Shown: positions 1-57,205 of the stretch, piece after piece
Layout: each line of letters starts with the position of its first letter
How positions within the stretch are numbered: the stretch's first letter is position 1
IMG/VR virus record: IMGVR_UViG_3300009151_000084
Span: 1-57,205 of that record
Direction: 5' to 3' (one strand)
Source of the DNA: a virus
Length of the DNA stretch: 57,205 bases
Program-made: the position numbers and the translations under genes
Notes under the pieces: generated by a model
What the model was told of the DNA's origin: nothing
Databases searched by the model: none
The model's input: the letters and a program-made list of their open reading frames with translations, nothing else

Positions 1-26
1 CAGCTTCAAGCACATATAACGCTTAA
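1..26 (+). CDS. 3' end of a glycine-rich fibre protein (partial)
   Basis: The first 26 bases read in one frame as the residues ASSTYNA followed by TAA. The glycine-rich protein downstream (402-1343) ends in SSSTYNA. The window therefore opens in the last codons of what looks like a paralogue of that protein, whose body lies outside. The match is only six identical residues, so this is suggestive. The gene ends 14 bases before the next start, with an AAGGAG ribosome binding site between. Confidence 0.5.
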
Positions 27-40
27 TTAAGGAGACCATT

Positions 41-391
41 ATGGGTCATTTTGCAAAAGTAGTTGATTCAAAAGTGGTTCAAGTGATTGTTGCTGAACCG
101 GAATTCTTCACGACATTCGTTGACTCAAGCCCCGGCGCTTGGATTCAAACCTCATACAACACGCACGGTAATCAGCACCCAGAAGGTCGCCCATTGCGTG
201 GCAACTACGCAGGCATTGGTTATCACTACGACGCCTTAGCAGACGTTTTCTACGCACCGCAGCCCTACGCATCATGGGTACTAAGCCCACTGACTTTTTT
301 GTGGGAAGCGCCTGTCGCTATGCCTGCTGACGGCAAAGCGTATGAGTGGGACGAAGCCACGACTTCGTGGAAAGAATTAGCTGTAGCTTAA
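41..391 (+). CDS. Small virion/fibre-associated protein
   Basis: A 116-residue protein beginning MGHFAKVVDSKVVQVIVAEP, with aromatic-rich stretches (GYHYDALADVFYAPQPY) and a C-terminus of alternating W and acidic residues. This kind of protein is common near tail fibre genes of marine and freshwater phages, where it is annotated as hypothetical or structural. No enzyme motif, signal peptide or membrane segment is visible. The start is supported by AAGGAG seven bases upstream. It lies in the fibre cluster just before the glycine-rich fibre gene, so a role in the tail tip or fibre is inferred from position. Confidence 0.7.
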   Translation: MGHFAKVVDSKVVQVIVAEPEFFTTFVDSSPGAWIQTSYNTHGNQHPEGRPLRGNYAGIGYHYDALADVFYAPQPYASWVLSPLTFLWEAPVAMPADGKAYEWDEATTSWKELAVA

Positions 392-401
392 AGGACAGAT
401 C

Positions 402-1343
402 ATGGCTCTCGACGTACAAGGTACAGACTATTTAAAACTGCCTGTTGGCACAACGGCGCAACGCCCTACTGTCCCTGCGTCTGGCATGATTCGCCAAAAC
501 TCCACAACGAGCAATCCTGAGTGGTATGACACTACTACGTCATCGTGGCTGCAATTTAGCCAACCTGCGGGGTATTCGGTCAATTACCTAGTGGTTGCGG
601 GTGGTGGTGGAGGTGGTGCATACGATAATGGCGGCGGTGGGGGGGCAGGCGGTCTTTTATCTGCAACTGCAAATTTATCAAGCGGAACTTCATACTCGGT
701 CACAATTGGTTCGGGCGGCGCTGGAGGCACTGCTCCGGGCGCTGCGGGTACGTCCGGTTCAAATTCTGTAATTTCAACTATTAATACTGCTTTGGGCGGC
801 GGTGGCGGTGCTTCTACTGGTGGTGCTGCAAGTAATGGTGGTTCGGGTGGTGGCGGGGCTTATGTTACTTATACAGCATCAGGAACAGGAACGTCAGGAC
901 AAGGTAACGCAGGTGGCACAGGAATTAATGGCACTTATGCTGCGGGTGGTGGTGGGGGTGGTGCAACCGCAATAGGCGGTAATGGTAACGGAGCAACTGG
1001 TGCAGGCGGTGTTGGAGGAGCAGGTGCGTCTAGCTCAATATCTGGTGCTGCCGTAAATTATGGCGGCGGCGGAGGTGGCAGTGGGACTGTAAGTGGTGGC
1101 ACAGGAGGCGCAGGTGGCGGCGGCGCAGGGAGCAATAGCGCTTCAAATGCAACCGCAGGTTCTGTTAATACTGGAGGCGGTGGTGGTGGTGGGCGGTCAG
1201 TTCCAAGCGCAGGCGGCAATGGCGGCTCTGGCATTGTAGTTATCAGTTACCTTGGTTCACAGCGTGGCACAGGCGGCACGGTTACATCTGTGGGTGGCTA
1301 CACGATCCACACTTTCCTTTCATCCTCAACTTATAACGCTTGA
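402..1343 (+). CDS. Glycine-rich tail fibre / receptor-binding protein
   Basis: A 313-residue protein. Residues 1-60 form a short head with the motif QRPTVPASGMIRQNS, typical of phage fibre proteins. From about residue 65 to 290 it is built of runs of 4-7 glycines separated by short A/S/T/N segments. Such polyglycine runs pack as a polyglycine-II sandwich in known phage adhesins (the T-even gp38 type) and expose variable loops that contact host receptors. The C-terminus (GGYTIHTFLSSSTYNA) is a common end for this family. A receptor-binding role is inferred from composition and position. The low-complexity DNA is prone to slippage and recombination, which could drive host-range change. Confidence 0.75.
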   Translation: MALDVQGTDYLKLPVGTTAQRPTVPASGMIRQNSTTSNPEWYDTTTSSWLQFSQPAGYSVNYLVVAGGGGGGAYDNGGGGGAGGLLSATANLSSGTSYSVTIGSGGAGGTAPGAAGTSGSNSVISTINTALGGGGGASTGGAASNGGSGGGGAYVTYTASGTGTSGQGNAGGTGINGTYAAGGGGGGATAIGGNGNGATGAGGVGGAGASSSISGAAVNYGGGGGGSGTVSGGTGGAGGGGAGSNSASNATAGSVNTGGGGGGGRSVPSAGGNGGSGIVVISYLGSQRGTGGTVTSVGGYTIHTFLSSSTYNA

Positions 1344-1348
1344 TAACT

Positions 1349-1516
1349 ATGAACCTCTCAACCGAACTCATCCAAAACATTTTGAATTACCTCGCTCAGC
1401 GCCCCTATGCCGAGGTGTTTCAACTGATCAATGCGGTGCAAACCGAGGTGGCAAAAATAACCAACGGCGGCGCAGGCAACGCGGGTGGCGGTGCTGACGT
1501 TCCAAAAGAGGAGTAG
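1349..1516 (+). CDS. Small hypothetical protein
   Basis: A 55-residue protein (begins MNLSTELIQNILNYL). The first half looks like an amphipathic helix, followed by a Gly/Ala-rich linker and an acidic end (VPKEE). It starts six bases after the preceding stop and ends two bases before the next start, so it sits tightly between fibre and lysis genes. No recognisable domain; it might be a fibre accessory or a lysis-module protein. Called on tight spacing and frame continuity. Confidence 0.55.
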   Translation: MNLSTELIQNILNYLAQRPYAEVFQLINAVQTEVAKITNGGAGNAGGGADVPKEE

Positions 1517-1518
1517 TC

Positions 1519-1773
1519 ATGGATTGGCAGAACGTCATCAATGCGGCAATAGGATTGGTATTTGCAATCGGTGGATGGTTTTGCCGACAGCTTTGGGATT
1601 CTGTAAAAGAACTCAAGACCGACATTTCTAATTTAAAGTTGCACGTTAGTGATTCGTACGTCAAAAAGTCTGAAATGGATACGCTCAAGTCCGAGATGGA
1701 CAAACGCTTTGACCGCGTTGAGATGCTGCTCGACCGCTTGTTCGATAAACTTGAATCAAAGGTAGACAAATAA
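1519..1773 (+). CDS. Membrane-anchored coiled-coil lysis protein (holin-like)
   Basis: An 84-residue protein. Residues about 7-25 (INAAIGLVFAIGGWFCRQLW) form one membrane segment. Residues 28-84 are a charged heptad-rich coiled coil (SEMDTLKSEMDKRFDRVEM). This plan resembles the small single-span proteins next to phage holins and lysins (XhlA-like helpers). The stop overlaps the next start by one base, coupling it to the three-span holin. Its role in timing or anchoring lysis is inferred from architecture and position. Confidence 0.7.
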   Translation: MDWQNVINAAIGLVFAIGGWFCRQLWDSVKELKTDISNLKLHVSDSYVKKSEMDTLKSEMDKRFDRVEMLLDRLFDKLESKVDK

Positions 1774-2138
1774 TGGATCCGTTAACCATCCTCGCAGCGC
1801 TTGGGCCACTCGCCGTAGACCTTGGCAAGAGCCTAATCGGCAGGTTCATCCAGACCGATGTCTACAAGCCGACCAACATTGCCGAATACGCACAGATGCG
1901 GAACACCGACCTAGCCATGTTCCAAGCGATGAACAACGCAGGGGCGGGCGGTGCAACATACCCGTGGGTGGAAGCGGTGGTTAGGCTCATGCGTCCTGCT
2001 GTCGGGGCTATTGTGTTGGGTACTTGGTCGTTCATGATGCTAACAGGGCAAGAAAATCCTGCTGTCAACAATTTTGCAAGCGCCGTTGGGTTTTATCTCT
2101 TTGGCGATCGCACACTTTTTTACTCGCAGAAAAAATGA
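1773..2138 (+). CDS. Holin, three-membrane-segment type
   Basis: A 121-residue protein resembling the GTA_holin_3TM family. Hydrophobic segments lie near residues 3-22, 68-86 (VEAVVRLMRPAVGAIVLG) and 95-113. The motif YPWVEAVVRLMRP is characteristic of such holins. Holins oligomerise in the inner membrane and open it at the end of infection so that the endolysin reaches peptidoglycan. The gene overlaps the endolysin start by ATGA, a classic lysis cassette order. Confidence 0.8.
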   Translation: MDPLTILAALGPLAVDLGKSLIGRFIQTDVYKPTNIAEYAQMRNTDLAMFQAMNNAGAGGATYPWVEAVVRLMRPAVGAIVLGTWSFMMLTGQENPAVNNFASAVGFYLFGDRTLFYSQKK

Positions 2139-2671
2139 AACACAACTGGCAAAAAGCATTTGAACAGATGCTCAAAAGCGAAGGCGGGTTTACTGATGAC
2201 GAGCATGACAACGGCAACAAGCTACCAGACGGGCGCAAAGGCTCGACCATGCTTGGCGTGACGCAATACAACTGGGAAGCGCACGTTGGGCATCAGGTCA
2301 CGCACGACGATATGCGCAAGCTAACCGCTGCGGATGTTGAACCGCTGTACAAAAAGAAGTATTGGGACGTTGTGCAGGGCGATAAGCTGCCAAACGGCAT
2401 TGACTACCTCTGCTTTGATATGGGGGTCAATGCGGGCTCGCAGCGGTCGATTAAGCTCCTTCAAACTGCCGTAGGTGTAACTGCCGATGGTGGGCTTGGG
2501 GCGATCACTTTGTCGGCTGTTTGGGCGGCTGACCCTGTCGTGTTAATTGAGAAGTTTAGCCAAGAAAAAGAAAAGTTTTACCGCAGTCTGGATTCTTTTG
2601 ACGTATACGGTAATGGTTGGCTTAATCGTGTGGCAGAAGTTAAACTGAAAGCATCCTCAATGGTGGCGTGA
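2135..2671 (+). CDS. Endolysin, GH108-type lysozyme
   Basis: A 178-residue peptidoglycan hydrolase that would cleave the glycan backbone. The GH108 signature is at the N-terminus, with SEGGF (E16 as presumed catalytic acid) followed by DDEHDNG and GVTQYNW. The C-terminal half (FDMGVNAGSQRSIKLLQTAVG) matches the peptidoglycan-binding module usual in this family. There is no signal peptide, so release depends on the holin. The ATG at 2135 overlaps the holin stop (ATGA). Family length is usually 160-200 residues, so it looks complete. Confidence 0.88.
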   Translation: MKHNWQKAFEQMLKSEGGFTDDEHDNGNKLPDGRKGSTMLGVTQYNWEAHVGHQVTHDDMRKLTAADVEPLYKKKYWDVVQGDKLPNGIDYLCFDMGVNAGSQRSIKLLQTAVGVTADGGLGAITLSAVWAADPVVLIEKFSQEKEKFYRSLDSFDVYGNGWLNRVAEVKLKASSMVA

Positions 2672-3225
2672 TGAAAACACTTTTTGCTTTAGTCAGCGCG
2701 GTCGTATTGTTCTGGGTATCAGCGCTATTTGTCACGATTCAAGCACAGACATTAGGCACCTGCACGGGTCAGTACGCGCTATGCGCAGCCTCTGGCGCCA
2801 CGCCTACTGGTAAGACCATGCTCATCAACGGCAAGCCCTTTGCGCAGGGCGTGGCGGTTTGCCCTATCTTGACAGGCATGGCGATCGCCGACCTTGACAT
2901 GATGGGCAGTTGTAACGCACCGAAAGGCAAGGTATGGAGTCTGTTCGGCATCCCACCTGTCTCGGCTTACCCACAGGCGCCGACGTGGGAGGTCATGCCT
3001 GCTGCGTTTAACAGTTTCAAACTGACCAAAGAAAACGGCATGAGCAATATGTGGTCGTACATTTGTGACCGTCAAGAAAAGCGCGTAAACGGGGTGGAGC
3101 TCGCGTCCTGTTACGGGCCGATCAACGAGTCTCCTTGGACACACAACCACGTCGTGCAGGGTGAGACTGTCTTCACTCAGGCGCCCGTTGGCACGATTAA
3201 CGCAGTCGGCGGCAATCTACCATGA
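2671..3225 (+). CDS. Exported/membrane-anchored protein of unknown function
   Basis: A 184-residue protein with a typical signal peptide or N-terminal anchor (MKTLFALVSAVVLFWVSALF, then VTIQAQ as a possible cleavage region). Six cysteines in the mature part (in TCTGQY, ALCAA, VCPIL, GSCNA, YICDR and ASCYG) suggest disulfides in the periplasm. It overlaps the endolysin stop by one base (TGATG) and the next start by ATGA, so it is co-translated with lysis and adaptor genes. An in-frame GTG at 2668 is an alternative start. A spanin role was considered, but the protein is too long and no lipobox is evident. Function unknown. Confidence 0.7.
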   Translation: MKTLFALVSAVVLFWVSALFVTIQAQTLGTCTGQYALCAASGATPTGKTMLINGKPFAQGVAVCPILTGMAIADLDMMGSCNAPKGKVWSLFGIPPVSAYPQAPTWEVMPAAFNSFKLTKENGMSNMWSYICDRQEKRVNGVELASCYGPINESPWTHNHVVQGETVFTQAPVGTINAVGGNLP

Positions 3226-3851
3226 CCACCTCATTCACGCTCACCTACGACAACTTAGTCAGCTCGGTCGAGCAGTATCTCGAGCGTAATGACGCCGCTG
3301 TCGTCGATCAGATCCCCACGTTTATAACTCTTGCTGAATTTGAGATTGCACAGCAGATTAAAACGCTCGGTCAAATTCAGGTTGTTCAAACCAATTTAAG
3401 CGTTAGCAACCCGATTCTGCAGAAACCTGCTCGATGGCGTAAAACAGTTTCAATGACTGTCACGAGCGGTACGACAAAGAGCCCAGTCTTCCTTCGCAAG
3501 TTTGAGTATCTGCAGTCATACAACAATGAAGGCAATACTGGTTTGCCGCTTTACTACGGCGATTATGACTACGACCATTGGTTAGTCGCCCCTGCGCCTG
3601 ATCAGGCATACCAAATTGAGGTACTTTACTATGAACGCCTTCAGCCTTTGTCTTCAGAAAATCAAACAAATTGGATCACAAATAATGCTCCAAACGCGAT
3701 GCTTTTTGGCACGCTTCTACAAGCGGTGATCTACCTAAAGGATGACGCTCGTCAGATTTTTCAACAGAAATATGACATGGCAATGCAGGCGCTCAAGGCT
3801 GAGGATGTTACTCGCATTGGCGACAGATCAGCCGTGGCGATGGATACCTAA
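3222..3851 (+). CDS. Head-tail adaptor protein
   Basis: A 209-residue protein that begins with an alpha-helical part (YDNLVSSVEQYLERND, then FITLAEFEIAQQIKTLG) and continues into a beta-rich segment (PLYYGDYDYDHWLVAPAP). This pattern matches the SU10-type phage adaptor family, which forms the ring joining portal to tail in podoviruses. Ring assembly below the portal is family knowledge. The assignment rests on recognised motifs, not a search. It overlaps the preceding gene by ATGA and is followed by a fibre and a nozzle-like gene, an expected neighbourhood. Confidence 0.7.
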   Translation: MTTSFTLTYDNLVSSVEQYLERNDAAVVDQIPTFITLAEFEIAQQIKTLGQIQVVQTNLSVSNPILQKPARWRKTVSMTVTSGTTKSPVFLRKFEYLQSYNNEGNTGLPLYYGDYDYDHWLVAPAPDQAYQIEVLYYERLQPLSSENQTNWITNNAPNAMLFGTLLQAVIYLKDDARQIFQQKYDMAMQALKAEDVTRIGDRSAVAMDT

Positions 3852-3853
3852 AC

Positions 3854-5074
3854 ATGACAACCTACGTCAACCCATTCACTGGACAAACACTCTCACCTTC
3901 GCAGGTGGGTTATGAGTCGCTGACGCTATCAGTGAGCACCACGTTGCAGTGGCCCGTCAACGGCAACACCTCAAGCGTCGTCGCCTCGATCATCGAAGTC
4001 AGCGCCACAACCACTAGCCTGAACCTAATCATGCCCTCGGCACTACAGGTGTCAACAGGTCAGAGCGTGCTGATCCGCAATATCGGCTCTAACACTTTCA
4101 CGGTCACTACCGCATCGGGCGCAACAATCGTGTCCATCGCTTCGGGCGTGGCTCAATACATTTACTTAACAGGCAACACAACAAATGACGGTACTTGGTC
4201 TACTGTGGTATTCGGTGCAGGTACTTCGGCGGCGAACGCCGCGACCTTGGCGGGATATGGTTTAACCGCAATCACCACAACTCTTAACCAACAATATGCT
4301 GAAAGCGCACTGTTTTCAAGCGTTGTATTAAACGACACTTACCGAGCGCAGTTCCTAGTCTGGTCATCTGGGGTAGGTACGATTACGCTTCCCAACGCCA
4401 CGACTGTTGGGAACGGTTGGTTTGTGATGATCCGCAATGGCGGTTCAGGCATAGTTACCTTGACACCGTCAGGCACGAATACAATTGACGGCAGTGCCAC
4501 GCAACAACTGCAACTTACAGAATCTCTTGTGATCGTGTCAAATGGCGCTACAGGATGGTCTACGTTCGCATATGGGCGCTCGAACACGTTTGCCTATACC
4601 CAACTAGCCAAGACCGTCACGACAGGCACCTACACGCTTACAGCGGTTGAGTACGCAAACGTCGTGCAGGAGTATTTCGGTGCATTGACTGGCAACGTGA
4701 TTGTTATATTACCGTCAACTGTTCAAATTTATTACCTGAATAACCAGACGACTAACTCTTACTCGTTGACATTTAAGACGTCATCTGTAGGTGCGGCGAA
4801 TGTTACCGTTCCGCAAGGTCAGACGCTTACAGTAGTGTGCGATGGAACGAACGTATACAACTCAAGCTCAGCCTCTGGCGGCTCAATTACAACGCTGACT
4901 GTAGGTGTTGGTTCAGTAACGAATCCGTCGATTAACTTTTCTGGCAATACTAATACAGGTATCTATCAACCTGCGACCAATCAATTTGCACTTGCGCTAA
5001 ACGGCGCCAACGCCTTGACACTGACAACCTCTGGGTTATTTGTGCCCGCGGGAATCAGCGGAGGTACGTTCTAA
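3854..5074 (+). CDS. Tail fibre / structural protein, beta-rich
   Basis: A 406-residue Thr/Ser/Asn/Gly-rich protein with repeated beta-type segments. Two stretches (about residues 70-95 and 180-210) share the pattern of a ring of N/G residues followed by FTVTT or VTLTPSG. The C-terminal part (VTNPSINFSGNTNTGIY, then LALNGANALTLTTSG) is the common end segment of phage fibres that carry knob or chaperone-like tips. No catalytic motif is seen. It would trimerise on the virion surface. The stop overlaps the next start by one base. Confidence 0.68.
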   Translation: MTTYVNPFTGQTLSPSQVGYESLTLSVSTTLQWPVNGNTSSVVASIIEVSATTTSLNLIMPSALQVSTGQSVLIRNIGSNTFTVTTASGATIVSIASGVAQYIYLTGNTTNDGTWSTVVFGAGTSAANAATLAGYGLTAITTTLNQQYAESALFSSVVLNDTYRAQFLVWSSGVGTITLPNATTVGNGWFVMIRNGGSGIVTLTPSGTNTIDGSATQQLQLTESLVIVSNGATGWSTFAYGRSNTFAYTQLAKTVTTGTYTLTAVEYANVVQEYFGALTGNVIVILPSTVQIYYLNNQTTNSYSLTFKTSSVGAANVTVPQGQTLTVVCDGTNVYNSSSASGGSITTLTVGVGSVTNPSINFSGNTNTGIYQPATNQFALALNGANALTLTTSGLFVPAGISGGTF

Positions 5075-6849
5075 TGAGCGCCAAGGTAATCTCGCTCAAG
5101 ATTGCTGCAGGCATTCAGCGTGACGGTACATTGTTTGACGCGTCGTGCTACGTCGACGGGTCATGGATGAGGTTCCAACGAGGGCGCCCGCGTAAGATGG
5201 GTGGTTATAAGGGTATATTTCAAAATGCCTCAAGTATTAGCCGCGGCATGACGCTTAGTTCGTTGAACGGTTTGACGTATGTGTATTCAGGTTACGACGC
5301 AGGGATGCAGTATTGGACGACGGATAATGATGACGGGATCGGGGCGGGGCCAAACCCCATCACAATGACCAGTGGGTTCTCAACTAGCTCCTCAAACCTG
5401 TGGCAGTTCGATATTGGCTATAACTTGAATGGGGGTGTGGATACGATCGTCGCGCACCCCGGTTTAAATCTTGCTCACATTGATAACACAGTAAATACTC
5501 CAGTGTTGTACGGCACGTTCCCCGGGGGTGCGATGTCCCCCGTCGGTCAGTTCACCGCCGCCGTGGCGCTCGTCAACGGCTCACCTAACGGCGTAATCAC
5601 AGGTATAAACGCGCTCGTATACTCAGGTCAGCTAGTTACAGGCACAGGCATCCCTGTCGGCGCAACGGTGCTTACCTCGACGGTTGTCGGTAGCAACACC
5701 AATATTGTTCTGTCCGCTAATTACACAGGCACCACGGGTACACAGACGCTGACTTTTGATAATCAGATCAACGTGAGTGGCGGGTGCTGCCTCATCTACC
5801 CCTATTTGTTTGTTTACGGCAACAATGGGCTGATTCAGAATAGTAGCGCGGGGAATTATCAGAACTGGGTCGCCGCTGACGCCAATGCGAACAACGTGGC
5901 GACTACCAAGATCGTCAAGGGCATGCCCATCCGCGGTGGTACAACATCACCTAGCGGACTGTTCTGGTCTCTTGATAGTTTGGTGCGGGTAAGTTTTGCA
6001 CCTCAAACAGTCGGCACAAGCACCACATACTGGCGCTATGACCTGATCACCTGCCAGTCATCTTTACTCTCGTCCTCTAGCATCATCGAGTATGACGGCA
6101 TCTATTACTGGTGCGGCGTTGATCGCTTCTTGACCTACAACGGCGTGGTTCAAGAGCTCAAAAACGACATGTGCATGAACCACTTTTATGACAACCTAAA
6201 CTACGCACAGCGTCAAAAAGTATGGGTTAGTAAAATCCCTAGATGGGGCGAAATTTGGTGGTTTTATCCAAGGGGCGACGCAACAGAATGCAACGACGCG
6301 GTGATCTACAACGTACGCGATAAGGTCTGGTACGACGTGGGTGAGGGCTTAGGTGCTCGGCGTTCGGCAGGCACGTTCAGCGAGGTGTTTCGCTTCCCGA
6401 TATGGGCAGGTAACGAGTTGAGCTCAGCGAGCAAGACCATCCTGTGGCAGCATGAGACTGGCACAAATCAGGTCAACCTCACACAAGAGACGGCGATCCA
6501 AAGCTATTTTGAGACAAACAATTTAGGGTGGGTCACGGGGGGCCCAAACCAATTCGCGCAAACCATTCAGGGTAACAACAACTACATCCGCCTAGAGCGC
6601 ATCGAGCCTGACTTCATCCAAAGCGGCGACATGAACTGTTACGTCACAGGTAAGGGTTATGCGGCGGATACTGACGTGACCTCGCCTGCCTATGTGTTTA
6701 GCCCGAATACACTTAAAATTGACCTGCGCGAGCAGCGTCGTGAGATGCGCTTGCGGTTTGAGTCAAACGTGGTGAACGGCAACTATGTGACGGGCAATAT
6801 TTTGGTCTCTGCCGATGCGGGTGACGTTCGCAGCACAGGAAATCCGTAA
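5074..6849 (+). CDS. Tail nozzle / DNA-stabilisation-like structural protein
   Basis: A 591-residue protein. The N-terminus (FDASCYVDGSWMRFQRGRPR) and internal beta-propeller-like blocks (WRYDLITCQSSLLSSSSI, YWCGVDRFLTYNG, AVIYNVRDKVWYDVGE) resemble podovirus tail nozzle or packaged-DNA stabilisation proteins (P22 gp10 and T7 gp12 roles). Residues about 165-230 are an inserted Thr/Gly-rich beta domain (VTGTGIPVGATVL), a type often shared by phage structural proteins. It would form the lower tail tube and plug. Function is by analogy of size, motifs and position next to the adaptor gene. Confidence 0.65.
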   Translation: MSAKVISLKIAAGIQRDGTLFDASCYVDGSWMRFQRGRPRKMGGYKGIFQNASSISRGMTLSSLNGLTYVYSGYDAGMQYWTTDNDDGIGAGPNPITMTSGFSTSSSNLWQFDIGYNLNGGVDTIVAHPGLNLAHIDNTVNTPVLYGTFPGGAMSPVGQFTAAVALVNGSPNGVITGINALVYSGQLVTGTGIPVGATVLTSTVVGSNTNIVLSANYTGTTGTQTLTFDNQINVSGGCCLIYPYLFVYGNNGLIQNSSAGNYQNWVAADANANNVATTKIVKGMPIRGGTTSPSGLFWSLDSLVRVSFAPQTVGTSTTYWRYDLITCQSSLLSSSSIIEYDGIYYWCGVDRFLTYNGVVQELKNDMCMNHFYDNLNYAQRQKVWVSKIPRWGEIWWFYPRGDATECNDAVIYNVRDKVWYDVGEGLGARRSAGTFSEVFRFPIWAGNELSSASKTILWQHETGTNQVNLTQETAIQSYFETNNLGWVTGGPNQFAQTIQGNNNYIRLERIEPDFIQSGDMNCYVTGKGYAADTDVTSPAYVFSPNTLKIDLREQRREMRLRFESNVVNGNYVTGNILVSADAGDVRSTGNP

Positions 6850-7088
6850 TGGTCACCTACGACCCTCGGGGTATGGAGTGGAATTTTTGGTGCCCATTGA
6901 TGGCAGAGCTTTTTGCAGGGCAACAACTTGGCACAGTGCCCGAGGAGCAGTGGCAGGATTGGGCAAATGGCGTATCTGGGATTGGTTATTTTGGCAATTC
7001 AGCAGTACCTGATGCAAGTTGTTTTGATGACTGGCAAGACTGGGCGCAAGCGCTAGTGGGTATTATGGATATAAAGGCAACAGCATGA
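6849..7088 (+). CDS. Small Trp-rich acidic hypothetical protein
   Basis: A 79-residue acidic protein with many tryptophans (WNFWCPLM, QWQDWAN, DDWQDWAQ). The DWQDWA-like motif appears twice, about 27 residues apart, suggesting a short internal duplication. It overlaps both neighbours by a few bases, inside a block of virion genes. No known domain. A minor virion or assembly protein is possible, but only by position. Confidence 0.65.
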   Translation: MVTYDPRGMEWNFWCPLMAELFAGQQLGTVPEEQWQDWANGVSGIGYFGNSAVPDASCFDDWQDWAQALVGIMDIKATA

Positions 7089-8926
7089 GTGACTCGCAAG
7101 ACGATCCACAAACTATCGACCCATCTTTGTCAATCACGCCAGAGAACATCAGTGCCGCATATTCAAAACTGTTTGGCGGTGAGGCGCCGTCGGAATATGT
7201 AAATCAAGTGCAGAATCTTTACCAAAACAAAGGTAAAGATATGAGTAGTTTGAAGAACGACATGGTGACGTCTGCAGCAACCGCCAACATGCCCTTTGCA
7301 AACAAACCCGGTGACAATAGCGCCTTTACAGGTGGGGCGGCATACTACCAAGGTCAGGGCTACACGCCGGGGGGCTATACCTATGAGGGCGTACCGACAC
7401 AGTTCATTGACCCTAAGACGGGGAAAGTCGTTGCCAATTACGGCACAATTCAAGAAGGGCCACAAGTTAGTCGTGGTGGCTCAGATCAAACATCAGATTG
7501 GACATGGAACAACGCCTCTGCAACTCCTGAAGGATATGCTACAGGTCTAGCGCAAGCCAATAAAAATACAGGTGGATATTCTGACGCACTAAGAGCTACT
7601 GCAATTATGGCTGCTCTGGCAGCGTTTCCTTATCTTGCGCCAGAGTTAATGCCTTTGATGATCGGTGCTGAGGGTGCAGCAGGGGCAGCAGGTGGTGCAG
7701 GTGCTTTAGGAGCTCTAGGTACAGGCGCAGCGGAAGGGGCAGGAGCTTTAGGCGTTGCAGGTGGGGATATTGGTGCGTTCACAGCCGCTGATGCCGCTGC
7801 TAGTGTAGCAGGTGAGGGCGCATTCAATATGGCAGACGCTCTTGGCATGACGCTTGATCAGGCGGTGAACACAGGATTGATCTCATCAACTGGTGAGCTA
7901 ACTTCTTTGGGTACCGAAGCATTAATGGGTCTAGGTGGGGAAGCCACAGGCGCGGCAGGATTTTCAGGAACTGAAGGCGAATTAACTGCCTCTGATGCAT
8001 TGAAATACGCAAACCGTGCGCGTCAGGTCGCCAATTTAGCCAAAGGAGCTCTTGGATCAGGAGCCGTACCTTCGGCGGCAGGAACTGGTGCCGTACCTTC
8101 GGCGGCAGGAACTGGTGCCGTACCTGCTGCGGCAGGAGTTGGCGCTACGGCGGCGGCGGCGAGTCAGAACGGCGCGTGGAACACTTTTCTTAACCCAACG
8201 CACATCAAACAAGACATAGTTGCGCAAAAGCCCATCATGCAAAATCCTGAATTAGCAAAGCTTTATAAGGATCTCGATCCTTACCTGAACAATCAATTAG
8301 CTCAGGCAGGCATGACGCCATCGAACCTCGGTGGGGGTCAAATGCCTGTGAATTTTGGCAGCAATCAACAGCCCGCACAGCCTTCGGCTAACTACTTCAC
8401 CTACGGCTCATCTTCGCCAATGCAGATGGCAAACTATGGTCAACAGTTGATCAATGGTGCCCCCCTGACCGCCAAAAAAGGTGGTGCCATCAATAAGGCA
8501 AAGGGTGGTCGGATGCATGATTCTGAGTTTGATAAAACCGCGATGGGTGGCAACTATGGTGCATTAACTGCACAAGCAATGAAGCTGCTGAACCCAAGCT
8601 TTGACGTCGGTCAATTGGCGGGATTCAAGGACGGCGGGCAAGAGCATATCCCTGAATTCATCACAGGCGCCACAGGTCATTATGTGAAGGGTCGAGGCGA
8701 TGGACAGAGTGATGACATTCCTGCGATGCTCGCCGATGGTGAGTATGTGTTTGATGCTGACACGGTTGCACAACTAGGCAATGGATCAAGTGACGCAGGA
8801 GCCAAAGTCCTTGATAAAATGAGGGAATCAATCAGGGCGCATAAGCGATCAGCGGATGTCGATGAAATCCCACCAAAGAGTAAATCACCCCTTGAATACA
8901 TCAAGGAAGGAATGAAGAGGAAATAA
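7085..8926 (+). CDS. Large internal virion / structural protein
   Basis: A 613-residue protein. The middle (about 195-370) is Ala/Gly-rich with hydrophobic helices (AGAAGGAGALGALG), resembling membrane-active segments of ejected proteins. Three nine-residue repeats (GAVPSAAGT) lie near residues 326-352. The C-terminal part (about 520-595) has a motif widespread in environmental podovirus virion proteins: GDGQSDDIPAMLADGEYV, followed by LGNGSSDAG. A KKGGAINKAKGG segment near residue 465 matches GG motifs in other virion proteins here. It sits between nozzle-like and ejection-type proteins, so a role in the internal core or DNA ejection is inferred. Confidence 0.6.
   Translation: MSDSQDDPQTIDPSLSITPENISAAYSKLFGGEAPSEYVNQVQNLYQNKGKDMSSLKNDMVTSAATANMPFANKPGDNSAFTGGAAYYQGQGYTPGGYTYEGVPTQFIDPKTGKVVANYGTIQEGPQVSRGGSDQTSDWTWNNASATPEGYATGLAQANKNTGGYSDALRATAIMAALAAFPYLAPELMPLMIGAEGAAGAAGGAGALGALGTGAAEGAGALGVAGGDIGAFTAADAAASVAGEGAFNMADALGMTLDQAVNTGLISSTGELTSLGTEALMGLGGEATGAAGFSGTEGELTASDALKYANRARQVANLAKGALGSGAVPSAAGTGAVPSAAGTGAVPAAAGVGATAAAASQNGAWNTFLNPTHIKQDIVAQKPIMQNPELAKLYKDLDPYLNNQLAQAGMTPSNLGGGQMPVNFGSNQQPAQPSANYFTYGSSSPMQMANYGQQLINGAPLTAKKGGAINKAKGGRMHDSEFDKTAMGGNYGALTAQAMKLLNPSFDVGQLAGFKDGGQEHIPEFITGATGHYVKGRGDGQSDDIPAMLADGEYVFDADTVAQLGNGSSDAGAKVLDKMRESIRAHKRSADVDEIPPKSKSPLEYIKEGMKRK
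8060..8140 (+). repeat. Three tandem 27-bp repeats inside a virion gene
   Basis: Units at 8060-8086, 8087-8113 and 8114-8140 share the core CCGTACCTTCGGCGGCAGGA with a few changes, most in the last copy. They encode GAVPSAAGT repeats. In-frame copy-number change would lengthen or shorten an Ala/Pro linker without breaking the protein. Confidence 0.9.
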
Positions 8927-8928
8927 TC

Positions 8929-10074
8929 ATGGCACTCACTCAAGGCGGCGCTTTACCTGATGTAACCACCATGCAGACGCAGAACACGACTGCGCCTAGT
9001 TGGTACACAGACTACTTGCAAAACACTGCACAGCAAGGTCAAAGTGCGGCTCAAAACGCACAATTTGTTGGCATCCAACCGATGCAGCAGCAGTCCTATG
9101 ACCTCGCGAATCAAAACGTCGGTAATTACAAGCCCACGCTGAACTCAGCGACGGGTGCGCTTGATAAGTCGATCAATTCGGCTAGTCCGTTGAACGCTGC
9201 TCAGCCTTATATGAATATGGCTGCGAACCCGACGTACAACACTTACCAGAATTACATGAACCCCTACGTCAAAGACGTGGTATCTCAAATCGGTGATCTG
9301 GCTCAACAGAACATCATGAACAACGTCGCGCCGCAGGCTAACGCAGGGATTGTTGGCAGTGGTCAATTCGGCTCTCAGCGCGGTGCCGCGGCGCTCGCGA
9401 ACACCTTGGGTCAGTACGGTCAACAGACCACTGCTCAACAGGTTGGTGCCTTGAATACAGGCTTTAACAACGCGATGACGAACGCGCAGAATCAGGCAAA
9501 CCTGTTCGGTCAGCTCGGTCAGACCGCGGGCAATTTGCAGTCGATGGGTCAGCAGAACCTGAACAATTCTGCGCAGATCGGTGGTCAATTAGCCAACACC
9601 ACGCAGCAGTTAGGGTTGGGTGACGTGAATGCCCTGAACACGCTTGGGACGCAACAGCAGCAGATTAAGCAGGCGGAACAACTGTTCCCGCTGCAGATGG
9701 CTCAGGCGCAGGCAGGTCTCATGCAAGGGATTAATGTGCCGACAGGGGTGACGAGTCAGTACTCGGGCCCCATCCCCGGCGCCTATCAATCCTCCCCGTT
9801 GTCACAAATCGCAGGCGTCGGATCCCTTGTCGGCGCCATCAGCCAAACGCCGTTCGGATCGTGGGCAGGAAATAAAATAGGTAATTTGTTTAGCGGAAGC
9901 GATTCAACAAGTGGTGTTGACGCGGCAAGAAATATGCCGGACTTCGCAAATAATTACAACACCGCAATGAACAACGCAACTTATGCCCCCGGTATCAATG
10001 CCACCAGTTTAGGTCAGTCTCAAATTTATGATCCCACTAGTGAAAGCGATGTCTTCACTTATGCAGGCGGCTAA
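8929..10074 (+). CDS. Gln/Asn-rich internal virion protein
   Basis: A 381-residue protein with about one fifth Q and N. Long helical Q/N/A segments (residues 25-260; for example QQGQSAAQNAQFVGIQPMQQ) resemble internal core or ejection proteins of podoviruses. A short amphipathic stretch (SQIAGVGSLVGAISQTPFGS) near residue 290 could touch membrane. No enzyme motif. The start follows the previous stop by two bases and has only a weak ribosome binding site. Its neighbour carries an M23 peptidase, consistent with a block of ejected proteins. Confidence 0.6.
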   Translation: MALTQGGALPDVTTMQTQNTTAPSWYTDYLQNTAQQGQSAAQNAQFVGIQPMQQQSYDLANQNVGNYKPTLNSATGALDKSINSASPLNAAQPYMNMAANPTYNTYQNYMNPYVKDVVSQIGDLAQQNIMNNVAPQANAGIVGSGQFGSQRGAAALANTLGQYGQQTTAQQVGALNTGFNNAMTNAQNQANLFGQLGQTAGNLQSMGQQNLNNSAQIGGQLANTTQQLGLGDVNALNTLGTQQQQIKQAEQLFPLQMAQAQAGLMQGINVPTGVTSQYSGPIPGAYQSSPLSQIAGVGSLVGAISQTPFGSWAGNKIGNLFSGSDSTSGVDAARNMPDFANNYNTAMNNATYAPGINATSLGQSQIYDPTSESDVFTYAGG

Positions 10075-10092
10075 AGTTTAAAGGAATAAATC

Positions 10093-11994
10093 ATGGTTAC
10101 ATCTGCAGGCGCACTTGCCACCGCGGTACCGTTCGGGATGGGGATCGACCCCCAAGCCCAAAAAGAATACACCGACGCCCTGAGCGAGCAACTGAAGTCG
10201 CTCGAGGGTAGGCAGAACATTAATCTGTTTAAGGCGGCGGGGAACTTCTTTAACCCGGGTCGCACTGGTTCGTTTGGCGAAGCCCTCGGCAACGTCGCTA
10301 CTGGTGTCGGTCAAGACGTTGAAGCTCAAGAAGCTCGCGCTCTCCCGATCGCACAGATGCGTGCGCAGATCGCAGGTCAAAAGTACGAGCTTGGCAACCA
10401 AGCAAAGGCGTTCGGTTTATTAGCCAACGCGATTGGCATGAGCGATCCCCAGAAAGCTGCACAGGCGCTTCAGTCTGGTCAGGGTCTGGTTGGTATCGGC
10501 AACAAGTTTACGCCCGAGCTATATACCGCCCTATCAACGCTAAGCCCCAAAATTGCCGAGATTGTCAAGAACGCGGCGGGCATGGACATTGATCGTTTTA
10601 AGGCGATGACGGAAGCTGCGAAGCTTAATGTTGACGTGACGAAGCTGTACTCACAATTCGGTGAAGAAGCTGTCAATTATTTTATTAAGATGAATGGCGG
10701 TAAATTACCATCACCTTCTGCGGCAGGCGCTCCTGCAACAGGAACGACTTCAGCTAAGCCAGAAGGTCAGTACGACTTCTCTACCATTGCAAATGGCGCG
10801 ACGTTGACAAGCCCAATGGGCGAGCGTAACGGTGAGGCTCATAAGGGCATTGACCTCGGTGGTATGAAGCTTGGCGCCCCAGTCACAACGCCTGTCGCAG
10901 GTGAGGTTGTTTTCGCGGGCGACGGCGGTAAGGCAGGCAACATGGTCACCGTGCGTGGCGAGGATGGTACCCTGCACTCGCTCATGCACTTTGATAAGCT
11001 CAATGTAAAGGTAGGCGACAAAGTTGACGCCGCAACAGTTCTTGGTGGCGCAGGCAAGACTGGCAATGCTACTGGCGTACACGTCCATTACGAGGCGAAA
11101 ACGGCTGATGGCAAACCAATCAATGTTATGGATAATTTCAAAGTCGCCTCGGGCTCAACATCAGGGGTTACCCAAGATCCTGACGCGATGAGGCTTGGTG
11201 TTGAGAAAATCTCAGCGTCGGAGTACAGATTGCCCTTCAGCGGAACGGTCTTCAAAATTGATCCTAGCTTACCGATTGAAACTAGAAATGAAATGATCAA
11301 AGCCGCTGTGGCGAACGAGAATTTGATTTATAAGTCGATGAACGAAGAAGAAATCAAAGCATACGCAGGCAAGAAAGCGGAGCTTATTAATATGCGTCCA
11401 CACGAATTGAGTACGCAGATGGGCGACTACGAAAATTTGATTAAGTATTTGACAAAGCCTGAATACAAAAATGTTGTTGGTGCTCTGCAGCAAAAACTAG
11501 AAGGCAGTAATGAGACCGTTTGGGGAAAATTCATGAGCGGATTGCAAGCGCTCGGCGCAGGCGGCGAAAAAGGTATTGCCGCAGGCAGATTAGGTAGCGT
11601 GTCATTACCTGTTGCGGAAATGATACGAACTTTTAATTTAACCGAACGAGAGCGAATTGCATTCAATGAAATTGAGAGGATTGTCAAATCAGGCTTGATC
11701 AGCACGATTGCGCAAAGCGGTAAAGTGCTAGGCACAAATCCGACAGATTCAGATCGTCAATTGTTTGAGGCTGCGTCAGCATCAACTAACAATCTGGCTG
11801 CAAATACGATTTATTGGGCGCAAATGCGGCGAGCTCAAACAGAGTTTTTGCGTGACGCATCCAAAGGGATCCGCCAATATACTGGCAAACATCCTGCGGC
11901 TTATTTTACTTCGCCAACATCGCCGTACATGAAGGCGGAAGAGGCGTTTGATGACAATATACGCTTGATCCAGTCAAAGGCGCCGGGTCTGTAG
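10093..11994 (+). CDS. Internal virion protein with M23 peptidoglycan endopeptidase domain
   Basis: A 633-residue protein. Residues about 235-345 form a lysostaphin-type M23 metallopeptidase. H250 and D254 (HKGID) with H332 would bind zinc, and H299 (LMHFD) and H330 (HVHYE) are the presumed catalytic histidines; spacing and motifs match the family. The domain cleaves peptide cross-links in peptidoglycan. It is flanked by a helical N-terminus and a C-terminus rich in charged helices (residues 380-633), so the enzyme is embedded in a structural protein. Such virion-borne enzymes open the cell wall locally during DNA ejection. It follows a Q/N-rich virion gene and precedes another late gene. Confidence 0.85.
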   Translation: MVTSAGALATAVPFGMGIDPQAQKEYTDALSEQLKSLEGRQNINLFKAAGNFFNPGRTGSFGEALGNVATGVGQDVEAQEARALPIAQMRAQIAGQKYELGNQAKAFGLLANAIGMSDPQKAAQALQSGQGLVGIGNKFTPELYTALSTLSPKIAEIVKNAAGMDIDRFKAMTEAAKLNVDVTKLYSQFGEEAVNYFIKMNGGKLPSPSAAGAPATGTTSAKPEGQYDFSTIANGATLTSPMGERNGEAHKGIDLGGMKLGAPVTTPVAGEVVFAGDGGKAGNMVTVRGEDGTLHSLMHFDKLNVKVGDKVDAATVLGGAGKTGNATGVHVHYEAKTADGKPINVMDNFKVASGSTSGVTQDPDAMRLGVEKISASEYRLPFSGTVFKIDPSLPIETRNEMIKAAVANENLIYKSMNEEEIKAYAGKKAELINMRPHELSTQMGDYENLIKYLTKPEYKNVVGALQQKLEGSNETVWGKFMSGLQALGAGGEKGIAAGRLGSVSLPVAEMIRTFNLTERERIAFNEIERIVKSGLISTIAQSGKVLGTNPTDSDRQLFEAASASTNNLAANTIYWAQMRRAQTEFLRDASKGIRQYTGKHPAAYFTSPTSPYMKAEEAFDDNIRLIQSKAPGL

Positions 11995-12015
11995 CGCTGA
12001 ATCCAGAGGCATAAA

Positions 12016-13443
12016 ATGACAGAAAAATTCAACCCTTACGCGATCAATCCAAATGATTACATGGATCCAGAGCCCGCGCCTAAAGTGGCGGAGCCGCCTC
12101 CAAAGGAGGCTGAGCCGCTCCCGCCAAGAAGCTTTGGCAGCAAAGTCGCGCAAGGCGCTGCGATCTTAGGTGGCGGTGCTGCGGGAGCAGCGTTTAAGTA
12201 TGACAAGGGGATGTTTGGCCCCGACCCGACACAGAAGTTCCAAACCTCAACCCGCGGAATGGGTATCGATCCCCTCCCCCAATTTCAGCTCGGCACCCGT
12301 CAGGGGCAGGTCACCGAGGGAGCCCGCCAAGAATTACAAATGTTGCTTGCCAAGACGCAGGGCGCTCACTCCTTGCACGGTCAGGAAGCGCAGGTGTTGC
12401 GCGACGCGTTAGAGCGAGCCATCCAGAACCTCCCAGAGGCTTCGATGGAGCGCGGCATAGCCCTGCAACGGTTAGCTGAATTAGGCGGCGTCAAAGCCCC
12501 TAGATTGGCTCCATTGAGCACAACCGCCGTTAGTGGGGTGCCTGATAGCGTAACTCAAACACTGAGCGCTCAAACTTCTGCAGAAGCTCCAGTCTCGCCC
12601 CTTGCTAAAGCGATGGGGCAGCACGAGTTTGAGCATTACATGAAATTAGCTCGCGCAGCAGGAGCACAAACGCTTGATGATCTGGCTCGGCTTGGCATCA
12701 CAGATATGTCGTATGCGCAAAAAATGTTGGACGCGGGGTTGCACTTGCCCACCGCAGGCGGTCAGGTTTTTGTCAGACCGAATCAATTGATGGGCGCTGA
12801 TAATCTTCCCCTGCCAACGACGCAAGACCGCGCCGCAGCCGAAGCTGCCACAGAACAAGCACGAGTTCAATCCGAGGCAGCTCGACGCGCCGAGGTACAA
12901 CGTGCGGTCGATGCGCAGAATGCAAGGTACGGTTACAACAGTGCAGAAAAGCGCACAACGAGCCTTCAGGACACGATTAACAAGCTAGAGGAGCAATACC
13001 TGTCCCACGTCGGCAAGTCGTCTCCTGCAGCCGTTAAATTGGCGCCAGAGGTTGAGATTGCTCAGCAGAGGCTATTAGGTGCGCAGGCAAACATGCCAAA
13101 CGCGCTTGGTTACGCAAAACATGGTGTTGTGAAATCGTTGCCAATTTTTGGTGGCGCTTTATCTGGTGCAGGTGCGCTAGACATGGGTTATGAGGGGCTG
13201 CATCGATCGCGTACTGGGGATCCAATCGGCGCTGCACTTTCTGGCGCAGGTTCTGCGCTGTCAGCAGCAAGTATGCGTCCTCAGCTCGCTATACCCGCGG
13301 GGCTTGGGGCGCTCGGAGTTGAGGGGCTTTTGATGCTGTACGACAAGTTTGGCCCCCCCATCCTGAATCAACTCGAAAAAAGTAAATTAATCCCCAAAGA
13401 CTGGAACCCTGCCAACTTTTCGTACATGCCGGGCATGAAATAA
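12016..13443 (+). CDS. Putative internal virion protein
   Basis: A 475-residue protein, the last gene of the rightward late operon. The N-terminus is Pro/Glu-rich (DPEPAPKVAEPPPKEAEP). A Gly/Ala hydrophobic stretch (QGAAILGGGAAGAAF) lies near residues 48-62. The middle is a charged helix (about 265-330), and a second Gly/Ala hydrophobic hairpin spans about 375-445. Hydrophobic hairpins of this sort occur in ejected proteins that cross membranes. No enzyme motif seen. A strong terminator follows 26 bases after the stop. Confidence 0.55.
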   Translation: MTEKFNPYAINPNDYMDPEPAPKVAEPPPKEAEPLPPRSFGSKVAQGAAILGGGAAGAAFKYDKGMFGPDPTQKFQTSTRGMGIDPLPQFQLGTRQGQVTEGARQELQMLLAKTQGAHSLHGQEAQVLRDALERAIQNLPEASMERGIALQRLAELGGVKAPRLAPLSTTAVSGVPDSVTQTLSAQTSAEAPVSPLAKAMGQHEFEHYMKLARAAGAQTLDDLARLGITDMSYAQKMLDAGLHLPTAGGQVFVRPNQLMGADNLPLPTTQDRAAAEAATEQARVQSEAARRAEVQRAVDAQNARYGYNSAEKRTTSLQDTINKLEEQYLSHVGKSSPAAVKLAPEVEIAQQRLLGAQANMPNALGYAKHGVVKSLPIFGGALSGAGALDMGYEGLHRSRTGDPIGAALSGAGSALSAASMRPQLAIPAGLGALGVEGLLMLYDKFGPPILNQLEKSKLIPKDWNPANFSYMPGMK

Positions 13444-13469
13444 TCTCCTCGACCGTTCAGGGTCGTTTG

Positions 13470-13499
13470 CCCCCTAGCTCATAACTAGGGGGTTTTTTT
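13470..13499 (+). terminator. Rho-independent terminator of the late operon
   Basis: CCCCCTAG (13470-13477) pairs with CTAGGGGG (13485-13492) across a seven-base loop and is followed by seven Ts (13493-13499). It ends rightward transcription from the virion genes before the convergent leftward operon. The mirror strand lacks a T tract, so it acts in one direction. The T tract also overlaps the stop codon of the convergent gene ending at 13498. Confidence 0.93.
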
Positions 13500-13722
13500 A
13501 CGCGTTACCCTCGGGCTGAACAAACATCAGATTGACGGTGTTAGCAGCCTCGACATGCAATCGCGTGCAATGTGCAAAGCCGTCATTGAATGCGCTCTGG
13601 AGCATCTTTGCACGAAGGCTGAGGGAAGTTATATCCCCGCTATCGTACAGCTTCACTTGAAGCTCGATGGCATCCCAGTCGAGCTCCATCTCTACTGACT
13701 CCTGTCTGTCCATTTCAGCCAA
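13498..13722 (-). CDS. Small acidic hypothetical protein
   Basis: A 74-residue protein (MAEMDRQESVEMELDWDAIE), acidic at the N-terminus and helical in the middle. Last gene of the leftward operon, overlapping its upstream neighbour by 31 bases. Its stop codon lies within the T tract of the opposing terminator. No recognised domain; its operon mates are replication-associated. Confidence 0.6.
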   Translation of the reverse strand: MAEMDRQESVEMELDWDAIELQVKLYDSGDITSLSLRAKMLQSAFNDGFAHCTRLHVEAANTVNLMFVQPEGNA

Positions 13723-13928
13723 TCCTCCAGAGCCTTTGCCACCTCGACGTTGAGCGAGCGCACAAACTTAATGCACTTTGCTTGCTCACGCTTAACAGAC
13801 TCAAACCCTAAAAATTCTTCAAGTTTTCTTGCAAACTCAAGGACGTCAACATCATCCGCATACATGCCGTCAGGGCTTTTGTTGTCGCACTCTAAAAACA
13901 CTGCTTTGATTTGATCATTAGTAAGCAT
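13692..13928 (-). CDS. Small hypothetical protein
   Basis: A 78-residue helical protein (MLTNDQIKAVFLECDN, then FARKLEEFLGFESVKREQ). This type of short protein with DQIxxIF-like beginnings is common beside phage replication genes, without known function. It follows the exonuclease gene by eight bases and overlaps the next gene. No metal-binding or membrane motif. Confidence 0.6.
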   Translation of the reverse strand: MLTNDQIKAVFLECDNKSPDGMYADDVDVLEFARKLEEFLGFESVKREQAKCIKFVRSLNVEVAKALEDWLKWTDRSQ

Positions 13929-13936
13929 ACCGCGTC

Positions 13937-14653
13937 CTATTTCAAAAAGTTGATACGTTTGTAGATCTGGCGCGTGCGGATGACATCATGCACGCAGTAG
14001 GTCGCCACGTCATCGATACGACCTGCCTGCACATAATCCCAGACCTTACTGCCATCGATGTCACCGTCGACCTCAGAGCCCTTAGCGTCGATCCCAAAGA
14101 CCTCGCAAAGCTTCGCCATGCTGACGCGGTTTCCTACCCCTGCCCAAGCGGTCATGGTGTCGAACACAACGTCATCCCACGGCTTAGCCTTGAAAGGGAT
14201 GAACATTGGCGGCTTAACACCGACGACGATCGAGCGCTGCAAAAGGAAGCGCAGATCGAAGTTCACAATGTTGTGACCGATGAACACTGGTCGCATCTGA
14301 CTGTTGGGGTTGTAAGCGGACTGCAGGCTCTCATACAAGCTCGTCAGGATGAACTGCTCACTATCCTTCCAGTCTGACGCATAGATCACCACAGGATCGT
14401 CATCGTCGATTGCATAGGACGCCACAACGATCTGCCCTACGGCGCCATCAAACGACGTCTTACGATACCGTTGTTCAAAGTCGACATCGATCTCGATACG
14501 CTTGGCAGCGATGTACTCTTCAATCTTGGCGACGTCCTTGTAATTCGACGGCGCCTTAATCGCGAGCTTCTCCCTCTCCGCCTCAAGCCTCAGCGAGGTG
14601 ATCGCCCTGGGGTTCTGTGCGGGAATGGTCTCAAGGTCGAGGTAGATGTTCAT
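13937..14653 (-). CDS. PolB-like 3'-5' exonuclease (DnaQ fold)
   Basis: A 238-residue stand-alone exonuclease. Motif Exo I is YLDLETIP (D6, E8), Exo II is HNIVNFDLRF (D133) and Exo III is YCVHD (Y219, D223). The four acidic residues bind the two metal ions of the DEDDy class. The layout fits the predicted PolB-like 3'-5' exonuclease family (DNA_pol_B_exo2). It would trim single-stranded DNA 3' ends in proofreading or recombination. No polymerase domain is fused or found elsewhere in the window, so it may act with the host replisome or as a recombination nuclease beside the SSB-like protein encoded upstream. Its start overlaps the upstream gene by 23 bases. Confidence 0.85.
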   Translation of the reverse strand: MNIYLDLETIPAQNPRAITSLRLEAEREKLAIKAPSNYKDVAKIEEYIAAKRIEIDVDFEQRYRKTSFDGAVGQIVVASYAIDDDDPVVIYASDWKDSEQFILTSLYESLQSAYNPNSQMRPVFIGHNIVNFDLRFLLQRSIVVGVKPPMFIPFKAKPWDDVVFDTMTAWAGVGNRVSMAKLCEVFGIDAKGSEVDGDIDGSKVWDYVQAGRIDDVATYCVHDVIRTRQIYKRINFLK

Positions 14654-15119
14654 CTTTAACTCCTTCTTTTTGAATGGTTAATGCCAACTCAGCCATCTGG
14701 GCTTCCTTCTCACGATCGACGCGATTACGACGATTGCGGAGAATAGGATCTTTGCCCGTATCCTTCTTGTACTTGCGGAGCCAGTTCTTTAATTGCTTTT
14801 CCATCAAATAAAGCTTGTACTTCTCGTCAGCAAGCTCCTTGCGAGCGTCCACAAGTTGCTTTTCGAGGGAGTTAACCTCGTCATGGGGAGCCACCTTCAC
14901 CAAGGGATCCTCATTCTTCTTAATCTCCGCGTGCTTGCGGGTGATCAGAATGTTCTTGGCAATCGTCATCTCGTCATCAAGCCTGCGAAGTTCAACAAAT
15001 AAATTGTCAATCATAAAATTAACTTCTGAACCACGCTTATGCTGCGCAGTCTCAAGTGCGGTTACGCGTTGTTCAAGAACATCCAAGCGCTCGTCTTTGT
15101 TTTTGCCAAAATAAAACAT
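14631..15119 (-). CDS. Coiled-coil protein of the replication operon
   Basis: A 162-residue, highly charged protein. Residues 8-30 and 85-115 show heptad patterns of coiled coils (LDVLEQRVTALETAQ; VNSLEKQLVDARKEL). A basic region near residues 110-140 (KNWLRKYKKDTGK, RNRRNRVDREKE) could bind nucleic acid. It lies between the RHH gene and the exonuclease gene. A spacer of 25 bases upstream holds an AGGAG ribosome binding site. Function unknown; a DNA-binding accessory is a guess from charge. Confidence 0.65.
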   Translation of the reverse strand: MFYFGKNKDERLDVLEQRVTALETAQHKRGSEVNFMIDNLFVELRRLDDEMTIAKNILITRKHAEIKKNEDPLVKVAPHDEVNSLEKQLVDARKELADEKYKLYLMEKQLKNWLRKYKKDTGKDPILRNRRNRVDREKEAQMAELALTIQKEGVKDEHLPRP

Positions 15120-15144
15120 TGTGCTCTCCTATTAAAAATGTTAA

Positions 15145-15324
15145 TTAATTTAATTTCAATTCTTTTTTAAGAAGGTTTTCAATAATTTCAGTGACGGTAC
15201 ACTCTCGCTTCGCAGCAACAATTTTCAATTTGGTATGCACCTCTACAGGCAAATTGATGGTCAGACGTTTATAGCCCTTGGGGGCATTAAAGACTCGAGC
15301 AGGCACATCGATTTCAATCAACAT
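15145..15324 (-). CDS. Ribbon-helix-helix DNA-binding protein
   Basis: A 59-residue protein. KRLTINLPVEVHTKLKIVAA gives the beta strand and first helix of an Arc/CopG/ParD-type fold; TVTEIIENLLKKEL is the second helix. Such proteins dimerise, put a two-stranded ribbon in the major groove and act as repressors. It starts with ATG at 15324 after an AGGA-type ribosome binding site and lies between the SSB-like and coiled-coil genes. No toxin gene is adjacent, so a phage regulator is more likely than an antitoxin. Its operator is unknown. Confidence 0.8.
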   Translation of the reverse strand: MLIEIDVPARVFNAPKGYKRLTINLPVEVHTKLKIVAAKRECTVTEIIENLLKKELKLN

Positions 15325-15344
15325 AGATTATCCTAAGTTAAACT

Positions 15345-15980
15345 TTAAAAAGGAATGTCGTCATCATCTTCCACAACTGCGGAAGTCGCAAATGGTGCCA
15401 TCGCACCGTGTGATTGAAACTCAGGGCTCGCCATGATCTTCTTCTTGACGTTCTCAGACAGCGTCTCAAAGATCGCAGCGTCGTGATCCTCGATCGAGTA
15501 CATCGCAGGCGTGTTGTGCGGCTCAGGCAGACCTGCCTTCTTCAAATGCGAGGGCACTGGCATGATTGCTTGGATGTTGGTGTACTCCTTACCATCACGA
15601 CCTGCGTCACGGGTGACTGACAACATCGCCCAGACGCCGAGCACGTTCTTCAACTCAAAGCCACGCAGCTCATCAACTGTAAAGTCACGACCACGCCATG
15701 TCTTCAGATCAGCGCGAAGCGACGCCTTATCTGACAATGTCAGCGTGTAATTTTTGCTGATTGACAGAGGCTCACCCTTCTGAGTCACGGTAGCCTTGCC
15801 CTGCTCATCCTCAGACCAAACCTCAAACTGCAGCATGACCTTGTGCTGAATCTTCACCTGACCCATGTACTCGCTTTTCTGACTGCCTAGATCCACGATT
15901 TTGTAGCAGCGTGCCAAATGCATACCTGCGGGGACTGGGGTAAAGCTGCCGCCTTCATTTGCTTTCGCTATTAGTGACAT
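15345..15980 (-). CDS. Single-stranded DNA-binding protein-like, with bacterial SSB tail
   Basis: A 211-residue protein. The N-terminal two thirds are beta-rich as in phage OB-fold proteins (FTPVPAGMHLARCYKIVDLG, then LQFEVW). The C-terminus is flexible and ends in VVEDDDDIPF. The DDDIPF tip equals the proteobacterial SSB tail that docks exonuclease I, PriA, RecO and the polymerase clamp loader. It would coat ssDNA and recruit host repair proteins. Two starts are possible. The upstream ATG at 15986 abuts AGGAA with no spacing, whereas the ATG at 15980 has proper spacing, so the latter is chosen. It overlaps the next upstream gene. Confidence 0.75.
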   Translation of the reverse strand: MSLIAKANEGGSFTPVPAGMHLARCYKIVDLGSQKSEYMGQVKIQHKVMLQFEVWSEDEQGKATVTQKGEPLSISKNYTLTLSDKASLRADLKTWRGRDFTVDELRGFELKNVLGVWAMLSVTRDAGRDGKEYTNIQAIMPVPSHLKKAGLPEPHNTPAMYSIEDHDAAIFETLSENVKKKIMASPEFQSHGAMAPFATSAVVEDDDDIPF

Positions 15981-16227
15981 TTTCATTTCCTATTGTGATT
16001 GTGTGTAAAACGGGTCGAGAAGTGATCCCGTGTTCAAAGCGAATGATGTTCCAATCATCCTCTGTCGCTAACCCGTAGTTGGCACGTTCAATCGCCGCGT
16101 CGAGCTGCTCCATTCTTTCCTTCTCTGCCTCTTCTGTGGCGAGAGCAAGTGCCTCATCAAGCGCCCTTGTCTCGTCAAGCTGCTGCAGCCGTTCAAGTTC
16201 TAATTGGTGGTTTTCGGCTTCGGTCAT
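15955..16227 (-). CDS. Small Glu-rich helical protein
   Basis: A 90-residue protein. Residues 1-55 are strongly acidic and helical (ENHQLELERLQQLDETRALD), and the last 30 residues are less charged. It begins with an ATGA overlap to the gene upstream and its end overlaps the start of the SSB-like gene, implying co-translation. It could be a small partner of that protein; there is no motif to support a specific role. Confidence 0.6.
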   Translation of the reverse strand: MTEAENHQLELERLQQLDETRALDEALALATEEAEKERMEQLDAAIERANYGLATEDDWNIIRFEHGITSRPVLHTITIGNENVTNSESK

Positions 16228-16367
16228 TGATGGCTCAAATATTCATCAGCCAAAATAGCTGCAACTTTATAAATATCCTCTGATACTTCAGGAGGGCTCT
16301 CGCTTGCATAAAAGCCAGACGCCAGAGCCAACATAAATTCGAGAATTAATTCTTGACGAGTCTTCAT
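16224..16367 (-). CDS. Very small hypothetical protein
   Basis: A 47-residue protein (MKTRQELILEFMLALASGFY, then acidic). It overlaps both neighbours by four bases (ATGA type), so it is called on coupling. A GGAAGTG ribosome binding site lies upstream within the preceding gene. No recognised function. Confidence 0.6.
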   Translation of the reverse strand: MKTRQELILEFMLALASGFYASESPPEVSEDIYKVAAILADEYLSHQ

Positions 16368-16564
16368 TTCACTTCCTTTGTGATTTGTAATTGTTCAGCC
16401 GACAACAACGAAAGGGACTGGTAGTACAGCCACTTTTTAATGATGTCAGGATCCTTTGAAGGAGGCGTCCAGTTGCAGGCACGCTTCCACGTTCTTTGTA
16501 CGCTAGTCGCCGACGCAGGTGCGTAGGCTTGATCACTGTCTTTCAGCTTCATTTCATCTGTCAT
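16364..16564 (-). CDS. First gene of the leftward operon, small hypothetical
   Basis: A 66-residue protein (MTDEMKLKDSDQAYAPASAT, then a Trp/Lys-rich part). The ATG at 16564 is chosen over an upstream in-frame ATG at 16636, because the latter lies upstream of the predicted leftward transcription start. The AGAGA at 16571-16575 is a modest ribosome binding site. It is divergent from the Cro-like gene and shares the symmetric promoter at 16597-16626. Its place opposite the repressor makes it a candidate early regulator, but no DNA-binding motif is visible. Confidence 0.6.
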   Translation of the reverse strand: MTDEMKLKDSDQAYAPASATSVQRTWKRACNWTPPSKDPDIIKKWLYYQSLSLLSAEQLQITKEVK

Positions 16565-16596
16565 TTTTGATTCTCTGTAGTTTTGTAGGAAAATGA

Positions 16597-16626
16597 ATTG
16601 TACACACGTTAATAAAAAAGTACAAT
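16597..16626. promoter_or_regulatory. Symmetric bidirectional promoter/operator
   Basis: ATTGTAC (16597-16603) and GTACAAT (16620-16626) are perfect inverted repeats. Read rightward they give -35 TTGTAC (16598-16603), a 17-base spacer and -10 TACAAT (16621-16626). Read leftward they give exactly the same -35, spacing and -10. Each -10 overlaps the opposite -35. Predicted starts give leaders of about 25 bases on both sides. RNA polymerase could bind in only one direction at a time. The dyad could also be the Cro-like protein's operator. Confidence 0.75.
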
Positions 16627-16656
16627 CTACTTTCAAGTTAACATTTTGGAAGGATT

Positions 16657-16854
16657 ATGACACTGAAAGAATATTTTGCAAAACAGCCATTCGGCGCCAT
16701 CACAGAGATGGCAAACAAGCTAGGGGTAAGCAGGACGTGGCTGTCCTTAATTACCAGTGGCAGGAAACCCCCAAGCCCCTTATTGTGTACGTTAATTGAG
16801 CGCTTGACCAAAGGCAAAGTGAAGCGTAAAGTTTTACGCCCAGACTTGTTTTAA
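16657..16854 (+). CDS. Cro/YdaS-like helix-turn-helix repressor
   Basis: A 65-residue protein. MTLKEYFAKQPFGAITEMAN starts the domain, and ANKLGVSRTWLSLITSGRKP is the helix-turn-helix with its recognition helix; it ends with basic residues (KGKVKRKVLRPDLF). The form fits YdaS/Cro-like phage repressors, which bind operators as dimers and decide between transcription programmes. GGAAGGA at 16648-16654 is the ribosome binding site. It stands divergent from the leftward operon and precedes the ParB-like gene, the usual place of a Cro. No CI-like or integrase gene accompanies it. Confidence 0.82.
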   Translation: MTLKEYFAKQPFGAITEMANKLGVSRTWLSLITSGRKPPSPLLCTLIERLTKGKVKRKVLRPDLF

Positions 16855-16879
16855 CAAAAAGCTGTTAACGAGTTATACT
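16851..16879 (+). promoter_or_regulatory. Promoter of the replication genes
   Basis: TTAACA (16851-16856), a 17-base spacer and TATACT (16874-16879) match a sigma70 promoter. A GTTAAC box (16864-16869) lies inside the spacer, as at several other promoters here. The -35 overlaps the repressor gene stop. It would drive the ParB-like, helicase and primase genes. Confidence 0.65.
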
Positions 16880-16903
16880 TAACGAATTACAAAAAGGACA
16901 TTC

Positions 16904-17644
16904 ATGAAATTAGATCAGATCAGGATAGACGGCGGCACCCAAGCAAGAGCGAAGATGAGCGAAGACACAGTGAGAGAGTATGCGGACTTTTTGAAGGAGG
17001 GGGTCAAGTTCCCTCCTGTCACGGTGTTCTTTGATGGCGTGGATTATTGGTTGGCGGATGGTTTCAACCGCTACTATGCGCACAAGTTAATCAAGCGTGA
17101 CGTGATTGATATTGATATCAAGAAGGGTTCTAAGCTTGATGCTAAGTTATACGCCTGCGGCGCCAACGCGACTCACGGTCAGCCACGCACTCAGGCGGAC
17201 AAGCGCAATGCTGTTCTCCTCGTATTATACGAGCCCGAATGGAAGGGTTGGTCGAATAGCGAGATAGCACGCCAGTGCGCAGTGACTGAAGGTCTGGTCA
17301 GGTTGGTTAAAAAATCATTGTTGCCTGAGCCTGAACAAAAGCCTAAAAAGACATTCCCTAAGCAAGATGATCCAGAGTACGACGACCGCGATGAAATGCG
17401 CGAGACGATTGCCACACTGAACGAAGAGCTCGAGATTGCCTCGCGAGCAGCGGCTGCAGGCGTATTACTTGAGGGCATGGAAGAGGCGCAGGCGATCATG
17501 GATCGACAGGCAGGGGAGATCAAGACACTACAGGCAGAGAACGATGGATTGAAGGCGACCCGCGACACGATGATGGTCGAGATTAGAGAGCTTAAAAAAC
17601 AGTGTGCGTACTATCAAAAGAAACTCAAAGGACTTGAAAAATGA
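16904..17644 (+). CDS. ParB-like protein with coiled-coil tail
   Basis: A 246-residue protein. Residues 1-70 match the ParB/Srx-type domain, with IRIDGGTQAR at the start and WLADGFNRYYAHKL (the phosphate-binding DGxxRxxA box) near 49-62. A helix-turn-helix follows (SNSEIARQCAVTEGLVRLVK, about 123-142). The C-terminus (165-246) is a long coiled coil. ParB-type domains can bind or hydrolyse CTP, nick DNA or regulate transcription; no partner ParA gene is present. The gene contains one copy of a 15-bp palindrome that occurs only three times in the window. The ATG follows AAAGGAC. It overlaps the helicase start by four bases. Confidence 0.8.
   Translation: MKLDQIRIDGGTQARAKMSEDTVREYADFLKEGVKFPPVTVFFDGVDYWLADGFNRYYAHKLIKRDVIDIDIKKGSKLDAKLYACGANATHGQPRTQADKRNAVLLVLYEPEWKGWSNSEIARQCAVTEGLVRLVKKSLLPEPEQKPKKTFPKQDDPEYDDRDEMRETIATLNEELEIASRAAAAGVLLEGMEEAQAIMDRQAGEIKTLQAENDGLKATRDTMMVEIRELKKQCAYYQKKLKGLEK
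17219..17233. repeat. 15-bp palindrome, copy 1 (inside the ParB-like gene)
   Basis: CTCGTATTATACGAG, two perfect 7-base arms around one base. The same 15-mer recurs at 29825-29839 (opposite orientation) and 52448-52462. Here it encodes part of LLVLYEPE. A protein-binding site such as a parS-like element is possible. Confidence 0.85.
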
Positions 17645-19116
17645 CATTCGATATTGATGAGAGATTAAGAGACTATCAGCGCGACGGGTTAGACAGTTTG
17701 AGAGAGGGGATTAAGCAGGGTCACAGAGCACAGTTGTTGTACGCCCCTACGGGGGCGGGCAAGACTGAGATTGCTATTGCCCTGATGGAATACTCGCGTC
17801 GCATGGGACGTCGCTCTGCGATGATTATGGATCGTATCGTGCTGTGCAACCAGACCTCCACCCGTCTGGACAGCTACGGCATCGAGCATGGGGTGTTGCA
17901 GGCTAGTCACTGGCGGTACCGTCCTACGGAGCGGATTCAGGTGTGCTCGGCGCAAACCTTAGAGAAGCGGAAGAGCTTCCCCGGTCTCGATCTTCTGATC
18001 GTCGACGAAGCGCACCAGATCCGCAAGGCGACAGCCAAGTTCATCGACGCGCACCCATCGATCAAAGTGATCGGTCTGAGCGCCACGCCTTTTACCAAGG
18101 GCTTGGGTAACGTCTTCACCAACGTCGTCAACACCGTCACCACAAAGGATCTAGTCGACACTGGCATGCTTGTTCCACTGAAGGTGTTCATTGCTCGCGA
18201 GATCGACATGACTGGCGCCAAAAAGATAGCAGGCGAATGGTCAGACGCAGAAGCAACTGAGCGTGGCATCAAGATTACTGGCGACGTTGTGAATGAGTGG
18301 ATCAAGAAGACGCACGAGATCTACGGTTGTGCTCGCAAGACAATCGTGTTTGCAGCATCAGTTGCTCATGGTGCTGACCTTGCATCGAAGTTCAACGAGG
18401 CAGGCTACAACTTCGTGCCGATTTCCTACATGGATACTGACGAGTACAAGAAGGAAGTGTTCGAGGACTTTGCCAAGCCTGACACGCGCATCAATGGATT
18501 AATTGCGGTGGACATCCTGACCAAAGGCTTTGACGTGCCTGACGTCTGCATAGGCATCTCAGCGCGACCATTCTCGAAGTCGTTGTCGTCGCACATTCAA
18601 CAGATGGGGCGCGTGATGCGCATGCACCCCTCGAAAGACTTTGCGGTCTGGATCGACCACGGCGGCAATTACGTTCGGTTCCGTGAGGACTGGGATTCAA
18701 TCTACGCCGAGGGCGCAGGCGATCTCGATGACGGTCGTGAGAAGCCAAAGAAGGAGCCGACAGTCAAAGAGAAAGAGGCGGCTAAGTGCCCACGCTGCGG
18801 CAGTATCTGGGGTAACTCTGACATCTGCTCGCATTGTGGGTTCAAGCGTGAGCGCCGCGGCAACATCATCGAGAAGGTCGGCGAGCTCGTAGAGTTAGAA
18901 GGTAAGACAGTCAGCAAGGTTGACAAGCAGACGTTCTACTCTGAGCTCCTGTACATGGTTAAGAACCGTGGCTACAAAGAGGGTTGGGCTGCGTGGAAGT
19001 ACAAAGAAAAGTTCGGCGTGTTTCCGCGGGCGTTAGAGAAGACGGAACGTATACCTTCTCTGCAGACTCTTAACTGGCTCAAGTCAAAAGCGATCGCATT
19101 CGCAAGGCGGGCATGA
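17641..19116 (+). CDS. SF2 DNA helicase (DEAD/DEAH type) with zinc ribbon
   Basis: A 491-residue ATP-dependent helicase. Walker A is APTGAGKT (K41), DEAH spans 122-125 and SAT 147-149, followed by a RecA-like second domain (TKGFDVPDV, then QQMGRVMRMHP as motif VI). A zinc ribbon (C383, C386, C396, C399) and a helical tail follow. It resembles phage UvsW-like and restriction-type helicases that remodel forks or recombination intermediates. It overlaps the ParB-like stop and the primase start by four bases each, so the three are translated together. In the absence of a phage polymerase it likely helps open the origin or branch-migrate DNA. Confidence 0.88.
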   Translation: MTFDIDERLRDYQRDGLDSLREGIKQGHRAQLLYAPTGAGKTEIAIALMEYSRRMGRRSAMIMDRIVLCNQTSTRLDSYGIEHGVLQASHWRYRPTERIQVCSAQTLEKRKSFPGLDLLIVDEAHQIRKATAKFIDAHPSIKVIGLSATPFTKGLGNVFTNVVNTVTTKDLVDTGMLVPLKVFIAREIDMTGAKKIAGEWSDAEATERGIKITGDVVNEWIKKTHEIYGCARKTIVFAASVAHGADLASKFNEAGYNFVPISYMDTDEYKKEVFEDFAKPDTRINGLIAVDILTKGFDVPDVCIGISARPFSKSLSSHIQQMGRVMRMHPSKDFAVWIDHGGNYVRFREDWDSIYAEGAGDLDDGREKPKKEPTVKEKEAAKCPRCGSIWGNSDICSHCGFKRERRGNIIEKVGELVELEGKTVSKVDKQTFYSELLYMVKNRGYKEGWAAWKYKEKFGVFPRALEKTERIPSLQTLNWLKSKAIAFARRA

Positions 19117-19913
19117 TGGAATTCATCGACTTTCTCCGTGCGCATGGGTTGATTGTGAACGACATCGATGTCGGTCGTTGGGTGAGGGTGCCCACGGTCG
19201 ACCACCCTCGTTCGCGCAACGGCGCCTACAAGTTTATGGGCGACGTGGGCTTCGTCCAAAACTGGGCTGAGCAGATCGAAGTAAGTGTCTGGAAGCCTGA
19301 GCGCGACAGCGAAATCAAGATTGACCAAAAGGCTGTACTTCAGAAGGTGACCGAGGAAGACCGTAAACGGGCTCAGGAGCGTCGCAAGGCGGCGGACAAG
19401 GCTAAACGTATCCTCGAGGCTTCCACGCTCGCTGAGCACCCATATTTGAAGCGCAAGGGGTTCGAGACGATGTTGGGTAACGTCTGGAACGATATCCTGC
19501 TGATCCCAATGCGTGTTGGTAACGGGTTAGTCGGAGTCCAGTTGATCGATGAAGCAGGTCAGAAGAAGTTCCTGACGGGGCAGAAGACGAGCGATGCGTG
19601 CTTTGTGATGGGGCAGGGGGCACCGATTTACTGTGAGGGTTATGCGACTGGCTTGTCGATCATGAAGGCTATTACTGCAGGCAAGATGCGCAAGAGCGTT
19701 GTTGTTTGCTTCTCTGCAGGCAACATGCAGAAGCTTGCGAATGATCCCCGCGGCATGGTCGTCGCTGACAACGATAAGTCACTAACAGGCGAGCGCGTAG
19801 CAAAGGCGACTGGGCTCAAGTATTGGATGAGCGATTCAGTTGGCGAGGACTTCAACGACTTTCAACTCCGTGTCGGTCTGTTCAAATCGCTTCAAGCTCT
19901 GAAGGGGTTCTGA
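19113..19913 (+). CDS. TOPRIM-domain primase
   Basis: A 266-residue protein. Residues 80-150 form a helical linker (KRAQERRKAADKAKRI) and the conserved EHPYLKRKG segment. The TOPRIM domain follows, with the catalytic E175 in IYCEGYATGLS and the metal-binding D219 and D221 in VADND. This layout is seen in phage and plasmid primases related to the P4/DnaG group (Toprim_3). No helicase domain is fused; the helicase is the adjacent gene. No N-terminal CxxC zinc finger is apparent. It would lay RNA primers for host DNA polymerase. Starts are ATGATG; the first overlaps the helicase stop. Confidence 0.8.
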   Translation: MMEFIDFLRAHGLIVNDIDVGRWVRVPTVDHPRSRNGAYKFMGDVGFVQNWAEQIEVSVWKPERDSEIKIDQKAVLQKVTEEDRKRAQERRKAADKAKRILEASTLAEHPYLKRKGFETMLGNVWNDILLIPMRVGNGLVGVQLIDEAGQKKFLTGQKTSDACFVMGQGAPIYCEGYATGLSIMKAITAGKMRKSVVVCFSAGNMQKLANDPRGMVVADNDKSLTGERVAKATGLKYWMSDSVGEDFNDFQLRVGLFKSLQALKGF

Positions 19914-20122
19914 TGCGAGGCGACTTTGATTGGTCAGAAGAGTACAGGCACCAGTGCTTGGTCAGGTACGTCATCAAGATGCGACGCTCTGACAGGAAAG
20001 AAGCTCTGGCATTTTTAAACAGGTGGGAGCAGAAACACAAGAACACAAAACTAGAGGACGACGTTCGCATTCAGTGGTCAAGAGGTAACCGAGGTGTTCA
20101 CAACGATTGGAGATTGGTATGA
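19913..20122 (+). CDS. Small basic hypothetical protein
   Basis: A 69-residue protein (MRGDFDWSEEYRHQCLVRYV) rich in Arg, Lys and Trp. The start overlaps the primase stop by one base. It resembles short conserved phage proteins with an ECxxRxV-like beginning (DUF7696-like, from memory). A nucleic-acid-binding helper is possible from charge and neighbours. Confidence 0.6.
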   Translation: MRGDFDWSEEYRHQCLVRYVIKMRRSDRKEALAFLNRWEQKHKNTKLEDDVRIQWSRGNRGVHNDWRLV

Positions 20123-20400
20123 GTACAACAATGAGTGATTTTCAGAAGTCATTTTTATCGCGTGGTGGTATGACCGTCTACACGCAAAAGGAGTTTGACG
20201 CGCACTTAGCAAAAGCGCAGGCGCAGATTATGCAAGTAGCAATTGACACGACTAAGACAGCGATTGTCATTGAGAGAGAAGAGTGCGCCAAGATTGTCGA
20301 TGAGATGCGCAAAGAGATGGAGAGCCCTGATATGCCGATGGTGATGGATATTGCGCTCGCAAATCTTGCAGAGAAAATTCGTAACAGGCTGAAGAAATGA
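20119..20400 (+). CDS. Small helical hypothetical protein
   Basis: A 93-residue protein, mostly amphipathic helix (AHLAKAQAQIMQVAIDTTK, then EREECAKIVDEMRKEMES). It overlaps the preceding and following genes by four bases (ATGA). No domain recognised. It sits between primase and RuvC genes and may assist replication. Confidence 0.6.
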   Translation: MSTTMSDFQKSFLSRGGMTVYTQKEFDAHLAKAQAQIMQVAIDTTKTAIVIEREECAKIVDEMRKEMESPDMPMVMDIALANLAEKIRNRLKK

Positions 20401-20858
20401 TTTGGATCGGCATTGACCCGGGGGCAATCTCGGGCGCCTACGCCGCCATCAACCACAGCGGCGAGCTAATCGGCTGCGGCGACATCCCGAGCGTGGACGG
20501 TCGCGTCAATGCCTCTCAGTTGCGCTACCTGATCAAGTCATGCGTGAGCACGTTTGACACCGCGATGATTGCGGTAGAGAGCGTTCACAGTATGCCCAAG
20601 CAGGGTATTGCATCGACAGCAAAATTTATGCGTGCCGTAGGTGCGATTGAGGCGACGGCTGAGCTCACGCACTATCCGTTTGTTTTAGTAACACCGCAGG
20701 CTTGGAAGAAGTTTCACGGTCTCATTGGAACGGAGAAATCTGCAAGTCTCGAGCTTGCGCGATCGATGTTCCCAGAGGCTTCACTCAAACGCCAGAAGGA
20801 TCATGGCAGGGCTGACGCTTTGCTGATGGCTGTATGGCTCAAGGAGCAATACGAATGA
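20397..20858 (+). CDS. RuvC-like Holliday junction resolvase
   Basis: A 153-residue nuclease of the RNase H fold. GIDPGAISG holds D7, AVESVHS holds E61, and KDHGRADALLMA near the end holds D135, H136 and D140. These match the four acidic residues of RuvC. It would cut four-way junctions or branched DNA before packaging. Family length (150-175) fits. ATGA overlaps with both neighbours place it in the replication operon. Confidence 0.88.
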   Translation: MIWIGIDPGAISGAYAAINHSGELIGCGDIPSVDGRVNASQLRYLIKSCVSTFDTAMIAVESVHSMPKQGIASTAKFMRAVGAIEATAELTHYPFVLVTPQAWKKFHGLIGTEKSASLELARSMFPEASLKRQKDHGRADALLMAVWLKEQYE

Positions 20859-21040
20859 TTTTTACTGTCTATTGCGATATATGCAAACTTTTGAGGGGCG
20901 GCTCATCAAAGGTTGATCATACAAAATGCGGCGAAATACTTAGAGCACAAAGGGTTGAAAAAAGACCATTAAAAGTTAGTCGAGCATATTTAAACGAAAG
21001 AAAGTTAACCGCATTTTTAAAGGTTGTGGCAGATGAATAA
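20855..21040 (+). CDS. Small Cys-containing protein
   Basis: A 61-residue basic protein with CDIC near the start and a third Cys at KCGE, a possible incomplete zinc site. It overlaps the RuvC stop by ATGA and the next gene by eight bases. Function unknown. Confidence 0.6.
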   Translation: MIFTVYCDICKLLRGGSSKVDHTKCGEILRAQRVEKRPLKVSRAYLNERKLTAFLKVVADE

Positions 21041-21188
21041 CGAAGATTTGATAGACCTATTCGCAGCATTTGCAATGTTTACTTGCACAGGCAACGAGGG
21101 TGATTACGAAGCTGATGCAAAAGCTTGCTATGACGCAGCAGAAGCAATGATGAAAGAAAGGGAGCGCCGCAATGAGCAGAACAATTGA
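21033..21188 (+). CDS. Very small acidic hypothetical protein
   Basis: A 51-residue protein (MNNEDLIDLFAAFAMFTCTG, then EGDYEADAKACYDAAEA). It overlaps both neighbours (8 and 17 bases) in different frames. Sequences of the form 'DxxAxACYDAAEAMMKER' are frequent in small phage genes. No function known. Confidence 0.6.
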   Translation: MNNEDLIDLFAAFAMFTCTGNEGDYEADAKACYDAAEAMMKERERRNEQNN

Positions 21189-21504
21189 TCCCCACGAGGC
21201 TATCGATTACATCATTAAGAACGCAGGCAAGTTTGCCAACGCTCGCGCTGAGCGTGTTTACATCGAAGAGTACAGAAAATCATTGAAGGCGTTGCTCATG
21301 CAGCGCTCAGGGCAGAAAGTGATCGCAGCACAGGAGCGCGACGCTTATGCTCACGAGGAGTACGCAGCGCTCTTAGCGGGGCTCAGGGAGGCTGTAGAGG
21401 TCGAAGAGAAGCTGCGGTGGGATCTGATCGCTGCACAGGCAAGGATCGAGGTCTGGCGCTCGCAAGAGGCTACCAACAGGACACAGGACAAACTAGCGCT
21501 ATGA
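21172..21504 (+). CDS. Coiled-coil hypothetical protein
   Basis: A 110-residue charged helical protein (HEAIDYIIKNAGKFANARAE, then long helix). Similar short proteins with 'AxARAERVYLEEYRKSxKA' are common in proteobacterial phages next to recombination genes. It ends in an ATGA overlap with the Ref-like nuclease gene, suggesting a partner role. Confidence 0.65.
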   Translation: MSRTIDPHEAIDYIIKNAGKFANARAERVYIEEYRKSLKALLMQRSGQKVIAAQERDAYAHEEYAALLAGLREAVEVEEKLRWDLIAAQARIEVWRSQEATNRTQDKLAL

Positions 21505-21761
21505 ACAACAAACTGACGACTAGACAGCGAGCGCACATAGGACAGGTCAAGGAGCTGCCATGCAGTGTCTGCGACGCCCCTCCACCTTCTGATGCGCATC
21601 ACATTAAACAGCACAGGCAGTACACCTGCGTCGCCCTGTGCAAGGACTGTCACCAAGGCTCTGTCATGGGTTGGCATGGGCAAAAGAGAATGTGGGCAAT
21701 TAAGAAGATGGACGAGCTCGACGCCTTAAACATCACGATTGAGAGATTATTAAATGGCTGA
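21501..21761 (+). CDS. Ref-like HNH recombination nuclease
   Basis: An 86-residue protein. CSVCD (C21, C24), DAHHIKQH (H33, H34) and LCKDCHQG (C47, C50, H51) form the zinc-bound HNH/treble-clef site of the Ref (RecA-dependent nuclease) group. Phage P1 Ref cuts DNA at RecA-made displacement loops. At 86 residues it corresponds to the nuclease core only, without the long N-terminal tail of P1 Ref. The start ATG overlaps the previous stop by ATGA. Confidence 0.72.
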   Translation: MNNKLTTRQRAHIGQVKELPCSVCDAPPPSDAHHIKQHRQYTCVALCKDCHQGSVMGWHGQKRMWAIKKMDELDALNITIERLLNG

Positions 21762-21987
21762 TTTACTTGGCGATGAAGAGTTTGACTGGCAAAAAGAATG
21801 GCAGGGCATGCCAGAGTTCGTTCAGGATGACATGAAGGCTATCAGTTCGATAGTGGTTAACTTCCTGACCGTCGAGGATATGAATGCATTCAGTGAGCTG
21901 ATCGGTAAACGAATCACGTTCACAACGAAGAGCGTGCTGTTCCCTGTTCAGCAAACCGCCAAAAAGATATACGTCGATGAATCCTGA
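21754..21987 (+). CDS. Small partner gene of the glycosyltransferase
   Basis: A 77-residue acidic protein (DEEFDWQKEWQGMPEFVQDD). Proteins with this MPEFVQ-type start commonly precede the TET-associated-type glycosyltransferase gene in other phages, as far as I recall. The ends overlap both neighbours by 8-11 bases. Function unknown; a partner in DNA modification is an inference from gene order. Confidence 0.6.
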   Translation: MADLLGDEEFDWQKEWQGMPEFVQDDMKAISSIVVNFLTVEDMNAFSELIGKRITFTTKSVLFPVQQTAKKIYVDES

Positions 21988-22807
21988 ACATCCTGTTTAC
22001 ATCGTATCAAAGGGAAGGTGGGAGAGCAGGCTCACGAGCAAAGCATTAGAGCGAATGGGCGTGCCCTACAGAATCGTGATCGAGCCGCAAGAGTACGACG
22101 AGTACGCCGCGGTGATCGACCCGCAAAAGATCCTCGTATTGCCCTTCAGCAGTCTAGGCATGGGTTCCACGCCTGCCCGCAACTGGATCTGGGAGCACGC
22201 GGTCTCTGAAGGTGCGACATGGCACTGGATCCTCGATGACAACATTAATGGCTTTGTGAGGCTCAATCGCAACGAGCGGGTGCCTGTGTACTCAGGATCC
22301 ATTTTTAAAGCGACTGAGGACTTCGTAGGGCGTTATGAGAACGTCGCGCAGGCAGGGTTCGAGTATCGATTCTTTGCAGGAGGTAATCGACGCAAGAAGC
22401 CCGCGTTCAGGCTGAACACGAGGATCTTCAGTTGCATCTTGATGCGCAACGATATCCCGCACAGGTGGACGCAGAAGTACAACGAAGACCTAGACCTCTC
22501 GCTCAGGATCCTGAAGGATGGTTGGTGTACGGTGATGTTTCACGCCTTCCTGCAGAACAAAGCCGCCACACAGAGCGTTAAGGGGGGCAACACTGAGGAT
22601 CTGTACGGCGACGGCACTCTCGAGAAGTCTAAAGCTATCGTGCAAGCCCACCCAGACATGGCGAGTCTAGTCTGGCGCTATGACAGGTGGCACCATCAAG
22701 TCGATTTCGACGTGTTCAGGCGCAATATTCTGAGGCGTAGACCCGAGCTCGAGCTCCCTGAAGGGGTCAACGAATACGGCATGAAGCTCATTAGGGTAAA
22801 CACCTAG
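21977..22807 (+). CDS. TET-associated-type glycosyltransferase (TAGT-like)
   Basis: A 276-residue GT-A fold enzyme. HPVYIVSKGRWESRLTSKAL opens the domain, WILDDNI (D87, D88) supplies the metal-binding acidic pair and NEDLDLSLRI (E170, D171) the catalytic region. This matches the TAGT family, known for glycosylating hydroxymethyl bases in phage DNA, usually beside TET/JBP dioxygenases. No dioxygenase, hydroxymethylase or C5-methyltransferase is visible in this window, so the substrate is unclear. DNA glycosylation would protect against restriction. Last gene of the replication operon. Confidence 0.72.
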   Translation: MNPEHPVYIVSKGRWESRLTSKALERMGVPYRIVIEPQEYDEYAAVIDPQKILVLPFSSLGMGSTPARNWIWEHAVSEGATWHWILDDNINGFVRLNRNERVPVYSGSIFKATEDFVGRYENVAQAGFEYRFFAGGNRRKKPAFRLNTRIFSCILMRNDIPHRWTQKYNEDLDLSLRILKDGWCTVMFHAFLQNKAATQSVKGGNTEDLYGDGTLEKSKAIVQAHPDMASLVWRYDRWHHQVDFDVFRRNILRRRPELELPEGVNEYGMKLIRVNT

Positions 22808-22838
22808 TAATTATTTTTATTTATTTTGCACAAACCGT

Positions 22839-22867
22839 TTGACAAAGCATAATCGTTAAGATTACAT
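22839..22867 (+). promoter_or_regulatory. Strong promoter of the small-gene cassette
   Basis: A perfect -35 TTGACA (22839-22844), 17-base spacer and -10 TTACAT (22862-22867). It lies in the 106-base gap after the glycosyltransferase gene and starts the series of small genes at 22914. The leader contains an AGCGAG-type segment also found at the other cassette promoters. Confidence 0.75.
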
Positions 22868-22913
22868 TAACGGTACTGACAGCGAGTCAGGACAAACTTA
22901 CAGAGAGATACAC

Positions 22914-23210
22914 ATGAACCCAAACGACATCGCCCTCTTAGAAGTTGACCAGTTAGGTCTTCTCTTGGCTCAAATTGCTGAGCTGACCAAGCAAGCCGAC
23001 AAGATCAAAGACGACATCAAAGATGTTGCCACCCTGCTTAACGGCGACAAAGTGATCGCAGGCAATTTGTTCAAAGCCACCGTGGTCGAATCTAACCGCA
23101 ACACTGTTGATTACAAAAAGCTGTGCGCCGACCTTGGCGTGACTTCAGCGCAGTTGGCTATCTACACCAAGGTCACCGCCGTCTACGCCGTCAAGGTCAC
23201 CTCACGTTAA
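22914..23210 (+). CDS. Small conserved phage protein
   Basis: A 98-residue protein. N-terminal helix (LLAQIAELTKQADKIKDDIK), then a beta part (GNLFKATVVESNRNTVDYKK) ending in AVKVTSR. This pattern, a helix then a 'FKATVxxxxRxxxD' stretch, is common in phages without assigned function. First gene after the strong promoter; followed by a C(CTCG)G-type hairpin. Confidence 0.65.
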   Translation: MNPNDIALLEVDQLGLLLAQIAELTKQADKIKDDIKDVATLLNGDKVIAGNLFKATVVESNRNTVDYKKLCADLGVTSAQLAIYTKVTAVYAVKVTSR

Positions 23211-23217
23211 CCCAACC

Positions 23218-23231
23218 GCCCCCTCGGGGGC
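23218..23231 (+). repeat. Intercistronic tetraloop hairpin A
   Basis: GCCCC (23218-23222), loop CTCG, GGGGC (23227-23231), immediately followed by the ribosome binding site GGAGAG. No T tract follows, so it is not an intrinsic terminator. First of five similar elements between small genes. Confidence 0.85.
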
Positions 23232-23243
23232 TCGGAGAGCACC

Positions 23244-23459
23244 ATGAATGCATTTGTCGGAAAGCTGAACCCAAACATCTACGCAGAAGAGCAAATTGTT
23301 TTTACTGACGATCAGATCGCTGAGCAGCAATTAATACGCACTACTCAGCACGCGCACAACCTGTTTTCAGTAGTGATGCAATTGATGCAGGGCGCCAACC
23401 CAGATTCAATCGCATACCAAAACGCACGCAACGTCTTAAACAAAATCAAGCACGGATAA
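23244..23459 (+). CDS. Small hypothetical protein
   Basis: A 71-residue protein (MNAFVGKLNPNIYAEEQIVF), acidic then helical with many His and Gln. Preceded by hairpin A and GGAGAG, followed by hairpin B. No motif recognised. Confidence 0.6.
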   Translation: MNAFVGKLNPNIYAEEQIVFTDDQIAEQQLIRTTQHAHNLFSVVMQLMQGANPDSIAYQNARNVLNKIKHG

Positions 23460-23465
23460 TCAACT

Positions 23466-23479
23466 GCCCCTTCGGGGGC
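23466..23479 (+). repeat. Intercistronic UUCG hairpin B
   Basis: GCCCC (23466-23470), loop TTCG, GGGGC (23475-23479). In RNA this is a C(UUCG)G tetraloop, one of the most stable known; such hairpins occur between genes of phage T4. GGAGAACAG follows as ribosome binding site. Confidence 0.88.
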
Positions 23480-23491
23480 TTGGAGAACAGC

Positions 23492-23665
23492 ATGACCAAA
23501 TCACTTCAGAATTTTTATAACGCATACGTCGAACATTTTGAAACGGACGATGAGGGTTTTCAAACCCTTGTTAAAGCCATCAAAAAAGGTGAATACGATA
23601 GGGTAAACCAAACAATGTTAAGCGCCTACCTTCTCTGGCTCGACGCTAGTAAATCAAAAAATTAA
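23492..23665 (+). CDS. Small hypothetical protein
   Basis: A 57-residue protein (MTKSLQNFYNAYVEHFETDD). ATG at 23492 is chosen over an in-frame ATG at 23480 because GGAGAAC (23482-23488) is properly spaced for it. Mostly helical and mildly basic at its end. Unknown function. Confidence 0.6.
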   Translation: MTKSLQNFYNAYVEHFETDDEGFQTLVKAIKKGEYDRVNQTMLSAYLLWLDASKSKN

Positions 23666-23682
23666 ATTAACCGCCCCCTCGG

Positions 23683-23696
23683 GGGTTCGGAGAACA
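23683..23696 (+). repeat. Intercistronic tetraloop hairpin C
   Basis: GCCCC (23683-23687), loop CTCG, GGGGT (23692-23696). The closing pair is G-T instead of G-C, but folding is preserved. The ribosome binding site of the next gene overlaps its 3' end (CGGAGAAC). Confidence 0.85.
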
Positions 23697-23698
23697 GC

Positions 23699-23881
23699 AT
23701 GGAAATCAAATTTTGCAAAGACTGCCAACACCTGAAGGGCGAGTATTGCACCCGCCCAGACGGCATCTCGCTCGTGACTGGCGAGCTCAAGTTTATCCGC
23801 CGCTCTGCTGAGTCAGAGCGCAGCTACGACGCCACAGGTTGTGGCACCACTGCACGTTATTTCACTCTCAAACAAATCTAA
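23699..23881 (+). CDS. Small Cys-rich zinc-binding-like protein
   Basis: A 60-residue protein with CKDC (C6, C9), YCTRPD and GCGTT: four cysteines in a CxxC...C...C layout. Short phage proteins starting 'CKDCxHxxGxYC' are common and probably bind zinc. The next gene follows hairpin D. Confidence 0.62.
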   Translation: MEIKFCKDCQHLKGEYCTRPDGISLVTGELKFIRRSAESERSYDATGCGTTARYFTLKQI

Positions 23882-23887
23882 TCAACC

Positions 23888-23901
23888 GCCCCTTTGGGGG
23901 C
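23888..23901 (+). repeat. Intercistronic tetraloop hairpin D
   Basis: GCCCC (23888-23892), loop TTTG, GGGGC (23897-23901). AAGGA follows within five bases as ribosome binding site for the next gene. Confidence 0.85.
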
Positions 23902-23914
23902 TAAGGAACCTGAA

Positions 23915-24211
23915 ATGAACACAGTAAAAATCTGGGTAAGCAAGCTTGGTCTTGAGCGCATCAACGTGTCTGACCTGAGCGATCCTGAAAACAGCGAGTG
24001 GTTTTTGTTTACGAACACCGACATGAGCGACTGCGGATATACGCAAGTTGGTACAGGCGTCGTCGAGTGTTCTTTCTACACTCGCGACGAGATCCAACAG
24101 GGCGCCATCAACTCGCTTAAATCTCAAGTGCAGCAAGTTCGCGCTAAGGCTGAGAACGAAGTTATGAGACTGCAAGAACAAATCAGCCAGTTGTTGGCAA
24201 TCACCGCTTAA
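23915..24211 (+). CDS. Small hypothetical protein with coiled-coil end
   Basis: A 98-residue protein. The N-terminal half is mixed alpha/beta (VKIWVSKLGLERINVSDLSD) and the last 35 residues form a coiled coil (SQVQQVRAKAENEVMRLQEQ). ATG at 23915 has AAGGA seven bases upstream; an in-frame ATG at 23894 lies inside hairpin D and is rejected. Unknown function. Confidence 0.62.
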   Translation: MNTVKIWVSKLGLERINVSDLSDPENSEWFLFTNTDMSDCGYTQVGTGVVECSFYTRDEIQQGAINSLKSQVQQVRAKAENEVMRLQEQISQLLAITA

Positions 24212-24217
24212 TCAACC

Positions 24218-24233
24218 GCCCCCTCCGGGGGGC
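24218..24233 (+). repeat. Intercistronic tetraloop hairpin E
   Basis: GCCCCC (24218-24223), loop TCCG, GGGGGC (24228-24233): six pairs instead of five, so the stem grew on both sides while the tetraloop size stayed. CAGGA follows for the next gene. Confidence 0.85.
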
Positions 24234-24245
24234 TCAGGATGAATC

Positions 24246-24362
24246 ATGAAAACAGTAAACGATGAGGGTTTGAAAGAAATCCGTGGCGCACTTGCTGCGT
24301 TGCAAACAGGTGCGGCGATTGATGTAGTCGCTGCGATTCAAATGTTGAGGGGGTTGGAATGA
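24246..24362 (+). CDS. Very small hypothetical protein
   Basis: A 38-residue protein (MKTVNDEGLKEIRGALAALQ) with a hydrophobic helical end. The stop overlaps the next start by ATGA, which supports translation. Preceded by hairpin E and AGGA. Function unknown. Confidence 0.5.
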   Translation: MKTVNDEGLKEIRGALAALQTGAAIDVVAAIQMLRGLE

Positions 24363-24571
24363 GCAAAGAACGTGACGATGCTTTTGAAACATGGTGGAAG
24401 ATTGAAGATGATGAGTTGCCGTGGTTTATTAAGTTGCGTGATGATGTCCGCAAAAAAGATGCCAAGCGCATATGGGATGCGGCGTTTAAAGAAGGTGGTC
24501 GTATGCCTTGGTGGTCAATCAATCAAGAGCAATGGGCGGTGCTAAACAAAAAACTTGGGGGTGAGAAATGA
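24359..24571 (+). CDS. Small Trp-rich hypothetical protein
   Basis: A 70-residue protein with many Trp, Asp and Lys (FETWWKIEDDELPWFIKLRD; RIWDAAFKEG). The pattern 'F..WW....D...AxRIWDAAFKEG' is frequent in small phage genes. Overlaps its neighbours by four bases each. Confidence 0.6.
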   Translation: MSKERDDAFETWWKIEDDELPWFIKLRDDVRKKDAKRIWDAAFKEGGRMPWWSINQEQWAVLNKKLGGEK

Positions 24572-25173
24572 ACGCTTTAGAGATGGCATTAGAAGCTCTG
24601 ACAAACCCAAGCACAATTGCGGTCAGCCACGCTATTGAGTTGATACGGGCAGAGTTAGCCAACCAAACTCCAAACATTGAGGACTCATCGCAGGACTGGG
24701 CAAAACTTGACGGTGCTGTGGCTTGGCATTTAATCGAACGTCACGCTGAAAACTGGGCTGATGTTGGCAAAATGATGGATGAATATGTAGCGTCTAAGTT
24801 AGCCAAGCCTGAGCAAGAGCCTGTTGCTTATATTTACAATGGTGATTTGCATTGGTGTGAGGATGTTAGTACCAATGACGCTGCGGCAATTGAGGGGCAA
24901 GGTTTATACACCGCACCATCACGCAAGCCTGAGCAAGATATTAATATTTTACATATTGGCACGGATGTAATCGAAGAAGGTATGCGCCTAATTGTTAGAA
25001 GGGGTAATGAAATTATTCACTCACAATTTTATGAATCACCCAAACGTCAATGGGTCGGGCTGACGGATGATGAAATCAACAACTTTGATAAAAAGCTGCG
25101 AGATAACGGCGACTATTGCTCCCTACATTTTGCATGGGGTATTTCAGCCAAACTAAAGGAGAAGAACACATGA
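24568..25173 (+). CDS. Hypothetical protein with 'EPVAY' motif
   Basis: A 201-residue protein. Residues 1-35 are helical (LEMALEALTNPSTIAVSHAI). The motif PEQEPVAYIYNGDLHW and the segment GQGLYTAP (residues 85-115) are found in many proteobacterial phage accessory proteins of unknown function. The C-terminal part (WVGLTDDEINNF) also recurs in that group. No catalytic site visible. Overlaps both neighbours by four bases. Confidence 0.62.
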   Translation: MNALEMALEALTNPSTIAVSHAIELIRAELANQTPNIEDSSQDWAKLDGAVAWHLIERHAENWADVGKMMDEYVASKLAKPEQEPVAYIYNGDLHWCEDVSTNDAAAIEGQGLYTAPSRKPEQDINILHIGTDVIEEGMRLIVRRGNEIIHSQFYESPKRQWVGLTDDEINNFDKKLRDNGDYCSLHFAWGISAKLKEKNT

Positions 25174-25394
25174 ATTGTGAAATTGCAATAAATTTAAATG
25201 GCGTGGTTGTTGAAGTAACCGCCAATCCCGGAAGAATCAATTTTACGAAGGGTGAGCAATTTGAAACAGAGATGGCAAACAGGCAAAAAGTAATTTCAGG
25301 TGACGGGTTTAACACCATGACTACAGCAGAAAATCGTCGCCAGTGGATGCACCGCAAACTGGATGCGTGGATTGATGGAGAAGACAATGCCTAA
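25170..25394 (+). CDS. Small hypothetical protein
   Basis: A 74-residue protein (MNCEIAINLNGVVVEVTANP), beta at the start and helical at the end. ATG at 25170 overlaps the previous stop by ATGA and follows AAAGGAG. Unknown function. Confidence 0.58.
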   Translation: MNCEIAINLNGVVVEVTANPGRINFTKGEQFETEMANRQKVISGDGFNTMTTAENRRQWMHRKLDAWIDGEDNA

Positions 25395-25629
25395 GCTACC
25401 CTACACCTACACAATCGTGCCGCCCAACGACCCGCCTGAGCCCAAATTCACAGCAAGCTGTGGTGAGATAGGTAGGTTGCTGATGAGCAGCCCTAACGGT
25501 GATTTGACGATCAATCAAAAGCAGATGAGCCTGTGGGACTCGTGGACACGTTCTGTTGGCGCCACGCATGTTGAGGTTAAGCAGTGTCGAGATAAGCGAA
25601 TTGAGGAGAAGAGCAATGAGCAACCGTGA
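25387..25629 (+). CDS. Small hypothetical protein
   Basis: An 80-residue protein (MPKLPYTYTIVPPNDPPEPK). ATG at 25387 follows GGAGAAGAC within the preceding gene. Its end overlaps the next start by 14 bases. Unknown function. Confidence 0.55.
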   Translation: MPKLPYTYTIVPPNDPPEPKFTASCGEIGRLLMSSPNGDLTINQKQMSLWDSWTRSVGATHVEVKQCRDKRIEEKSNEQP

Positions 25630-25807
25630 CAAGGAGTTCCGTAAGTGGTACGACGCACGCACGGGCACAAAACACGAGTCGTTTGCGTACGACGCTTGGT
25701 GCGCGGCGTGGGATGCTGCAAGAGTGGAAGAGCCCTGTCACTGTACTAATCCGATATTGTGTGACTTGAACGACAGGTGCATGCGAGCAAATGAATATCC
25801 CCGCTGA
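25616..25807 (+). CDS. Small Cys/Trp-containing hypothetical protein
   Basis: A 63-residue protein with WCAAWDAARVEE and a Cys cluster (CHCTNPILCDLNDRC) that could bind a metal. The 'AWxAAWxAAR' pattern is common in small phage proteins. GAGGAGAAG lies upstream of ATG 25616. Confidence 0.6.
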   Translation: MSNRDKEFRKWYDARTGTKHESFAYDAWCAAWDAARVEEPCHCTNPILCDLNDRCMRANEYPR

Positions 25808-25883
25808 CTTACCGACGTGGATGTTGTGGTTTTACGGCGCATGGTGCGCACTCTTACTGTTTTTTAAATGGTGGTTTAAATGA
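25791..25883 (+). CDS. Mini membrane protein
   Basis: A 30-residue protein made of one hydrophobic, Trp/Phe-rich segment (TWMLWFYGAWCALLLFFKWW) with a Lys end. Overlaps the preceding gene by 17 bases and the next start by ATGA. Single-span inner membrane protein likely. Role unknown; such proteins can block superinfection or disturb the host membrane. Confidence 0.5.
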   Translation: MNIPADLPTWMLWFYGAWCALLLFFKWWFK

Positions 25884-26080
25884 AAGAAGTAACAATGCTG
25901 TCTGGCTTCACAAACAAGACCGAAGCGCTCCATCACCAGAACTCGCTCGGAGAGAAGGCGGTGCTCGTGAACGTCGTCAATCACGGTGGGCTCCCTGTCA
26001 CCCCGATCGGTTATTTCACGCTCAGTCAGGACGCCATCAATCTGCTGCAGGCGACGCTAAACGATGCAGGTGAGGAATGA
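25880..26080 (+). CDS. Small hypothetical protein
   Basis: A 66-residue protein (MKEVTMLSGFTNKTEALHHQ) with mixed strands and helix. It overlaps the next start by ATGA. No motif recognised. Confidence 0.58.
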   Translation: MKEVTMLSGFTNKTEALHHQNSLGEKAVLVNVVNHGGLPVTPIGYFTLSQDAINLLQATLNDAGEE

Positions 26081-26241
26081 GTATCAGAAAGGCTGCAGAG
26101 GCGCTTGTAGGGGCTCTAAACGGCTCTGATAAGGATGCTATAGCCAAGGCGAAGGCGGAACTTGAGCGCGAGCTCGGGAAAAGGGAGGAGTTGTGGCTCA
26201 AGCGGCTGTTCGCCGAGGATCCTGAAAAGAAAATATATTAG
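26077..26241 (+). CDS. Small charged helical protein
   Basis: A 54-residue protein (MSIRKAAEALVGALNGSDKD, then KAELERELGKREE). Its stop opens a small hairpin (TAGGG(AAAC)CCCTA, 26239-26252). Called on ATGA coupling and codon structure. Confidence 0.55.
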   Translation: MSIRKAAEALVGALNGSDKDAIAKAKAELERELGKREELWLKRLFAEDPEKKIY

Positions 26242-26271
26242 GGAAACCCCTAGTATAAATAAATGATTCGT

Positions 26272-26301
26272 TTGCGCAAAGTTAACGAATCATGCTATAA
26301 A
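26272..26301 (+). promoter_or_regulatory. Promoter with GTTAAC box
   Basis: TTGCGC (26272-26277), 18-base spacer, TATAAA (26296-26301). GTTAAC (26281-26286) sits in the spacer. The 11-mer AAAGTTAACGA is shared with the promoter near 28.1 kb. A leader with ACAGCGAAACTTACAAGGA leads to the start at 26347. Confidence 0.65.
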
Positions 26302-26346
26302 TACACCACTGCAACCGCAGAACAGCGAAACTTACAAGGAACGAAA

Positions 26347-26688
26347 ATGAGAAACTGGAACATCACCTCACTCGAGCACGCAGCAGAAATCGCCGCCGCA
26401 CAGACTATCGAAACTGGCAAGATGCACATTGCGTGCGACTACGGCGACCACTGCTCGTCACGCTTCTACACCGTCGAGGTGCCTGCAGTTGGTGACCTCG
26501 TCTCTTACGCGTTCAACGGCGACTACTACCCCTGCGGCGTGGTTACCTCGGTCAGCAAGACTCTCAAGAAAATTACCACTAGCGAGGGTCAAGTCTTTTA
26601 CCGTCGCCGTCAAACTGGTTGTTGGAAAATGAACGGCGTCTGGTCGTTGGTAGGCGGTCACATTGAGCGCCAGAACCCAGAGTTTTAA
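26347..26688 (+). CDS. Small hypothetical protein
   Basis: A 113-residue protein. A helical start (SLEHAAEIAAAQTIETGKMH) precedes a beta-rich part (VGDLVSYAFNGDYYPCGVVT) like a small barrel. ATG at 26347 is chosen because ACAAGGAACGAAA gives a good ribosome binding site and an in-frame ATG at 26263 lies upstream of the predicted promoter. Function unknown. Confidence 0.65.
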   Translation: MRNWNITSLEHAAEIAAAQTIETGKMHIACDYGDHCSSRFYTVEVPAVGDLVSYAFNGDYYPCGVVTSVSKTLKKITTSEGQVFYRRRQTGCWKMNGVWSLVGGHIERQNPEF

Positions 26689-26694
26689 TCAAAC

Positions 26695-26709
26695 GGGGGC
26701 TCAGCCCCC
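26695..26709 (+). repeat. Intercistronic GC hairpin (second series)
   Basis: GGGGGC (26695-26700), loop TCA, GCCCCC (26704-26709), followed by CAGCGAA-like leader bases and AAAGGAAA. No T tract. Base order is the reverse of the 23-24 kb series. Confidence 0.82.
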
Positions 26710-26738
26710 ACCCCCATAGCGAATCCAAAGGAAACATC

Positions 26739-27092
26739 ATGAAATTAAATTACAAAGCCCTCTGTTCATCATGCCGCGCAGGCGAAAATAAAGTTTTTGC
26801 CGATGCGTTCGTTACTGGTTACGACCAGATCAATCAGCGCCCCTTTCGAGGCTACCTCTGCGACGATCACCTCGATATCGTTTTGCATGATGGTCAACTG
26901 GTAAACGAAAAAATTCATGCGACGGGTGTTGATGCTGTTTGCAAGGATGAGTTCAATTGCACCCTTGAAGAGTTATGTCTGAATGCTAGGTGGAATCCTA
27001 CGCTGCGCGGTGAACGCCTTGCGCGGCTTGTACATGCGTTTAATTACTACATGGAAGCACACAACAAACCGTGGCGTGCTTGCAACTATTAA
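26739..27092 (+). CDS. Small Cys-containing hypothetical protein
   Basis: A 117-residue protein. CSSCRAG near the start, YLCDDHLD in the middle and C residues in VCKDEFNC could hold a zinc. The C-terminal half is helical (ERLARLVHAFNYYMEAHNK). The start has AAAGGAAAC upstream. Unknown function. Confidence 0.62.
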   Translation: MKLNYKALCSSCRAGENKVFADAFVTGYDQINQRPFRGYLCDDHLDIVLHDGQLVNEKIHATGVDAVCKDEFNCTLEELCLNARWNPTLRGERLARLVHAFNYYMEAHNKPWRACNY

Positions 27093-27097
27093 ATAAC

Positions 27098-27111
27098 GGG
27101 GGGAAACCCCC
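27098..27111 (+). repeat. Intercistronic GAAA hairpin
   Basis: GGGGG, loop GAAA, CCCCC: a GNRA tetraloop. It ends five bases before the next promoter -35 and has no T tract. Confidence 0.8.
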
Positions 27112-27115
27112 TCAC

Positions 27116-27144
27116 TTGCGTTCTGAATTTAGTTAACATACAAT
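27116..27144 (+). promoter_or_regulatory. Promoter with GTTAAC box
   Basis: TTGCGT (27116-27121), 17-base spacer, TACAAT (27139-27144), with GTTAAC (27132-27137) just before the -10. The leader AACAGCGAATTTACAAGGAAA is close to those at 26.3 and 28.1 kb. Confidence 0.65.
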
Positions 27145-27178
27145 TAACGCTCCAACAGCGAATTTACAAGGAAACGAA

Positions 27179-28009
27179 ATGAACTCAATCTTAAACATGC
27201 GCGACGACCTCGATGCTCTGAACGGCACGTCAGTGGTCACCACCACCCTCTACAAAGAGCCTTGCAAGAAGTGCAACGGCAGTGGTAAGTTCATCGGCTA
27301 CACTGGCTTCTCGCTTGGTGATTGCTTCTCTTGCAAGGGCGCAGGCTTCCACGAGTTCAAGACGTCTCCCCAGTACCGCGACAACGCTCGCAAGTCTACC
27401 GCCGTGCGCAAAGAGCGCCAAGCCACCGCCACGATCGACGCCTTCGCTGCTGAGTACGCAGCCGAGCACGCTTGGATGGTCAAGACAGCCCCACGCTTCG
27501 AGTTCGCGCAATCAATGCTCGACGCCGTGGTCAAGTTCGGCTCGCTGACAGAGAAGCAGCTCGCAGCGGTGCAGAAGTGCGTCGCCAAGGATGCTGAGCG
27601 CAACGTAGAGCGTGCAGCCCGCGTCGAGGCAGCTCCACAGGTCGACATCACCAAGATCGAAGTGTCGTTCGCTAACGCTATGGAAAAGGGCATCAAGCGT
27701 CCCAAGTTACGCTTGGCTGAGTTTAAATTCAGCCCTGCTCCTGCGACTGGCAACAACGCAGGCGCCATTTACGTTAAGAGCGGTGACACATACCTCGGCA
27801 AGATTGCAGGCGGCAAGCTCTTTAAATCGCGTGAGTGCGACGATCAGACCGCGGGCAGTATCCTAGCCGCCGCAAGTGATCCAGAGGCTGCAGCGGTCGC
27901 CTACGGTCGCCGCTTCGGTCAGTGCGCGATCTGCGCCCGCGAGCTCAGCAATCAAGAGTCGATCAATCGGGGGATTGGCCCGATCTGCGCCGAGAAGTTC
28001 GGTTGGTAG
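27179..28009 (+). CDS. Zinc-finger protein with DUF6011 C-terminus
   Basis: A 276-residue protein. Two CxxC pairs at the start (CKKCNGSGKF, C29/C32; CFSCKGAGF, C49/C52) resemble DnaJ-type zinc fingers. A helical middle (65-150) is rich in Ala and Glu. The last 31 residues (CAICARELSNQESINRGIGP then ICAEKFG, C249/C252/C270) match DUF6011, a small zinc module often found in phage proteins. The combination suggests nucleic acid or protein binding, possibly host takeover. It has its own promoter and its own terminator, so it is a single-gene unit. Confidence 0.75.
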   Translation: MNSILNMRDDLDALNGTSVVTTTLYKEPCKKCNGSGKFIGYTGFSLGDCFSCKGAGFHEFKTSPQYRDNARKSTAVRKERQATATIDAFAAEYAAEHAWMVKTAPRFEFAQSMLDAVVKFGSLTEKQLAAVQKCVAKDAERNVERAARVEAAPQVDITKIEVSFANAMEKGIKRPKLRLAEFKFSPAPATGNNAGAIYVKSGDTYLGKIAGGKLFKSRECDDQTAGSILAAASDPEAAAVAYGRRFGQCAICARELSNQESINRGIGPICAEKFGW

Positions 28010-28012
28010 GAC

Positions 28013-28034
28013 AAGGGGGCGAAAGCCCCTTTTT
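28013..28034 (+). terminator. Rho-independent terminator (GAAA loop)
   Basis: AAGGGGGC, loop GAAA, GCCCCTTTTT (28013-28034): stem of eight pairs including one G-T, with T tract 28030-28034. It closes the DUF6011 gene unit. Confidence 0.88.
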
Positions 28035-28085
28035 GTTGTATTAGGGAAACTACCTACAAAAATAATTAAAAATAATTGTTATTTG

Positions 28086-28116
28086 TTCACCTAAAGTTAA
28101 CGATATCGAATATAGT
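28086..28116 (+). promoter_or_regulatory. Probable promoter with GTTAAC box
   Basis: -10 TATAGT (28111-28116) and a weak -35 TTCACC (28086-28091) with a 19-base spacer. GTTAAC (28096-28101) lies eight bases before the -10, as at 26.3 kb. The leader shares TTACACCACTGCA- and CAGCGAATTTACAAGGAA-type segments with neighbours. Confidence 0.5.
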
Positions 28117-28162
28117 TACACCACTGCATCCCGCAGGACAGCGAATTTACAAGGAAATCAAC

Positions 28163-28543
28163 ATGAACAAGTCTTACCGCGCAATCGTAGCTTCAGATCT
28201 TTATCAAGCAGGCGTCACCGAAGATGGTCGCCCTTTCATCGCTGAGAATTATTACGTCATGATCGAAAACGCAGCAGGTCGTCGCTTTGCTCACAACGTG
28301 GTTTTCAACGGCGCCGTTGTTCATTTTGATGACGAAGAAATTTGCCATTATTTTGAAGATGTTCGCGAAGAGTCAAAAGCTAAGGCAGAAGCCCTTTGCG
28401 ATCGCATCAGCGCAGCTCTTCAAGCAGGTCGCACTCTGGACGGTGCTTATTGGAACGAGATGGATCCTTCTTACGGTTCCGACGAGTACATCTCTCAAGG
28501 TACTGAAGCTCAGCGTGTATTTTTAGAGCGTCAAGAAGCTTAA
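28163..28543 (+). CDS. Small acidic hypothetical protein
   Basis: A 126-residue protein. Beta-rich start (YRAIVASDLYQAGVTEDGRP, then NYYVMIENAAGRRFAHN) and an acidic helix (HYFEDVREESKAKAEALCDR). ATG at 28163 follows ACAAGGAAATC. No recognised family. Acidic pI could fit DNA mimicry, but this is a guess. Confidence 0.6.
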   Translation: MNKSYRAIVASDLYQAGVTEDGRPFIAENYYVMIENAAGRRFAHNVVFNGAVVHFDDEEICHYFEDVREESKAKAEALCDRISAALQAGRTLDGAYWNEMDPSYGSDEYISQGTEAQRVFLERQEA

Positions 28544-28550
28544 TCAAACA

Positions 28551-28566
28551 GGGGGCGCAAGCCCCC
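28551..28566 (+). repeat. Intercistronic GCAA hairpin
   Basis: GGGGGC (28551-28556), loop GCAA, GCCCCC (28561-28566), a GNRA tetraloop followed by ACAGCGAACAGGAAAACATC before the next ATG. Confidence 0.85.
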
Positions 28567-28590
28567 ACCCACAGCGAACAGGAAAACATC

Positions 28591-28851
28591 ATGACTTACT
28601 TTATCCTTGACAGAACACCAAACGCAATCGACACAGTCAAGTGGACTGACATTTGCCACAGCCAAGAAGCTTTCGTTTTTATTCGCCACGAGCCACGCCG
28701 CGATACAAGCCGTTGGTGCTCAGTTGAACGTCAGCGCCCCTTCATGGTCGCAAGCTACAGCAAGGCGCGTAGTGGCTCTGTGTGGCACGAAATCTCAGCG
28801 CACAAGACACTTGAAGCAGCCATCGCAGCCGCGGTCAAATTAACAAAATAA
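28591..28851 (+). CDS. Small basic hypothetical protein
   Basis: An 86-residue protein (MTYFILDRTPNAIDTVKWTD), with strands first and a C-terminal Ala-rich helix. ATG follows CAGGAAAACATC. Unknown function. Confidence 0.6.
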   Translation: MTYFILDRTPNAIDTVKWTDICHSQEAFVFIRHEPRRDTSRWCSVERQRPFMVASYSKARSGSVWHEISAHKTLEAAIAAAVKLTK

Positions 28852-28858
28852 TTTAACG

Positions 28859-28872
28859 GGGGCGCAAGCCCC
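28859..28872 (+). repeat. Intercistronic GCAA hairpin
   Basis: GGGGC (28859-28863), loop GCAA, GCCCC (28868-28872), again followed by ACAGCGAACAGGAAAC before the next start. Almost a copy of the element at 28551. Confidence 0.85.
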
Positions 28873-28897
28873 TACTTACAGCGAACAGGAAACTATC

Positions 28898-29143
28898 ATG
28901 ACAATCAAAATCCGCTTTAGCCACTTAATGGAAACAGTCACTTGCAGCGCACCCTTAGTGCGAGTTTATTCACGGCTATCAGACCGCAAGGTGATTTCAA
29001 TCCATCGCTTGCCCGAAGGGATTCAACGCCTGACCTTCACGCCCTCCTGCGTGAATAAAGATCATCGCACCGTTCGTGTCGCCAGTACGTCTTATGACCA
29101 CTTGCTAAAAGCCATTGAAAACAATTCAATTATTAAGCTGTAG
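28898..29143 (+). CDS. Small basic hypothetical protein
   Basis: An 81-residue basic, beta-rich protein (MTIKIRFSHLMETVTCSAPL, then HRTVRVASTSYDHLLKAIEN). Nucleic-acid binding is possible from charge alone. AGGAAACTATC precedes the start. Confidence 0.58.
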   Translation: MTIKIRFSHLMETVTCSAPLVRVYSRLSDRKVISIHRLPEGIQRLTFTPSCVNKDHRTVRVASTSYDHLLKAIENNSIIKL

Positions 29144-29152
29144 GAGCCCATC

Positions 29153-29383
29153 ATGCAATTTAAATCACGCGTCGCAGGCATTCCCTGCATCATCGAAGTT
29201 ACCCACTACAGCATCATCAAGGGCGAGGGCTACGGTGCCCCGTCAGACATCGATGCGCGTGGTGGCGTCGAGTCAGAGTTCGAGTTGTTAGACAGCCGCG
29301 GTCGTCGCGCACTGTGGCTCGAGCGCAAGCTGAACGCTGACATGATCTACAACATCAAATCTGAAATTGCGGAGCTCGTATGA
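29153..29383 (+). CDS. Small hypothetical protein
   Basis: A 76-residue protein (MQFKSRVAGIPCIIEVTHYS; SEFELLDSRGRRALWLERKL). Beta strands then a helix. Proteins of the 'xGxPCIIxVTHY' type with an 'E...EFxLLDxxGRxAxWLExxL' end are common in phages, function unknown. Its stop overlaps the next start by ATGA. Confidence 0.62.
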   Translation: MQFKSRVAGIPCIIEVTHYSIIKGEGYGAPSDIDARGGVESEFELLDSRGRRALWLERKLNADMIYNIKSEIAELV

Positions 29384-29469
29384 AGTACACATTCTGGTCG
29401 GAGGTTTGCGGCGCCACCTCGTTGGTGATTTGCTTTATCATGATGATTCTTCTAGTGGGATGCCTTTAG
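29380..29469 (+). CDS. Mini membrane protein
   Basis: A 29-residue protein, with one hydrophobic segment (LVICFIMMILLVGCL) after a polar start (MKYTFWSEVCGATS). It overlaps the previous stop by ATGA. A single-span membrane peptide of unknown role, similar in style to the one at 25791. Confidence 0.5.
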   Translation: MKYTFWSEVCGATSLVICFIMMILLVGCL

Positions 29470-29519
29470 CAAGCAGCTGTGGCGACGGGCACACGACCGT
29501 CTAAGCGGATACACTCAGC

Positions 29520-29820
29520 TTCAGAGTTGACGCCTCGGAAAGACGAGGATCAACACGCATAGGCGTTACTGGCTGACGAGCAGCATTGATCTGAGTCCAA
29601 AGGGGTATGACATGGCTACCCACGGATCAATGCGAAAAGGTAGCGCCTAGCCGTGTTGATAGTGCTATCAACTAATAGCGTCGACGTTAGGCATGAGTGG
29701 GCGGCGCGGGGGTTTAGGTTTTTTACCCTTTAACCATGCCAGTCGGTGCGCGGGAACCTTACTGCGTGAACCGATGGACACCTCGGAAAGACGGGGACTA
29801 ACAATAAATACGGGTTAGCG
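29520..29820 (+). ncRNA. Highly structured non-coding region, candidate RNA
   Basis: The 376-base gap 29470-29845 has no convincing gene but dense pairing. H1: GTTGA and CCTCG (526-537 of 29 kb) pair with CGAGG and TCAAC (544-554) around GAAAGA. P1: ATCAACACG (29549-29557) with CGTGTTGAT (29652-29660), extended by TAGGCGTTA (29560-29568) with TAGCGCCTA (29641-29649). P2: GCATTGATC (29583-29591) with GATCAATGC (29625-29633). P3: GGGTA (29603-29607) with TACCC (29617-29621). H3: GTTGATAG with CTATCAAC (29655-29672). H4 at 29781-29796 repeats H1's CCTCGGAAAGACG. Some pairings exclude each other. No match to a named RNA family is claimed. Confidence 0.6.
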
Positions 29821-29839
29821 TTAACTCGTATAATACGAG
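29820..29839. promoter_or_regulatory. GTTAAC box, -10 and 15-bp palindrome (copy 2)
   Basis: GTTAAC (29820-29825) is joined to CTCGTATAATACGAG (29825-29839), the same 15-mer as at 17219 and 52448 on the other strand. A consensus -10 TATAAT (29829-29834) lies in the middle of the palindrome, and no good -35 is present. Transcription of the gene at 29846 would be controlled by whatever binds here. The start has AGGTG four bases upstream, also touching the palindrome. Confidence 0.75.
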
Positions 29840-29845
29840 GTGATA

Positions 29846-30100
29846 ATGATTAAATTCGACGGATTAGACGACGCACTGGTAGGCATGAGCGAAGTCTGGC
29901 TCACAACAGGCGCCAAGGTGCTCAGAACGGTCTACAGTGGCAACAAGATGGTCGAGCTATTCAAGGCACAGGGTATGACAGACGAAGAGGCTATGGAGTG
30001 GATATCGTTCAATGTCGAGGGTGCCTACGTCGGTGAGGCAACACCGATTGTGTTCTGGGACTACGATCCAGAGTGTGGTTGGGAGTTTGAAGGAGCTTGA
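29846..30100 (+). CDS. Small acidic hypothetical protein
   Basis: An 84-residue acidic protein (MIKFDGLDDALVGMSEVWLT; EAMEWISFNVEGAYVGEATP; WDYDPECGWEF). Phage proteins of this 'DEAMEWIxFNxEGAYxGxxTP' kind are fairly common and unassigned. ATG at 29846 with AGGTG is preferred to GTG at 29840, which lies on the palindrome edge. Its stop overlaps the -35 of the small-RNA promoter. Confidence 0.68.
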   Translation: MIKFDGLDDALVGMSEVWLTTGAKVLRTVYSGNKMVELFKAQGMTDEEAMEWISFNVEGAYVGEATPIVFWDYDPECGWEFEGA

Positions 30101-30124
30101 CAGAACTTGTAGTGAGAGTAAAAT
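30097..30124 (+). promoter_or_regulatory. Strong promoter for a small RNA
   Basis: TTGACA (30097-30102), 16-base spacer, TAAAAT (30119-30124). The expected start is near 30131. No open frame with a ribosome binding site follows before the terminator at 30249. Confidence 0.75.
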
Positions 30125-30130
30125 ATGCAG

Positions 30131-30250
30131 TATGTAGTCGGATTGGAACTCCGACGAATGAAGCCGCTTTAGTATGCGTCCCGCCCCGTTAAGGGGGTCA
30201 GTCCCACAAAGACTGGGTTCCACGGGGTGCAGACTAAAGCGGCTTTTTTA
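30131..30250 (+). ncRNA. Candidate small RNA of about 120 nt
   Basis: It starts after a strong promoter. A hairpin GTCGGA (30137-30142), loop TTGGAAC, TCCGAC (30150-30155) comes first. Then a long stem AAGCCGCTTTAGT (30161-30173) pairs with ACTAAAGCGGCTT (30233-30245). Inside it lie CCCCG/CGGGG (30184-30188, 30223-30227), TGC/GCA and the hairpin CAGTC(CCACAAA)GACTG (30199-30215). The 3' end runs into six Ts. Promoter, compact fold and terminator make a stand-alone RNA likely; target or protein partner unknown. Confidence 0.7.
30161..30249 (+). terminator. Terminator stem of the small RNA
   Basis: A 13-pair outer stem (30161-30173 with 30233-30245) followed by TTTTTT (30244-30249). The loop is long (59 bases) and folds itself, unlike ordinary short-loop terminators. 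Confidence 0.72.
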
Positions 30251-30397
30251 TTTTCCCGATCAGATCGTCGGTCACATTCCGACAGGGTCTGGTGGATAGC
30301 TCCTACTGTGGGAAGTCTTGAGACAGGAGCGTGGGTGGCGAAGTTAGCGCCCTAAGACAAACGGCTGACGGGTTCTGTGGCTCCGAAAGGCAAACAG
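30251..30397 (+). other. Gap with further hairpins, no gene
   Basis: Contains GTCGG(TCACATT)CCGAC (30267-30283), which resembles the first hairpin of the small RNA, a GCTCC/GGAGC stem (30299-30303, 30326-30330) and GGCG/CGCC (30337-30340, 30348-30351). It could be the leader of the terminase operon. No promoter of high quality was seen here. Confidence 0.45.
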
Positions 30398-30502
30398 ATG
30401 AAGGCGAATCTAGGATGGGCTAGGTTCGTCCACCAAAAGGCAAGTGACAGGGATGGGGCAGTAAAGGGGGCAGATGGGGTAAACGGGGAGGGGGTAGGGT
30501 GA
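30398..30502 (+). CDS. Possible very small protein
   Basis: A 34-residue frame (MKANLGWARFVHQKASDRDG, then Gly/Val-rich). GAAAGG lies seven bases before the ATG, and its TGA overlaps the GTG start of the next gene by four bases (GTGA), the same coupling seen across this phage. Composition is odd (many G), so it may be only a leader peptide. Confidence 0.4.
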   Translation: MKANLGWARFVHQKASDRDGAVKGADGVNGEGVG

Positions 30503-30729
30503 CGTATTACTTCGACAAAAAAAAGGGCAGAATTGCCCATCTCTGGAACGACACTGACACGTTCTGTGGCTTCCTGAAAGCAAACGATGGCTCAGGTAAG
30601 CAGATCCAAACAAACAAGCTAGAACGAGACATCTGCCACGCCTGTGAGCTCAAGTGGCTACTGTGGGACGAGGAAGGTAGCACAGAGCCCAAAAGATCTT
30701 TACAATCTCAGGCATCACAAACGCTTTGA
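30499..30729 (+). CDS. Small hypothetical protein before the terminase
   Basis: A 76-residue protein (MTYYFDKKKGRIAHLWNDTD) with ICHACELKW, a possible CxxC zinc site. GTG start at 30499 has GGAGG eight bases upstream. The gene contains a stretch similar to the non-coding bases 30364-30400, hinting at local duplication. It ends 10 bases before the small terminase subunit. Confidence 0.6.
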   Translation: MTYYFDKKKGRIAHLWNDTDTFCGFLKANDGSGKQIQTNKLERDICHACELKWLLWDEEGSTEPKRSLQSQASQTL

Positions 30730-30739
30730 GAGAAAGCTG

Positions 30740-31216
30740 ATGGCAACAAAGAAACCAAACGGTAGACCGACCAAGTACACAGAAGAGCTTGTCGCGGAGA
30801 TATGCGACAGGGTAGCGAACGGTACGCCGCTGCGGGAGATCTGCAGGGAGGAGGGGAAGCCGACGTGGTCGACCATATACAACTGGATTGCAAGCAACGA
30901 CGAGTTATTTACACGCTTCGCTCGCGCCCGAGAATTGGGCACTGACGCCATTGCGGAGGACGCGATTGCGATCCTCGACGCCATCCCTGAGCGCATCGAT
31001 GGGGGGCGGATGGACTCAGCGTATGTCCAGTGGCAAAAGAATCGCGTGGAGATGCGTTTAAAGCTGTTGGCGAAGTGGAACCCACGCAAGTATGGCGACA
31101 AGACGATCCTCGCAGGCGACAAGGAGAACCCCGTGGTGACAGAGTCGACGGTGAACGTACTCGACGCAGCCCTGCTCAATCTGGAGCGCAAGCTGCAGGT
31201 CAAGAATGAAGAGTAG
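30740..31216 (+). CDS. Terminase small subunit
   Basis: A 158-residue protein. It starts MATKKPNGRPTKYTEELVAE, a typical beginning of this family, followed by a helix-turn-helix (TPLREICREEGKPTWSTIYN) for packaging-site recognition. The middle helices (RARELGTDAIAEDAIAILDA) and WNPRKYGDK near residue 117 are also family features. It binds phage DNA and loads the large subunit. AGAGAAAG precedes the ATG. It ends directly before the large subunit. Confidence 0.88.
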   Translation: MATKKPNGRPTKYTEELVAEICDRVANGTPLREICREEGKPTWSTIYNWIASNDELFTRFARARELGTDAIAEDAIAILDAIPERIDGGRMDSAYVQWQKNRVEMRLKLLAKWNPRKYGDKTILAGDKENPVVTESTVNVLDAALLNLERKLQVKNEE

Positions 31217-31233
31217 GTGTTCACAGTGAACAC
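31217..31233. repeat. 17-bp perfect palindrome at the terL start
   Basis: GTGTTCAC (31217-31224), A, GTGAACAC (31226-31233). It covers the two possible GTG starts of the large terminase gene. It could be an operator, or a binding or cutting site for packaging. Confidence 0.8.
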
Positions 31234-32638
31234 TTTGACTGACTCGCTCGAGCTGTTCAAGAGTGAGGAGTTCCGCAAGACGTACCTGAGCGCCCCTGCG
31301 GTTAATCGCATCGCGTTCAACTGGCGCCTGAAGTGGCTGTCGACCGCGCACCCCCACCAGATCACCCCGAGCGGGGACTGGTACAACATCCACCTTCTAT
31401 TAGCAGGAAGGGGGGCGGGCAAGACGAGGGTGGCGGCGGAGCAGATCGGATGGTGGGCGTGGCAGCTGCCTAACAGTAGGTGGCTAGTCTCCGCCCCCAC
31501 GAGCTCGGACGTCAGGGCTACCTGCTTTGAGGGTGACTCTGGGCTGATCAGCGTAATCCCACCTGAGCTCGTGGCTGACTACAACAAGAGCTACCACGAG
31601 ATCAAGCTGATCAATGGCTCGCTGATCAAGGGGATCCCCGCGTCAGAGCCTGAGCGCTTTCGCGGTGGTCAGTATCATGGCGCTTGGCTCGATGAGTTAG
31701 CCGCGTGGGACTACCTCAGAGAAGCGTGGGACATGATCCAGTTCGGCGTGCGTCTGGGCAACAAGACAATGATCTTGGCTACCACCACGCCTAAGCCGAA
31801 AGAACTGATCCTAGAGCTGATCGAGCGCGATGGCGATGACGTCTGTGTCACGACGGCTTCGACCCACTCTAATATAGATAACCTCGCGCCAAGCTTTAAG
31901 GCGCAGATCCTGAGCTACGAGGGCACCAAGATCGGCAGGCAGGAGATCTACGCCGAGATCATCGATCCAGAGGAGGGAGGGATTATCGTCAGGGACTGGT
32001 TCCGCCTGTGGTCAGCGGAGCGGGCGTTCCCTGAGTTCGAGTACATCCTGCAGAGCTACGACACGGCGTTCACTGAGCGCACGACAGGCGATCCGACGGC
32101 GTGTTCGGTCTGGGGTATATTCAAGCCCCTCGATCGTCCGCTATGCGCGATGCTGATCGACTGTTGGTCGGAGCACCTCGCGTACCCTGACCTGAAGCCG
32201 AAGCTGTTAGAGGACTATGAGGCGGTGTACGGGGAGCCCGGCAAGCGCGTCGACCTCGTCCTCATCGAGGAGAAGGCGAGCGGGCAGTCGTTGATACAAG
32301 ACCTTGGCAGAGCGCATGTGCAGGTGCGGGGCTATAACCCCGGGAAGTTGGACAAAGTGCAACGCGTCCACCTCATCTCAAACATCATCGCCGCAGGGCG
32401 CGTCTACATCCCTGAGTCGACCAAGCGCAAGGGCTACGTCCGCGACTGGGCTGAGCCCTTCGTGCAGCAGGTCTGCTCGTTCCCTGAGACCAGCCACGAT
32501 GACTACGTCGACACGATGTCGCAGGCGCTGCGCTACCTGAGAGACGCAGGCTTCCTAGACATCGACCCCGATCCGCATTATGATGACGAATACGTCGACG
32601 ACTCTCGCATCAAGCGAGTCAACCCTTACGCAGCGTGA
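31217..32638 (+). CDS. terL: Terminase large subunit
   Basis: A 473-residue DNA packaging motor. Walker A is AGRGAGKT (K69), Walker B is AWLDE (D159, E160), and TTT near 189-191 is the coupling motif. The RNase H-like nuclease has D282 (SYDTAF), E351/E352 (LIEEKASGQ) and D428/D429 (HDDYVDTM). ATPase drives DNA into the procapsid at the portal and the nuclease cuts the concatemer. Two GTG starts are possible, 31217 and 31226; the second has AGGTG six bases upstream, so the protein may begin three residues later. It follows the small subunit directly. Confidence 0.94.
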   Translation: MFTVNTLTDSLELFKSEEFRKTYLSAPAVNRIAFNWRLKWLSTAHPHQITPSGDWYNIHLLLAGRGAGKTRVAAEQIGWWAWQLPNSRWLVSAPTSSDVRATCFEGDSGLISVIPPELVADYNKSYHEIKLINGSLIKGIPASEPERFRGGQYHGAWLDELAAWDYLREAWDMIQFGVRLGNKTMILATTTPKPKELILELIERDGDDVCVTTASTHSNIDNLAPSFKAQILSYEGTKIGRQEIYAEIIDPEEGGIIVRDWFRLWSAERAFPEFEYILQSYDTAFTERTTGDPTACSVWGIFKPLDRPLCAMLIDCWSEHLAYPDLKPKLLEDYEAVYGEPGKRVDLVLIEEKASGQSLIQDLGRAHVQVRGYNPGKLDKVQRVHLISNIIAAGRVYIPESTKRKGYVRDWAEPFVQQVCSFPETSHDDYVDTMSQALRYLRDAGFLDIDPDPHYDDEYVDDSRIKRVNPYAA

Positions 32639-32643
32639 CGACT

Positions 32644-35600
32644 ATGTCTAAATTCTCCATTACAGAATCAGCCTCACCTGTGCTAATAGCCATCGAGCGT
32701 GCCAAGCGGCTGATCGAGGCGGAGAAGGCAAAGGCGCCAACCGTCATGACGCGCAGTGGCATCACCGATCTTGCTAACCGCGTGCGGCAGAGCGAGGGAC
32801 AGTACGGCGCCCAACGCGTTGAGCGGGCTGCGGACGAGATCCCGAACCTCGAGAAGCTGTATCAAGATCAAGCGTTAATGCGTGCATTCACTGGCGACAA
32901 CGCGCAAGGGCTGATGACAATGAAGCCATCGGACTTCGAGCGCTATGCGGCTCCGCTTGACGCTAACTTGTCAGGCAGAAGTTTGCAAAAGATTGCCGAT
33001 ATCACTGGCTTTCACAATAACGGTGGGTTTTCTGATGTGCCGTACCTAAACATTAATAAGATGCAGCAAGGCTCGACTGGCTTGCCTTACATCTCTGGGC
33101 ATGAGGGCAGGCACCGCAGCCGAGTAATGGATGCGGCAGGCGAGCAGGCAGGTCTGGTTCAGCTAGTACCGCGGTCGGAGCTGCGCGAGCCGTTCCCCCG
33201 TCGGTCGAGAGAAGACTACCTCGAGGCGCTCTACAAAGAGATGCAACTGACAGGCAACCGCGTCAAGCCACAGAGGTATGATGAACCCGTAACAGACTCA
33301 GCCGACCGCGTGATTGAGCTCCGTAGCAAACAACGCCCCACGATTGAGCTGCCAGAGTTCTACGCCGAGGGCGGCATGATCACCGATCAGCAGACCCCCG
33401 CGGTCGAGGCGCTCAAGCAGACGGTGCAGGACGACGGCGCCAACAAGATGCTGAACCTCGACCTCGCCAAGCTCGCGATCATGCATCAGCCGCAGCGCAT
33501 GGCAGGCGGTGGCGTGCTACACATGAGCAAGGCAGGCTCGGTAACAGACATGGCGGTGGCGGTCGAGAAGGCGAAGCGCAAGCTCTCTGCAGAAGCCGTA
33601 GAAAGGGCAGCGCAACGCGCACTGGATCGTGCTTCGGTCAGGGAACGGGAAGAGGCGGAGGGCTACTACCACCCGATCGGGGGCGGCAACAAGCTGACCA
33701 CGCCGACGAGCCAGATGTCAGCAGAGTATGCGCCTACCGCGGGGGTCAACATGACGCCGCAGCAAACCGTCAACCCAGAGAAGATAGTAGGCGGCGCAAG
33801 CGTACCGCTAGGTGGCGACGCAGCGTTGGGGGGCGTAGATCTGATTGGCATCAATGGCAGAAAATTGTCCGCACCTGTCACGCTGCAGGCGGGGGAAAGT
33901 TTCAGCAGGCAGAACCCCGGCGAGGGGTGGAGATCCCACCAGAACGTCATCAGCTTGCTAGACAATCGCATGCGCGACGCCTACGGCTTGGGCGCTGATA
34001 ACGTGTATGGGGCGTACACGTCGATGGGCCCGATCGCGGGCGACTTTAACCACATGACCACGCAAGCCCTGCTGCGACAGTTTGATCCAAAGACATTTAA
34101 GAAAGCGTTCGAGTTCAACAACGACGTTAGAACACTTGGCGCGTTGGATCCGAACACAGGAGCGATGGTTTACCACGGCAAAGACTTCGTCGGTCTACAA
34201 CACCCAGACCTCGAGAAGCAGTTGATGGATTACGGGAGCGGCAACCTTCGTAAGGTATTCCTCAACCGTGCGCAGATGGCAAGGTATCAGCGCGAGGGCA
34301 TGCCTGACGTGGCGTCCACTAGGTACGGTGTCAACGACCCGACCATGCTGAACACGCCGATCGGCACCGTTGGCAGGAGTATTTCTCAGTTCCCAAGGGC
34401 TGATAGACAAATCATATCGTCGCAGTACCCACCTCACGGTTCATACCCCGCAGGCTTGTATGGCGACTACGTTGGCGGTCTAGAACATCCAGTCTCCTAC
34501 AAAGACTGGTTTCATACATTCTTTGACCCACGCGTAGCCAAGAACGAAAGCCCTGCGAACGAGAATTTTGCATTCATGCGCTCTACGCCGATACAGCTCC
34601 ACACTCAACAGTGGCTTGATCGCGTGATGGGCTCCATCAAGAAGCAGCAGGATGCGCTGAAGCTAGGCACCTACGCAGAAGGCGGCGCCGTCCACATGGA
34701 AGACGGTGGCGACGTTGAGCTACCCACTGGCGGTCTATCGACTGACGTCGGCACCAACCCCCTAAGCATCTACAACCAGAACCTGCCCAAGCCTGAGATG
34801 CGCCTGCACGCACGGCGCAAGACCGCCCCCGATGGCGAGCCAAGCACGATGGACGTGGCGCGACAGCTAGGCATGATGGCGAAGGAGCAGGCAGGCGAGG
34901 AGTGGGACACCCTGAAGGCAAACCCTGTGCGCGGCGCCCTCGACATCCTCAACCGTGGCATGGTCGCAGGCAACGTCGGAGCGCCTGTCGACATTGTCAA
35001 CATGGGGCTGCAGGGCGTCAACTACCTGACAAAGAAGGCAGGGCTAGGTGGCGACTGGGCGTCTGAGAAGCCAGTGATGGGCTCGAAGTGGATCGAAGAC
35101 AAGATGAACGAGCTCGGCATCACGTCAGACAAACATTACCCCATGCTCGAGCTCGCAGCCAACTTCTTGAACCCCGTGGGAATCACCGCGGGGGCGGCGA
35201 AGGCGGCGCCAGTGATCGGCAAGAACGTGTTGATGCCTCTCGCGGAGAAGGGGCTGACGATGTTTGAGAAGGGGCAGTTGACGCCCGGCTTCAAACCCAT
35301 CTCCGAAGTATTCGCAGGCAGCACAGCAAAAGGCGCCGACCTCGCCGCCCGCGATACCGCCAAGGCACGCCTAGCGGCAGGCGAGGATCCCGCGCTTGTC
35401 TGGAAGGAGACAGGATGGGCAGCACCACCGTGGGCGCCGAACGACCTGCGCTTCGAGATCAGTGACCACGCCATGACCTCAAACGCCCCTGCGGCGGTTA
35501 ATGCAAAGCTTGATGCGCATAGCAGAAAGTTGGCAAATGTTTATTATGCTCAGGAAATTAAACGCAATGTCGCATCAGGTGATGCATTCGACGATGCCGT

Positions 35601-36504
35601 GGTAAAAGCCGAGGCTACTGTAAAAAACGCAGGGTTAAAGTTACCGATGACGCCAGAGGCTGAGGCTTTAGCCCGCGATCCTAACGTCACTCGCGCAGAA
35701 CTCGTCAAGGAGTTTGACAAGGGGAAGGTCAAAAAAATCTCCACCATTGGCAAGCTGTCTGGCAAACTAGACAAGTTCGTCGACCATGATGAGTTCTTTG
35801 CGGCGTACCCTGACTTTGCACAGAAGATCAAATTCAAAACTCTCAACGCAAAAGAGACGAACAGGCTGCACGGCTCCTTTAGTCCGTCAGATGCAGAGCT
35901 CTCAATGAGTGCTCCGCAATTGAGAAGCAAGCCAAACGATGCGCTCGATACAATCATCCATGAATTGCAGCACGGCGTGCAGTCGCGTGAGCGGTGGAAC
36001 AATGGTGGCAACTCTAGTAGCGTTACAGCCTATCCCTCCAATTACGATCCTGTCACCGCTCAGTCAAAACAGCAACTCACAGATATGATGGTTGCTGACA
36101 ATGGTAGGCTCGGCGATCTGTACAGGAAGGGGCAGACAACTAAGTTGAGTCCAATGGAGATTCAAGAGCTGAACCACCGAATCAGGAGCACTCCAGAGTA
36201 TTCAAAGTATCAGAAAGACGCACTAACCTTCCGACAAAGCGATACTCCGTACGCGCTGTACGAGCGCTTAGCAGGCGAGGCAGAGGCTCGGTTGGCGCAA
36301 GGGCGCAGAACGCTGAAGCCAAACGAGCGTCAGGATCAGTACCCCTACGACCCGCAACACTTCAAAAAGCTGACTGGTTATGACATTAATTCAATAATCG
36401 CCAACCCTGTCAGGGCGGCAAATAATTTCAGCAAAGGTGGCGCCGCAAGTCACCCGTCTGTTGAAGAGATGCGCATCGAGATGATGGAGCGTAAGCATGG
36501 CTGA
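32644..36504 (+). CDS. Giant polyvalent protein with zincin protease motif
   Basis: A 1286-residue multi-domain protein. Near residue 153 lies GHEGRHRSR, a motif seen in phage polyvalent proteins and possibly ParB/Srx-like. YAEGGM and YAEGGAVHMEDGG stretches (near 236 and 675) act as linkers. WKETGW at 920-925, followed by APNDLRFEISD, matches an LPD23-type domain. IIHELQHG (H1106, E1107, H1110) is a zinc protease motif, with E1212/E1214 in GEAEAR as possible third ligand. Polyvalent proteins of phages and conjugative elements are thought to be delivered with DNA to protect it. ATG at 32644 is preferred to GTG at 32635. It lies between terminase and portal. Confidence 0.72.
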   Translation: MSKFSITESASPVLIAIERAKRLIEAEKAKAPTVMTRSGITDLANRVRQSEGQYGAQRVERAADEIPNLEKLYQDQALMRAFTGDNAQGLMTMKPSDFERYAAPLDANLSGRSLQKIADITGFHNNGGFSDVPYLNINKMQQGSTGLPYISGHEGRHRSRVMDAAGEQAGLVQLVPRSELREPFPRRSREDYLEALYKEMQLTGNRVKPQRYDEPVTDSADRVIELRSKQRPTIELPEFYAEGGMITDQQTPAVEALKQTVQDDGANKMLNLDLAKLAIMHQPQRMAGGGVLHMSKAGSVTDMAVAVEKAKRKLSAEAVERAAQRALDRASVREREEAEGYYHPIGGGNKLTTPTSQMSAEYAPTAGVNMTPQQTVNPEKIVGGASVPLGGDAALGGVDLIGINGRKLSAPVTLQAGESFSRQNPGEGWRSHQNVISLLDNRMRDAYGLGADNVYGAYTSMGPIAGDFNHMTTQALLRQFDPKTFKKAFEFNNDVRTLGALDPNTGAMVYHGKDFVGLQHPDLEKQLMDYGSGNLRKVFLNRAQMARYQREGMPDVASTRYGVNDPTMLNTPIGTVGRSISQFPRADRQIISSQYPPHGSYPAGLYGDYVGGLEHPVSYKDWFHTFFDPRVAKNESPANENFAFMRSTPIQLHTQQWLDRVMGSIKKQQDALKLGTYAEGGAVHMEDGGDVELPTGGLSTDVGTNPLSIYNQNLPKPEMRLHARRKTAPDGEPSTMDVARQLGMMAKEQAGEEWDTLKANPVRGALDILNRGMVAGNVGAPVDIVNMGLQGVNYLTKKAGLGGDWASEKPVMGSKWIEDKMNELGITSDKHYPMLELAANFLNPVGITAGAAKAAPVIGKNVLMPLAEKGLTMFEKGQLTPGFKPISEVFAGSTAKGADLAARDTAKARLAAGEDPALVWKETGWAAPPWAPNDLRFEISDHAMTSNAPAAVNAKLDAHSRKLANVYYAQEIKRNVASGDAFDDAVVKAEATVKNAGLKLPMTPEAEALARDPNVTRAELVKEFDKGKVKKISTIGKLSGKLDKFVDHDEFFAAYPDFAQKIKFKTLNAKETNRLHGSFSPSDAELSMSAPQLRSKPNDALDTIIHELQHGVQSRERWNNGGNSSSVTAYPSNYDPVTAQSKQQLTDMMVADNGRLGDLYRKGQTTKLSPMEIQELNHRIRSTPEYSKYQKDALTFRQSDTPYALYERLAGEAEARLAQGRRTLKPNERQDQYPYDPQHFKKLTGYDINSIIANPVRAANNFSKGGAASHPSVEEMRIEMMERKHG

Positions 36505-39500
36505 TCCAGTCAAGGCAGCACAGGTCGTCGAGATGGCGCTTAAACGCGCTCGACAGGCAGCGAAGTCCGCTCGGATCGCCGAGTACAAGGATCCCGTCAC
36601 CACTAAGGCGGAAGACTGGAAGTGGAAGCCCCTTGAGGGAGTAGCGGACAAGCTAAAGATCGAGGCGGTGCCTGACTACATTCAGGGCGGCTACGGCGAC
36701 TTCATGAAGGAGCAGCTCAAGCGTGCGGAGAAGGGCGACCTCAACGCTCGAGATCTAATCAAGGCATACACGATCACGCAGGCGTCGATCGGTCGCGGTG
36801 GTCTGTCGCACTCGACGGCGACCAAGCACGGCTTGCGATTACCCAACACTGGCGAAGAGGTTCGTCCCGAAGGCGCGTTCGCTGAGTGGCTAGGTTCACC
36901 GATGGGGCAGCGCTACCTCAATGCTGCGGAGCTCGGCAAGCCAGACGCTGCTGCGATGCAACAATTGCGCACAATGTTCTCCCCTTACGGCAAGCAAGAC
37001 GATCAAGTCGCCAAGATGCAGTGGGCGGCGGACAACCTGCCGAACATGGCGAAGGATCTCAATGCGAGGGTAGCAGGCGGTCGCGACGAGTGGCGCGATT
37101 ACTCTGACAGCCTGCGAGGTATCGCTGCAGCGAAGTCAGGCTTCGTTGGCTCCCTGCTCGGACGTGGCGACATCCCCACGCTTGACGCACGTCAGATCAA
37201 TCTGCACACGACACCCGCACCAGTAAGCATGGGCTCGATTCAGAACCGCGGCAAGGGTACAGGTGGGCGTGAGCTCGTCGATCGCTTGGCGGCGCGTCAG
37301 GATGCGCTTGAGCTAGGATTAGACCCAAGCCTCGCCCCCTTCTATCAGCACCTCGGTCACCACGCGGTATGGGACAAGATCGGCGGCACCGAGACCACGC
37401 ACAACGACCTCATGAAGGCGATGCGTGGTTACGACAAGGGTGGCGCGGTTCATATGGAGGACGGCGGCATTACGCCACGCGCTTTCAGCTTTTCACCCAC
37501 AGATCGTGATGAGCATAATCGCAAGCTAGGATTGCCTGCTGAGTTCTATCGTTCAGGTCAAACCGATCCAACAATGCAGAGTTACGGCGCAGGTATGAGC
37601 GTTCCAGTTGGGGGCGCTAGGCTGACCGCCGATGCAATAGCATCACGCAATGCGCAGATGCGCGACACACTAGCAGGTATCATGCTCGGCGCTGAGTTTC
37701 CTGTCGGTAGCGGTACGCTTCGCGCTGAGATGATGCGACCAACAATGCAAGGTGCCTCACCTCAATATGGGTTGAGATACAGCAGACCATTTGCTGAAGG
37801 CGGTCAAGTGCAGCGCTTCGATGAGGGCGGCGACGTCAACCAAGCAGAGCTCGATCGCATGCGGCTAGAACTAGCCAACAGCCCTGTCATCCAAGCCACG
37901 CCACAGTCCACCACGCAGAAGATGATCGGCACGGTAGGTGGCTACATGGATCAGGCAGGCAAGTTCGTCAGCGAGGCGATGAAGCCTATTGCTGAGACGC
38001 ACCCGATCCGCACCTTCCTGACAGACATGATGATTGCGGATCCGCTCAAGAGCGCAGGCGCCGCGCTGCAGGACTATACGAAGACTAGCCGCGACATCAC
38101 CGAGGAGCAGCCCTACACCCGCAGCCCTGTCACAGGGAGCGGTCAGACGCTACGCCTTGACCCTCGCGTGCTAGACGTCGCACAGTTCGCGACGCCTGTC
38201 ATCAGGGGGGCGACCAAGCTTGCAGGGGCAGGAGCGAAGGCGGTGGCGCCGTTTGCGTCGAAGGTGGACGACATGGTGCGGGAGCTGTACGAGGCGGGGA
38301 CGCTTCCACAGCCGGGGTTGTCAATCAAAGACGTCACCCCCAAGGCTCTCGCCCCCGCCAATGAGCAGGGGTTCTACTCGCCTACTGAGGCGGCAGCACT
38401 GAACCTGCAGCGCAAGTCAGGCAACGGTCAGCAGTTCTTAAACGACATCCTGAAAGGCGATAACGTGCGCTCGGAAGAGGTCAGCAACATGGGGCTCGAC
38501 ACGTTCCTGAAAGACAAGAAGAACGTCACAGCGGCTGAGGTGCAGGACTTCATCGCGCAGAACAAGATGAGATTGGATGAATCGAGGTATGGGGCAGTTA
38601 AAGAAGACCCTGTTGGAATGGAAAAACGCAAAGAGATATTTGATTCTTATCAACCTGAAATTGATAGGCTATACAAAGAACATGATGCTTATTTTGACGC
38701 AGGGGACAATGCAGCTAGGCGCAAAGTTGAAGAGCAAATAATTAACGTGCAACTTAAAAGAAATTTAGAAGCCCATAGCGCGTATAAACTTCCTATTTCT
38801 AAGCATACAAGATTTGAAGATTGGCAACTCCCCGGCGGCGAGAACTACCGCGAGGTGGTGTTGACATTGCCACAAACGCCAGAGCATAGTGAGTTTGCTC
38901 GTCTTAATAAAAAAATGAATGAAGATGGTTTGCTTCCTGATGAAATGAATCGTTGGACGGAGTTAGGCGGTGATCTAGGCGCGGAAGGCAGACGTCAAGC
39001 TAAGGAAGGAAGGTATCGAACCCCTCATTGGGAGGACGTAAATCCCATCGCCCACATTCGTTTAAGCGACCGTGTGACTGACGGCAAGAAGACGCTGTTG
39101 GTTGATGAGGTGCAGTCTGACTGGCATCAGGCAGCGCGAGACATCAGAACCGCAGAGGTTAAACGGTTGGTTGAAACATACAATGTATCAAAAGAAGATG
39201 CGCAGAAAGCCGTGCCGAAAGATTATGGATATAGAATTGCTGACCCAGTAAAAAAGAATGCAGACGGCACGTTCACTGTGATTCAAAACGATGGCACGGT
39301 AATGAATTTTCCTGCCACAACAGACATTGACATGCTTCGAGGTAGTTTTGGAGCTGACGCAGGCGTACCTGACGCGCCTTACAAAGACGATTGGTATCAA
39401 CTTGCGCTCAAGCGTGCGGTCAAAGAAGCGATTGATGGCGGCTACGACCGTGTGGCGCTGCCAACTGGTGAACGTGTCGCAGATCGGTTTCAATTGACTC

Positions 39501-40099
39501 ATTACATCGATCGGATTGCCCACAAAAAAAATGCCGACGGTACATATAGCCTTGCTGCCGTTGACAAGGAAGGCAGACCTGCGTTGAATGACAAGAGCGT
39601 GCCGCAAGATAAATTGGCAGGCATCGTTGGTAAAGAAGTGGCTCAAAAAATTATTGATGCTGAAGGGAAGGGGTACCCGAAAGGAAGCGTTAGCGAAGAT
39701 ATGCTTATTTTGTCAGGTCTTGATCTAAAGACTGGCGGCGAGGGTATGAAGAAGTATTACGACGAGATCTACCCTAGCTACCTCAAGAAGTTCGGCAAGA
39801 AATACGGCGCAACAGTTGGCAAGACTGATGTTGTTACTGATAACAAAGCCAATGGAATTTTGGAAGCCAACGGAAAATTTTTTGTTATTTCAGATGATGG
39901 CATTAACTTCAAAGAATTTAATAATTACACCGAAGCGGCTAAGCATTTAGGCGTTGGTGTAGAACCCCTGCACTACATGGACATCACCCCCGCGATGCGC
40001 AAGGAGTTCAAGACAGGCATTCACATGAAGAAGGGCGGCGCAGTACACTTCGCTGACTCACTAGACGCAATGCGTCATGAATTAACAAAGGCTAAATAA
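36497..40099 (+). CDS. Second giant polyvalent-type protein
   Basis: A 1200-residue protein. Residues 1-310 form an unknown domain (QGGYGDFMKEQLKRAEKGDL; IGRGGLSHSTATKHGLRLP). GG linkers follow (KGGAVHMEDGG, FAEGGQVQRFDEGG, and MKKGGAVHFAD at the end). The C-terminal 570 residues begin with FYSPTEAAALNL and hold DEVQSDWHQ at 870-878, then GYDRVALPTGE, a domain seen in other phage polyvalent proteins without clear activity. Inside that domain, AT-rich segments encode NADGTFTV- and NADGTYSL-like inserts (near 919 and 1009) and EANGKFFV (near 1121). It overlaps the previous gene by eight bases and the portal start by one. An injected effector is the inferred role. Confidence 0.65.
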   Translation: MADPVKAAQVVEMALKRARQAAKSARIAEYKDPVTTKAEDWKWKPLEGVADKLKIEAVPDYIQGGYGDFMKEQLKRAEKGDLNARDLIKAYTITQASIGRGGLSHSTATKHGLRLPNTGEEVRPEGAFAEWLGSPMGQRYLNAAELGKPDAAAMQQLRTMFSPYGKQDDQVAKMQWAADNLPNMAKDLNARVAGGRDEWRDYSDSLRGIAAAKSGFVGSLLGRGDIPTLDARQINLHTTPAPVSMGSIQNRGKGTGGRELVDRLAARQDALELGLDPSLAPFYQHLGHHAVWDKIGGTETTHNDLMKAMRGYDKGGAVHMEDGGITPRAFSFSPTDRDEHNRKLGLPAEFYRSGQTDPTMQSYGAGMSVPVGGARLTADAIASRNAQMRDTLAGIMLGAEFPVGSGTLRAEMMRPTMQGASPQYGLRYSRPFAEGGQVQRFDEGGDVNQAELDRMRLELANSPVIQATPQSTTQKMIGTVGGYMDQAGKFVSEAMKPIAETHPIRTFLTDMMIADPLKSAGAALQDYTKTSRDITEEQPYTRSPVTGSGQTLRLDPRVLDVAQFATPVIRGATKLAGAGAKAVAPFASKVDDMVRELYEAGTLPQPGLSIKDVTPKALAPANEQGFYSPTEAAALNLQRKSGNGQQFLNDILKGDNVRSEEVSNMGLDTFLKDKKNVTAAEVQDFIAQNKMRLDESRYGAVKEDPVGMEKRKEIFDSYQPEIDRLYKEHDAYFDAGDNAARRKVEEQIINVQLKRNLEAHSAYKLPISKHTRFEDWQLPGGENYREVVLTLPQTPEHSEFARLNKKMNEDGLLPDEMNRWTELGGDLGAEGRRQAKEGRYRTPHWEDVNPIAHIRLSDRVTDGKKTLLVDEVQSDWHQAARDIRTAEVKRLVETYNVSKEDAQKAVPKDYGYRIADPVKKNADGTFTVIQNDGTVMNFPATTDIDMLRGSFGADAGVPDAPYKDDWYQLALKRAVKEAIDGGYDRVALPTGERVADRFQLTHYIDRIAHKKNADGTYSLAAVDKEGRPALNDKSVPQDKLAGIVGKEVAQKIIDAEGKGYPKGSVSEDMLILSGLDLKTGGEGMKKYYDEIYPSYLKKFGKKYGATVGKTDVVTDNKANGILEANGKFFVISDDGINFKEFNNYTEAAKHLGVGVEPLHYMDITPAMRKEFKTGIHMKKGGAVHFADSLDAMRHELTKAK

Positions 40100-42681
40100 T
40101 GGCTACTCAAATGCCCATCCCGCAGGACTATGATCCGACGTCTGAGGACAGTAGCGCTCTAGATAACACCGCACTGACAGACATATTCAACGATGATGTT
40201 CAGCAAGAGGTTGAAGAGCAAGAAGACGGATCCGCGATCGTCCGCTTGGATGACTTAAAGACGCCTGAACAGTCGCCCTCGTTCTACGAGAACATGGTTG
40301 ATGACATCGACGCGTGGCGCCTGTCGACGATCGCGTTGAAGTACCTCGACATGATAGAGAAGGATAAGGAAGCCCGTGAAGGACGCGACAAGCAGTACGA
40401 AGAGGGATTGCGTAGGACTGGGTTGGGGCATGACGCCCCCGGCGGTGCGCAGTTCATGGGCGCCTCCCGCGTCGTGCATCCTGTCATGGCTGAGGCGTGC
40501 ATCGACTTCTCTGCGCGGGCGATTAAGGAGTTGTTTCCGCCTGACGGGCCCGTCAAGACAAAGATCAACGGCGAAGTAACCGAGGCTAAGACCACCAAAG
40601 CCGAGCGCAAGCGCGACTTCATGAACTGGCAGCTTACCGAGCAGATCGAAGAGTACCGCGACGAGGAGGAGCAGATCCTAACCCAGACACCCCTTGGCGG
40701 ATCGCAGTACATGAAGATCTGGCGCGACGATCAGAAGAAGCGCTCGTGCGTCGAGTTCCTGCCGATCGACAACGTCTACCTTCCCTACGCCGCGGGCAAC
40801 TTCTACACTGCTAGTCGCGTGACCGAGGTCAACAACATCACGCAAGAAGAGTTTGAGCTGCGCGTGTCGAAGGGTTTGTATGCTGACATCAGCATCTATC
40901 GATCGAGCGAGGAGCCTGAGCTCACCAAGCCTGAGAAGGCGAACGACAAGATCGAGGGCAAGAAGTCAGAGTACGAGAACATTGATGGCGTGCGCACCGT
41001 TTATCACATCTATACATTCATGGAGGAGGAGGATGACCGATTCTCCAAGGGTGAACGCGCCCCTTACATCCTGATGATTGACAAGAACACTTCCGAGGTC
41101 GTGGGTTTGTACCGCAACTGGGAGGACGGCGACAAGCAGATGTCCAAGCTTGACTGGATCATTGAGTTTAAATTCATTCCGTGGAGGGGTGCGTATGCGA
41201 TTGGGTTGCCTCATCTTATCGGTGGCTTGTCTGCTGCTCTTACTGGCGCTCTTAGAGCTCTGCTTGATTCTGCTCATATAAACACCAACCCGACGATGCT
41301 CAAGTTAAAGGGCGGCAAGGTGTCAGGGCAGTCGATTGTTGTTGAGCCCACGCAGGTGACGGAGATCGAGGGGGCGCCGGGGATTGACGACATCCGCAAG
41401 ATCGCCATGCCCATGCCCTTCAACCAACCAAGCCCAACCCTACTGAGTCTATTAGGATGGCTCACCGACGCCGCTAAAGGGGTCGTCACGACCGCCGAAG
41501 AGAAGATCGCCAACGTGAATGCCAATGCCCCTGTAGGCACGACGCAGGCGCTGATCGAGCAGGGCTCAGCAGTGTTCTCAGCTATTCACGCACGCCTACA
41601 TCAGTCGCAGGCAAAGGTGTTCAAGGTTCTGGCTCGTTTGAACCGTTGGTACCTCGACGAGGATGATATCGAGATGGCGAAGGAGCTCGGCGTGACAAGC
41701 GCTGACTTCGAGAAGAACGACGATATCGTGCCTGTGTCAGATCCGCATATCTTTTCGGAGACTCAGCGCTATGCTCAGGTTCAGGCTCTCGCGGCACGAG
41801 CGGCAGCGAATCCACAAATCTATAATCTGTTGGCTGTTGAGAAGCGAATTCTTAAACAGCTCAAGATTCCTGATACGAACGAAGTGCTACCTGATCCGCA
41901 GGATGTTAAGCAGATGAACCCTGCGCTCGAGAATGTGGCGATGACGATAGGGAAGCCCGCGGGGGCGTTCCCCGGTCAAGACCACCTCGCGCACATTCAG
42001 GTGCTTCTGGACTACGCCAAAGACCCGATGTACGGTTCCAACCCCATCATCGCGCCTGTGTTCATCCCCCGCGCCCTCGAGCACCTCAAGCAGCATCTGA
42101 CGCTCTGGTACCTCGACTCGATGGACAACTACACAAGCAAAGCGTTGGGTAGGCGCTTTGACATCCTGAAAGAAGAACCCATCATTAAGGAGGCTCAGCA
42201 ATTGCTCGCGGCATCATCGCAGCATGTCTTCATGGACGTCCCTCAGCAATTCAATGGCGTCGCGCCAGTCATGCAGCAGATGATGGGCATGATGCAGCAG
42301 CTTCGCCAACAGCAGCAGCCGCAGGATCCTAGCGTACAGGCTCTGGTACAGACTCAGATGGCTGAGACTCAGCGCAAGGCGAAGAATGACAACGATCGCC
42401 TACAGCTTGACGCAGCTAAATTGGCTGCAGACACTCAAGCCAAGCAAGAGAAGAACGTGGCTGACGAGCAAATGAAGGCTGCAGAGATCACGCACGATAT
42501 CAACGTGCTCACGCTCGAACAGCAACACGAAATGCAGCGTCAGCAACTGCAGGCGCAGCAACAGCAGCAACTTCAAGAACAGGCGGCGCAGCAAGCTCAA
42601 CAGCAAGCAATGCAGCAATCTGAGCAGGAGCAGCAAATGCAACAAATGCAACAAGAACCTCAACCTCAGCAAGGAGTTTAA
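40099..42681 (+). CDS. Portal protein
   Basis: An 860-residue portal that forms the dodecameric DNA gate at one capsid vertex. The core shows GASRVVHPVMAEACIDFSAR and KELFPPDGPVKT, then SQYMKIWRDDQKK and FLPIDNVYLPYAA, features of podovirus portals of the P22/environmental type. GRRFDILKEEPI follows in the wing region. The last 150 residues are a Gln-rich coiled coil (QQQQLQEQAAQQAQQ), comparable with the long P22-type barrel that enters the capsid. Large size fits a barrel-bearing portal. Start overlaps the upstream gene stop by one base. Confidence 0.85.
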   Translation: MATQMPIPQDYDPTSEDSSALDNTALTDIFNDDVQQEVEEQEDGSAIVRLDDLKTPEQSPSFYENMVDDIDAWRLSTIALKYLDMIEKDKEAREGRDKQYEEGLRRTGLGHDAPGGAQFMGASRVVHPVMAEACIDFSARAIKELFPPDGPVKTKINGEVTEAKTTKAERKRDFMNWQLTEQIEEYRDEEEQILTQTPLGGSQYMKIWRDDQKKRSCVEFLPIDNVYLPYAAGNFYTASRVTEVNNITQEEFELRVSKGLYADISIYRSSEEPELTKPEKANDKIEGKKSEYENIDGVRTVYHIYTFMEEEDDRFSKGERAPYILMIDKNTSEVVGLYRNWEDGDKQMSKLDWIIEFKFIPWRGAYAIGLPHLIGGLSAALTGALRALLDSAHINTNPTMLKLKGGKVSGQSIVVEPTQVTEIEGAPGIDDIRKIAMPMPFNQPSPTLLSLLGWLTDAAKGVVTTAEEKIANVNANAPVGTTQALIEQGSAVFSAIHARLHQSQAKVFKVLARLNRWYLDEDDIEMAKELGVTSADFEKNDDIVPVSDPHIFSETQRYAQVQALAARAAANPQIYNLLAVEKRILKQLKIPDTNEVLPDPQDVKQMNPALENVAMTIGKPAGAFPGQDHLAHIQVLLDYAKDPMYGSNPIIAPVFIPRALEHLKQHLTLWYLDSMDNYTSKALGRRFDILKEEPIIKEAQQLLAASSQHVFMDVPQQFNGVAPVMQQMMGMMQQLRQQQQPQDPSVQALVQTQMAETQRKAKNDNDRLQLDAAKLAADTQAKQEKNVADEQMKAAEITHDINVLTLEQQHEMQRQQLQAQQQQQLQEQAAQQAQQQAMQQSEQEQQMQQMQQEPQPQQGV

Positions 42682-42683
42682 TC

Positions 42684-42941
42684 ATGTCAGAAGCAATTTC
42701 GCAGCACAAGAAGATGGCAATGGGCGAGTCAGTGCCTATGGCTAAGGGCAAGTCAGTTATGCCTAAATACGCGTCAGGTGGCGCCGTCATGAAAGAGGGT
42801 GGCGTAGCTAACCTACCCGCCAAAGGATCGGCACCTCCACCCCTCGCACGTCCTGCAGCAGGCATGGCAGGCAAGATCGCTACCCTGAAGAAGGGCGGTG
42901 CCGCTAAGCCAATGCGCAAGGTAGCAGGTCGTGGAAGGTAG
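42684..42941 (+). CDS. Small basic virion protein with GG motifs
   Basis: An 85-residue basic protein. YASGGAVMKEGGVANL and LKKGGAAKPM repeat the KGG(A/V) motif found in other head-region proteins of this phage. Low complexity (Lys, Ala, Pro, Gly). It lies between portal and GroES genes. A minor head protein or DNA-condensing role is a guess. Confidence 0.62.
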   Translation: MSEAISQHKKMAMGESVPMAKGKSVMPKYASGGAVMKEGGVANLPAKGSAPPPLARPAAGMAGKIATLKKGGAAKPMRKVAGRGR

Positions 42942-43098
42942 GCTCATTGGCATGATCAAGCAGAGGCGCGAAGACATCGCCCTCGCGCTTGCCGAAGGCA
43001 ATGCTATCAACATCGAGTCGTACCACCGTATGGTGGGAATTTATCGAGGGCTTGGAGAAGCTCTGGATATGCTCGATGCATTGCTCGCGGAAGACTAG
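42931..43098 (+). CDS. Small conserved head-region protein
   Basis: A 55-residue helical protein. The GTG at 42931 gives an N-terminus EGRLIGMIKQRREDIALALA, close to the usual beginning of this widespread phage family (MEGKLIGLIK-like). A shorter start at ATG 42952 is possible. It overlaps the previous gene by 11 bases. Function unknown; neighbours are head assembly genes. Confidence 0.62.
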   Translation: MEGRLIGMIKQRREDIALALAEGNAINIESYHRMVGIYRGLGEALDMLDALLAED

Positions 43099-43147
43099 GT
43101 TTTTGTAGTAACCCGCTCTGAATAGAGCTATTGAAAAGGAGTGTCGC

Positions 43148-43555
43148 ATGACGCTTGATGAAGCATTTCCCGCAGTAGATTCTGGCTGTACTCCACTAGG
43201 TGGTCGAGTATTGATTCAGTTCAAACAGGTGCCAAAGAAGACCACAGCAAGTGGGATCATTTTAATGGAAGATACCAAAGAGACTGAAAAGTGGAACACT
43301 CAAGTCGCAAAAGTTGTTGCGCTTGGGGCACTAGCCTACAAAAACCGCGACACAATGGAGCCGTGGCCCGAGGGCACATGGGCTAAGGTCGGCGACTTCG
43401 TTCGCGTTCCAAAGTGGGGTGGCGACCGTTGGGAAGTTCCTTACGGTGAAGTGGTCAATGGCGATCAAGATATGGCGCTGTTCTCCGTGTTCAACGATCA
43501 CGAGATCATCTCTAAGGTGACTGGCGATCCATTGAAAGTGAAGGCATTCTTATGA
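43148..43555 (+). CDS. GroES-like co-chaperonin
   Basis: A 135-residue protein of the Cpn10 fold. PLGGRVLIQFKQVPKKTTAS begins the barrel; SGIILMEDTKETE is the mobile loop that docks GroEL; AKVVALG and VGDFVRVPKWGG complete it. Phage co-chaperonins such as T4 gp31 adapt host GroEL to fold the capsid protein. Some bacterial residues are replaced and the C-terminus is extended (GDPLKVKAFL). AAAGGAG precedes the start. It lies before scaffold and capsid genes, consistent with capsid folding. Confidence 0.82.
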   Translation: MTLDEAFPAVDSGCTPLGGRVLIQFKQVPKKTTASGIILMEDTKETEKWNTQVAKVVALGALAYKNRDTMEPWPEGTWAKVGDFVRVPKWGGDRWEVPYGEVVNGDQDMALFSVFNDHEIISKVTGDPLKVKAFL

Positions 43556-44529
43556 ACTCAACAGACAAGATGGAAATGCAGGTCGAGGAGTCATCCGACG
43601 GCAGCGCGATGATCGAATTGCCCTTGCAAGAGGGTGATGTTGCGCAGCCAATGTCGCAAGGTGGCGCCGTGGAGGACGACGACGATCATGAAGATGGCTC
43701 TGACGGGCTAGATTCAGACCCAGATCGTGAAGCAATCCGCGCAGCACGTCGCGAAGAGCGCAAGCTCAAGAAGTCTATCCACCGTGAGAAGGCAAAAGAG
43801 TCTAATCACCTGATCAATGCCCTCAAAAAGCAGAATCAGCAGTTGGCGGACAGGCTTGCAAACCTCGAAACGCGCACTTCAGGTGCCGAATTGGGGCGTG
43901 TCGAGAAGGTGATGGAAGACACGCAGGTGCAGATCGAGTACGCGAAGATGAAGATGAAGGAAGCTGTCGCCTCGCAGGACGGAGAATCGATGGTTCGGGC
44001 GCAGGAATTGATGTATGAGTCGATGCGCAAGTACGAAGCGCTCAAAAACATCAAGGAAAATGCCACGAGGCAGATGTCTCAGCCCCAACAGGCGAACATT
44101 CAACTCCCTGACCCTAGCGTACAGCGTAATGCGGCTGATTGGATGCGCAAAAACAGTTGGTACGACCCCGCGGGCAAGGATTTAGACTCCGAACTCACGC
44201 AAAGTATCGACAAACGACTCACCGCAGAGGGTTATGACCCTTCAAGCTCAGAATATTGGGAAGAATTGGACACGCGCCTAGCAAAATACCTTCCGCATCT
44301 CTACGATAGCGGCGGTAATCGCAATAATTCAGAGAGACGCGAGCGTCCGCGCTCGGCAGTCACTGGAACAGGCAGGGAATCGACACCATCTCGCAGTGGT
44401 AGCAACTTTACGCTCTCACCGCAGCGTGTTGCCGCCATCAAAGAGATGGGGATCTGGGATGACCCTGACAAGCGTAAGAAAATGATTAACCGATTCATCG
44501 AGTATGACCGTCAAAACAAAGGAAATTGA
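43552..44529 (+). CDS. Scaffolding protein
   Basis: A 325-residue protein. N-terminus acidic and disordered (EDDDDHEDGSDGLDSDPD), then a long charged coiled coil (residues 60-170; NALKKQNQQLADRLANLETR). The C-terminal part (LSPQRVAAIKEMGIWDDPDK) is the kind of helical end that binds coat protein. Low complexity, high charge and position after portal and before coat fit a scaffold which leaves or is degraded during maturation. Overlaps the GroES stop by ATGA. Confidence 0.72.
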   Translation: MNSTDKMEMQVEESSDGSAMIELPLQEGDVAQPMSQGGAVEDDDDHEDGSDGLDSDPDREAIRAARREERKLKKSIHREKAKESNHLINALKKQNQQLADRLANLETRTSGAELGRVEKVMEDTQVQIEYAKMKMKEAVASQDGESMVRAQELMYESMRKYEALKNIKENATRQMSQPQQANIQLPDPSVQRNAADWMRKNSWYDPAGKDLDSELTQSIDKRLTAEGYDPSSSEYWEELDTRLAKYLPHLYDSGGNRNNSERRERPRSAVTGTGRESTPSRSGSNFTLSPQRVAAIKEMGIWDDPDKRKKMINRFIEYDRQNKGN

Positions 44530-44531
44530 TC

Positions 44532-45068
44532 ATGGATGACCGTATCCGCAAGAACACTGGCGCAGGTCGTGAAAACCGCGCTGTAGTAGACAAACGTCGC
44601 GCTCCTGCAGACGACGCACTAGCCTCGGCGCCAACACGCCGTCGTCGCTTCCAGTCAGAATTCACGCAGGAAGCGCTGCCGACCGTCAAAGGCGATCCGA
44701 ACTGGCATTACTGTTGGTTATCTACAACAAACCAGTACGACACCATCCACAGCCGCATGCGCTTGGGCTATCAGGCGGTGCTGTGCGATGAGCTCGAAGG
44801 TATGGAGCATCTCAAGGTCAAAGAGGGTGAGCACGTCGGTCACGTCTCCTGCAATGAGATGATTCTGTACAAGTTGCCGATGGACATCTACCAAGACTGG
44901 ATGGCAGAGAAGCATCACTATCAGCCGATGGAAGAAGCAGGCAAGATCCGCGTTCAGCAGGAGCAATTATTGAACTCGGCTCGCGACAGCAACGGCAAGA
45001 GCTTGATCCGCGCTGAGGGTGACTTGTTAGACGGGGAACGCGACATCCCTGCTCCTATTTTTGAATAG
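44532..45068 (+). CDS. Head-region hypothetical protein
   Basis: A 178-residue protein. A basic N-terminus (RRRRFQSEFTQEALPT) is followed by a mixed domain (WHYCWLSTTNQYDTIHSRMR; EHVGHVSCNEMILYKLPMDI) and a Gln/Glu helix. This protein accompanies scaffold and coat genes in many environmental podoviruses, function unknown. ATG at 44532 is preferred to TTG at 44526. Confidence 0.68.
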   Translation: MDDRIRKNTGAGRENRAVVDKRRAPADDALASAPTRRRRFQSEFTQEALPTVKGDPNWHYCWLSTTNQYDTIHSRMRLGYQAVLCDELEGMEHLKVKEGEHVGHVSCNEMILYKLPMDIYQDWMAEKHHYQPMEEAGKIRVQQEQLLNSARDSNGKSLIRAEGDLLDGERDIPAPIFE

Positions 45069-45097
45069 TTGTTTTATTTATTTAGAAAGAGCATAAT
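45069..45097 (+). promoter_or_regulatory. Promoter of the capsid genes
   Basis: TTGTTT (45069-45074), 17-base spacer, CATAAT (45092-45097), directly after the stop of the preceding gene. Transcription would start near 45104, at the base of a stem-loop. It gives the capsid genes extra transcription. Confidence 0.6.
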
Positions 45098-45104
45098 ATT
45101 GCAA

Positions 45105-45172
45105 AGATCGCCTGCTTTGAACAAGGTGGGCGATCTACAAAACGCTATCCTAAAAATCACGTTGGTGATTTT
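45105..45172 (+). promoter_or_regulatory. Structured leader of the capsid mRNA
   Basis: AGATCGCC (45105-45112) pairs with GGCGATCT (45129-45136), starting at the predicted first transcribed bases. A second hairpin AAAATCAC(GTTG)GTGATTTT spans 45153-45172. The string CTTTGAACAA occurs at 45115 and again near 45181. A 5' stem-loop of this type stabilises mRNA in other systems. TTAGGAGCATCCT is the coat operon ribosome binding site. Confidence 0.6.
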
Positions 45173-45234
45173 GCCTGACGCTTTGAACAAAGCCGAAACC
45201 AAAATTTTCATCTAACAATTTTTAGGAGCATCCT

Positions 45235-45822
45235 ATGAGTGCAACCTCTGCACCTTTTGGTCTGCGACCCGCGTTTCATCCTACTGGATTGGATCGCGCT
45301 CAAGCGCTCGCCAACGGCATTACATCTGGCTACGCTACTAACATCCTGAAAGGTCAGGCTGTTCAGTATTCGCCAAACGCAGGCGTCATTTTGCCTGTTC
45401 TTGATACAACAACCAACAGCGGTTTAGTCTCTGGCGCCTTTGCGGGTGTTGAGTGGACTGACACCACTGGTCGTCGTCGCGTGTCGAATTATTGGCCCGC
45501 CTCCACAGCCGTAATCGCAGGTAGCGTCGTTGCGTATTTTTACAACGATCAGCAGATCGTGTACGAGATCCAGACCGACGGTACGATGGCTCAAACGGCA
45601 GTAGGCAACGAAGCCAACTTGAGCAATTTCACCGCAGGGTCAAGCACTACGGGTTTGTCGCAGATGACTTTATCAGCCACATTGGTTGGTTCAGGCTCAG
45701 CAGCGCAGTTTCGTATTGTTGATCTGGCGCCGATTCCCGGGAACAACTGGGGTGATCCGTTCGTCGTAGTCCGCGTACAGATCTCCAAGCCACAGTTCAT
45801 CTCAACTGTTAACGCTATCTAA
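45235..45822 (+). CDS. Head decoration-type structural protein
   Basis: A 195-residue beta-rich protein. APFGLRPAFHPTGLDRAQAL and ITSGYATNILKGQAVQ are typical of a family found just before coat genes in environmental phages. No catalytic residues. Probably a capsid decoration or stabilising protein. TAGGAG upstream is a strong ribosome binding site, and the gene begins the capsid transcript. Confidence 0.7.
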   Translation: MSATSAPFGLRPAFHPTGLDRAQALANGITSGYATNILKGQAVQYSPNAGVILPVLDTTTNSGLVSGAFAGVEWTDTTGRRRVSNYWPASTAVIAGSVVAYFYNDQQIVYEIQTDGTMAQTAVGNEANLSNFTAGSSTTGLSQMTLSATLVGSGSAAQFRIVDLAPIPGNNWGDPFVVVRVQISKPQFISTVNAI

Positions 45823-45833
45823 GGGGAACTGAC

Positions 45834-46748
45834 ATGGCAGCTCCAATGCGCAGTACCGACTTTAGAAGTATCGTTGAGCCGATTCTCAGTGAATGCTTTG
45901 ACGGAGTCTATGACCAACGCTCAGATGAATGGAGCCAAGTGTTCCGTGAACAGATGGGCATTCCCCGTAACTACCACGAAGAACCCGTTCTCTACGGTTT
46001 CGGTGCGGCTCCTGAATTGCCTGACGGCACTCCAGTTTCGTACCAACAAGGTGGCGTACTCTTCCTGCAACGCTATGTGTACAAGGTCTACGGCTTAGCC
46101 TTCGCCTTGACCAAAGTGTTGGTTGAAGACGGCGACCATATCCGTATCGGGCAGGTTTATGCAAAGCACTTAGCTCAATCACTGGTTGAGACCAAAGAGA
46201 CGCTTGCAGCCAACGTGCTCAACAACGCCTTCAACAGCTCCTACACTGGCGGCGACGGCGTACAGTTAAGCGCATCTACCCATCCTATCGTCAACGGTAC
46301 CTTCAGCAACCTCCTTGCGACTGCTGCGAACCTTTCGCAGACTTCGCTCGAACAGATGTTGATTCAGGTTCGCTTGGCAGTGGATAACAACGGCAAGAAG
46401 ATCCGCTTGCAGCCGCTGAAGCTTGTGGTTGCCCCCGGCAACGTGTTCCAAGCCGAGGTTCTGCTGAAATCGGTTCTTCGTACTGGCACCGCCAACAACG
46501 ACGTGAACCCAGTCAAATCGATTGGTTTGATTCCTGAAGGCGCTGCGGTCATCAGCCGTTTGACTTCGGCTACTAACTGGTGGGTGCAAACCGACGCACC
46601 AGAAGGCGCCAAGTTGATGATGCGTCGTGGTCTTGAGAAGACGATGGAAGGTGACTTTGAAACCGACTCCATGCGTTACAAGGCTACTGAGCGTTACTGG
46701 GTCAGTTGGACTGACCCACGCTGCCTCTTCGGTACGCCCGGAGTGTAA
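45834..46748 (+). CDS. Major capsid protein
   Basis: A 304-residue protein. STHPIVNGTFSNLLATAANL and LQPLKLVVAPGNVFQAEVLL, with GAKLMMRRGLEKTMEGDFET near the end, match HK97-fold coat proteins of the Mu gpT-like branch. It builds the icosahedral shell. AAGGGGAACTGAC precedes the ATG. A strong terminator directly follows, and the neighbours are the decoration-type gene and scaffold, all consistent with coat. Confidence 0.85.
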   Translation: MAAPMRSTDFRSIVEPILSECFDGVYDQRSDEWSQVFREQMGIPRNYHEEPVLYGFGAAPELPDGTPVSYQQGGVLFLQRYVYKVYGLAFALTKVLVEDGDHIRIGQVYAKHLAQSLVETKETLAANVLNNAFNSSYTGGDGVQLSASTHPIVNGTFSNLLATAANLSQTSLEQMLIQVRLAVDNNGKKIRLQPLKLVVAPGNVFQAEVLLKSVLRTGTANNDVNPVKSIGLIPEGAAVISRLTSATNWWVQTDAPEGAKLMMRRGLEKTMEGDFETDSMRYKATERYWVSWTDPRCLFGTPGV

Positions 46749-46752
46749 AGCG

Positions 46753-46784
46753 AAGGGGGGTGAGCTCAATTCACCCCCTTTTTT
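46753..46784 (+). terminator. Rho-independent terminator after the coat gene
   Basis: GGGGGTGA (46756-46763), loop GCTCAAT, TCACCCCC (46771-46778) and TTTTTT (46779-46784). It ends or weakens transcription behind the coat gene, keeping coat mRNA abundant relative to the tail genes. Confidence 0.92.
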
Positions 46785-46823
46785 AATTCAATTCTGAGTG
46801 GTTCAAGCCACAGGAGTTTTAAA

Positions 46824-47795
46824 ATGCCCCAATTTTCAGACGACCTATTCTTAGGCACTTCGCAGACCTTTATGGGTATTGCGCAGGGTGCTATTACAAA
46901 CACTATCGCAGGTTCAATTACTACCACCACGATGACAGTTACGCAGTTGCTGTCAGGTGAGCCAATTACGGTTGGTCAGTTCGTATCAGGCACTGGCGTG
47001 ACCGCAGGCTCATACGTTACCGCATTCGTTACGGGTACAGGTGGCGCAGGTACATACACCGTCAGCGCATCGTCTTCGGCAACTGGTGCAATCACTATCT
47101 ACGGTTCAGGCAATGCGTTGCTTGGAGACCCCGCCCCAATGGACTTGGGTGTTGGGCCACTCGGTCGTGTGTACGTCTTTGACGTTATTCCACAGACTGC
47201 ATCAACCTCAAACATCGCCGCCACGCAGACCCCTGCCGCTTCAGGTAACTTGACGTTGACAGCAGGTGCAGGCGTAAGGTCAGTCACAAACAAAAGCGGT
47301 ACGACAGTATTTCAGCTTGACTGCCCTCGTGCGATGGCGGTTTCATTGGTCACAGGTGGTACTGCTCGTGCTTACACAATCACTGGCTTTGACTATTATG
47401 GTCAGGCTATGAGCGAGGTAATCACTTCTGTTGCAGCCGCAACTACCAACGGCAAGAAAGCGTTCTATCAAATCGTTTCGATTTCGGGCGCAGGCGGTTC
47501 GGTTACTGCGGTCACGGTCGGCACGACTACATTGCTTGGTATTCCAGTTCGCGTGATTGACGGCGGCTACCTTTGCCACGTTGGTTGGAACGGCAGTTTC
47601 TCTGTTGACTCAGGCTCGCTTGTTGTGGCAGCTACCGCAACAGCAACAACCACGACTGGTGACGTTCGCGGCACGTTCAGCCCGTCGACCGCACCTGACG
47701 GGATCAAGCGATTGGTTCTGGGCATCATGCTCTCAGGAATCGCGGTTGGCCCGAACTCAACCCGCACTGGCGCCCTCGGCGTCACACAAGCCTAA
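46824..47795 (+). CDS. Virion structural protein
   Basis: A 323-residue Thr/Ala/Gly-rich, beta-sandwich-like protein. Repeated strands ([37 protein letters not shown]) resemble Ig-like domains of head or tail proteins. The second half ([38 protein letters not shown]) is typical of an unassigned structural family after coat genes in environmental podoviruses. CAGGAG precedes the start. Head fibre or decoration protein possible. Confidence 0.65.
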
Positions 47796-47806
47796 AGGGG
47801 TAAATC

Positions 47807-48343
47807 ATGGGTCAATTTAAGCCAATGCCGAAGATGGAAACCACCGAGCCTTCAGTCATCCTGAAGCTCAAGAAAGGTGGTGTTGCGAAGAAAGCAATGG
47901 GTGGGGCTCTGCCAGTTGGACAGCCTCAGACAGCCCGCTTGCCTGCGATTGTTCCTCCTACAGCACCTGCTATGGCGGCTGCACGCCCTCGGGGTGCAAC
48001 GCTGATGGCGTCGCGTGCGCCGATGCGCCCAAGCCCCGGGATACCTCCACAGGCAATGGGTCGCAAGAAAGGTGGCGAGATCGAAGGCAAAGCCGAGCAC
48101 GCCAAGGAAGAGCGCGAGATCAAAGGCATCAAGAAAGAGCTCATGTCGCACGAGGACAAGCCTGCGTCGAAGGCGCACAAGGGCTTAAAGCGTGGTGGTA
48201 AAACATCACGCACCTACGTTGCCAATGACAATCTTGCAATGGTGAACAAGGCACGCCGCGGTTATGCCGATGGTGGTCACGTTGCGATGGGTTGCAAAAG
48301 CACTGACGGTTTTAAAGCCAGTAAAAAAGGCGGTTCTTTTTAG
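47807..48343 (+). CDS. Basic GG-motif virion protein
   Basis: A 178-residue, strongly basic, low-complexity protein. The motif KKGG(V/E) appears in LKKGGVAKKAMGGAL and RKKGGEIEG, with variants at KRGGKTS, YADGGH and KKGGSF. A Pro/Ala-rich stretch (residues 38-85) lies between. Similar Lys-Gly-Gly-rich proteins occur in other short-tailed environmental phages. It may bind packaged DNA or be proteolytically processed; no direct evidence. A terminator follows at once. Confidence 0.6.
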   Translation: MGQFKPMPKMETTEPSVILKLKKGGVAKKAMGGALPVGQPQTARLPAIVPPTAPAMAAARPRGATLMASRAPMRPSPGIPPQAMGRKKGGEIEGKAEHAKEEREIKGIKKELMSHEDKPASKAHKGLKRGGKTSRTYVANDNLAMVNKARRGYADGGHVAMGCKSTDGFKASKKGGSF

Positions 48344-48375
48344 AAAAAAGGGGGAGGTAACCTCTCCTTTTTTTT
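48344..48375 (+). terminator. Rho-independent terminator
   Basis: AAAAAAGGGGGAGG (48344-48357) pairs with CCTCTCC and the T tract 48368-48375 across loop TAA, with one mismatch or G-T pair. It follows the GG-motif gene by one base. Confidence 0.85.
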
Positions 48376-48394
48376 GAAATCTTACAGGTGAAAT

Positions 48395-51022
48395 ATGTCA
48401 CAAATCGTCACTTTCGTTGGCCCCTCAAGCTCGACCGATAACCAACTACGCACGCAGATCTCTTCACGCTCTGCGGCATACGACCCAGTTGATAAGCTGC
48501 GCGTATCGCAGCCACAGGCGTTGATCGACACCGACTTTGAGTACGGCACGCAGCCGACCAAGTGGGAATCAATCTCTCTGCAAAACAACCGTCAGAGCTG
48601 TTACTACATTCCGCAGCAGCCGTTGACAATCACAGGCATCACGGGTCTTAACACGCTGAACGGCGGCTTTACGTTGGCGGGTACGTTTATTCTTGCTACG
48701 GGCGATATCATCTTTGTTCAAAACTCGTTGAGCACTGACTGTAATGGTTGGTTGTATGTATCTACGGGCGGCACAAACTCGTGTGTTGTTCAGACAGCCG
48801 TAGGCACCACAATCCCCGCAACAAACTTCTACAACGCTGCAGCCACATACGTTTACAAGGGTATCTTTTACTCTAGCTGCGGCATATCGCTTACAGGCAC
48901 CGCAGCGGTTACTAGTGTAGGGACGACCGTCACAGTCACTACTACCTCTGCGCACGGATTAAATGCAACTAGCTTGATCTACGTTATCAATTTAGGCGGC
49001 GGCACCCCTGCTCCAAACGGCGCCTACGCTGTCGCCACAGTGCCTACTGCAAATACCTTCACTTACGTCGTGGCGGCGGCACCAACGGTCGGCATCACCA
49101 ATACTGCGGGTCAGGTAAACATTTACGCCCGACCTTCAGGGTTTGTTGAATCACGCGCCTTTGATGGTGGCGTTGCGTTTTCAGCAGGTGCTGCAGTACC
49201 GAATCAACAGTTGATTCGGCAGACGCGTCGTTACTTCCGCTATCAGTCAGGAAAGGGCATCCAGTTCTCGACTGGCTCATCACTGAAACCGTATTTGTTC
49301 AACCCCACGCTTACCGCAAGCAGCACTGCGATTGGTGCGACAATTACTGTTACCACGCAATCACCACATAACCTAACAACCAATGCTGTTGTGTTAGTGG
49401 CTGCTGTTGATCAAGCAGGTTACAACGGCACCTTTGTTATTACTAGAACAGGCGCTCTTACCTTTACTTATATTGCGCTAGTAGCACCTGCGACGACTAC
49501 GGCAACTGGGTTAAACATCAAGGTCACGCCATTCAGTTGGTGGGGTTCTAGTAACCGTATTGGATTCTTTGACCAACAAAACGGTCTATTTTTTGAATTT
49601 GACGGTCAGGTTCTGTACGCTGTTTTGAGAAGCTCAACTACGCAAATTAGCGGTCGCGTGACAATTACTCAAAGTTCTGCGGCGGTCACAGGCACTGGTA
49701 CGCAATTTAGTACACAACTTAAACCCTTTGACTACATTGTGATTCGCGGTCAGTCGTACAAAGTCATTACAATCATCGATGACCTAAACTTGACAATTTC
49801 GCCTGAGTATCGTGGCGGAACGCTTACCCAAGGTGGCGCAATTGTTTCTAAGACTATCGACACTCGCGTCCCTCAGTCGCAATGGTTTGACGTCTGTGAC
49901 GGTTCAAGCTCAATCAATAATCCCTCGGGATATTTGCTTGACTTGACCCGCATGCAGATGTGGTACATCGACTACTCATGGTACGGTGCGGGTTCAATTC
50001 GCTTTGGCTTTAGAGCTAAAGACGGCGCTGTGACCTACGTTTATCAGATTCAAAACAACAACGTCAAGTATGAAGCGTACATGCGCTCAGGAAACATGGC
50101 TGCTCACTATGAGTCTAATAACCAGTCACCTGCGGCATACTTGACCACAACGCTTGCAAGCGGAACTACCGCGTCAATGGACGTATCCGACACCACATTC
50201 TTTGCTCCTGCGGGGGCTGTCAAGTTGCAAGCTGCAGGTAACACTGGAGCAATTGAGTATATTGCCTACACTGGCAAGACGGCGACCACGCTTACTGGCT
50301 TGACTCGTGGTCAGACTGGTGGCAGTGCGGCTCAGACGTTTACCTACTCTGCTACAGCACCTATCTCTGTTGAGTTCACTTCGCCTGACTCTTCCGCTGC
50401 GTTATCGCACTGGGGTTCGTCGGTGATCATGGATGGTCTGTACAACGATGACAAGTCGCTAATTTTCAACTACGGGACGACCACCGCAATCACCACATTG
50501 AACACAAACCCAATCGTGATCATGGCAATTCGTGTTGCACCTTCAGTTGATAACGGCACGACTAGCACTTTAGGTCTGAAGGAGATCATCAACCGCATGC
50601 AGTTGCAGTTAGACTCTCTGGGCTTGTACACGACTGGCACTGGTTACCTGATCAATTTGATCTTGAATGGCTACGCATCAGGCGCTATGTCGGGTGGCTT
50701 TATCTCTCCGATTCAGCAGGTCAACGGCATCACGTCGTCCTTGGCGCAGATTGCGATCAACACCAATGCTGTGACGGTAACGGGCGGCGAGTCGGTATTT
50801 GCGGCGTACTCGAACACTTCAGGCAGCACCACGTTGGACTTGTCGATCGTGCGTGACTTGGGCAATTCAATCTTAGGTGGCGGCACAAACAACACCGTGC
50901 CAACGTCTCAGGCGGGGTTCTATCCTGATGGGCCCGACATCCTGTACATCGTTGCTACGCCACTAAGCGCAACGTCTTCAACCATTCTGGCTCGTCTGAA
51001 CTGGAAAGAAGCACAGGCTTAA
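48395..51022 (+). CDS. Large virion structural protein / tail appendage
   Basis: An 875-residue beta-rich protein. The start (SAAYDPVDKLRVSQPQALID) and TDFEYGTQPTKWE are found in a conserved family of structural proteins in marine and freshwater phages. Two Ig-like inserts with VTTTSAHGLNATSLIYV and VTTQSPHNLTTNAVVLV share the same pattern (residues about 165-250 and 310-375). A further strand-rich part (AVTGTGTQFSTQLKPFDYIV) follows. The last 250 residues include VEFTSPDSSAALSHWGSSVI and a coiled-coil segment. Probably a head or tail appendage on the virion surface. Confidence 0.65.
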   Translation: MSQIVTFVGPSSSTDNQLRTQISSRSAAYDPVDKLRVSQPQALIDTDFEYGTQPTKWESISLQNNRQSCYYIPQQPLTITGITGLNTLNGGFTLAGTFILATGDIIFVQNSLSTDCNGWLYVSTGGTNSCVVQTAVGTTIPATNFYNAAATYVYKGIFYSSCGISLTGTAAVTSVGTTVTVTTTSAHGLNATSLIYVINLGGGTPAPNGAYAVATVPTANTFTYVVAAAPTVGITNTAGQVNIYARPSGFVESRAFDGGVAFSAGAAVPNQQLIRQTRRYFRYQSGKGIQFSTGSSLKPYLFNPTLTASSTAIGATITVTTQSPHNLTTNAVVLVAAVDQAGYNGTFVITRTGALTFTYIALVAPATTTATGLNIKVTPFSWWGSSNRIGFFDQQNGLFFEFDGQVLYAVLRSSTTQISGRVTITQSSAAVTGTGTQFSTQLKPFDYIVIRGQSYKVITIIDDLNLTISPEYRGGTLTQGGAIVSKTIDTRVPQSQWFDVCDGSSSINNPSGYLLDLTRMQMWYIDYSWYGAGSIRFGFRAKDGAVTYVYQIQNNNVKYEAYMRSGNMAAHYESNNQSPAAYLTTTLASGTTASMDVSDTTFFAPAGAVKLQAAGNTGAIEYIAYTGKTATTLTGLTRGQTGGSAAQTFTYSATAPISVEFTSPDSSAALSHWGSSVIMDGLYNDDKSLIFNYGTTTAITTLNTNPIVIMAIRVAPSVDNGTTSTLGLKEIINRMQLQLDSLGLYTTGTGYLINLILNGYASGAMSGGFISPIQQVNGITSSLAQIAINTNAVTVTGGESVFAAYSNTSGSTTLDLSIVRDLGNSILGGGTNNTVPTSQAGFYPDGPDILYIVATPLSATSSTILARLNWKEAQA

Positions 51023-51023
51023 T

Positions 51024-51392
51024 ATGCCAAGCAAATCACCTGCCCAAAAGCATCTGATGCAAGCCGCTGCCCACACCAAGGGTGGGTTCGGTGGTGTACC
51101 TCAGTCCGTGGGCAAGGAATTTGCGAAGGCTGACAAGATGAAAGACGGCGGAGTATCGCTCGCAGTAGGTCGCGGTGAGAAATTACCCACCAAGCAGGGC
51201 GCAGGACTTACGGCTAAAGGTCGCGCAAAGTACAATAGCGAGACTGGTAGCCACTTAAAAGCGCCGCAGCCGCAGGGCGGATCTCGCAAGGATTCATTCT
51301 GCGCAAGGATGAGCGGTGTAGTCAAGCACGCAAGCGGTGATGCGCCTCGCGCAAAAGCCTCACTGAAACGATGGAAATGCCCGGGGTGGTAA
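51024..51392 (+). CDS. Small basic protein, DUF6321-like
   Basis: A 122-residue basic protein. Two modules: MPSKSPAQKHLMQAAAHTKG, a start shared by many phage proteins, and TAKGRAKYNSETGSHLKAPQ with SFCARMSGV and ASLKRWKCPGW at the end, which matches DUF6321. The DUF part is usually linked to structural genes and might bind DNA; no proof. It lies between two structural genes. Confidence 0.7.
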   Translation: MPSKSPAQKHLMQAAAHTKGGFGGVPQSVGKEFAKADKMKDGGVSLAVGRGEKLPTKQGAGLTAKGRAKYNSETGSHLKAPQPQGGSRKDSFCARMSGVVKHASGDAPRAKASLKRWKCPGW

Positions 51393-51395
51393 CCG

Positions 51396-52466
51396 ATGAC
51401 AACAGGCTTGAACACTTCTGGAACGGTTGGACAGACAGTAATCTCCGTTCAACAGTTGATCGACCACGGTGCTCGCCGCGCAGGAAAGCTCGCGGAAGAA
51501 TTGACGGTCGAGCAGGTTTCGGCTGCGCGTGACAGCCTTTATTACCTGCTGTCCTCATTGACCAATTACGGGATTAATTATTGGTGCATCGACCGCACGA
51601 TCATCGGTCTGCAGCCTGATCAGTATCAATATTATCTACCCGTTGGCTCAAACGACATCCTGAACGCCAACTACCGTACCCTCACTAATGTCAATACAGG
51701 CTATAACAGCTCCTCTGGCGTGACTTCAAACGCATTTGATGGTGTAGGTAAGAGTATCTGCCAATTGAGCTCTAATACGGGCGTAATCGGCATTGCCAAC
51801 GGCACGAACAACGCGGTCTACATCAGCACGATCGGCATCCTGCCCGCGGTGTCTGGCTCGGTGACCATAAACCTGCAATATTCGCAGGATGGTTCGACGT
51901 GGGTGACGGTCAAGGCAGTCGGCGCCGTGACGTGGGTAGCTAACACATGGATTTATTATGAGATTGACCCCTCTGCAAGCGCCCCATTTTGGCGTATTCA
52001 GCAGACTGCAGGCGTTAACATGGGATTCTATCAGGTCGTATTCGGCACCAATCCGATGTCGATTCCGATGGCTCGGATGAACCGCGACGACTACTCGAAC
52101 CTGCCTAATCGGTCATTTACATCAAACCGTCCGCTTCAATTCTGGTTTGATCGCACGATTGATCAGCCGAACATGAAGTTATGGCCCGTCCCCAACAGCA
52201 TCCAACCTCAGCTCGAGATCTGGATCAGCCGATACATTCAGGACGTTGGCCAGCTAAACGGTCAGCTCGAGATCCCGCAGCGGTGGTACATGGCGATTCA
52301 GAATGGGTTGGCGCATCAGATGGCGATGGAGTTGCCGAGCGTTGACTCGGGTCGCATCACCTACCTCGAGCAGCAGTGGGAGAAGCACTTCGCTCTCGCC
52401 GAGGCTGAAGAGCGCGACAAATCGCCGATCTACTTCGCAAGCAACATCTCGTATTATACGAGGTGA
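51396..52466 (+). CDS. Head-tail connector-like protein with beta insert
   Basis: A 356-residue protein. Helices at both ends (VQQLIDHGARRAGKLAEELT; YLEQQWEKHFALAEAEERDK) surround beta-rich parts; about residues 95-200 form a discoidin-like insert (GKSICQLSSNTGVIGIANGT, then VTINLQYSQDGSTW). The helical frame resembles podovirus connector proteins (gp4-like adaptors), and the insert would decorate it. A palindromic 15-mer overlaps its last codons (YYTR, stop). Confidence 0.6.
   Translation: MTTGLNTSGTVGQTVISVQQLIDHGARRAGKLAEELTVEQVSAARDSLYYLLSSLTNYGINYWCIDRTIIGLQPDQYQYYLPVGSNDILNANYRTLTNVNTGYNSSSGVTSNAFDGVGKSICQLSSNTGVIGIANGTNNAVYISTIGILPAVSGSVTINLQYSQDGSTWVTVKAVGAVTWVANTWIYYEIDPSASAPFWRIQQTAGVNMGFYQVVFGTNPMSIPMARMNRDDYSNLPNRSFTSNRPLQFWFDRTIDQPNMKLWPVPNSIQPQLEIWISRYIQDVGQLNGQLEIPQRWYMAIQNGLAHQMAMELPSVDSGRITYLEQQWEKHFALAEAEERDKSPIYFASNISYYTR
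52448..52462. repeat. 15-bp palindrome, copy 3
   Basis: CTCGTATTATACGAG, identical to 17219-17233. It covers the last codons of the connector-like gene and leads into the ribosome binding site of the next gene (GAGGTGACCC), as copy 2 does at 29.8 kb. Confidence 0.85.
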
Positions 52467-52469
52467 CCC

Positions 52470-52799
52470 ATGCCAAGGTTCCTTGATACCTTCGGAAACA
52501 GCACGCTAAGTATCTTCATCTGCGACCGATGCAAGATGAAGAGACCCTATTCTGATATGCGCCCCGATGGTAATATACCTGCTATCAAAGTATGCAGTGA
52601 AAGTTGCTCGGATCAGTTTGATCCATATCGGTTGCCGCCAAGACAGCCAGAGAAAATTTCAATCAGATTCCCGCGCCCAGATTTGGATGTCGCGGTGAAT
52701 AATGATGCAATAATTACTGAAACACTAGGAAATAGCCCAATATCTCCTGAGCAAGGCAACACGCCAAATAATGGCAACCTCAACAATTTGAGTCCTTGA
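52470..52799 (+). CDS. Small conserved phage protein with zinc-binding-like start
   Basis: A 109-residue protein. ICDRCKMKRPYSDMRPDG with VCSESC gives a CxxC...CxxxC zinc site; DPYRLPPRQPEKISIRFPRP is the conserved core of a common unassigned phage family. The last 40 residues are Asn/Pro-rich (SPEQGNTPNNGNLNN). GAGGTGA, part of the palindrome, is its ribosome binding site. Confidence 0.66.
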   Translation: MPRFLDTFGNSTLSIFICDRCKMKRPYSDMRPDGNIPAIKVCSESCSDQFDPYRLPPRQPEKISIRFPRPDLDVAVNNDAIITETLGNSPISPEQGNTPNNGNLNNLSP

Positions 52800-52801
52800 T
52801 T

Positions 52802-55800
52802 ATGGCTGATATTAGAATCTCGCAATTACCCTCAGCGCCGACCGCCATCACTGGCACGGAGCTAGTGCCGATCGTTCAGAATGGTCTGACGGTTCAGACA
52901 ACGGTCGCCGCAATCACCGCGAGTCCCTCTCAAAATCAACCATTCTTGACCGTGAGTCAGCAGCCAACCTTACCGAACAGCCGATACTTTTCGGCAGGCA
53001 CAGGCTTAGGCATTACTGATGGCGGCGCTCAGGGTGCGTACACAATCGCATTCAATGGCACTGCGGCTTCATTAGAGGCGTCAGGGACGGGCTTTGCCGT
53101 CAAGACAGCCGCTAACACCATCACGCCACGATCGCTTGCTGTGAGCGGCAATGGCATATCCGTCAGCAACGGCACAGGCATTAGTGGTAACCCTACATTT
53201 TCGTTGTCTGGTCTGCCCTTGGCGCTTGCCAATGCATCAGGCACAGGCATGTTGGCAATCAATGGTTCGGCGCTCTCGCCTGTCACGATCACAGGCACCT
53301 CTAACCAAATTGGCGTGGCAAACGGCAATGGCGTAGGCAGTCCGACCATTAGCATCGTGAACGATCCTGTGATCTCGGGCAATGCGGGGCTTACGCTACC
53401 GATTGGGACGTCCGTGCAGCGTGTCAACACCACTGGGGCGGTGCGCCTAAATAGCGACCTGACAGCCTTTGAGGGTTACAACGGCACGTCTTGGACGCAG
53501 TTCCTGACGAGCGCTCTTGCATCATTCAGTGCAGGCACAACGGGCTTTACCCCCAATACCCCCACAACGGGCAATGTTGTCTTAGCGGGAACTCTTGGCG
53601 TTGCTAACGGTGGCACAGGATTGACTTCTGTCACGGCTAATCGAATCCTTTATGGCAACGGCACAGGTGCGTTAAACGCCTCTGCTAACCTGACCTTTGA
53701 TGGTACAACGCTGACTACGCCAAATGATGCATCGATTAGTGGTTTTACAGTTGGCAGAGGCGGCGGTGCGGTTACCTCTAATACTGCTTTTGGTACATAT
53801 AATTTAACCAAAAACACAACTGGTACTAATAACACCTCCATCGGATATTTTGCATTGTATTTAAATACAAGCGGCGGCGGCAATACGGCGTACGGATTAT
53901 CTGCGTTATTAGGAAACACCGTAGGTAGCAATCAAACAGCGGTCGGTTATCAAGCACTAACTAACGCAACCACTGCTGTAGCAACATTTGGTTCAATCAC
54001 GGCGGGATCAGGCTATACCAACGGAACTTACACCGCAGTATCAATGTCTGCTGTTAGTGGTGCAACTTTTAACACTTACCCAACTGTCACGGTAGTGGTT
54101 GCGGGTGGTGTTGTCAGCACTGTTACTTTGGTCACAGCAGGGTACGGCGCAACATCAACAGCAGCAACCGTTTTAACAGTCGCAGCAGCCTTAATCGGTG
54201 GCACAGGTTCTGGATTTAGTATTCCGGTGGCTACGTTTGCAACTGCTGCACAAAACACGGCGTTTGGTTTCAACGCACTGACTGCCGTTACAAATGGTAA
54301 TGGCAATACGTCTTTAGGTTACCAAGCGGGTTCAGCATTAACAACAGGAAGCAATAATTTAATACTTGGTAATACCGCAGCGGCATCCACTACAACAATT
54401 AGCAACGAAATCACGCTAGGCAATTCGTCAATCACATCGTTTAGAATCCCCGGTTTATCTATCACCGCAGCCCCTAGTGCGTTGGGGATTGGTACTACTA
54501 CACCCAATGTAAATTTAGAGGTGGTTGCTCCAAACTCATATTCCGTTGCAAGAGCTAGTAGCAATACAGGTTTTTCATTAGTTGGGGCGTTTGCAGATGA
54601 TTATTTTTCAACCCCGACATATAGAGCGACTCAGTTACAACAATATAGTTCTGCGGCAACAGGAACAACTTGTGGTATTGCAAATGCTAATTTAGGGTCG
54701 CTTGCTTTTCAAAACACCGCCGCCAATGCTTTAATTTATACCAATGGCGGAGCGGGAATTATTTTTGCTACTCTTGGCGTAGACCGTGGGCGGGTAACTT
54801 CAGCAGGACTATGGTCACTTGGTGCAGCTTTTGGCTCTGAATCCCTGCGTGTCACGCCTGTTGCGTCTGCGGTGAATTATGTAAATGTAATCGGCGCAAT
54901 TACAACAGCCTCACCCGCAATCCAAGCTGCGGGGTCTGACACTAACATCAACCTAACGCTTACTCCCAAGGGTACGGGAACTGTCACTACAGCCTCTCAG
55001 CTTACTCTCACTAACGCAAGCGACTACAACCTGTACGCTAGTGGTGCGGGCGCTAACTACTTTGCGGGTAACGTAGGGATTGGTATTACTAGTCCTGCGG
55101 GTAAGCTTCACGCTGTTGGTGACGTTATTCAACAAACATTTTTAAGTAGTAGCGGTTCGTATGTTTTTCAATCAAGAAAAGCTAGAGGCACAATAAGCGT
55201 TCCTACCGCAGTAGTTAATGGAGATGTTATTGGCGGGTTGCTTGGCGGCGGATACGATGGTTCAGCCTATAGATTTACTTCTGCAATAGAATTGACCGTA
55301 GATGGCGCAGTTTCTGCCAGTAATGTTCCGCAAGCGATAGTATTTAGCACAGGAACAACCACAGGTTATACAGACCGTGGGCGGGTATCTTCAGCAGGAA
55401 TATGGTCGCTAGGAGCCGCAGCAGGTTCAGAATCCCTGCGAGCAACGCCTGTTGCTAGTGCGGTGAATTATGTCGAGGTCTTCGGTGCAATCACAACTGC
55501 ATCACCCGCGCTTTCAGCGGCGGGGTCTGACACAAACATTGGTATGCGCTATTACACAAAGGGCACTAGTTCGCATATATTTTATACAGGCGCAACATCA
55601 GCAGTTCAATTTCAAGTTGTCAATACAGTAAACGCAGTTAATTACATTACCGCAACAGGAAACAGTATCGGCAGCGCACCTGCACTTCAATTGCAAGGTG
55701 CGGACACAAACATTAGTTTTAATTTAGTTGCAAAAGGCACTGGCAATCTTAATTTCTTAACTGGCGGTGGGCTGTTTACAACACAGTTTGTTGTATCCAA

Positions 55801-56371
55801 TACCACTTCAGCTGTAAATTACATAGAAGTGTCGGGCAATGTCACGACAGGGCTTCCAATATTGGTTGCAAGAGGCGCAGACACAAACGTAGGTTTAGCA
55901 ATATCATCAAAAGGCACGGGCAGTTTAATCTTTAGCACTAACAGCACAACCGCAGCGCACTTTGTAGTAGCTCATACAGCCTCAGCAGTTAACTATTTGC
56001 AAGTGACGGGTGGGGCTACAACCGTTGGCCCAACGCTATCTGCACAAGGCTCAGATACAAATATCAATGCTATATATGCTACTAAAGGCACAGGCAATCA
56101 TTATATTGGTTCCAACGTAAACGGATATCAATTCGCTGTAGTTACAACCGCCACTGCTGCAGTTAATTATTTATATGCCACGGGTGCAGCTACGGGTGTT
56201 GCTCCGAGTATGAATGCAGCAGGCTCAGACACCAACATCGACCTAACCCTGATACCAAAAGGCACGGGCGTAGTCCAATACGGCACATATACCGCAGGCA
56301 TTGTTGCCCAGACAGGCTACATTACAATCAAAGACGCAGGCGGCACATCCCGTCGTTTACTTGTAGGATAA
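52802..56371 (+). CDS. Large tail fibre with repeated adhesin units
   Basis: A 1189-residue fibre. The N-terminus (ADIRISQLPSAPTAITGTEL) is a common virion-anchoring start. Residues about 320-390 and 480-520 contain NTSIGYFAL, NTAYGLSAL and NTSLGYQAG, left-handed-roll repeats as in YadA-like adhesin heads. From about 680 to 1160 six repeats of some 45 residues share VNY, then SDTNI and KGTG. Between the first two lies another unit with PAGKLHAVGDV. Trimeric, receptor-binding fibre is the likely role. ATG at 52802 is used; TTG at 52796 is weaker. Gene length exceeds most neighbours. Confidence 0.8.
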   Translation: MADIRISQLPSAPTAITGTELVPIVQNGLTVQTTVAAITASPSQNQPFLTVSQQPTLPNSRYFSAGTGLGITDGGAQGAYTIAFNGTAASLEASGTGFAVKTAANTITPRSLAVSGNGISVSNGTGISGNPTFSLSGLPLALANASGTGMLAINGSALSPVTITGTSNQIGVANGNGVGSPTISIVNDPVISGNAGLTLPIGTSVQRVNTTGAVRLNSDLTAFEGYNGTSWTQFLTSALASFSAGTTGFTPNTPTTGNVVLAGTLGVANGGTGLTSVTANRILYGNGTGALNASANLTFDGTTLTTPNDASISGFTVGRGGGAVTSNTAFGTYNLTKNTTGTNNTSIGYFALYLNTSGGGNTAYGLSALLGNTVGSNQTAVGYQALTNATTAVATFGSITAGSGYTNGTYTAVSMSAVSGATFNTYPTVTVVVAGGVVSTVTLVTAGYGATSTAATVLTVAAALIGGTGSGFSIPVATFATAAQNTAFGFNALTAVTNGNGNTSLGYQAGSALTTGSNNLILGNTAAASTTTISNEITLGNSSITSFRIPGLSITAAPSALGIGTTTPNVNLEVVAPNSYSVARASSNTGFSLVGAFADDYFSTPTYRATQLQQYSSAATGTTCGIANANLGSLAFQNTAANALIYTNGGAGIIFATLGVDRGRVTSAGLWSLGAAFGSESLRVTPVASAVNYVNVIGAITTASPAIQAAGSDTNINLTLTPKGTGTVTTASQLTLTNASDYNLYASGAGANYFAGNVGIGITSPAGKLHAVGDVIQQTFLSSSGSYVFQSRKARGTISVPTAVVNGDVIGGLLGGGYDGSAYRFTSAIELTVDGAVSASNVPQAIVFSTGTTTGYTDRGRVSSAGIWSLGAAAGSESLRATPVASAVNYVEVFGAITTASPALSAAGSDTNIGMRYYTKGTSSHIFYTGATSAVQFQVVNTVNAVNYITATGNSIGSAPALQLQGADTNISFNLVAKGTGNLNFLTGGGLFTTQFVVSNTTSAVNYIEVSGNVTTGLPILVARGADTNVGLAISSKGTGSLIFSTNSTTAAHFVVAHTASAVNYLQVTGGATTVGPTLSAQGSDTNINAIYATKGTGNHYIGSNVNGYQFAVVTTATAAVNYLYATGAATGVAPSMNAAGSDTNIDLTLIPKGTGVVQYGTYTAGIVAQTGYITIKDAGGTSRRLLVG

Positions 56372-56373
56372 AA

Positions 56374-56547
56374 ATGAACATACCTCTTAGCCTCACCCCC
56401 GAAGAAATTAACTTCATCCAACAGGTGCTAGGTGAATTGCCATCGAAGTCGGGCGCATTTATTTTGATGCAAAAGATTAAACAACAGTCTGACGCTGCTG
56501 CTATCACCCAAGCCCCCGTAACCCCTATACCGCAGGTGCCACTATGA
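56374..56547 (+). CDS. Small protein of the fibre cluster
   Basis: A 57-residue protein (MNIPLSLTPEEINFIQQVLG; LPSKSGAFILMQKIKQQ). The pattern LTxEEIxxIxxxLxxxPxKxxxxLxxKI is widely seen in small phage proteins near fibres. It overlaps the next start by ATGA. Function unknown. Confidence 0.65.
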   Translation: MNIPLSLTPEEINFIQQVLGELPSKSGAFILMQKIKQQSDAAAITQAPVTPIPQVPL

Positions 56548-56861
56548 ACTGGATCATCAACTCACTCTCAGTAATGAACACGCCCGAACCACAAACGGCT
56601 GTCATGTCTAACTTCACCATCAACGATACGCAAGACGGATTAACAGGCTCAGTGACGTATGCGGTTAACTTGCTACCTGCCGATGCTAGTAACTTTACGC
56701 CCTATGCGAATATTACCCAAGCACAAGCGATTCAGTGGACTCAGGATGCTCTAGGCGCAGAACGTGTCGCAGACATGGAAACTGAAGTGCAGGCGCAGAT
56801 TGACGCACAAAAGATTCCAACGCCGCAACCCGCACCATTACCTTGGGCAGCAGAGGCTTAA
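56544..56861 (+). CDS. Small fibre-cluster protein, DUF7936-like
   Basis: A 105-residue protein. It opens MNWIINSLSVMNTPEPQTAV, followed by a strand-rich part (GSVTYAVNLLPADASNFTPY) and a helix with QAIQWTQDALG. Proteins of this pattern accompany tail fibre genes in many phages (DUF7936-like, from memory). Possibly a fibre cap or assembly helper. Confidence 0.62.
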   Translation: MNWIINSLSVMNTPEPQTAVMSNFTINDTQDGLTGSVTYAVNLLPADASNFTPYANITQAQAIQWTQDALGAERVADMETEVQAQIDAQKIPTPQPAPLPWAAEA

Positions 56862-56864
56862 ATC

Positions 56865-57194
56865 ATGGCACAGAGCGGTTTTACCCCGATCCGACCGTAC
56901 TACAGCACGACGTCAACGAACGTGCCGACGACTGGCAATATGCTCACAGGTGAGATTGCCATCAACACTGCTGACCGTGTCATCTACACCAAGGACGGTA
57001 CAGGCGCAGTGGTATCAATTGGTAATGGAGCGACAGGTGGCGGTGGTGATCAGATATTCGTGCAGAACGGTCAGACGGTGAACAACAGTTATTCAATACC
57101 CTCGGGGATTAACGCCATGAGCACTGGCCCGATTGCCATTGCCTCTGGTGCGGTGGTGACCATTCCTTCTGGGTCTGTGTGGGCAATTATCTAA
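56865..57194 (+). CDS. Fibre tip / structural protein
   Basis: A 109-residue protein. FTPIRPYYSTTSTNVPTTGN and MLTGEIAINTADRVIYTKDG are typical N-terminal attachment units of phage fibres. The end (GPIAIASGAVVTIPSGSVWA) matches common fibre C-termini. This could be a short fibre or a fragment-like module in a cluster of exchangeable fibres. The next stretch to the window end (57195-57205) begins ATGGGACTGCG, too short to call. Confidence 0.68.
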   Translation: MAQSGFTPIRPYYSTTSTNVPTTGNMLTGEIAINTADRVIYTKDGTGAVVSIGNGATGGGGDQIFVQNGQTVNNSYSIPSGINAMSTGPIAIASGAVVTIPSGSVWAII

Positions 57195-57205
57195 ATGGGA
57201 CTGCG

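Follow-up and report, generated by a model that had tools for sequence, protein, structure and literature searches.

A structured element beside the terminase genes

The window, that is, the whole stretch of DNA analysed, is a virus record of 57,205 bases in which the segment 29384-30100 is flanked by short plus-strand genes on one side and by the terminase genes on the other; the terminase large subunit (31217-32638) was assigned from its sequence and from many phage relatives. Three strands in this segment that an earlier note had singled out for mutually exclusive pairings, TCAAC (29550-29554), GTTGAT (29655-29660) and ATCAAC (29667-29672), are all present, and so is the long stem described there: helix P1 (ATCAACACG/CGTGTTGAT, 9 bp) is followed by a 2x2 loop and by P2 (TAGGCGTTAC/GTAGCGCCTA, 10 bp), which encloses two further helices (Table 1).

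Table 1. Features of the element in the window, and the three strands of the lambda unit
Feature	Position	Strand	Composition	Support
HP0 leader hairpin	29533..29548	+	CCTCG-GAAAGA-CGAGG, with GACG 5' of the hairpin	stem variation with pairing kept
Domain D1	29549..29660	+	P1 29549-29557/29652-29660; 2x2 loop; P2 29560-29569/29640-29649; hypervariable insert inside	covariation
Window-type insert	29583..29633	+	P3 29583-29591/29625-29633; P4 29603-29607/29617-29621; loop TGACAWGGC	P3 and P4 changes in L129
H3	29655..29672	+	shared strand GTTGATAG (29655-29662) with CTATCAAC (29665-29672); competes with the lower half of P1	hairpin in L138; family-wide partner test
Possible H-type pseudoknot	29678..29740	+	helix a 29678-29683/29702-29707; helix b 29690-29695/29735-29740	weak, four sequences only
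Closing stem	29742..29775	+	GTCGGT/ACCGAT, 5' of the second HP0	changes in relatives
Second HP0	29781..29796	+	CCTCG-GAAAGA-CGGGG; opens a unit with an ORF in place of the D1 insert	sequence; no D1 complement after it
Palindrome	29825..29839	+	CTCGTATAATACGAG, overlapping the SD GAGGTGA (29837-29843) of a small ORF (ATG 29846)	sequence
Lambda strands	44786-44792; 44857-44865; 44933-44941		GCACAAC; GTTGTGCTG; CAGCACAAC	

The promoter that the palindrome had been thought to control is not borne out: TATAAT lies inside the palindrome, but there is no -35 element, the promoter scan was negative and the palindrome overlaps the SD; the region 29825-29848 looks more like an RNA hairpin over a start site. 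Further along, a near-consensus promoter (TTGACA-16-TAAAAT, 30097-30124) is followed by a strong hairpin with a T run ending near 30246 and then by the Rfam RNA Betaproteobacteria-1 (RF02932, 30257-30373, 95.6 bits), an order of promoter, terminator and structured RNA (30097-30373) that is like that of the lambda late leader. In Rfam 15, this RNA is the only hit in the window, and the rest of 29380-30600 gives no credible match at E<=10; the database comparison that had been proposed yields no match to the element itself.

The region 29510-29700 folds at -84.7 kcal/mol compared to -53.5 +/- 4.6 kcal/mol for dinucleotide shuffles (z -6.8), and the P1 domain alone is at z -5.7, which places the fold far beyond chance. 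The proposal of two strong competing folds holds in part: all the strands pair on paper, but the energy of 29526-29700 with P1 forced (-71.2 kcal/mol) is that of the unconstrained optimum, whereas forcing H3, H1 or both gives -64.2, -65.2 and -62.6 kcal/mol, at a cost of 7.0, 6.0 and 8.6 kcal/mol, respectively, with P(P1) ~1. In this copy, P1 is predicted to dominate, with the two states unbalanced and the H3 alternative weak at equilibrium; the energies leave out loop-loop contact and any protein. The upstream hairpin H1 (29526-29530/29550-29554) drops out as part of a switch: it decays without compensation in the relatives, and the leader differs at this place in L138 and L129 (loci are denoted by L and a number).

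Covariation and modularity of a conserved scaffold

Among the relatives identified through the terminase, the region varies in a patchy, modular way. The RNA of the window recurs in L008 and L065 next to a different upstream sequence, with the HP0 stem compensated, and in L065 an additional unit separates the first HP0 from the second; L009 retains HP0 and the P1 strands around a wholly different insert. The second HP0 is not followed by a D1 complement (sites L282 2845, L008 1413 and L065 2209). The window-type insert is present in L129, L138, L155, L425, L426, L427 and L008. In the seven distinct sequences of this type, 98.3% of the pair cells in the 33 pairs of P1-P4 are standard, two-sided changes affect 10 pairs (25 cells compared to 10.9 +/- 2.1 in shuffles; 0 of 500 shuffles as high), and the covariation score is 0.381 compared to at most 0.081 for slid structures. 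The covariation check suggested by the earlier note thus comes out in favor of the RNA, with compensatory changes in P1 and the enclosed helices; because the sequences are few and the rows related, we do not rely on this set alone. Examples are P3, which is GCATTGATC/GATCAATGC in the window and GCATCAGAC/GTTTGATGT in L129, P4 (GGGTA/TACCC and GGCTG/CAGCC, respectively), the H3 hairpin, which recurs in L138 as GTTGGTA/TATCAAC, and the closing stem, which reads GTTGGT/ACCAAT in L008 and GTTGAT/ATCAAC in L138. In the candidate pseudoknot, helix a varies among four sequences (GCGTCG/CGGCGC; GCGTCG/CGACGC in L426; GTGCCGC/GCGGCAC in L138) and helix b is invariant. The HP0 stem occurs as CCTCG/CGAGG, CTCTG/CAGAG, CCCCG/CGGGG, CTCCG/CGGAG, CCTAG/CTAGG and CCCAG/CTGGG, all with pairing kept; given that the loop and the flanks were part of the search pattern, only these stem changes are independent evidence.

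The element is one unit, presumably transcribed from the plus strand, of a large and apparently undescribed family of structured phage RNAs that has a member even in phage lambda. A typical unit starts with HP0, a hairpin with a variable stem and the loop GAAAGA, followed by D1, in which YYAACACG-CAT-P2 ... P2-AGC-CGTGTTGG surrounds a hypervariable insert, and by a second domain, D2, whose closing helix takes as its 5' strand the GTTGG of D1 and as its partner a downstream CCAAC. Both freshwater (Burkholderiales) phages and enterobacterial phages carry such units, arranged in tandem and in many cases next to tRNAs. The pattern HP0 + YNAACA matched 91 viral stretches and that for the D1 5' strand at least 120. 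At 42 of 63 distinct HP0 sites picked blind to the 3' strand, the 20 bases that come next find a complement downstream that exceeds the 99th percentile of shuffles; most of the sites that lack one lead straight into an ORF. For 39 of these sites, chosen on HP0 + YNAACA only, with the 3' strand above the complementarity threshold and blind to the P2 sequence, 12 of 17 pairs show two-sided changes and the score is 0.438 compared to at most 0.147 for slid structures; the threshold inflates the paired percentage in this set, so that it is the variety of pair types that is informative. The reading of the region as chance palindromes without function, which could appeal to the fact that folding of a single sequence is never proof, is refuted by covariation in three sets, next to the z of -6.8, and its probability is negligible.

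In total, 193 distinct oriented units were collected. At P2 position 6, U.G is found in 168 of the 193, U-A in 16, C-G in 8 and G-U in 1, and C.A never; this pattern fixes the RNA strand and would not be needed in a DNA palindrome. The inserts form 115 clusters (82 with one member), and one module sits in the insert slot of L377 and in the D2 slot of L342; consecutive units less than 600 nt apart have a median spacing of 180 nt. The same insert type can be combined with varied D2 modules on the 3' side and varied leaders on the 5' side, the window type having at least four D2 modules. Conserved boundaries, swapped contents and tandem arrangement would also suit a DNA-level element, such as a cassette recombination or insertion site comparable to integron attC, but the U.G wobble is conserved in one strand only, the loop-loop contacts described below covary, the inserts have internal covariation of their own, and GTTGGTG/CACCAAC does not, by inspection, fit the attC consensus GTTRRRY/RYYYAAC; we regard such an element as very improbable. 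Structure and modularity, like the shared strand described below, are established by such comparisons, and the classification of the region as a non-coding RNA is upheld by the covariation, the conserved wobble and the unrelated inserts on one scaffold.

The window copy has the P1/P2 stem with a 2x2 loop (3x3 in other units) and a T.G at the wobble position, and a GTTGR strand complementary both to the P1 5' strand and to a downstream strand (ATCAAC/GTTGAT/ATCAAC at 29549/29655/29667). Its D2, shared with L138, L008 and L426, is of a fourth type, consisting of a short hairpin and the possible pseudoknot; the two hairpins in loop-loop contact that characterize D2 classes i-iii, a minority of units, are absent from this D2. 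Searches of bacterial genomes gave 16 matches, of which only L409 (a Burkholderiales MAG) and L415 (Polynucleobacter sp. UK-Kesae-W10) have the full scaffold, and these full D1 units suggest that the freshwater phages infect Burkholderiales; the matches in Bartonella and the remaining genomes, without the full scaffold, look like chance.

A strand shared by two helices, in freshwater phages and in lambda

The GTTGG on the 3' side of D1 opens a second helix, with a CCAAC-type partner at a median distance of 85 nt. In a test with weighted pairs (counting G.U as full pairs gives no separation from the controls), the best downstream partner scores at least 17 in 49% of 184 units compared to 10% for dinucleotide shuffles and 29% when downstream pieces are exchanged among units, so that part of the partner signal is common sequence and the remainder is unit-specific; in 24% of the tested units, no downstream partner exceeds the score chosen. 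In diverged members, changes affect the three strands jointly, as in CCAAC/GTTGG/CCAAC, CTATC/GATGG/CCATC and CACAAC/GTTGTG/CACAAC and, by inspection, in Pseudomonas phage L431, where the shared strand is GAGTGG with CCACTC on both sides. About one third of the units have a D2 built of two hairpins, one 5' and one 3', whose loops are complementary to each other; the motif classes of the two sides are matched 10, 15 and 16 times and crossed once, with 123 of the 184 units in none of the three classes, and the loop contact GCTGAT/ATCAGC of enterophages is replaced by GTCGAT/ATCGAC in L431. Directly 3' of D2, an intrinsic terminator is found in some phages (L419 PY54, L433 Meifeng; 3 of 60 units).

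D2 class ii led the search to enterobacterial phages, where a single unit used as query matched 190 phage records and, partially, 805 of 5,426 complete E. coli genomes. Across 106 enterobacterial sites, a downstream partner scoring at least 20 is found in 57% (3% when shuffled) and an upstream partner scoring at least 14 in 69% (22% when shuffled); the group is tied to the HP0 group by one of the 106 sites, which has HP0 directly 5'. The lambda unit (44786-44941) lies between tR' and S, following the 6S/tR' terminator, in a stretch that is transcribed in the late phase under Q. The lambda late leader (NC_001416, 44780-45186) thus contains a member of the form GCACAACAGG..P2..CCGTTGTGCTG...CAGCACAAC; it differs from the window in having no HP0 on the 5' side and another insert and D2, and the record is without RNA annotation there. 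Its two states are isoenergetic (-49.3 and -49.9 kcal/mol).

The earlier claim of mutually exclusive pairings is therefore supported beyond its original scope, since the shared strand retains both partners across the family, lambda included. When each state is forced in turn, P1 is favored by a median of 2.8 kcal/mol, with 72 of 140 units within 3 kcal/mol. As P1 is ahead by 7 kcal/mol in the window and by this median in the family, the alternative pairing may be minor or transient. A static RNA, with P1 as its sole functional fold and a downstream complement that does no more than close D2 in the same molecule via bases free of P1, or aid folding or processing, deserves consideration, although we do not think it probable: P1 is dominant in the window and the better state in 120 of the 140 units, and the swap control retains much of the partner signal, CCAAC being a common family sequence, but the two partners of the shared strand co-change in diverged members and the two lambda states lie no more than 0.6 kcal/mol apart. 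We infer that both states occur in the cell.

Genomic company and a possible role in trans

The units keep company with other RNA genes. In Bas80, STGO-35-1, Magnus and 24-32N, units lie 3' of a tmRNA-like sequence, and tRNAs follow in Bas80, STGO-35-1 and 24-32N. This tmRNA-like sequence, whose tag frame is GCAAACGATGATGTTGTTCTGATGGCGGCGTAA (ANDDVVLMAA), occurs in Escherichia, Salmonella and Klebsiella phages (L420 960-1100, L424 910-1050, L423 960-1080, L432 1290-1420), scores 26-29 bits, below the Rfam permuted-tmRNA threshold, and is unannotated. About 1.5 kb of Escherichia phage 24-32N (L432, 1170-2720) is dense in RNA genes, namely, a D1/D2 unit, the tmRNA-like sequence, T-arm tRNA-like sequences and two ARAGORN tRNAs, and adjoins a gene annotated as anti-CRISPR. 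The HP0 consensus TTGACAnCTCGGAAAGACGAG is located 5-7 nt 5' of a tRNA at 15 of 59 sites and within ~250 nt at 5 more; this layout, before tRNA genes or degenerate tRNA-Leu-like sequences, is found in very different phages (loci including L556, L558, L560, L561, L563, L582, L590, L604, L617 and L618). Further examples are Microcystis phage Mvi-JY20, where HP0 lies 3 nt 5' of a tRNA-Leu, and Vibrio phages, where RNA genes are nearby. HP0 may serve phages generally as a leader or as a processing signal.

Units resemble phage tRNA arrays and tmRNA-like genes in that they adjoin tRNAs and the tmRNA-like sequence and a few inserts have a T-arm, but D1/D2 is no tRNA, and the ARAGORN and Rfam tRNA and tmRNA models match neither the window nor the units. 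CTGACGA and GAAA in the window insert resemble the core of a hammerhead ribozyme, but stem I is missing and there is no Rfam hammerhead match. T4-type PeSL mobile regulatory cassettes consist of a short stem-loop repeated 5' of exchangeable phage genes and include a sigma-70 early promoter; HP0 likewise is a stem-loop repeat before exchangeable genes but is without such a promoter and also precedes structured RNAs. IpeX, svsR and lambda 6S are comparable as prophage or late-region RNAs. Lambda 6S ends at tR', just upstream of the lambda unit; the ipeX/nmpC region of DLP12 is without D1/D2 (only an 11-nt chance match); and svsR is excluded from the family, being located at the 3' end of cI (PMC12803456). 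GOLLD, ROOL and OLE (PMC12286853) are likewise large structured RNAs whose role is unknown, but they are single long RNAs of other structure, whereas the present family forms modular arrays without an Rfam match. In Rfam 15, 14 unit loci and 10 named-phage loci gave only tRNAs, int-alpA, RF02932 and the sub-threshold tmRNA, and no published description of the family was found in the open-access literature searched.

Strand sharing itself, the location 5' of the late genes in the window and that between tR' and S in lambda would be expected if the element acted in cis on the next gene, as the switch or attenuator that the earlier note had proposed. Against this, units form tandem arrays and stand between or beside tRNAs and next to unrelated genes, with downstream genes that differ, neither state masks a terminator or a start site (there is no terminator near 29660-29850 and no promoter at the palindrome), one state dominates in the window, and HP0 sites without a D1 complement mostly enter an ORF directly. 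A cis switch is hence unlikely; overall, what the note observed is partly confirmed and what it made of it partly supported.

We favor, with a probability of about 0.6, a modular RNA that stands alone, carries an exchangeable module and is closed by strand exchange. HP0 would mark the 5' side of the unit and D1 would hold out the structured, exchangeable insert on a rigid stem made of P1 and P2, with D2 coming next and using the GUUGG strand of P1. During transcription, P1 would form first; when the downstream CCAAC emerges, the shared strand could move over to D2; the lower five pairs of P1 would then open, with P2 and the insert still folded, and in typical units D2 would additionally be held by the loop-loop contact. 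From the location, the arrays and the insert diversity, we infer that a role in trans is the most likely one, the RNA being a stable non-coding molecule with the insert as its active part. By analogy, the diversity and shuffling of the inserts and their tRNA company resemble those of exchangeable counter-defence genes, and the insert may be swapped between phages as tRNAs and such genes are. A bolder and rather doubtful extension is that phages including lambda carry a combinatorial library of RNA effectors, with a constant scaffold, a conserved strand-exchange hinge and swapped structured modules, some of them tRNA-like, acting in trans against host factors, for example, as decoys for RNA-targeting defences.

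A structured RNA family so widespread, with a member in lambda, would represent a new layer of phage biology. That unrelated inserts sit on a constant scaffold suggests that RNA domains are shuffled in nature, the shared strand offers a ready mutational test, and the lambda member opens the proposal to immediate testing in a standard phage of the laboratory.
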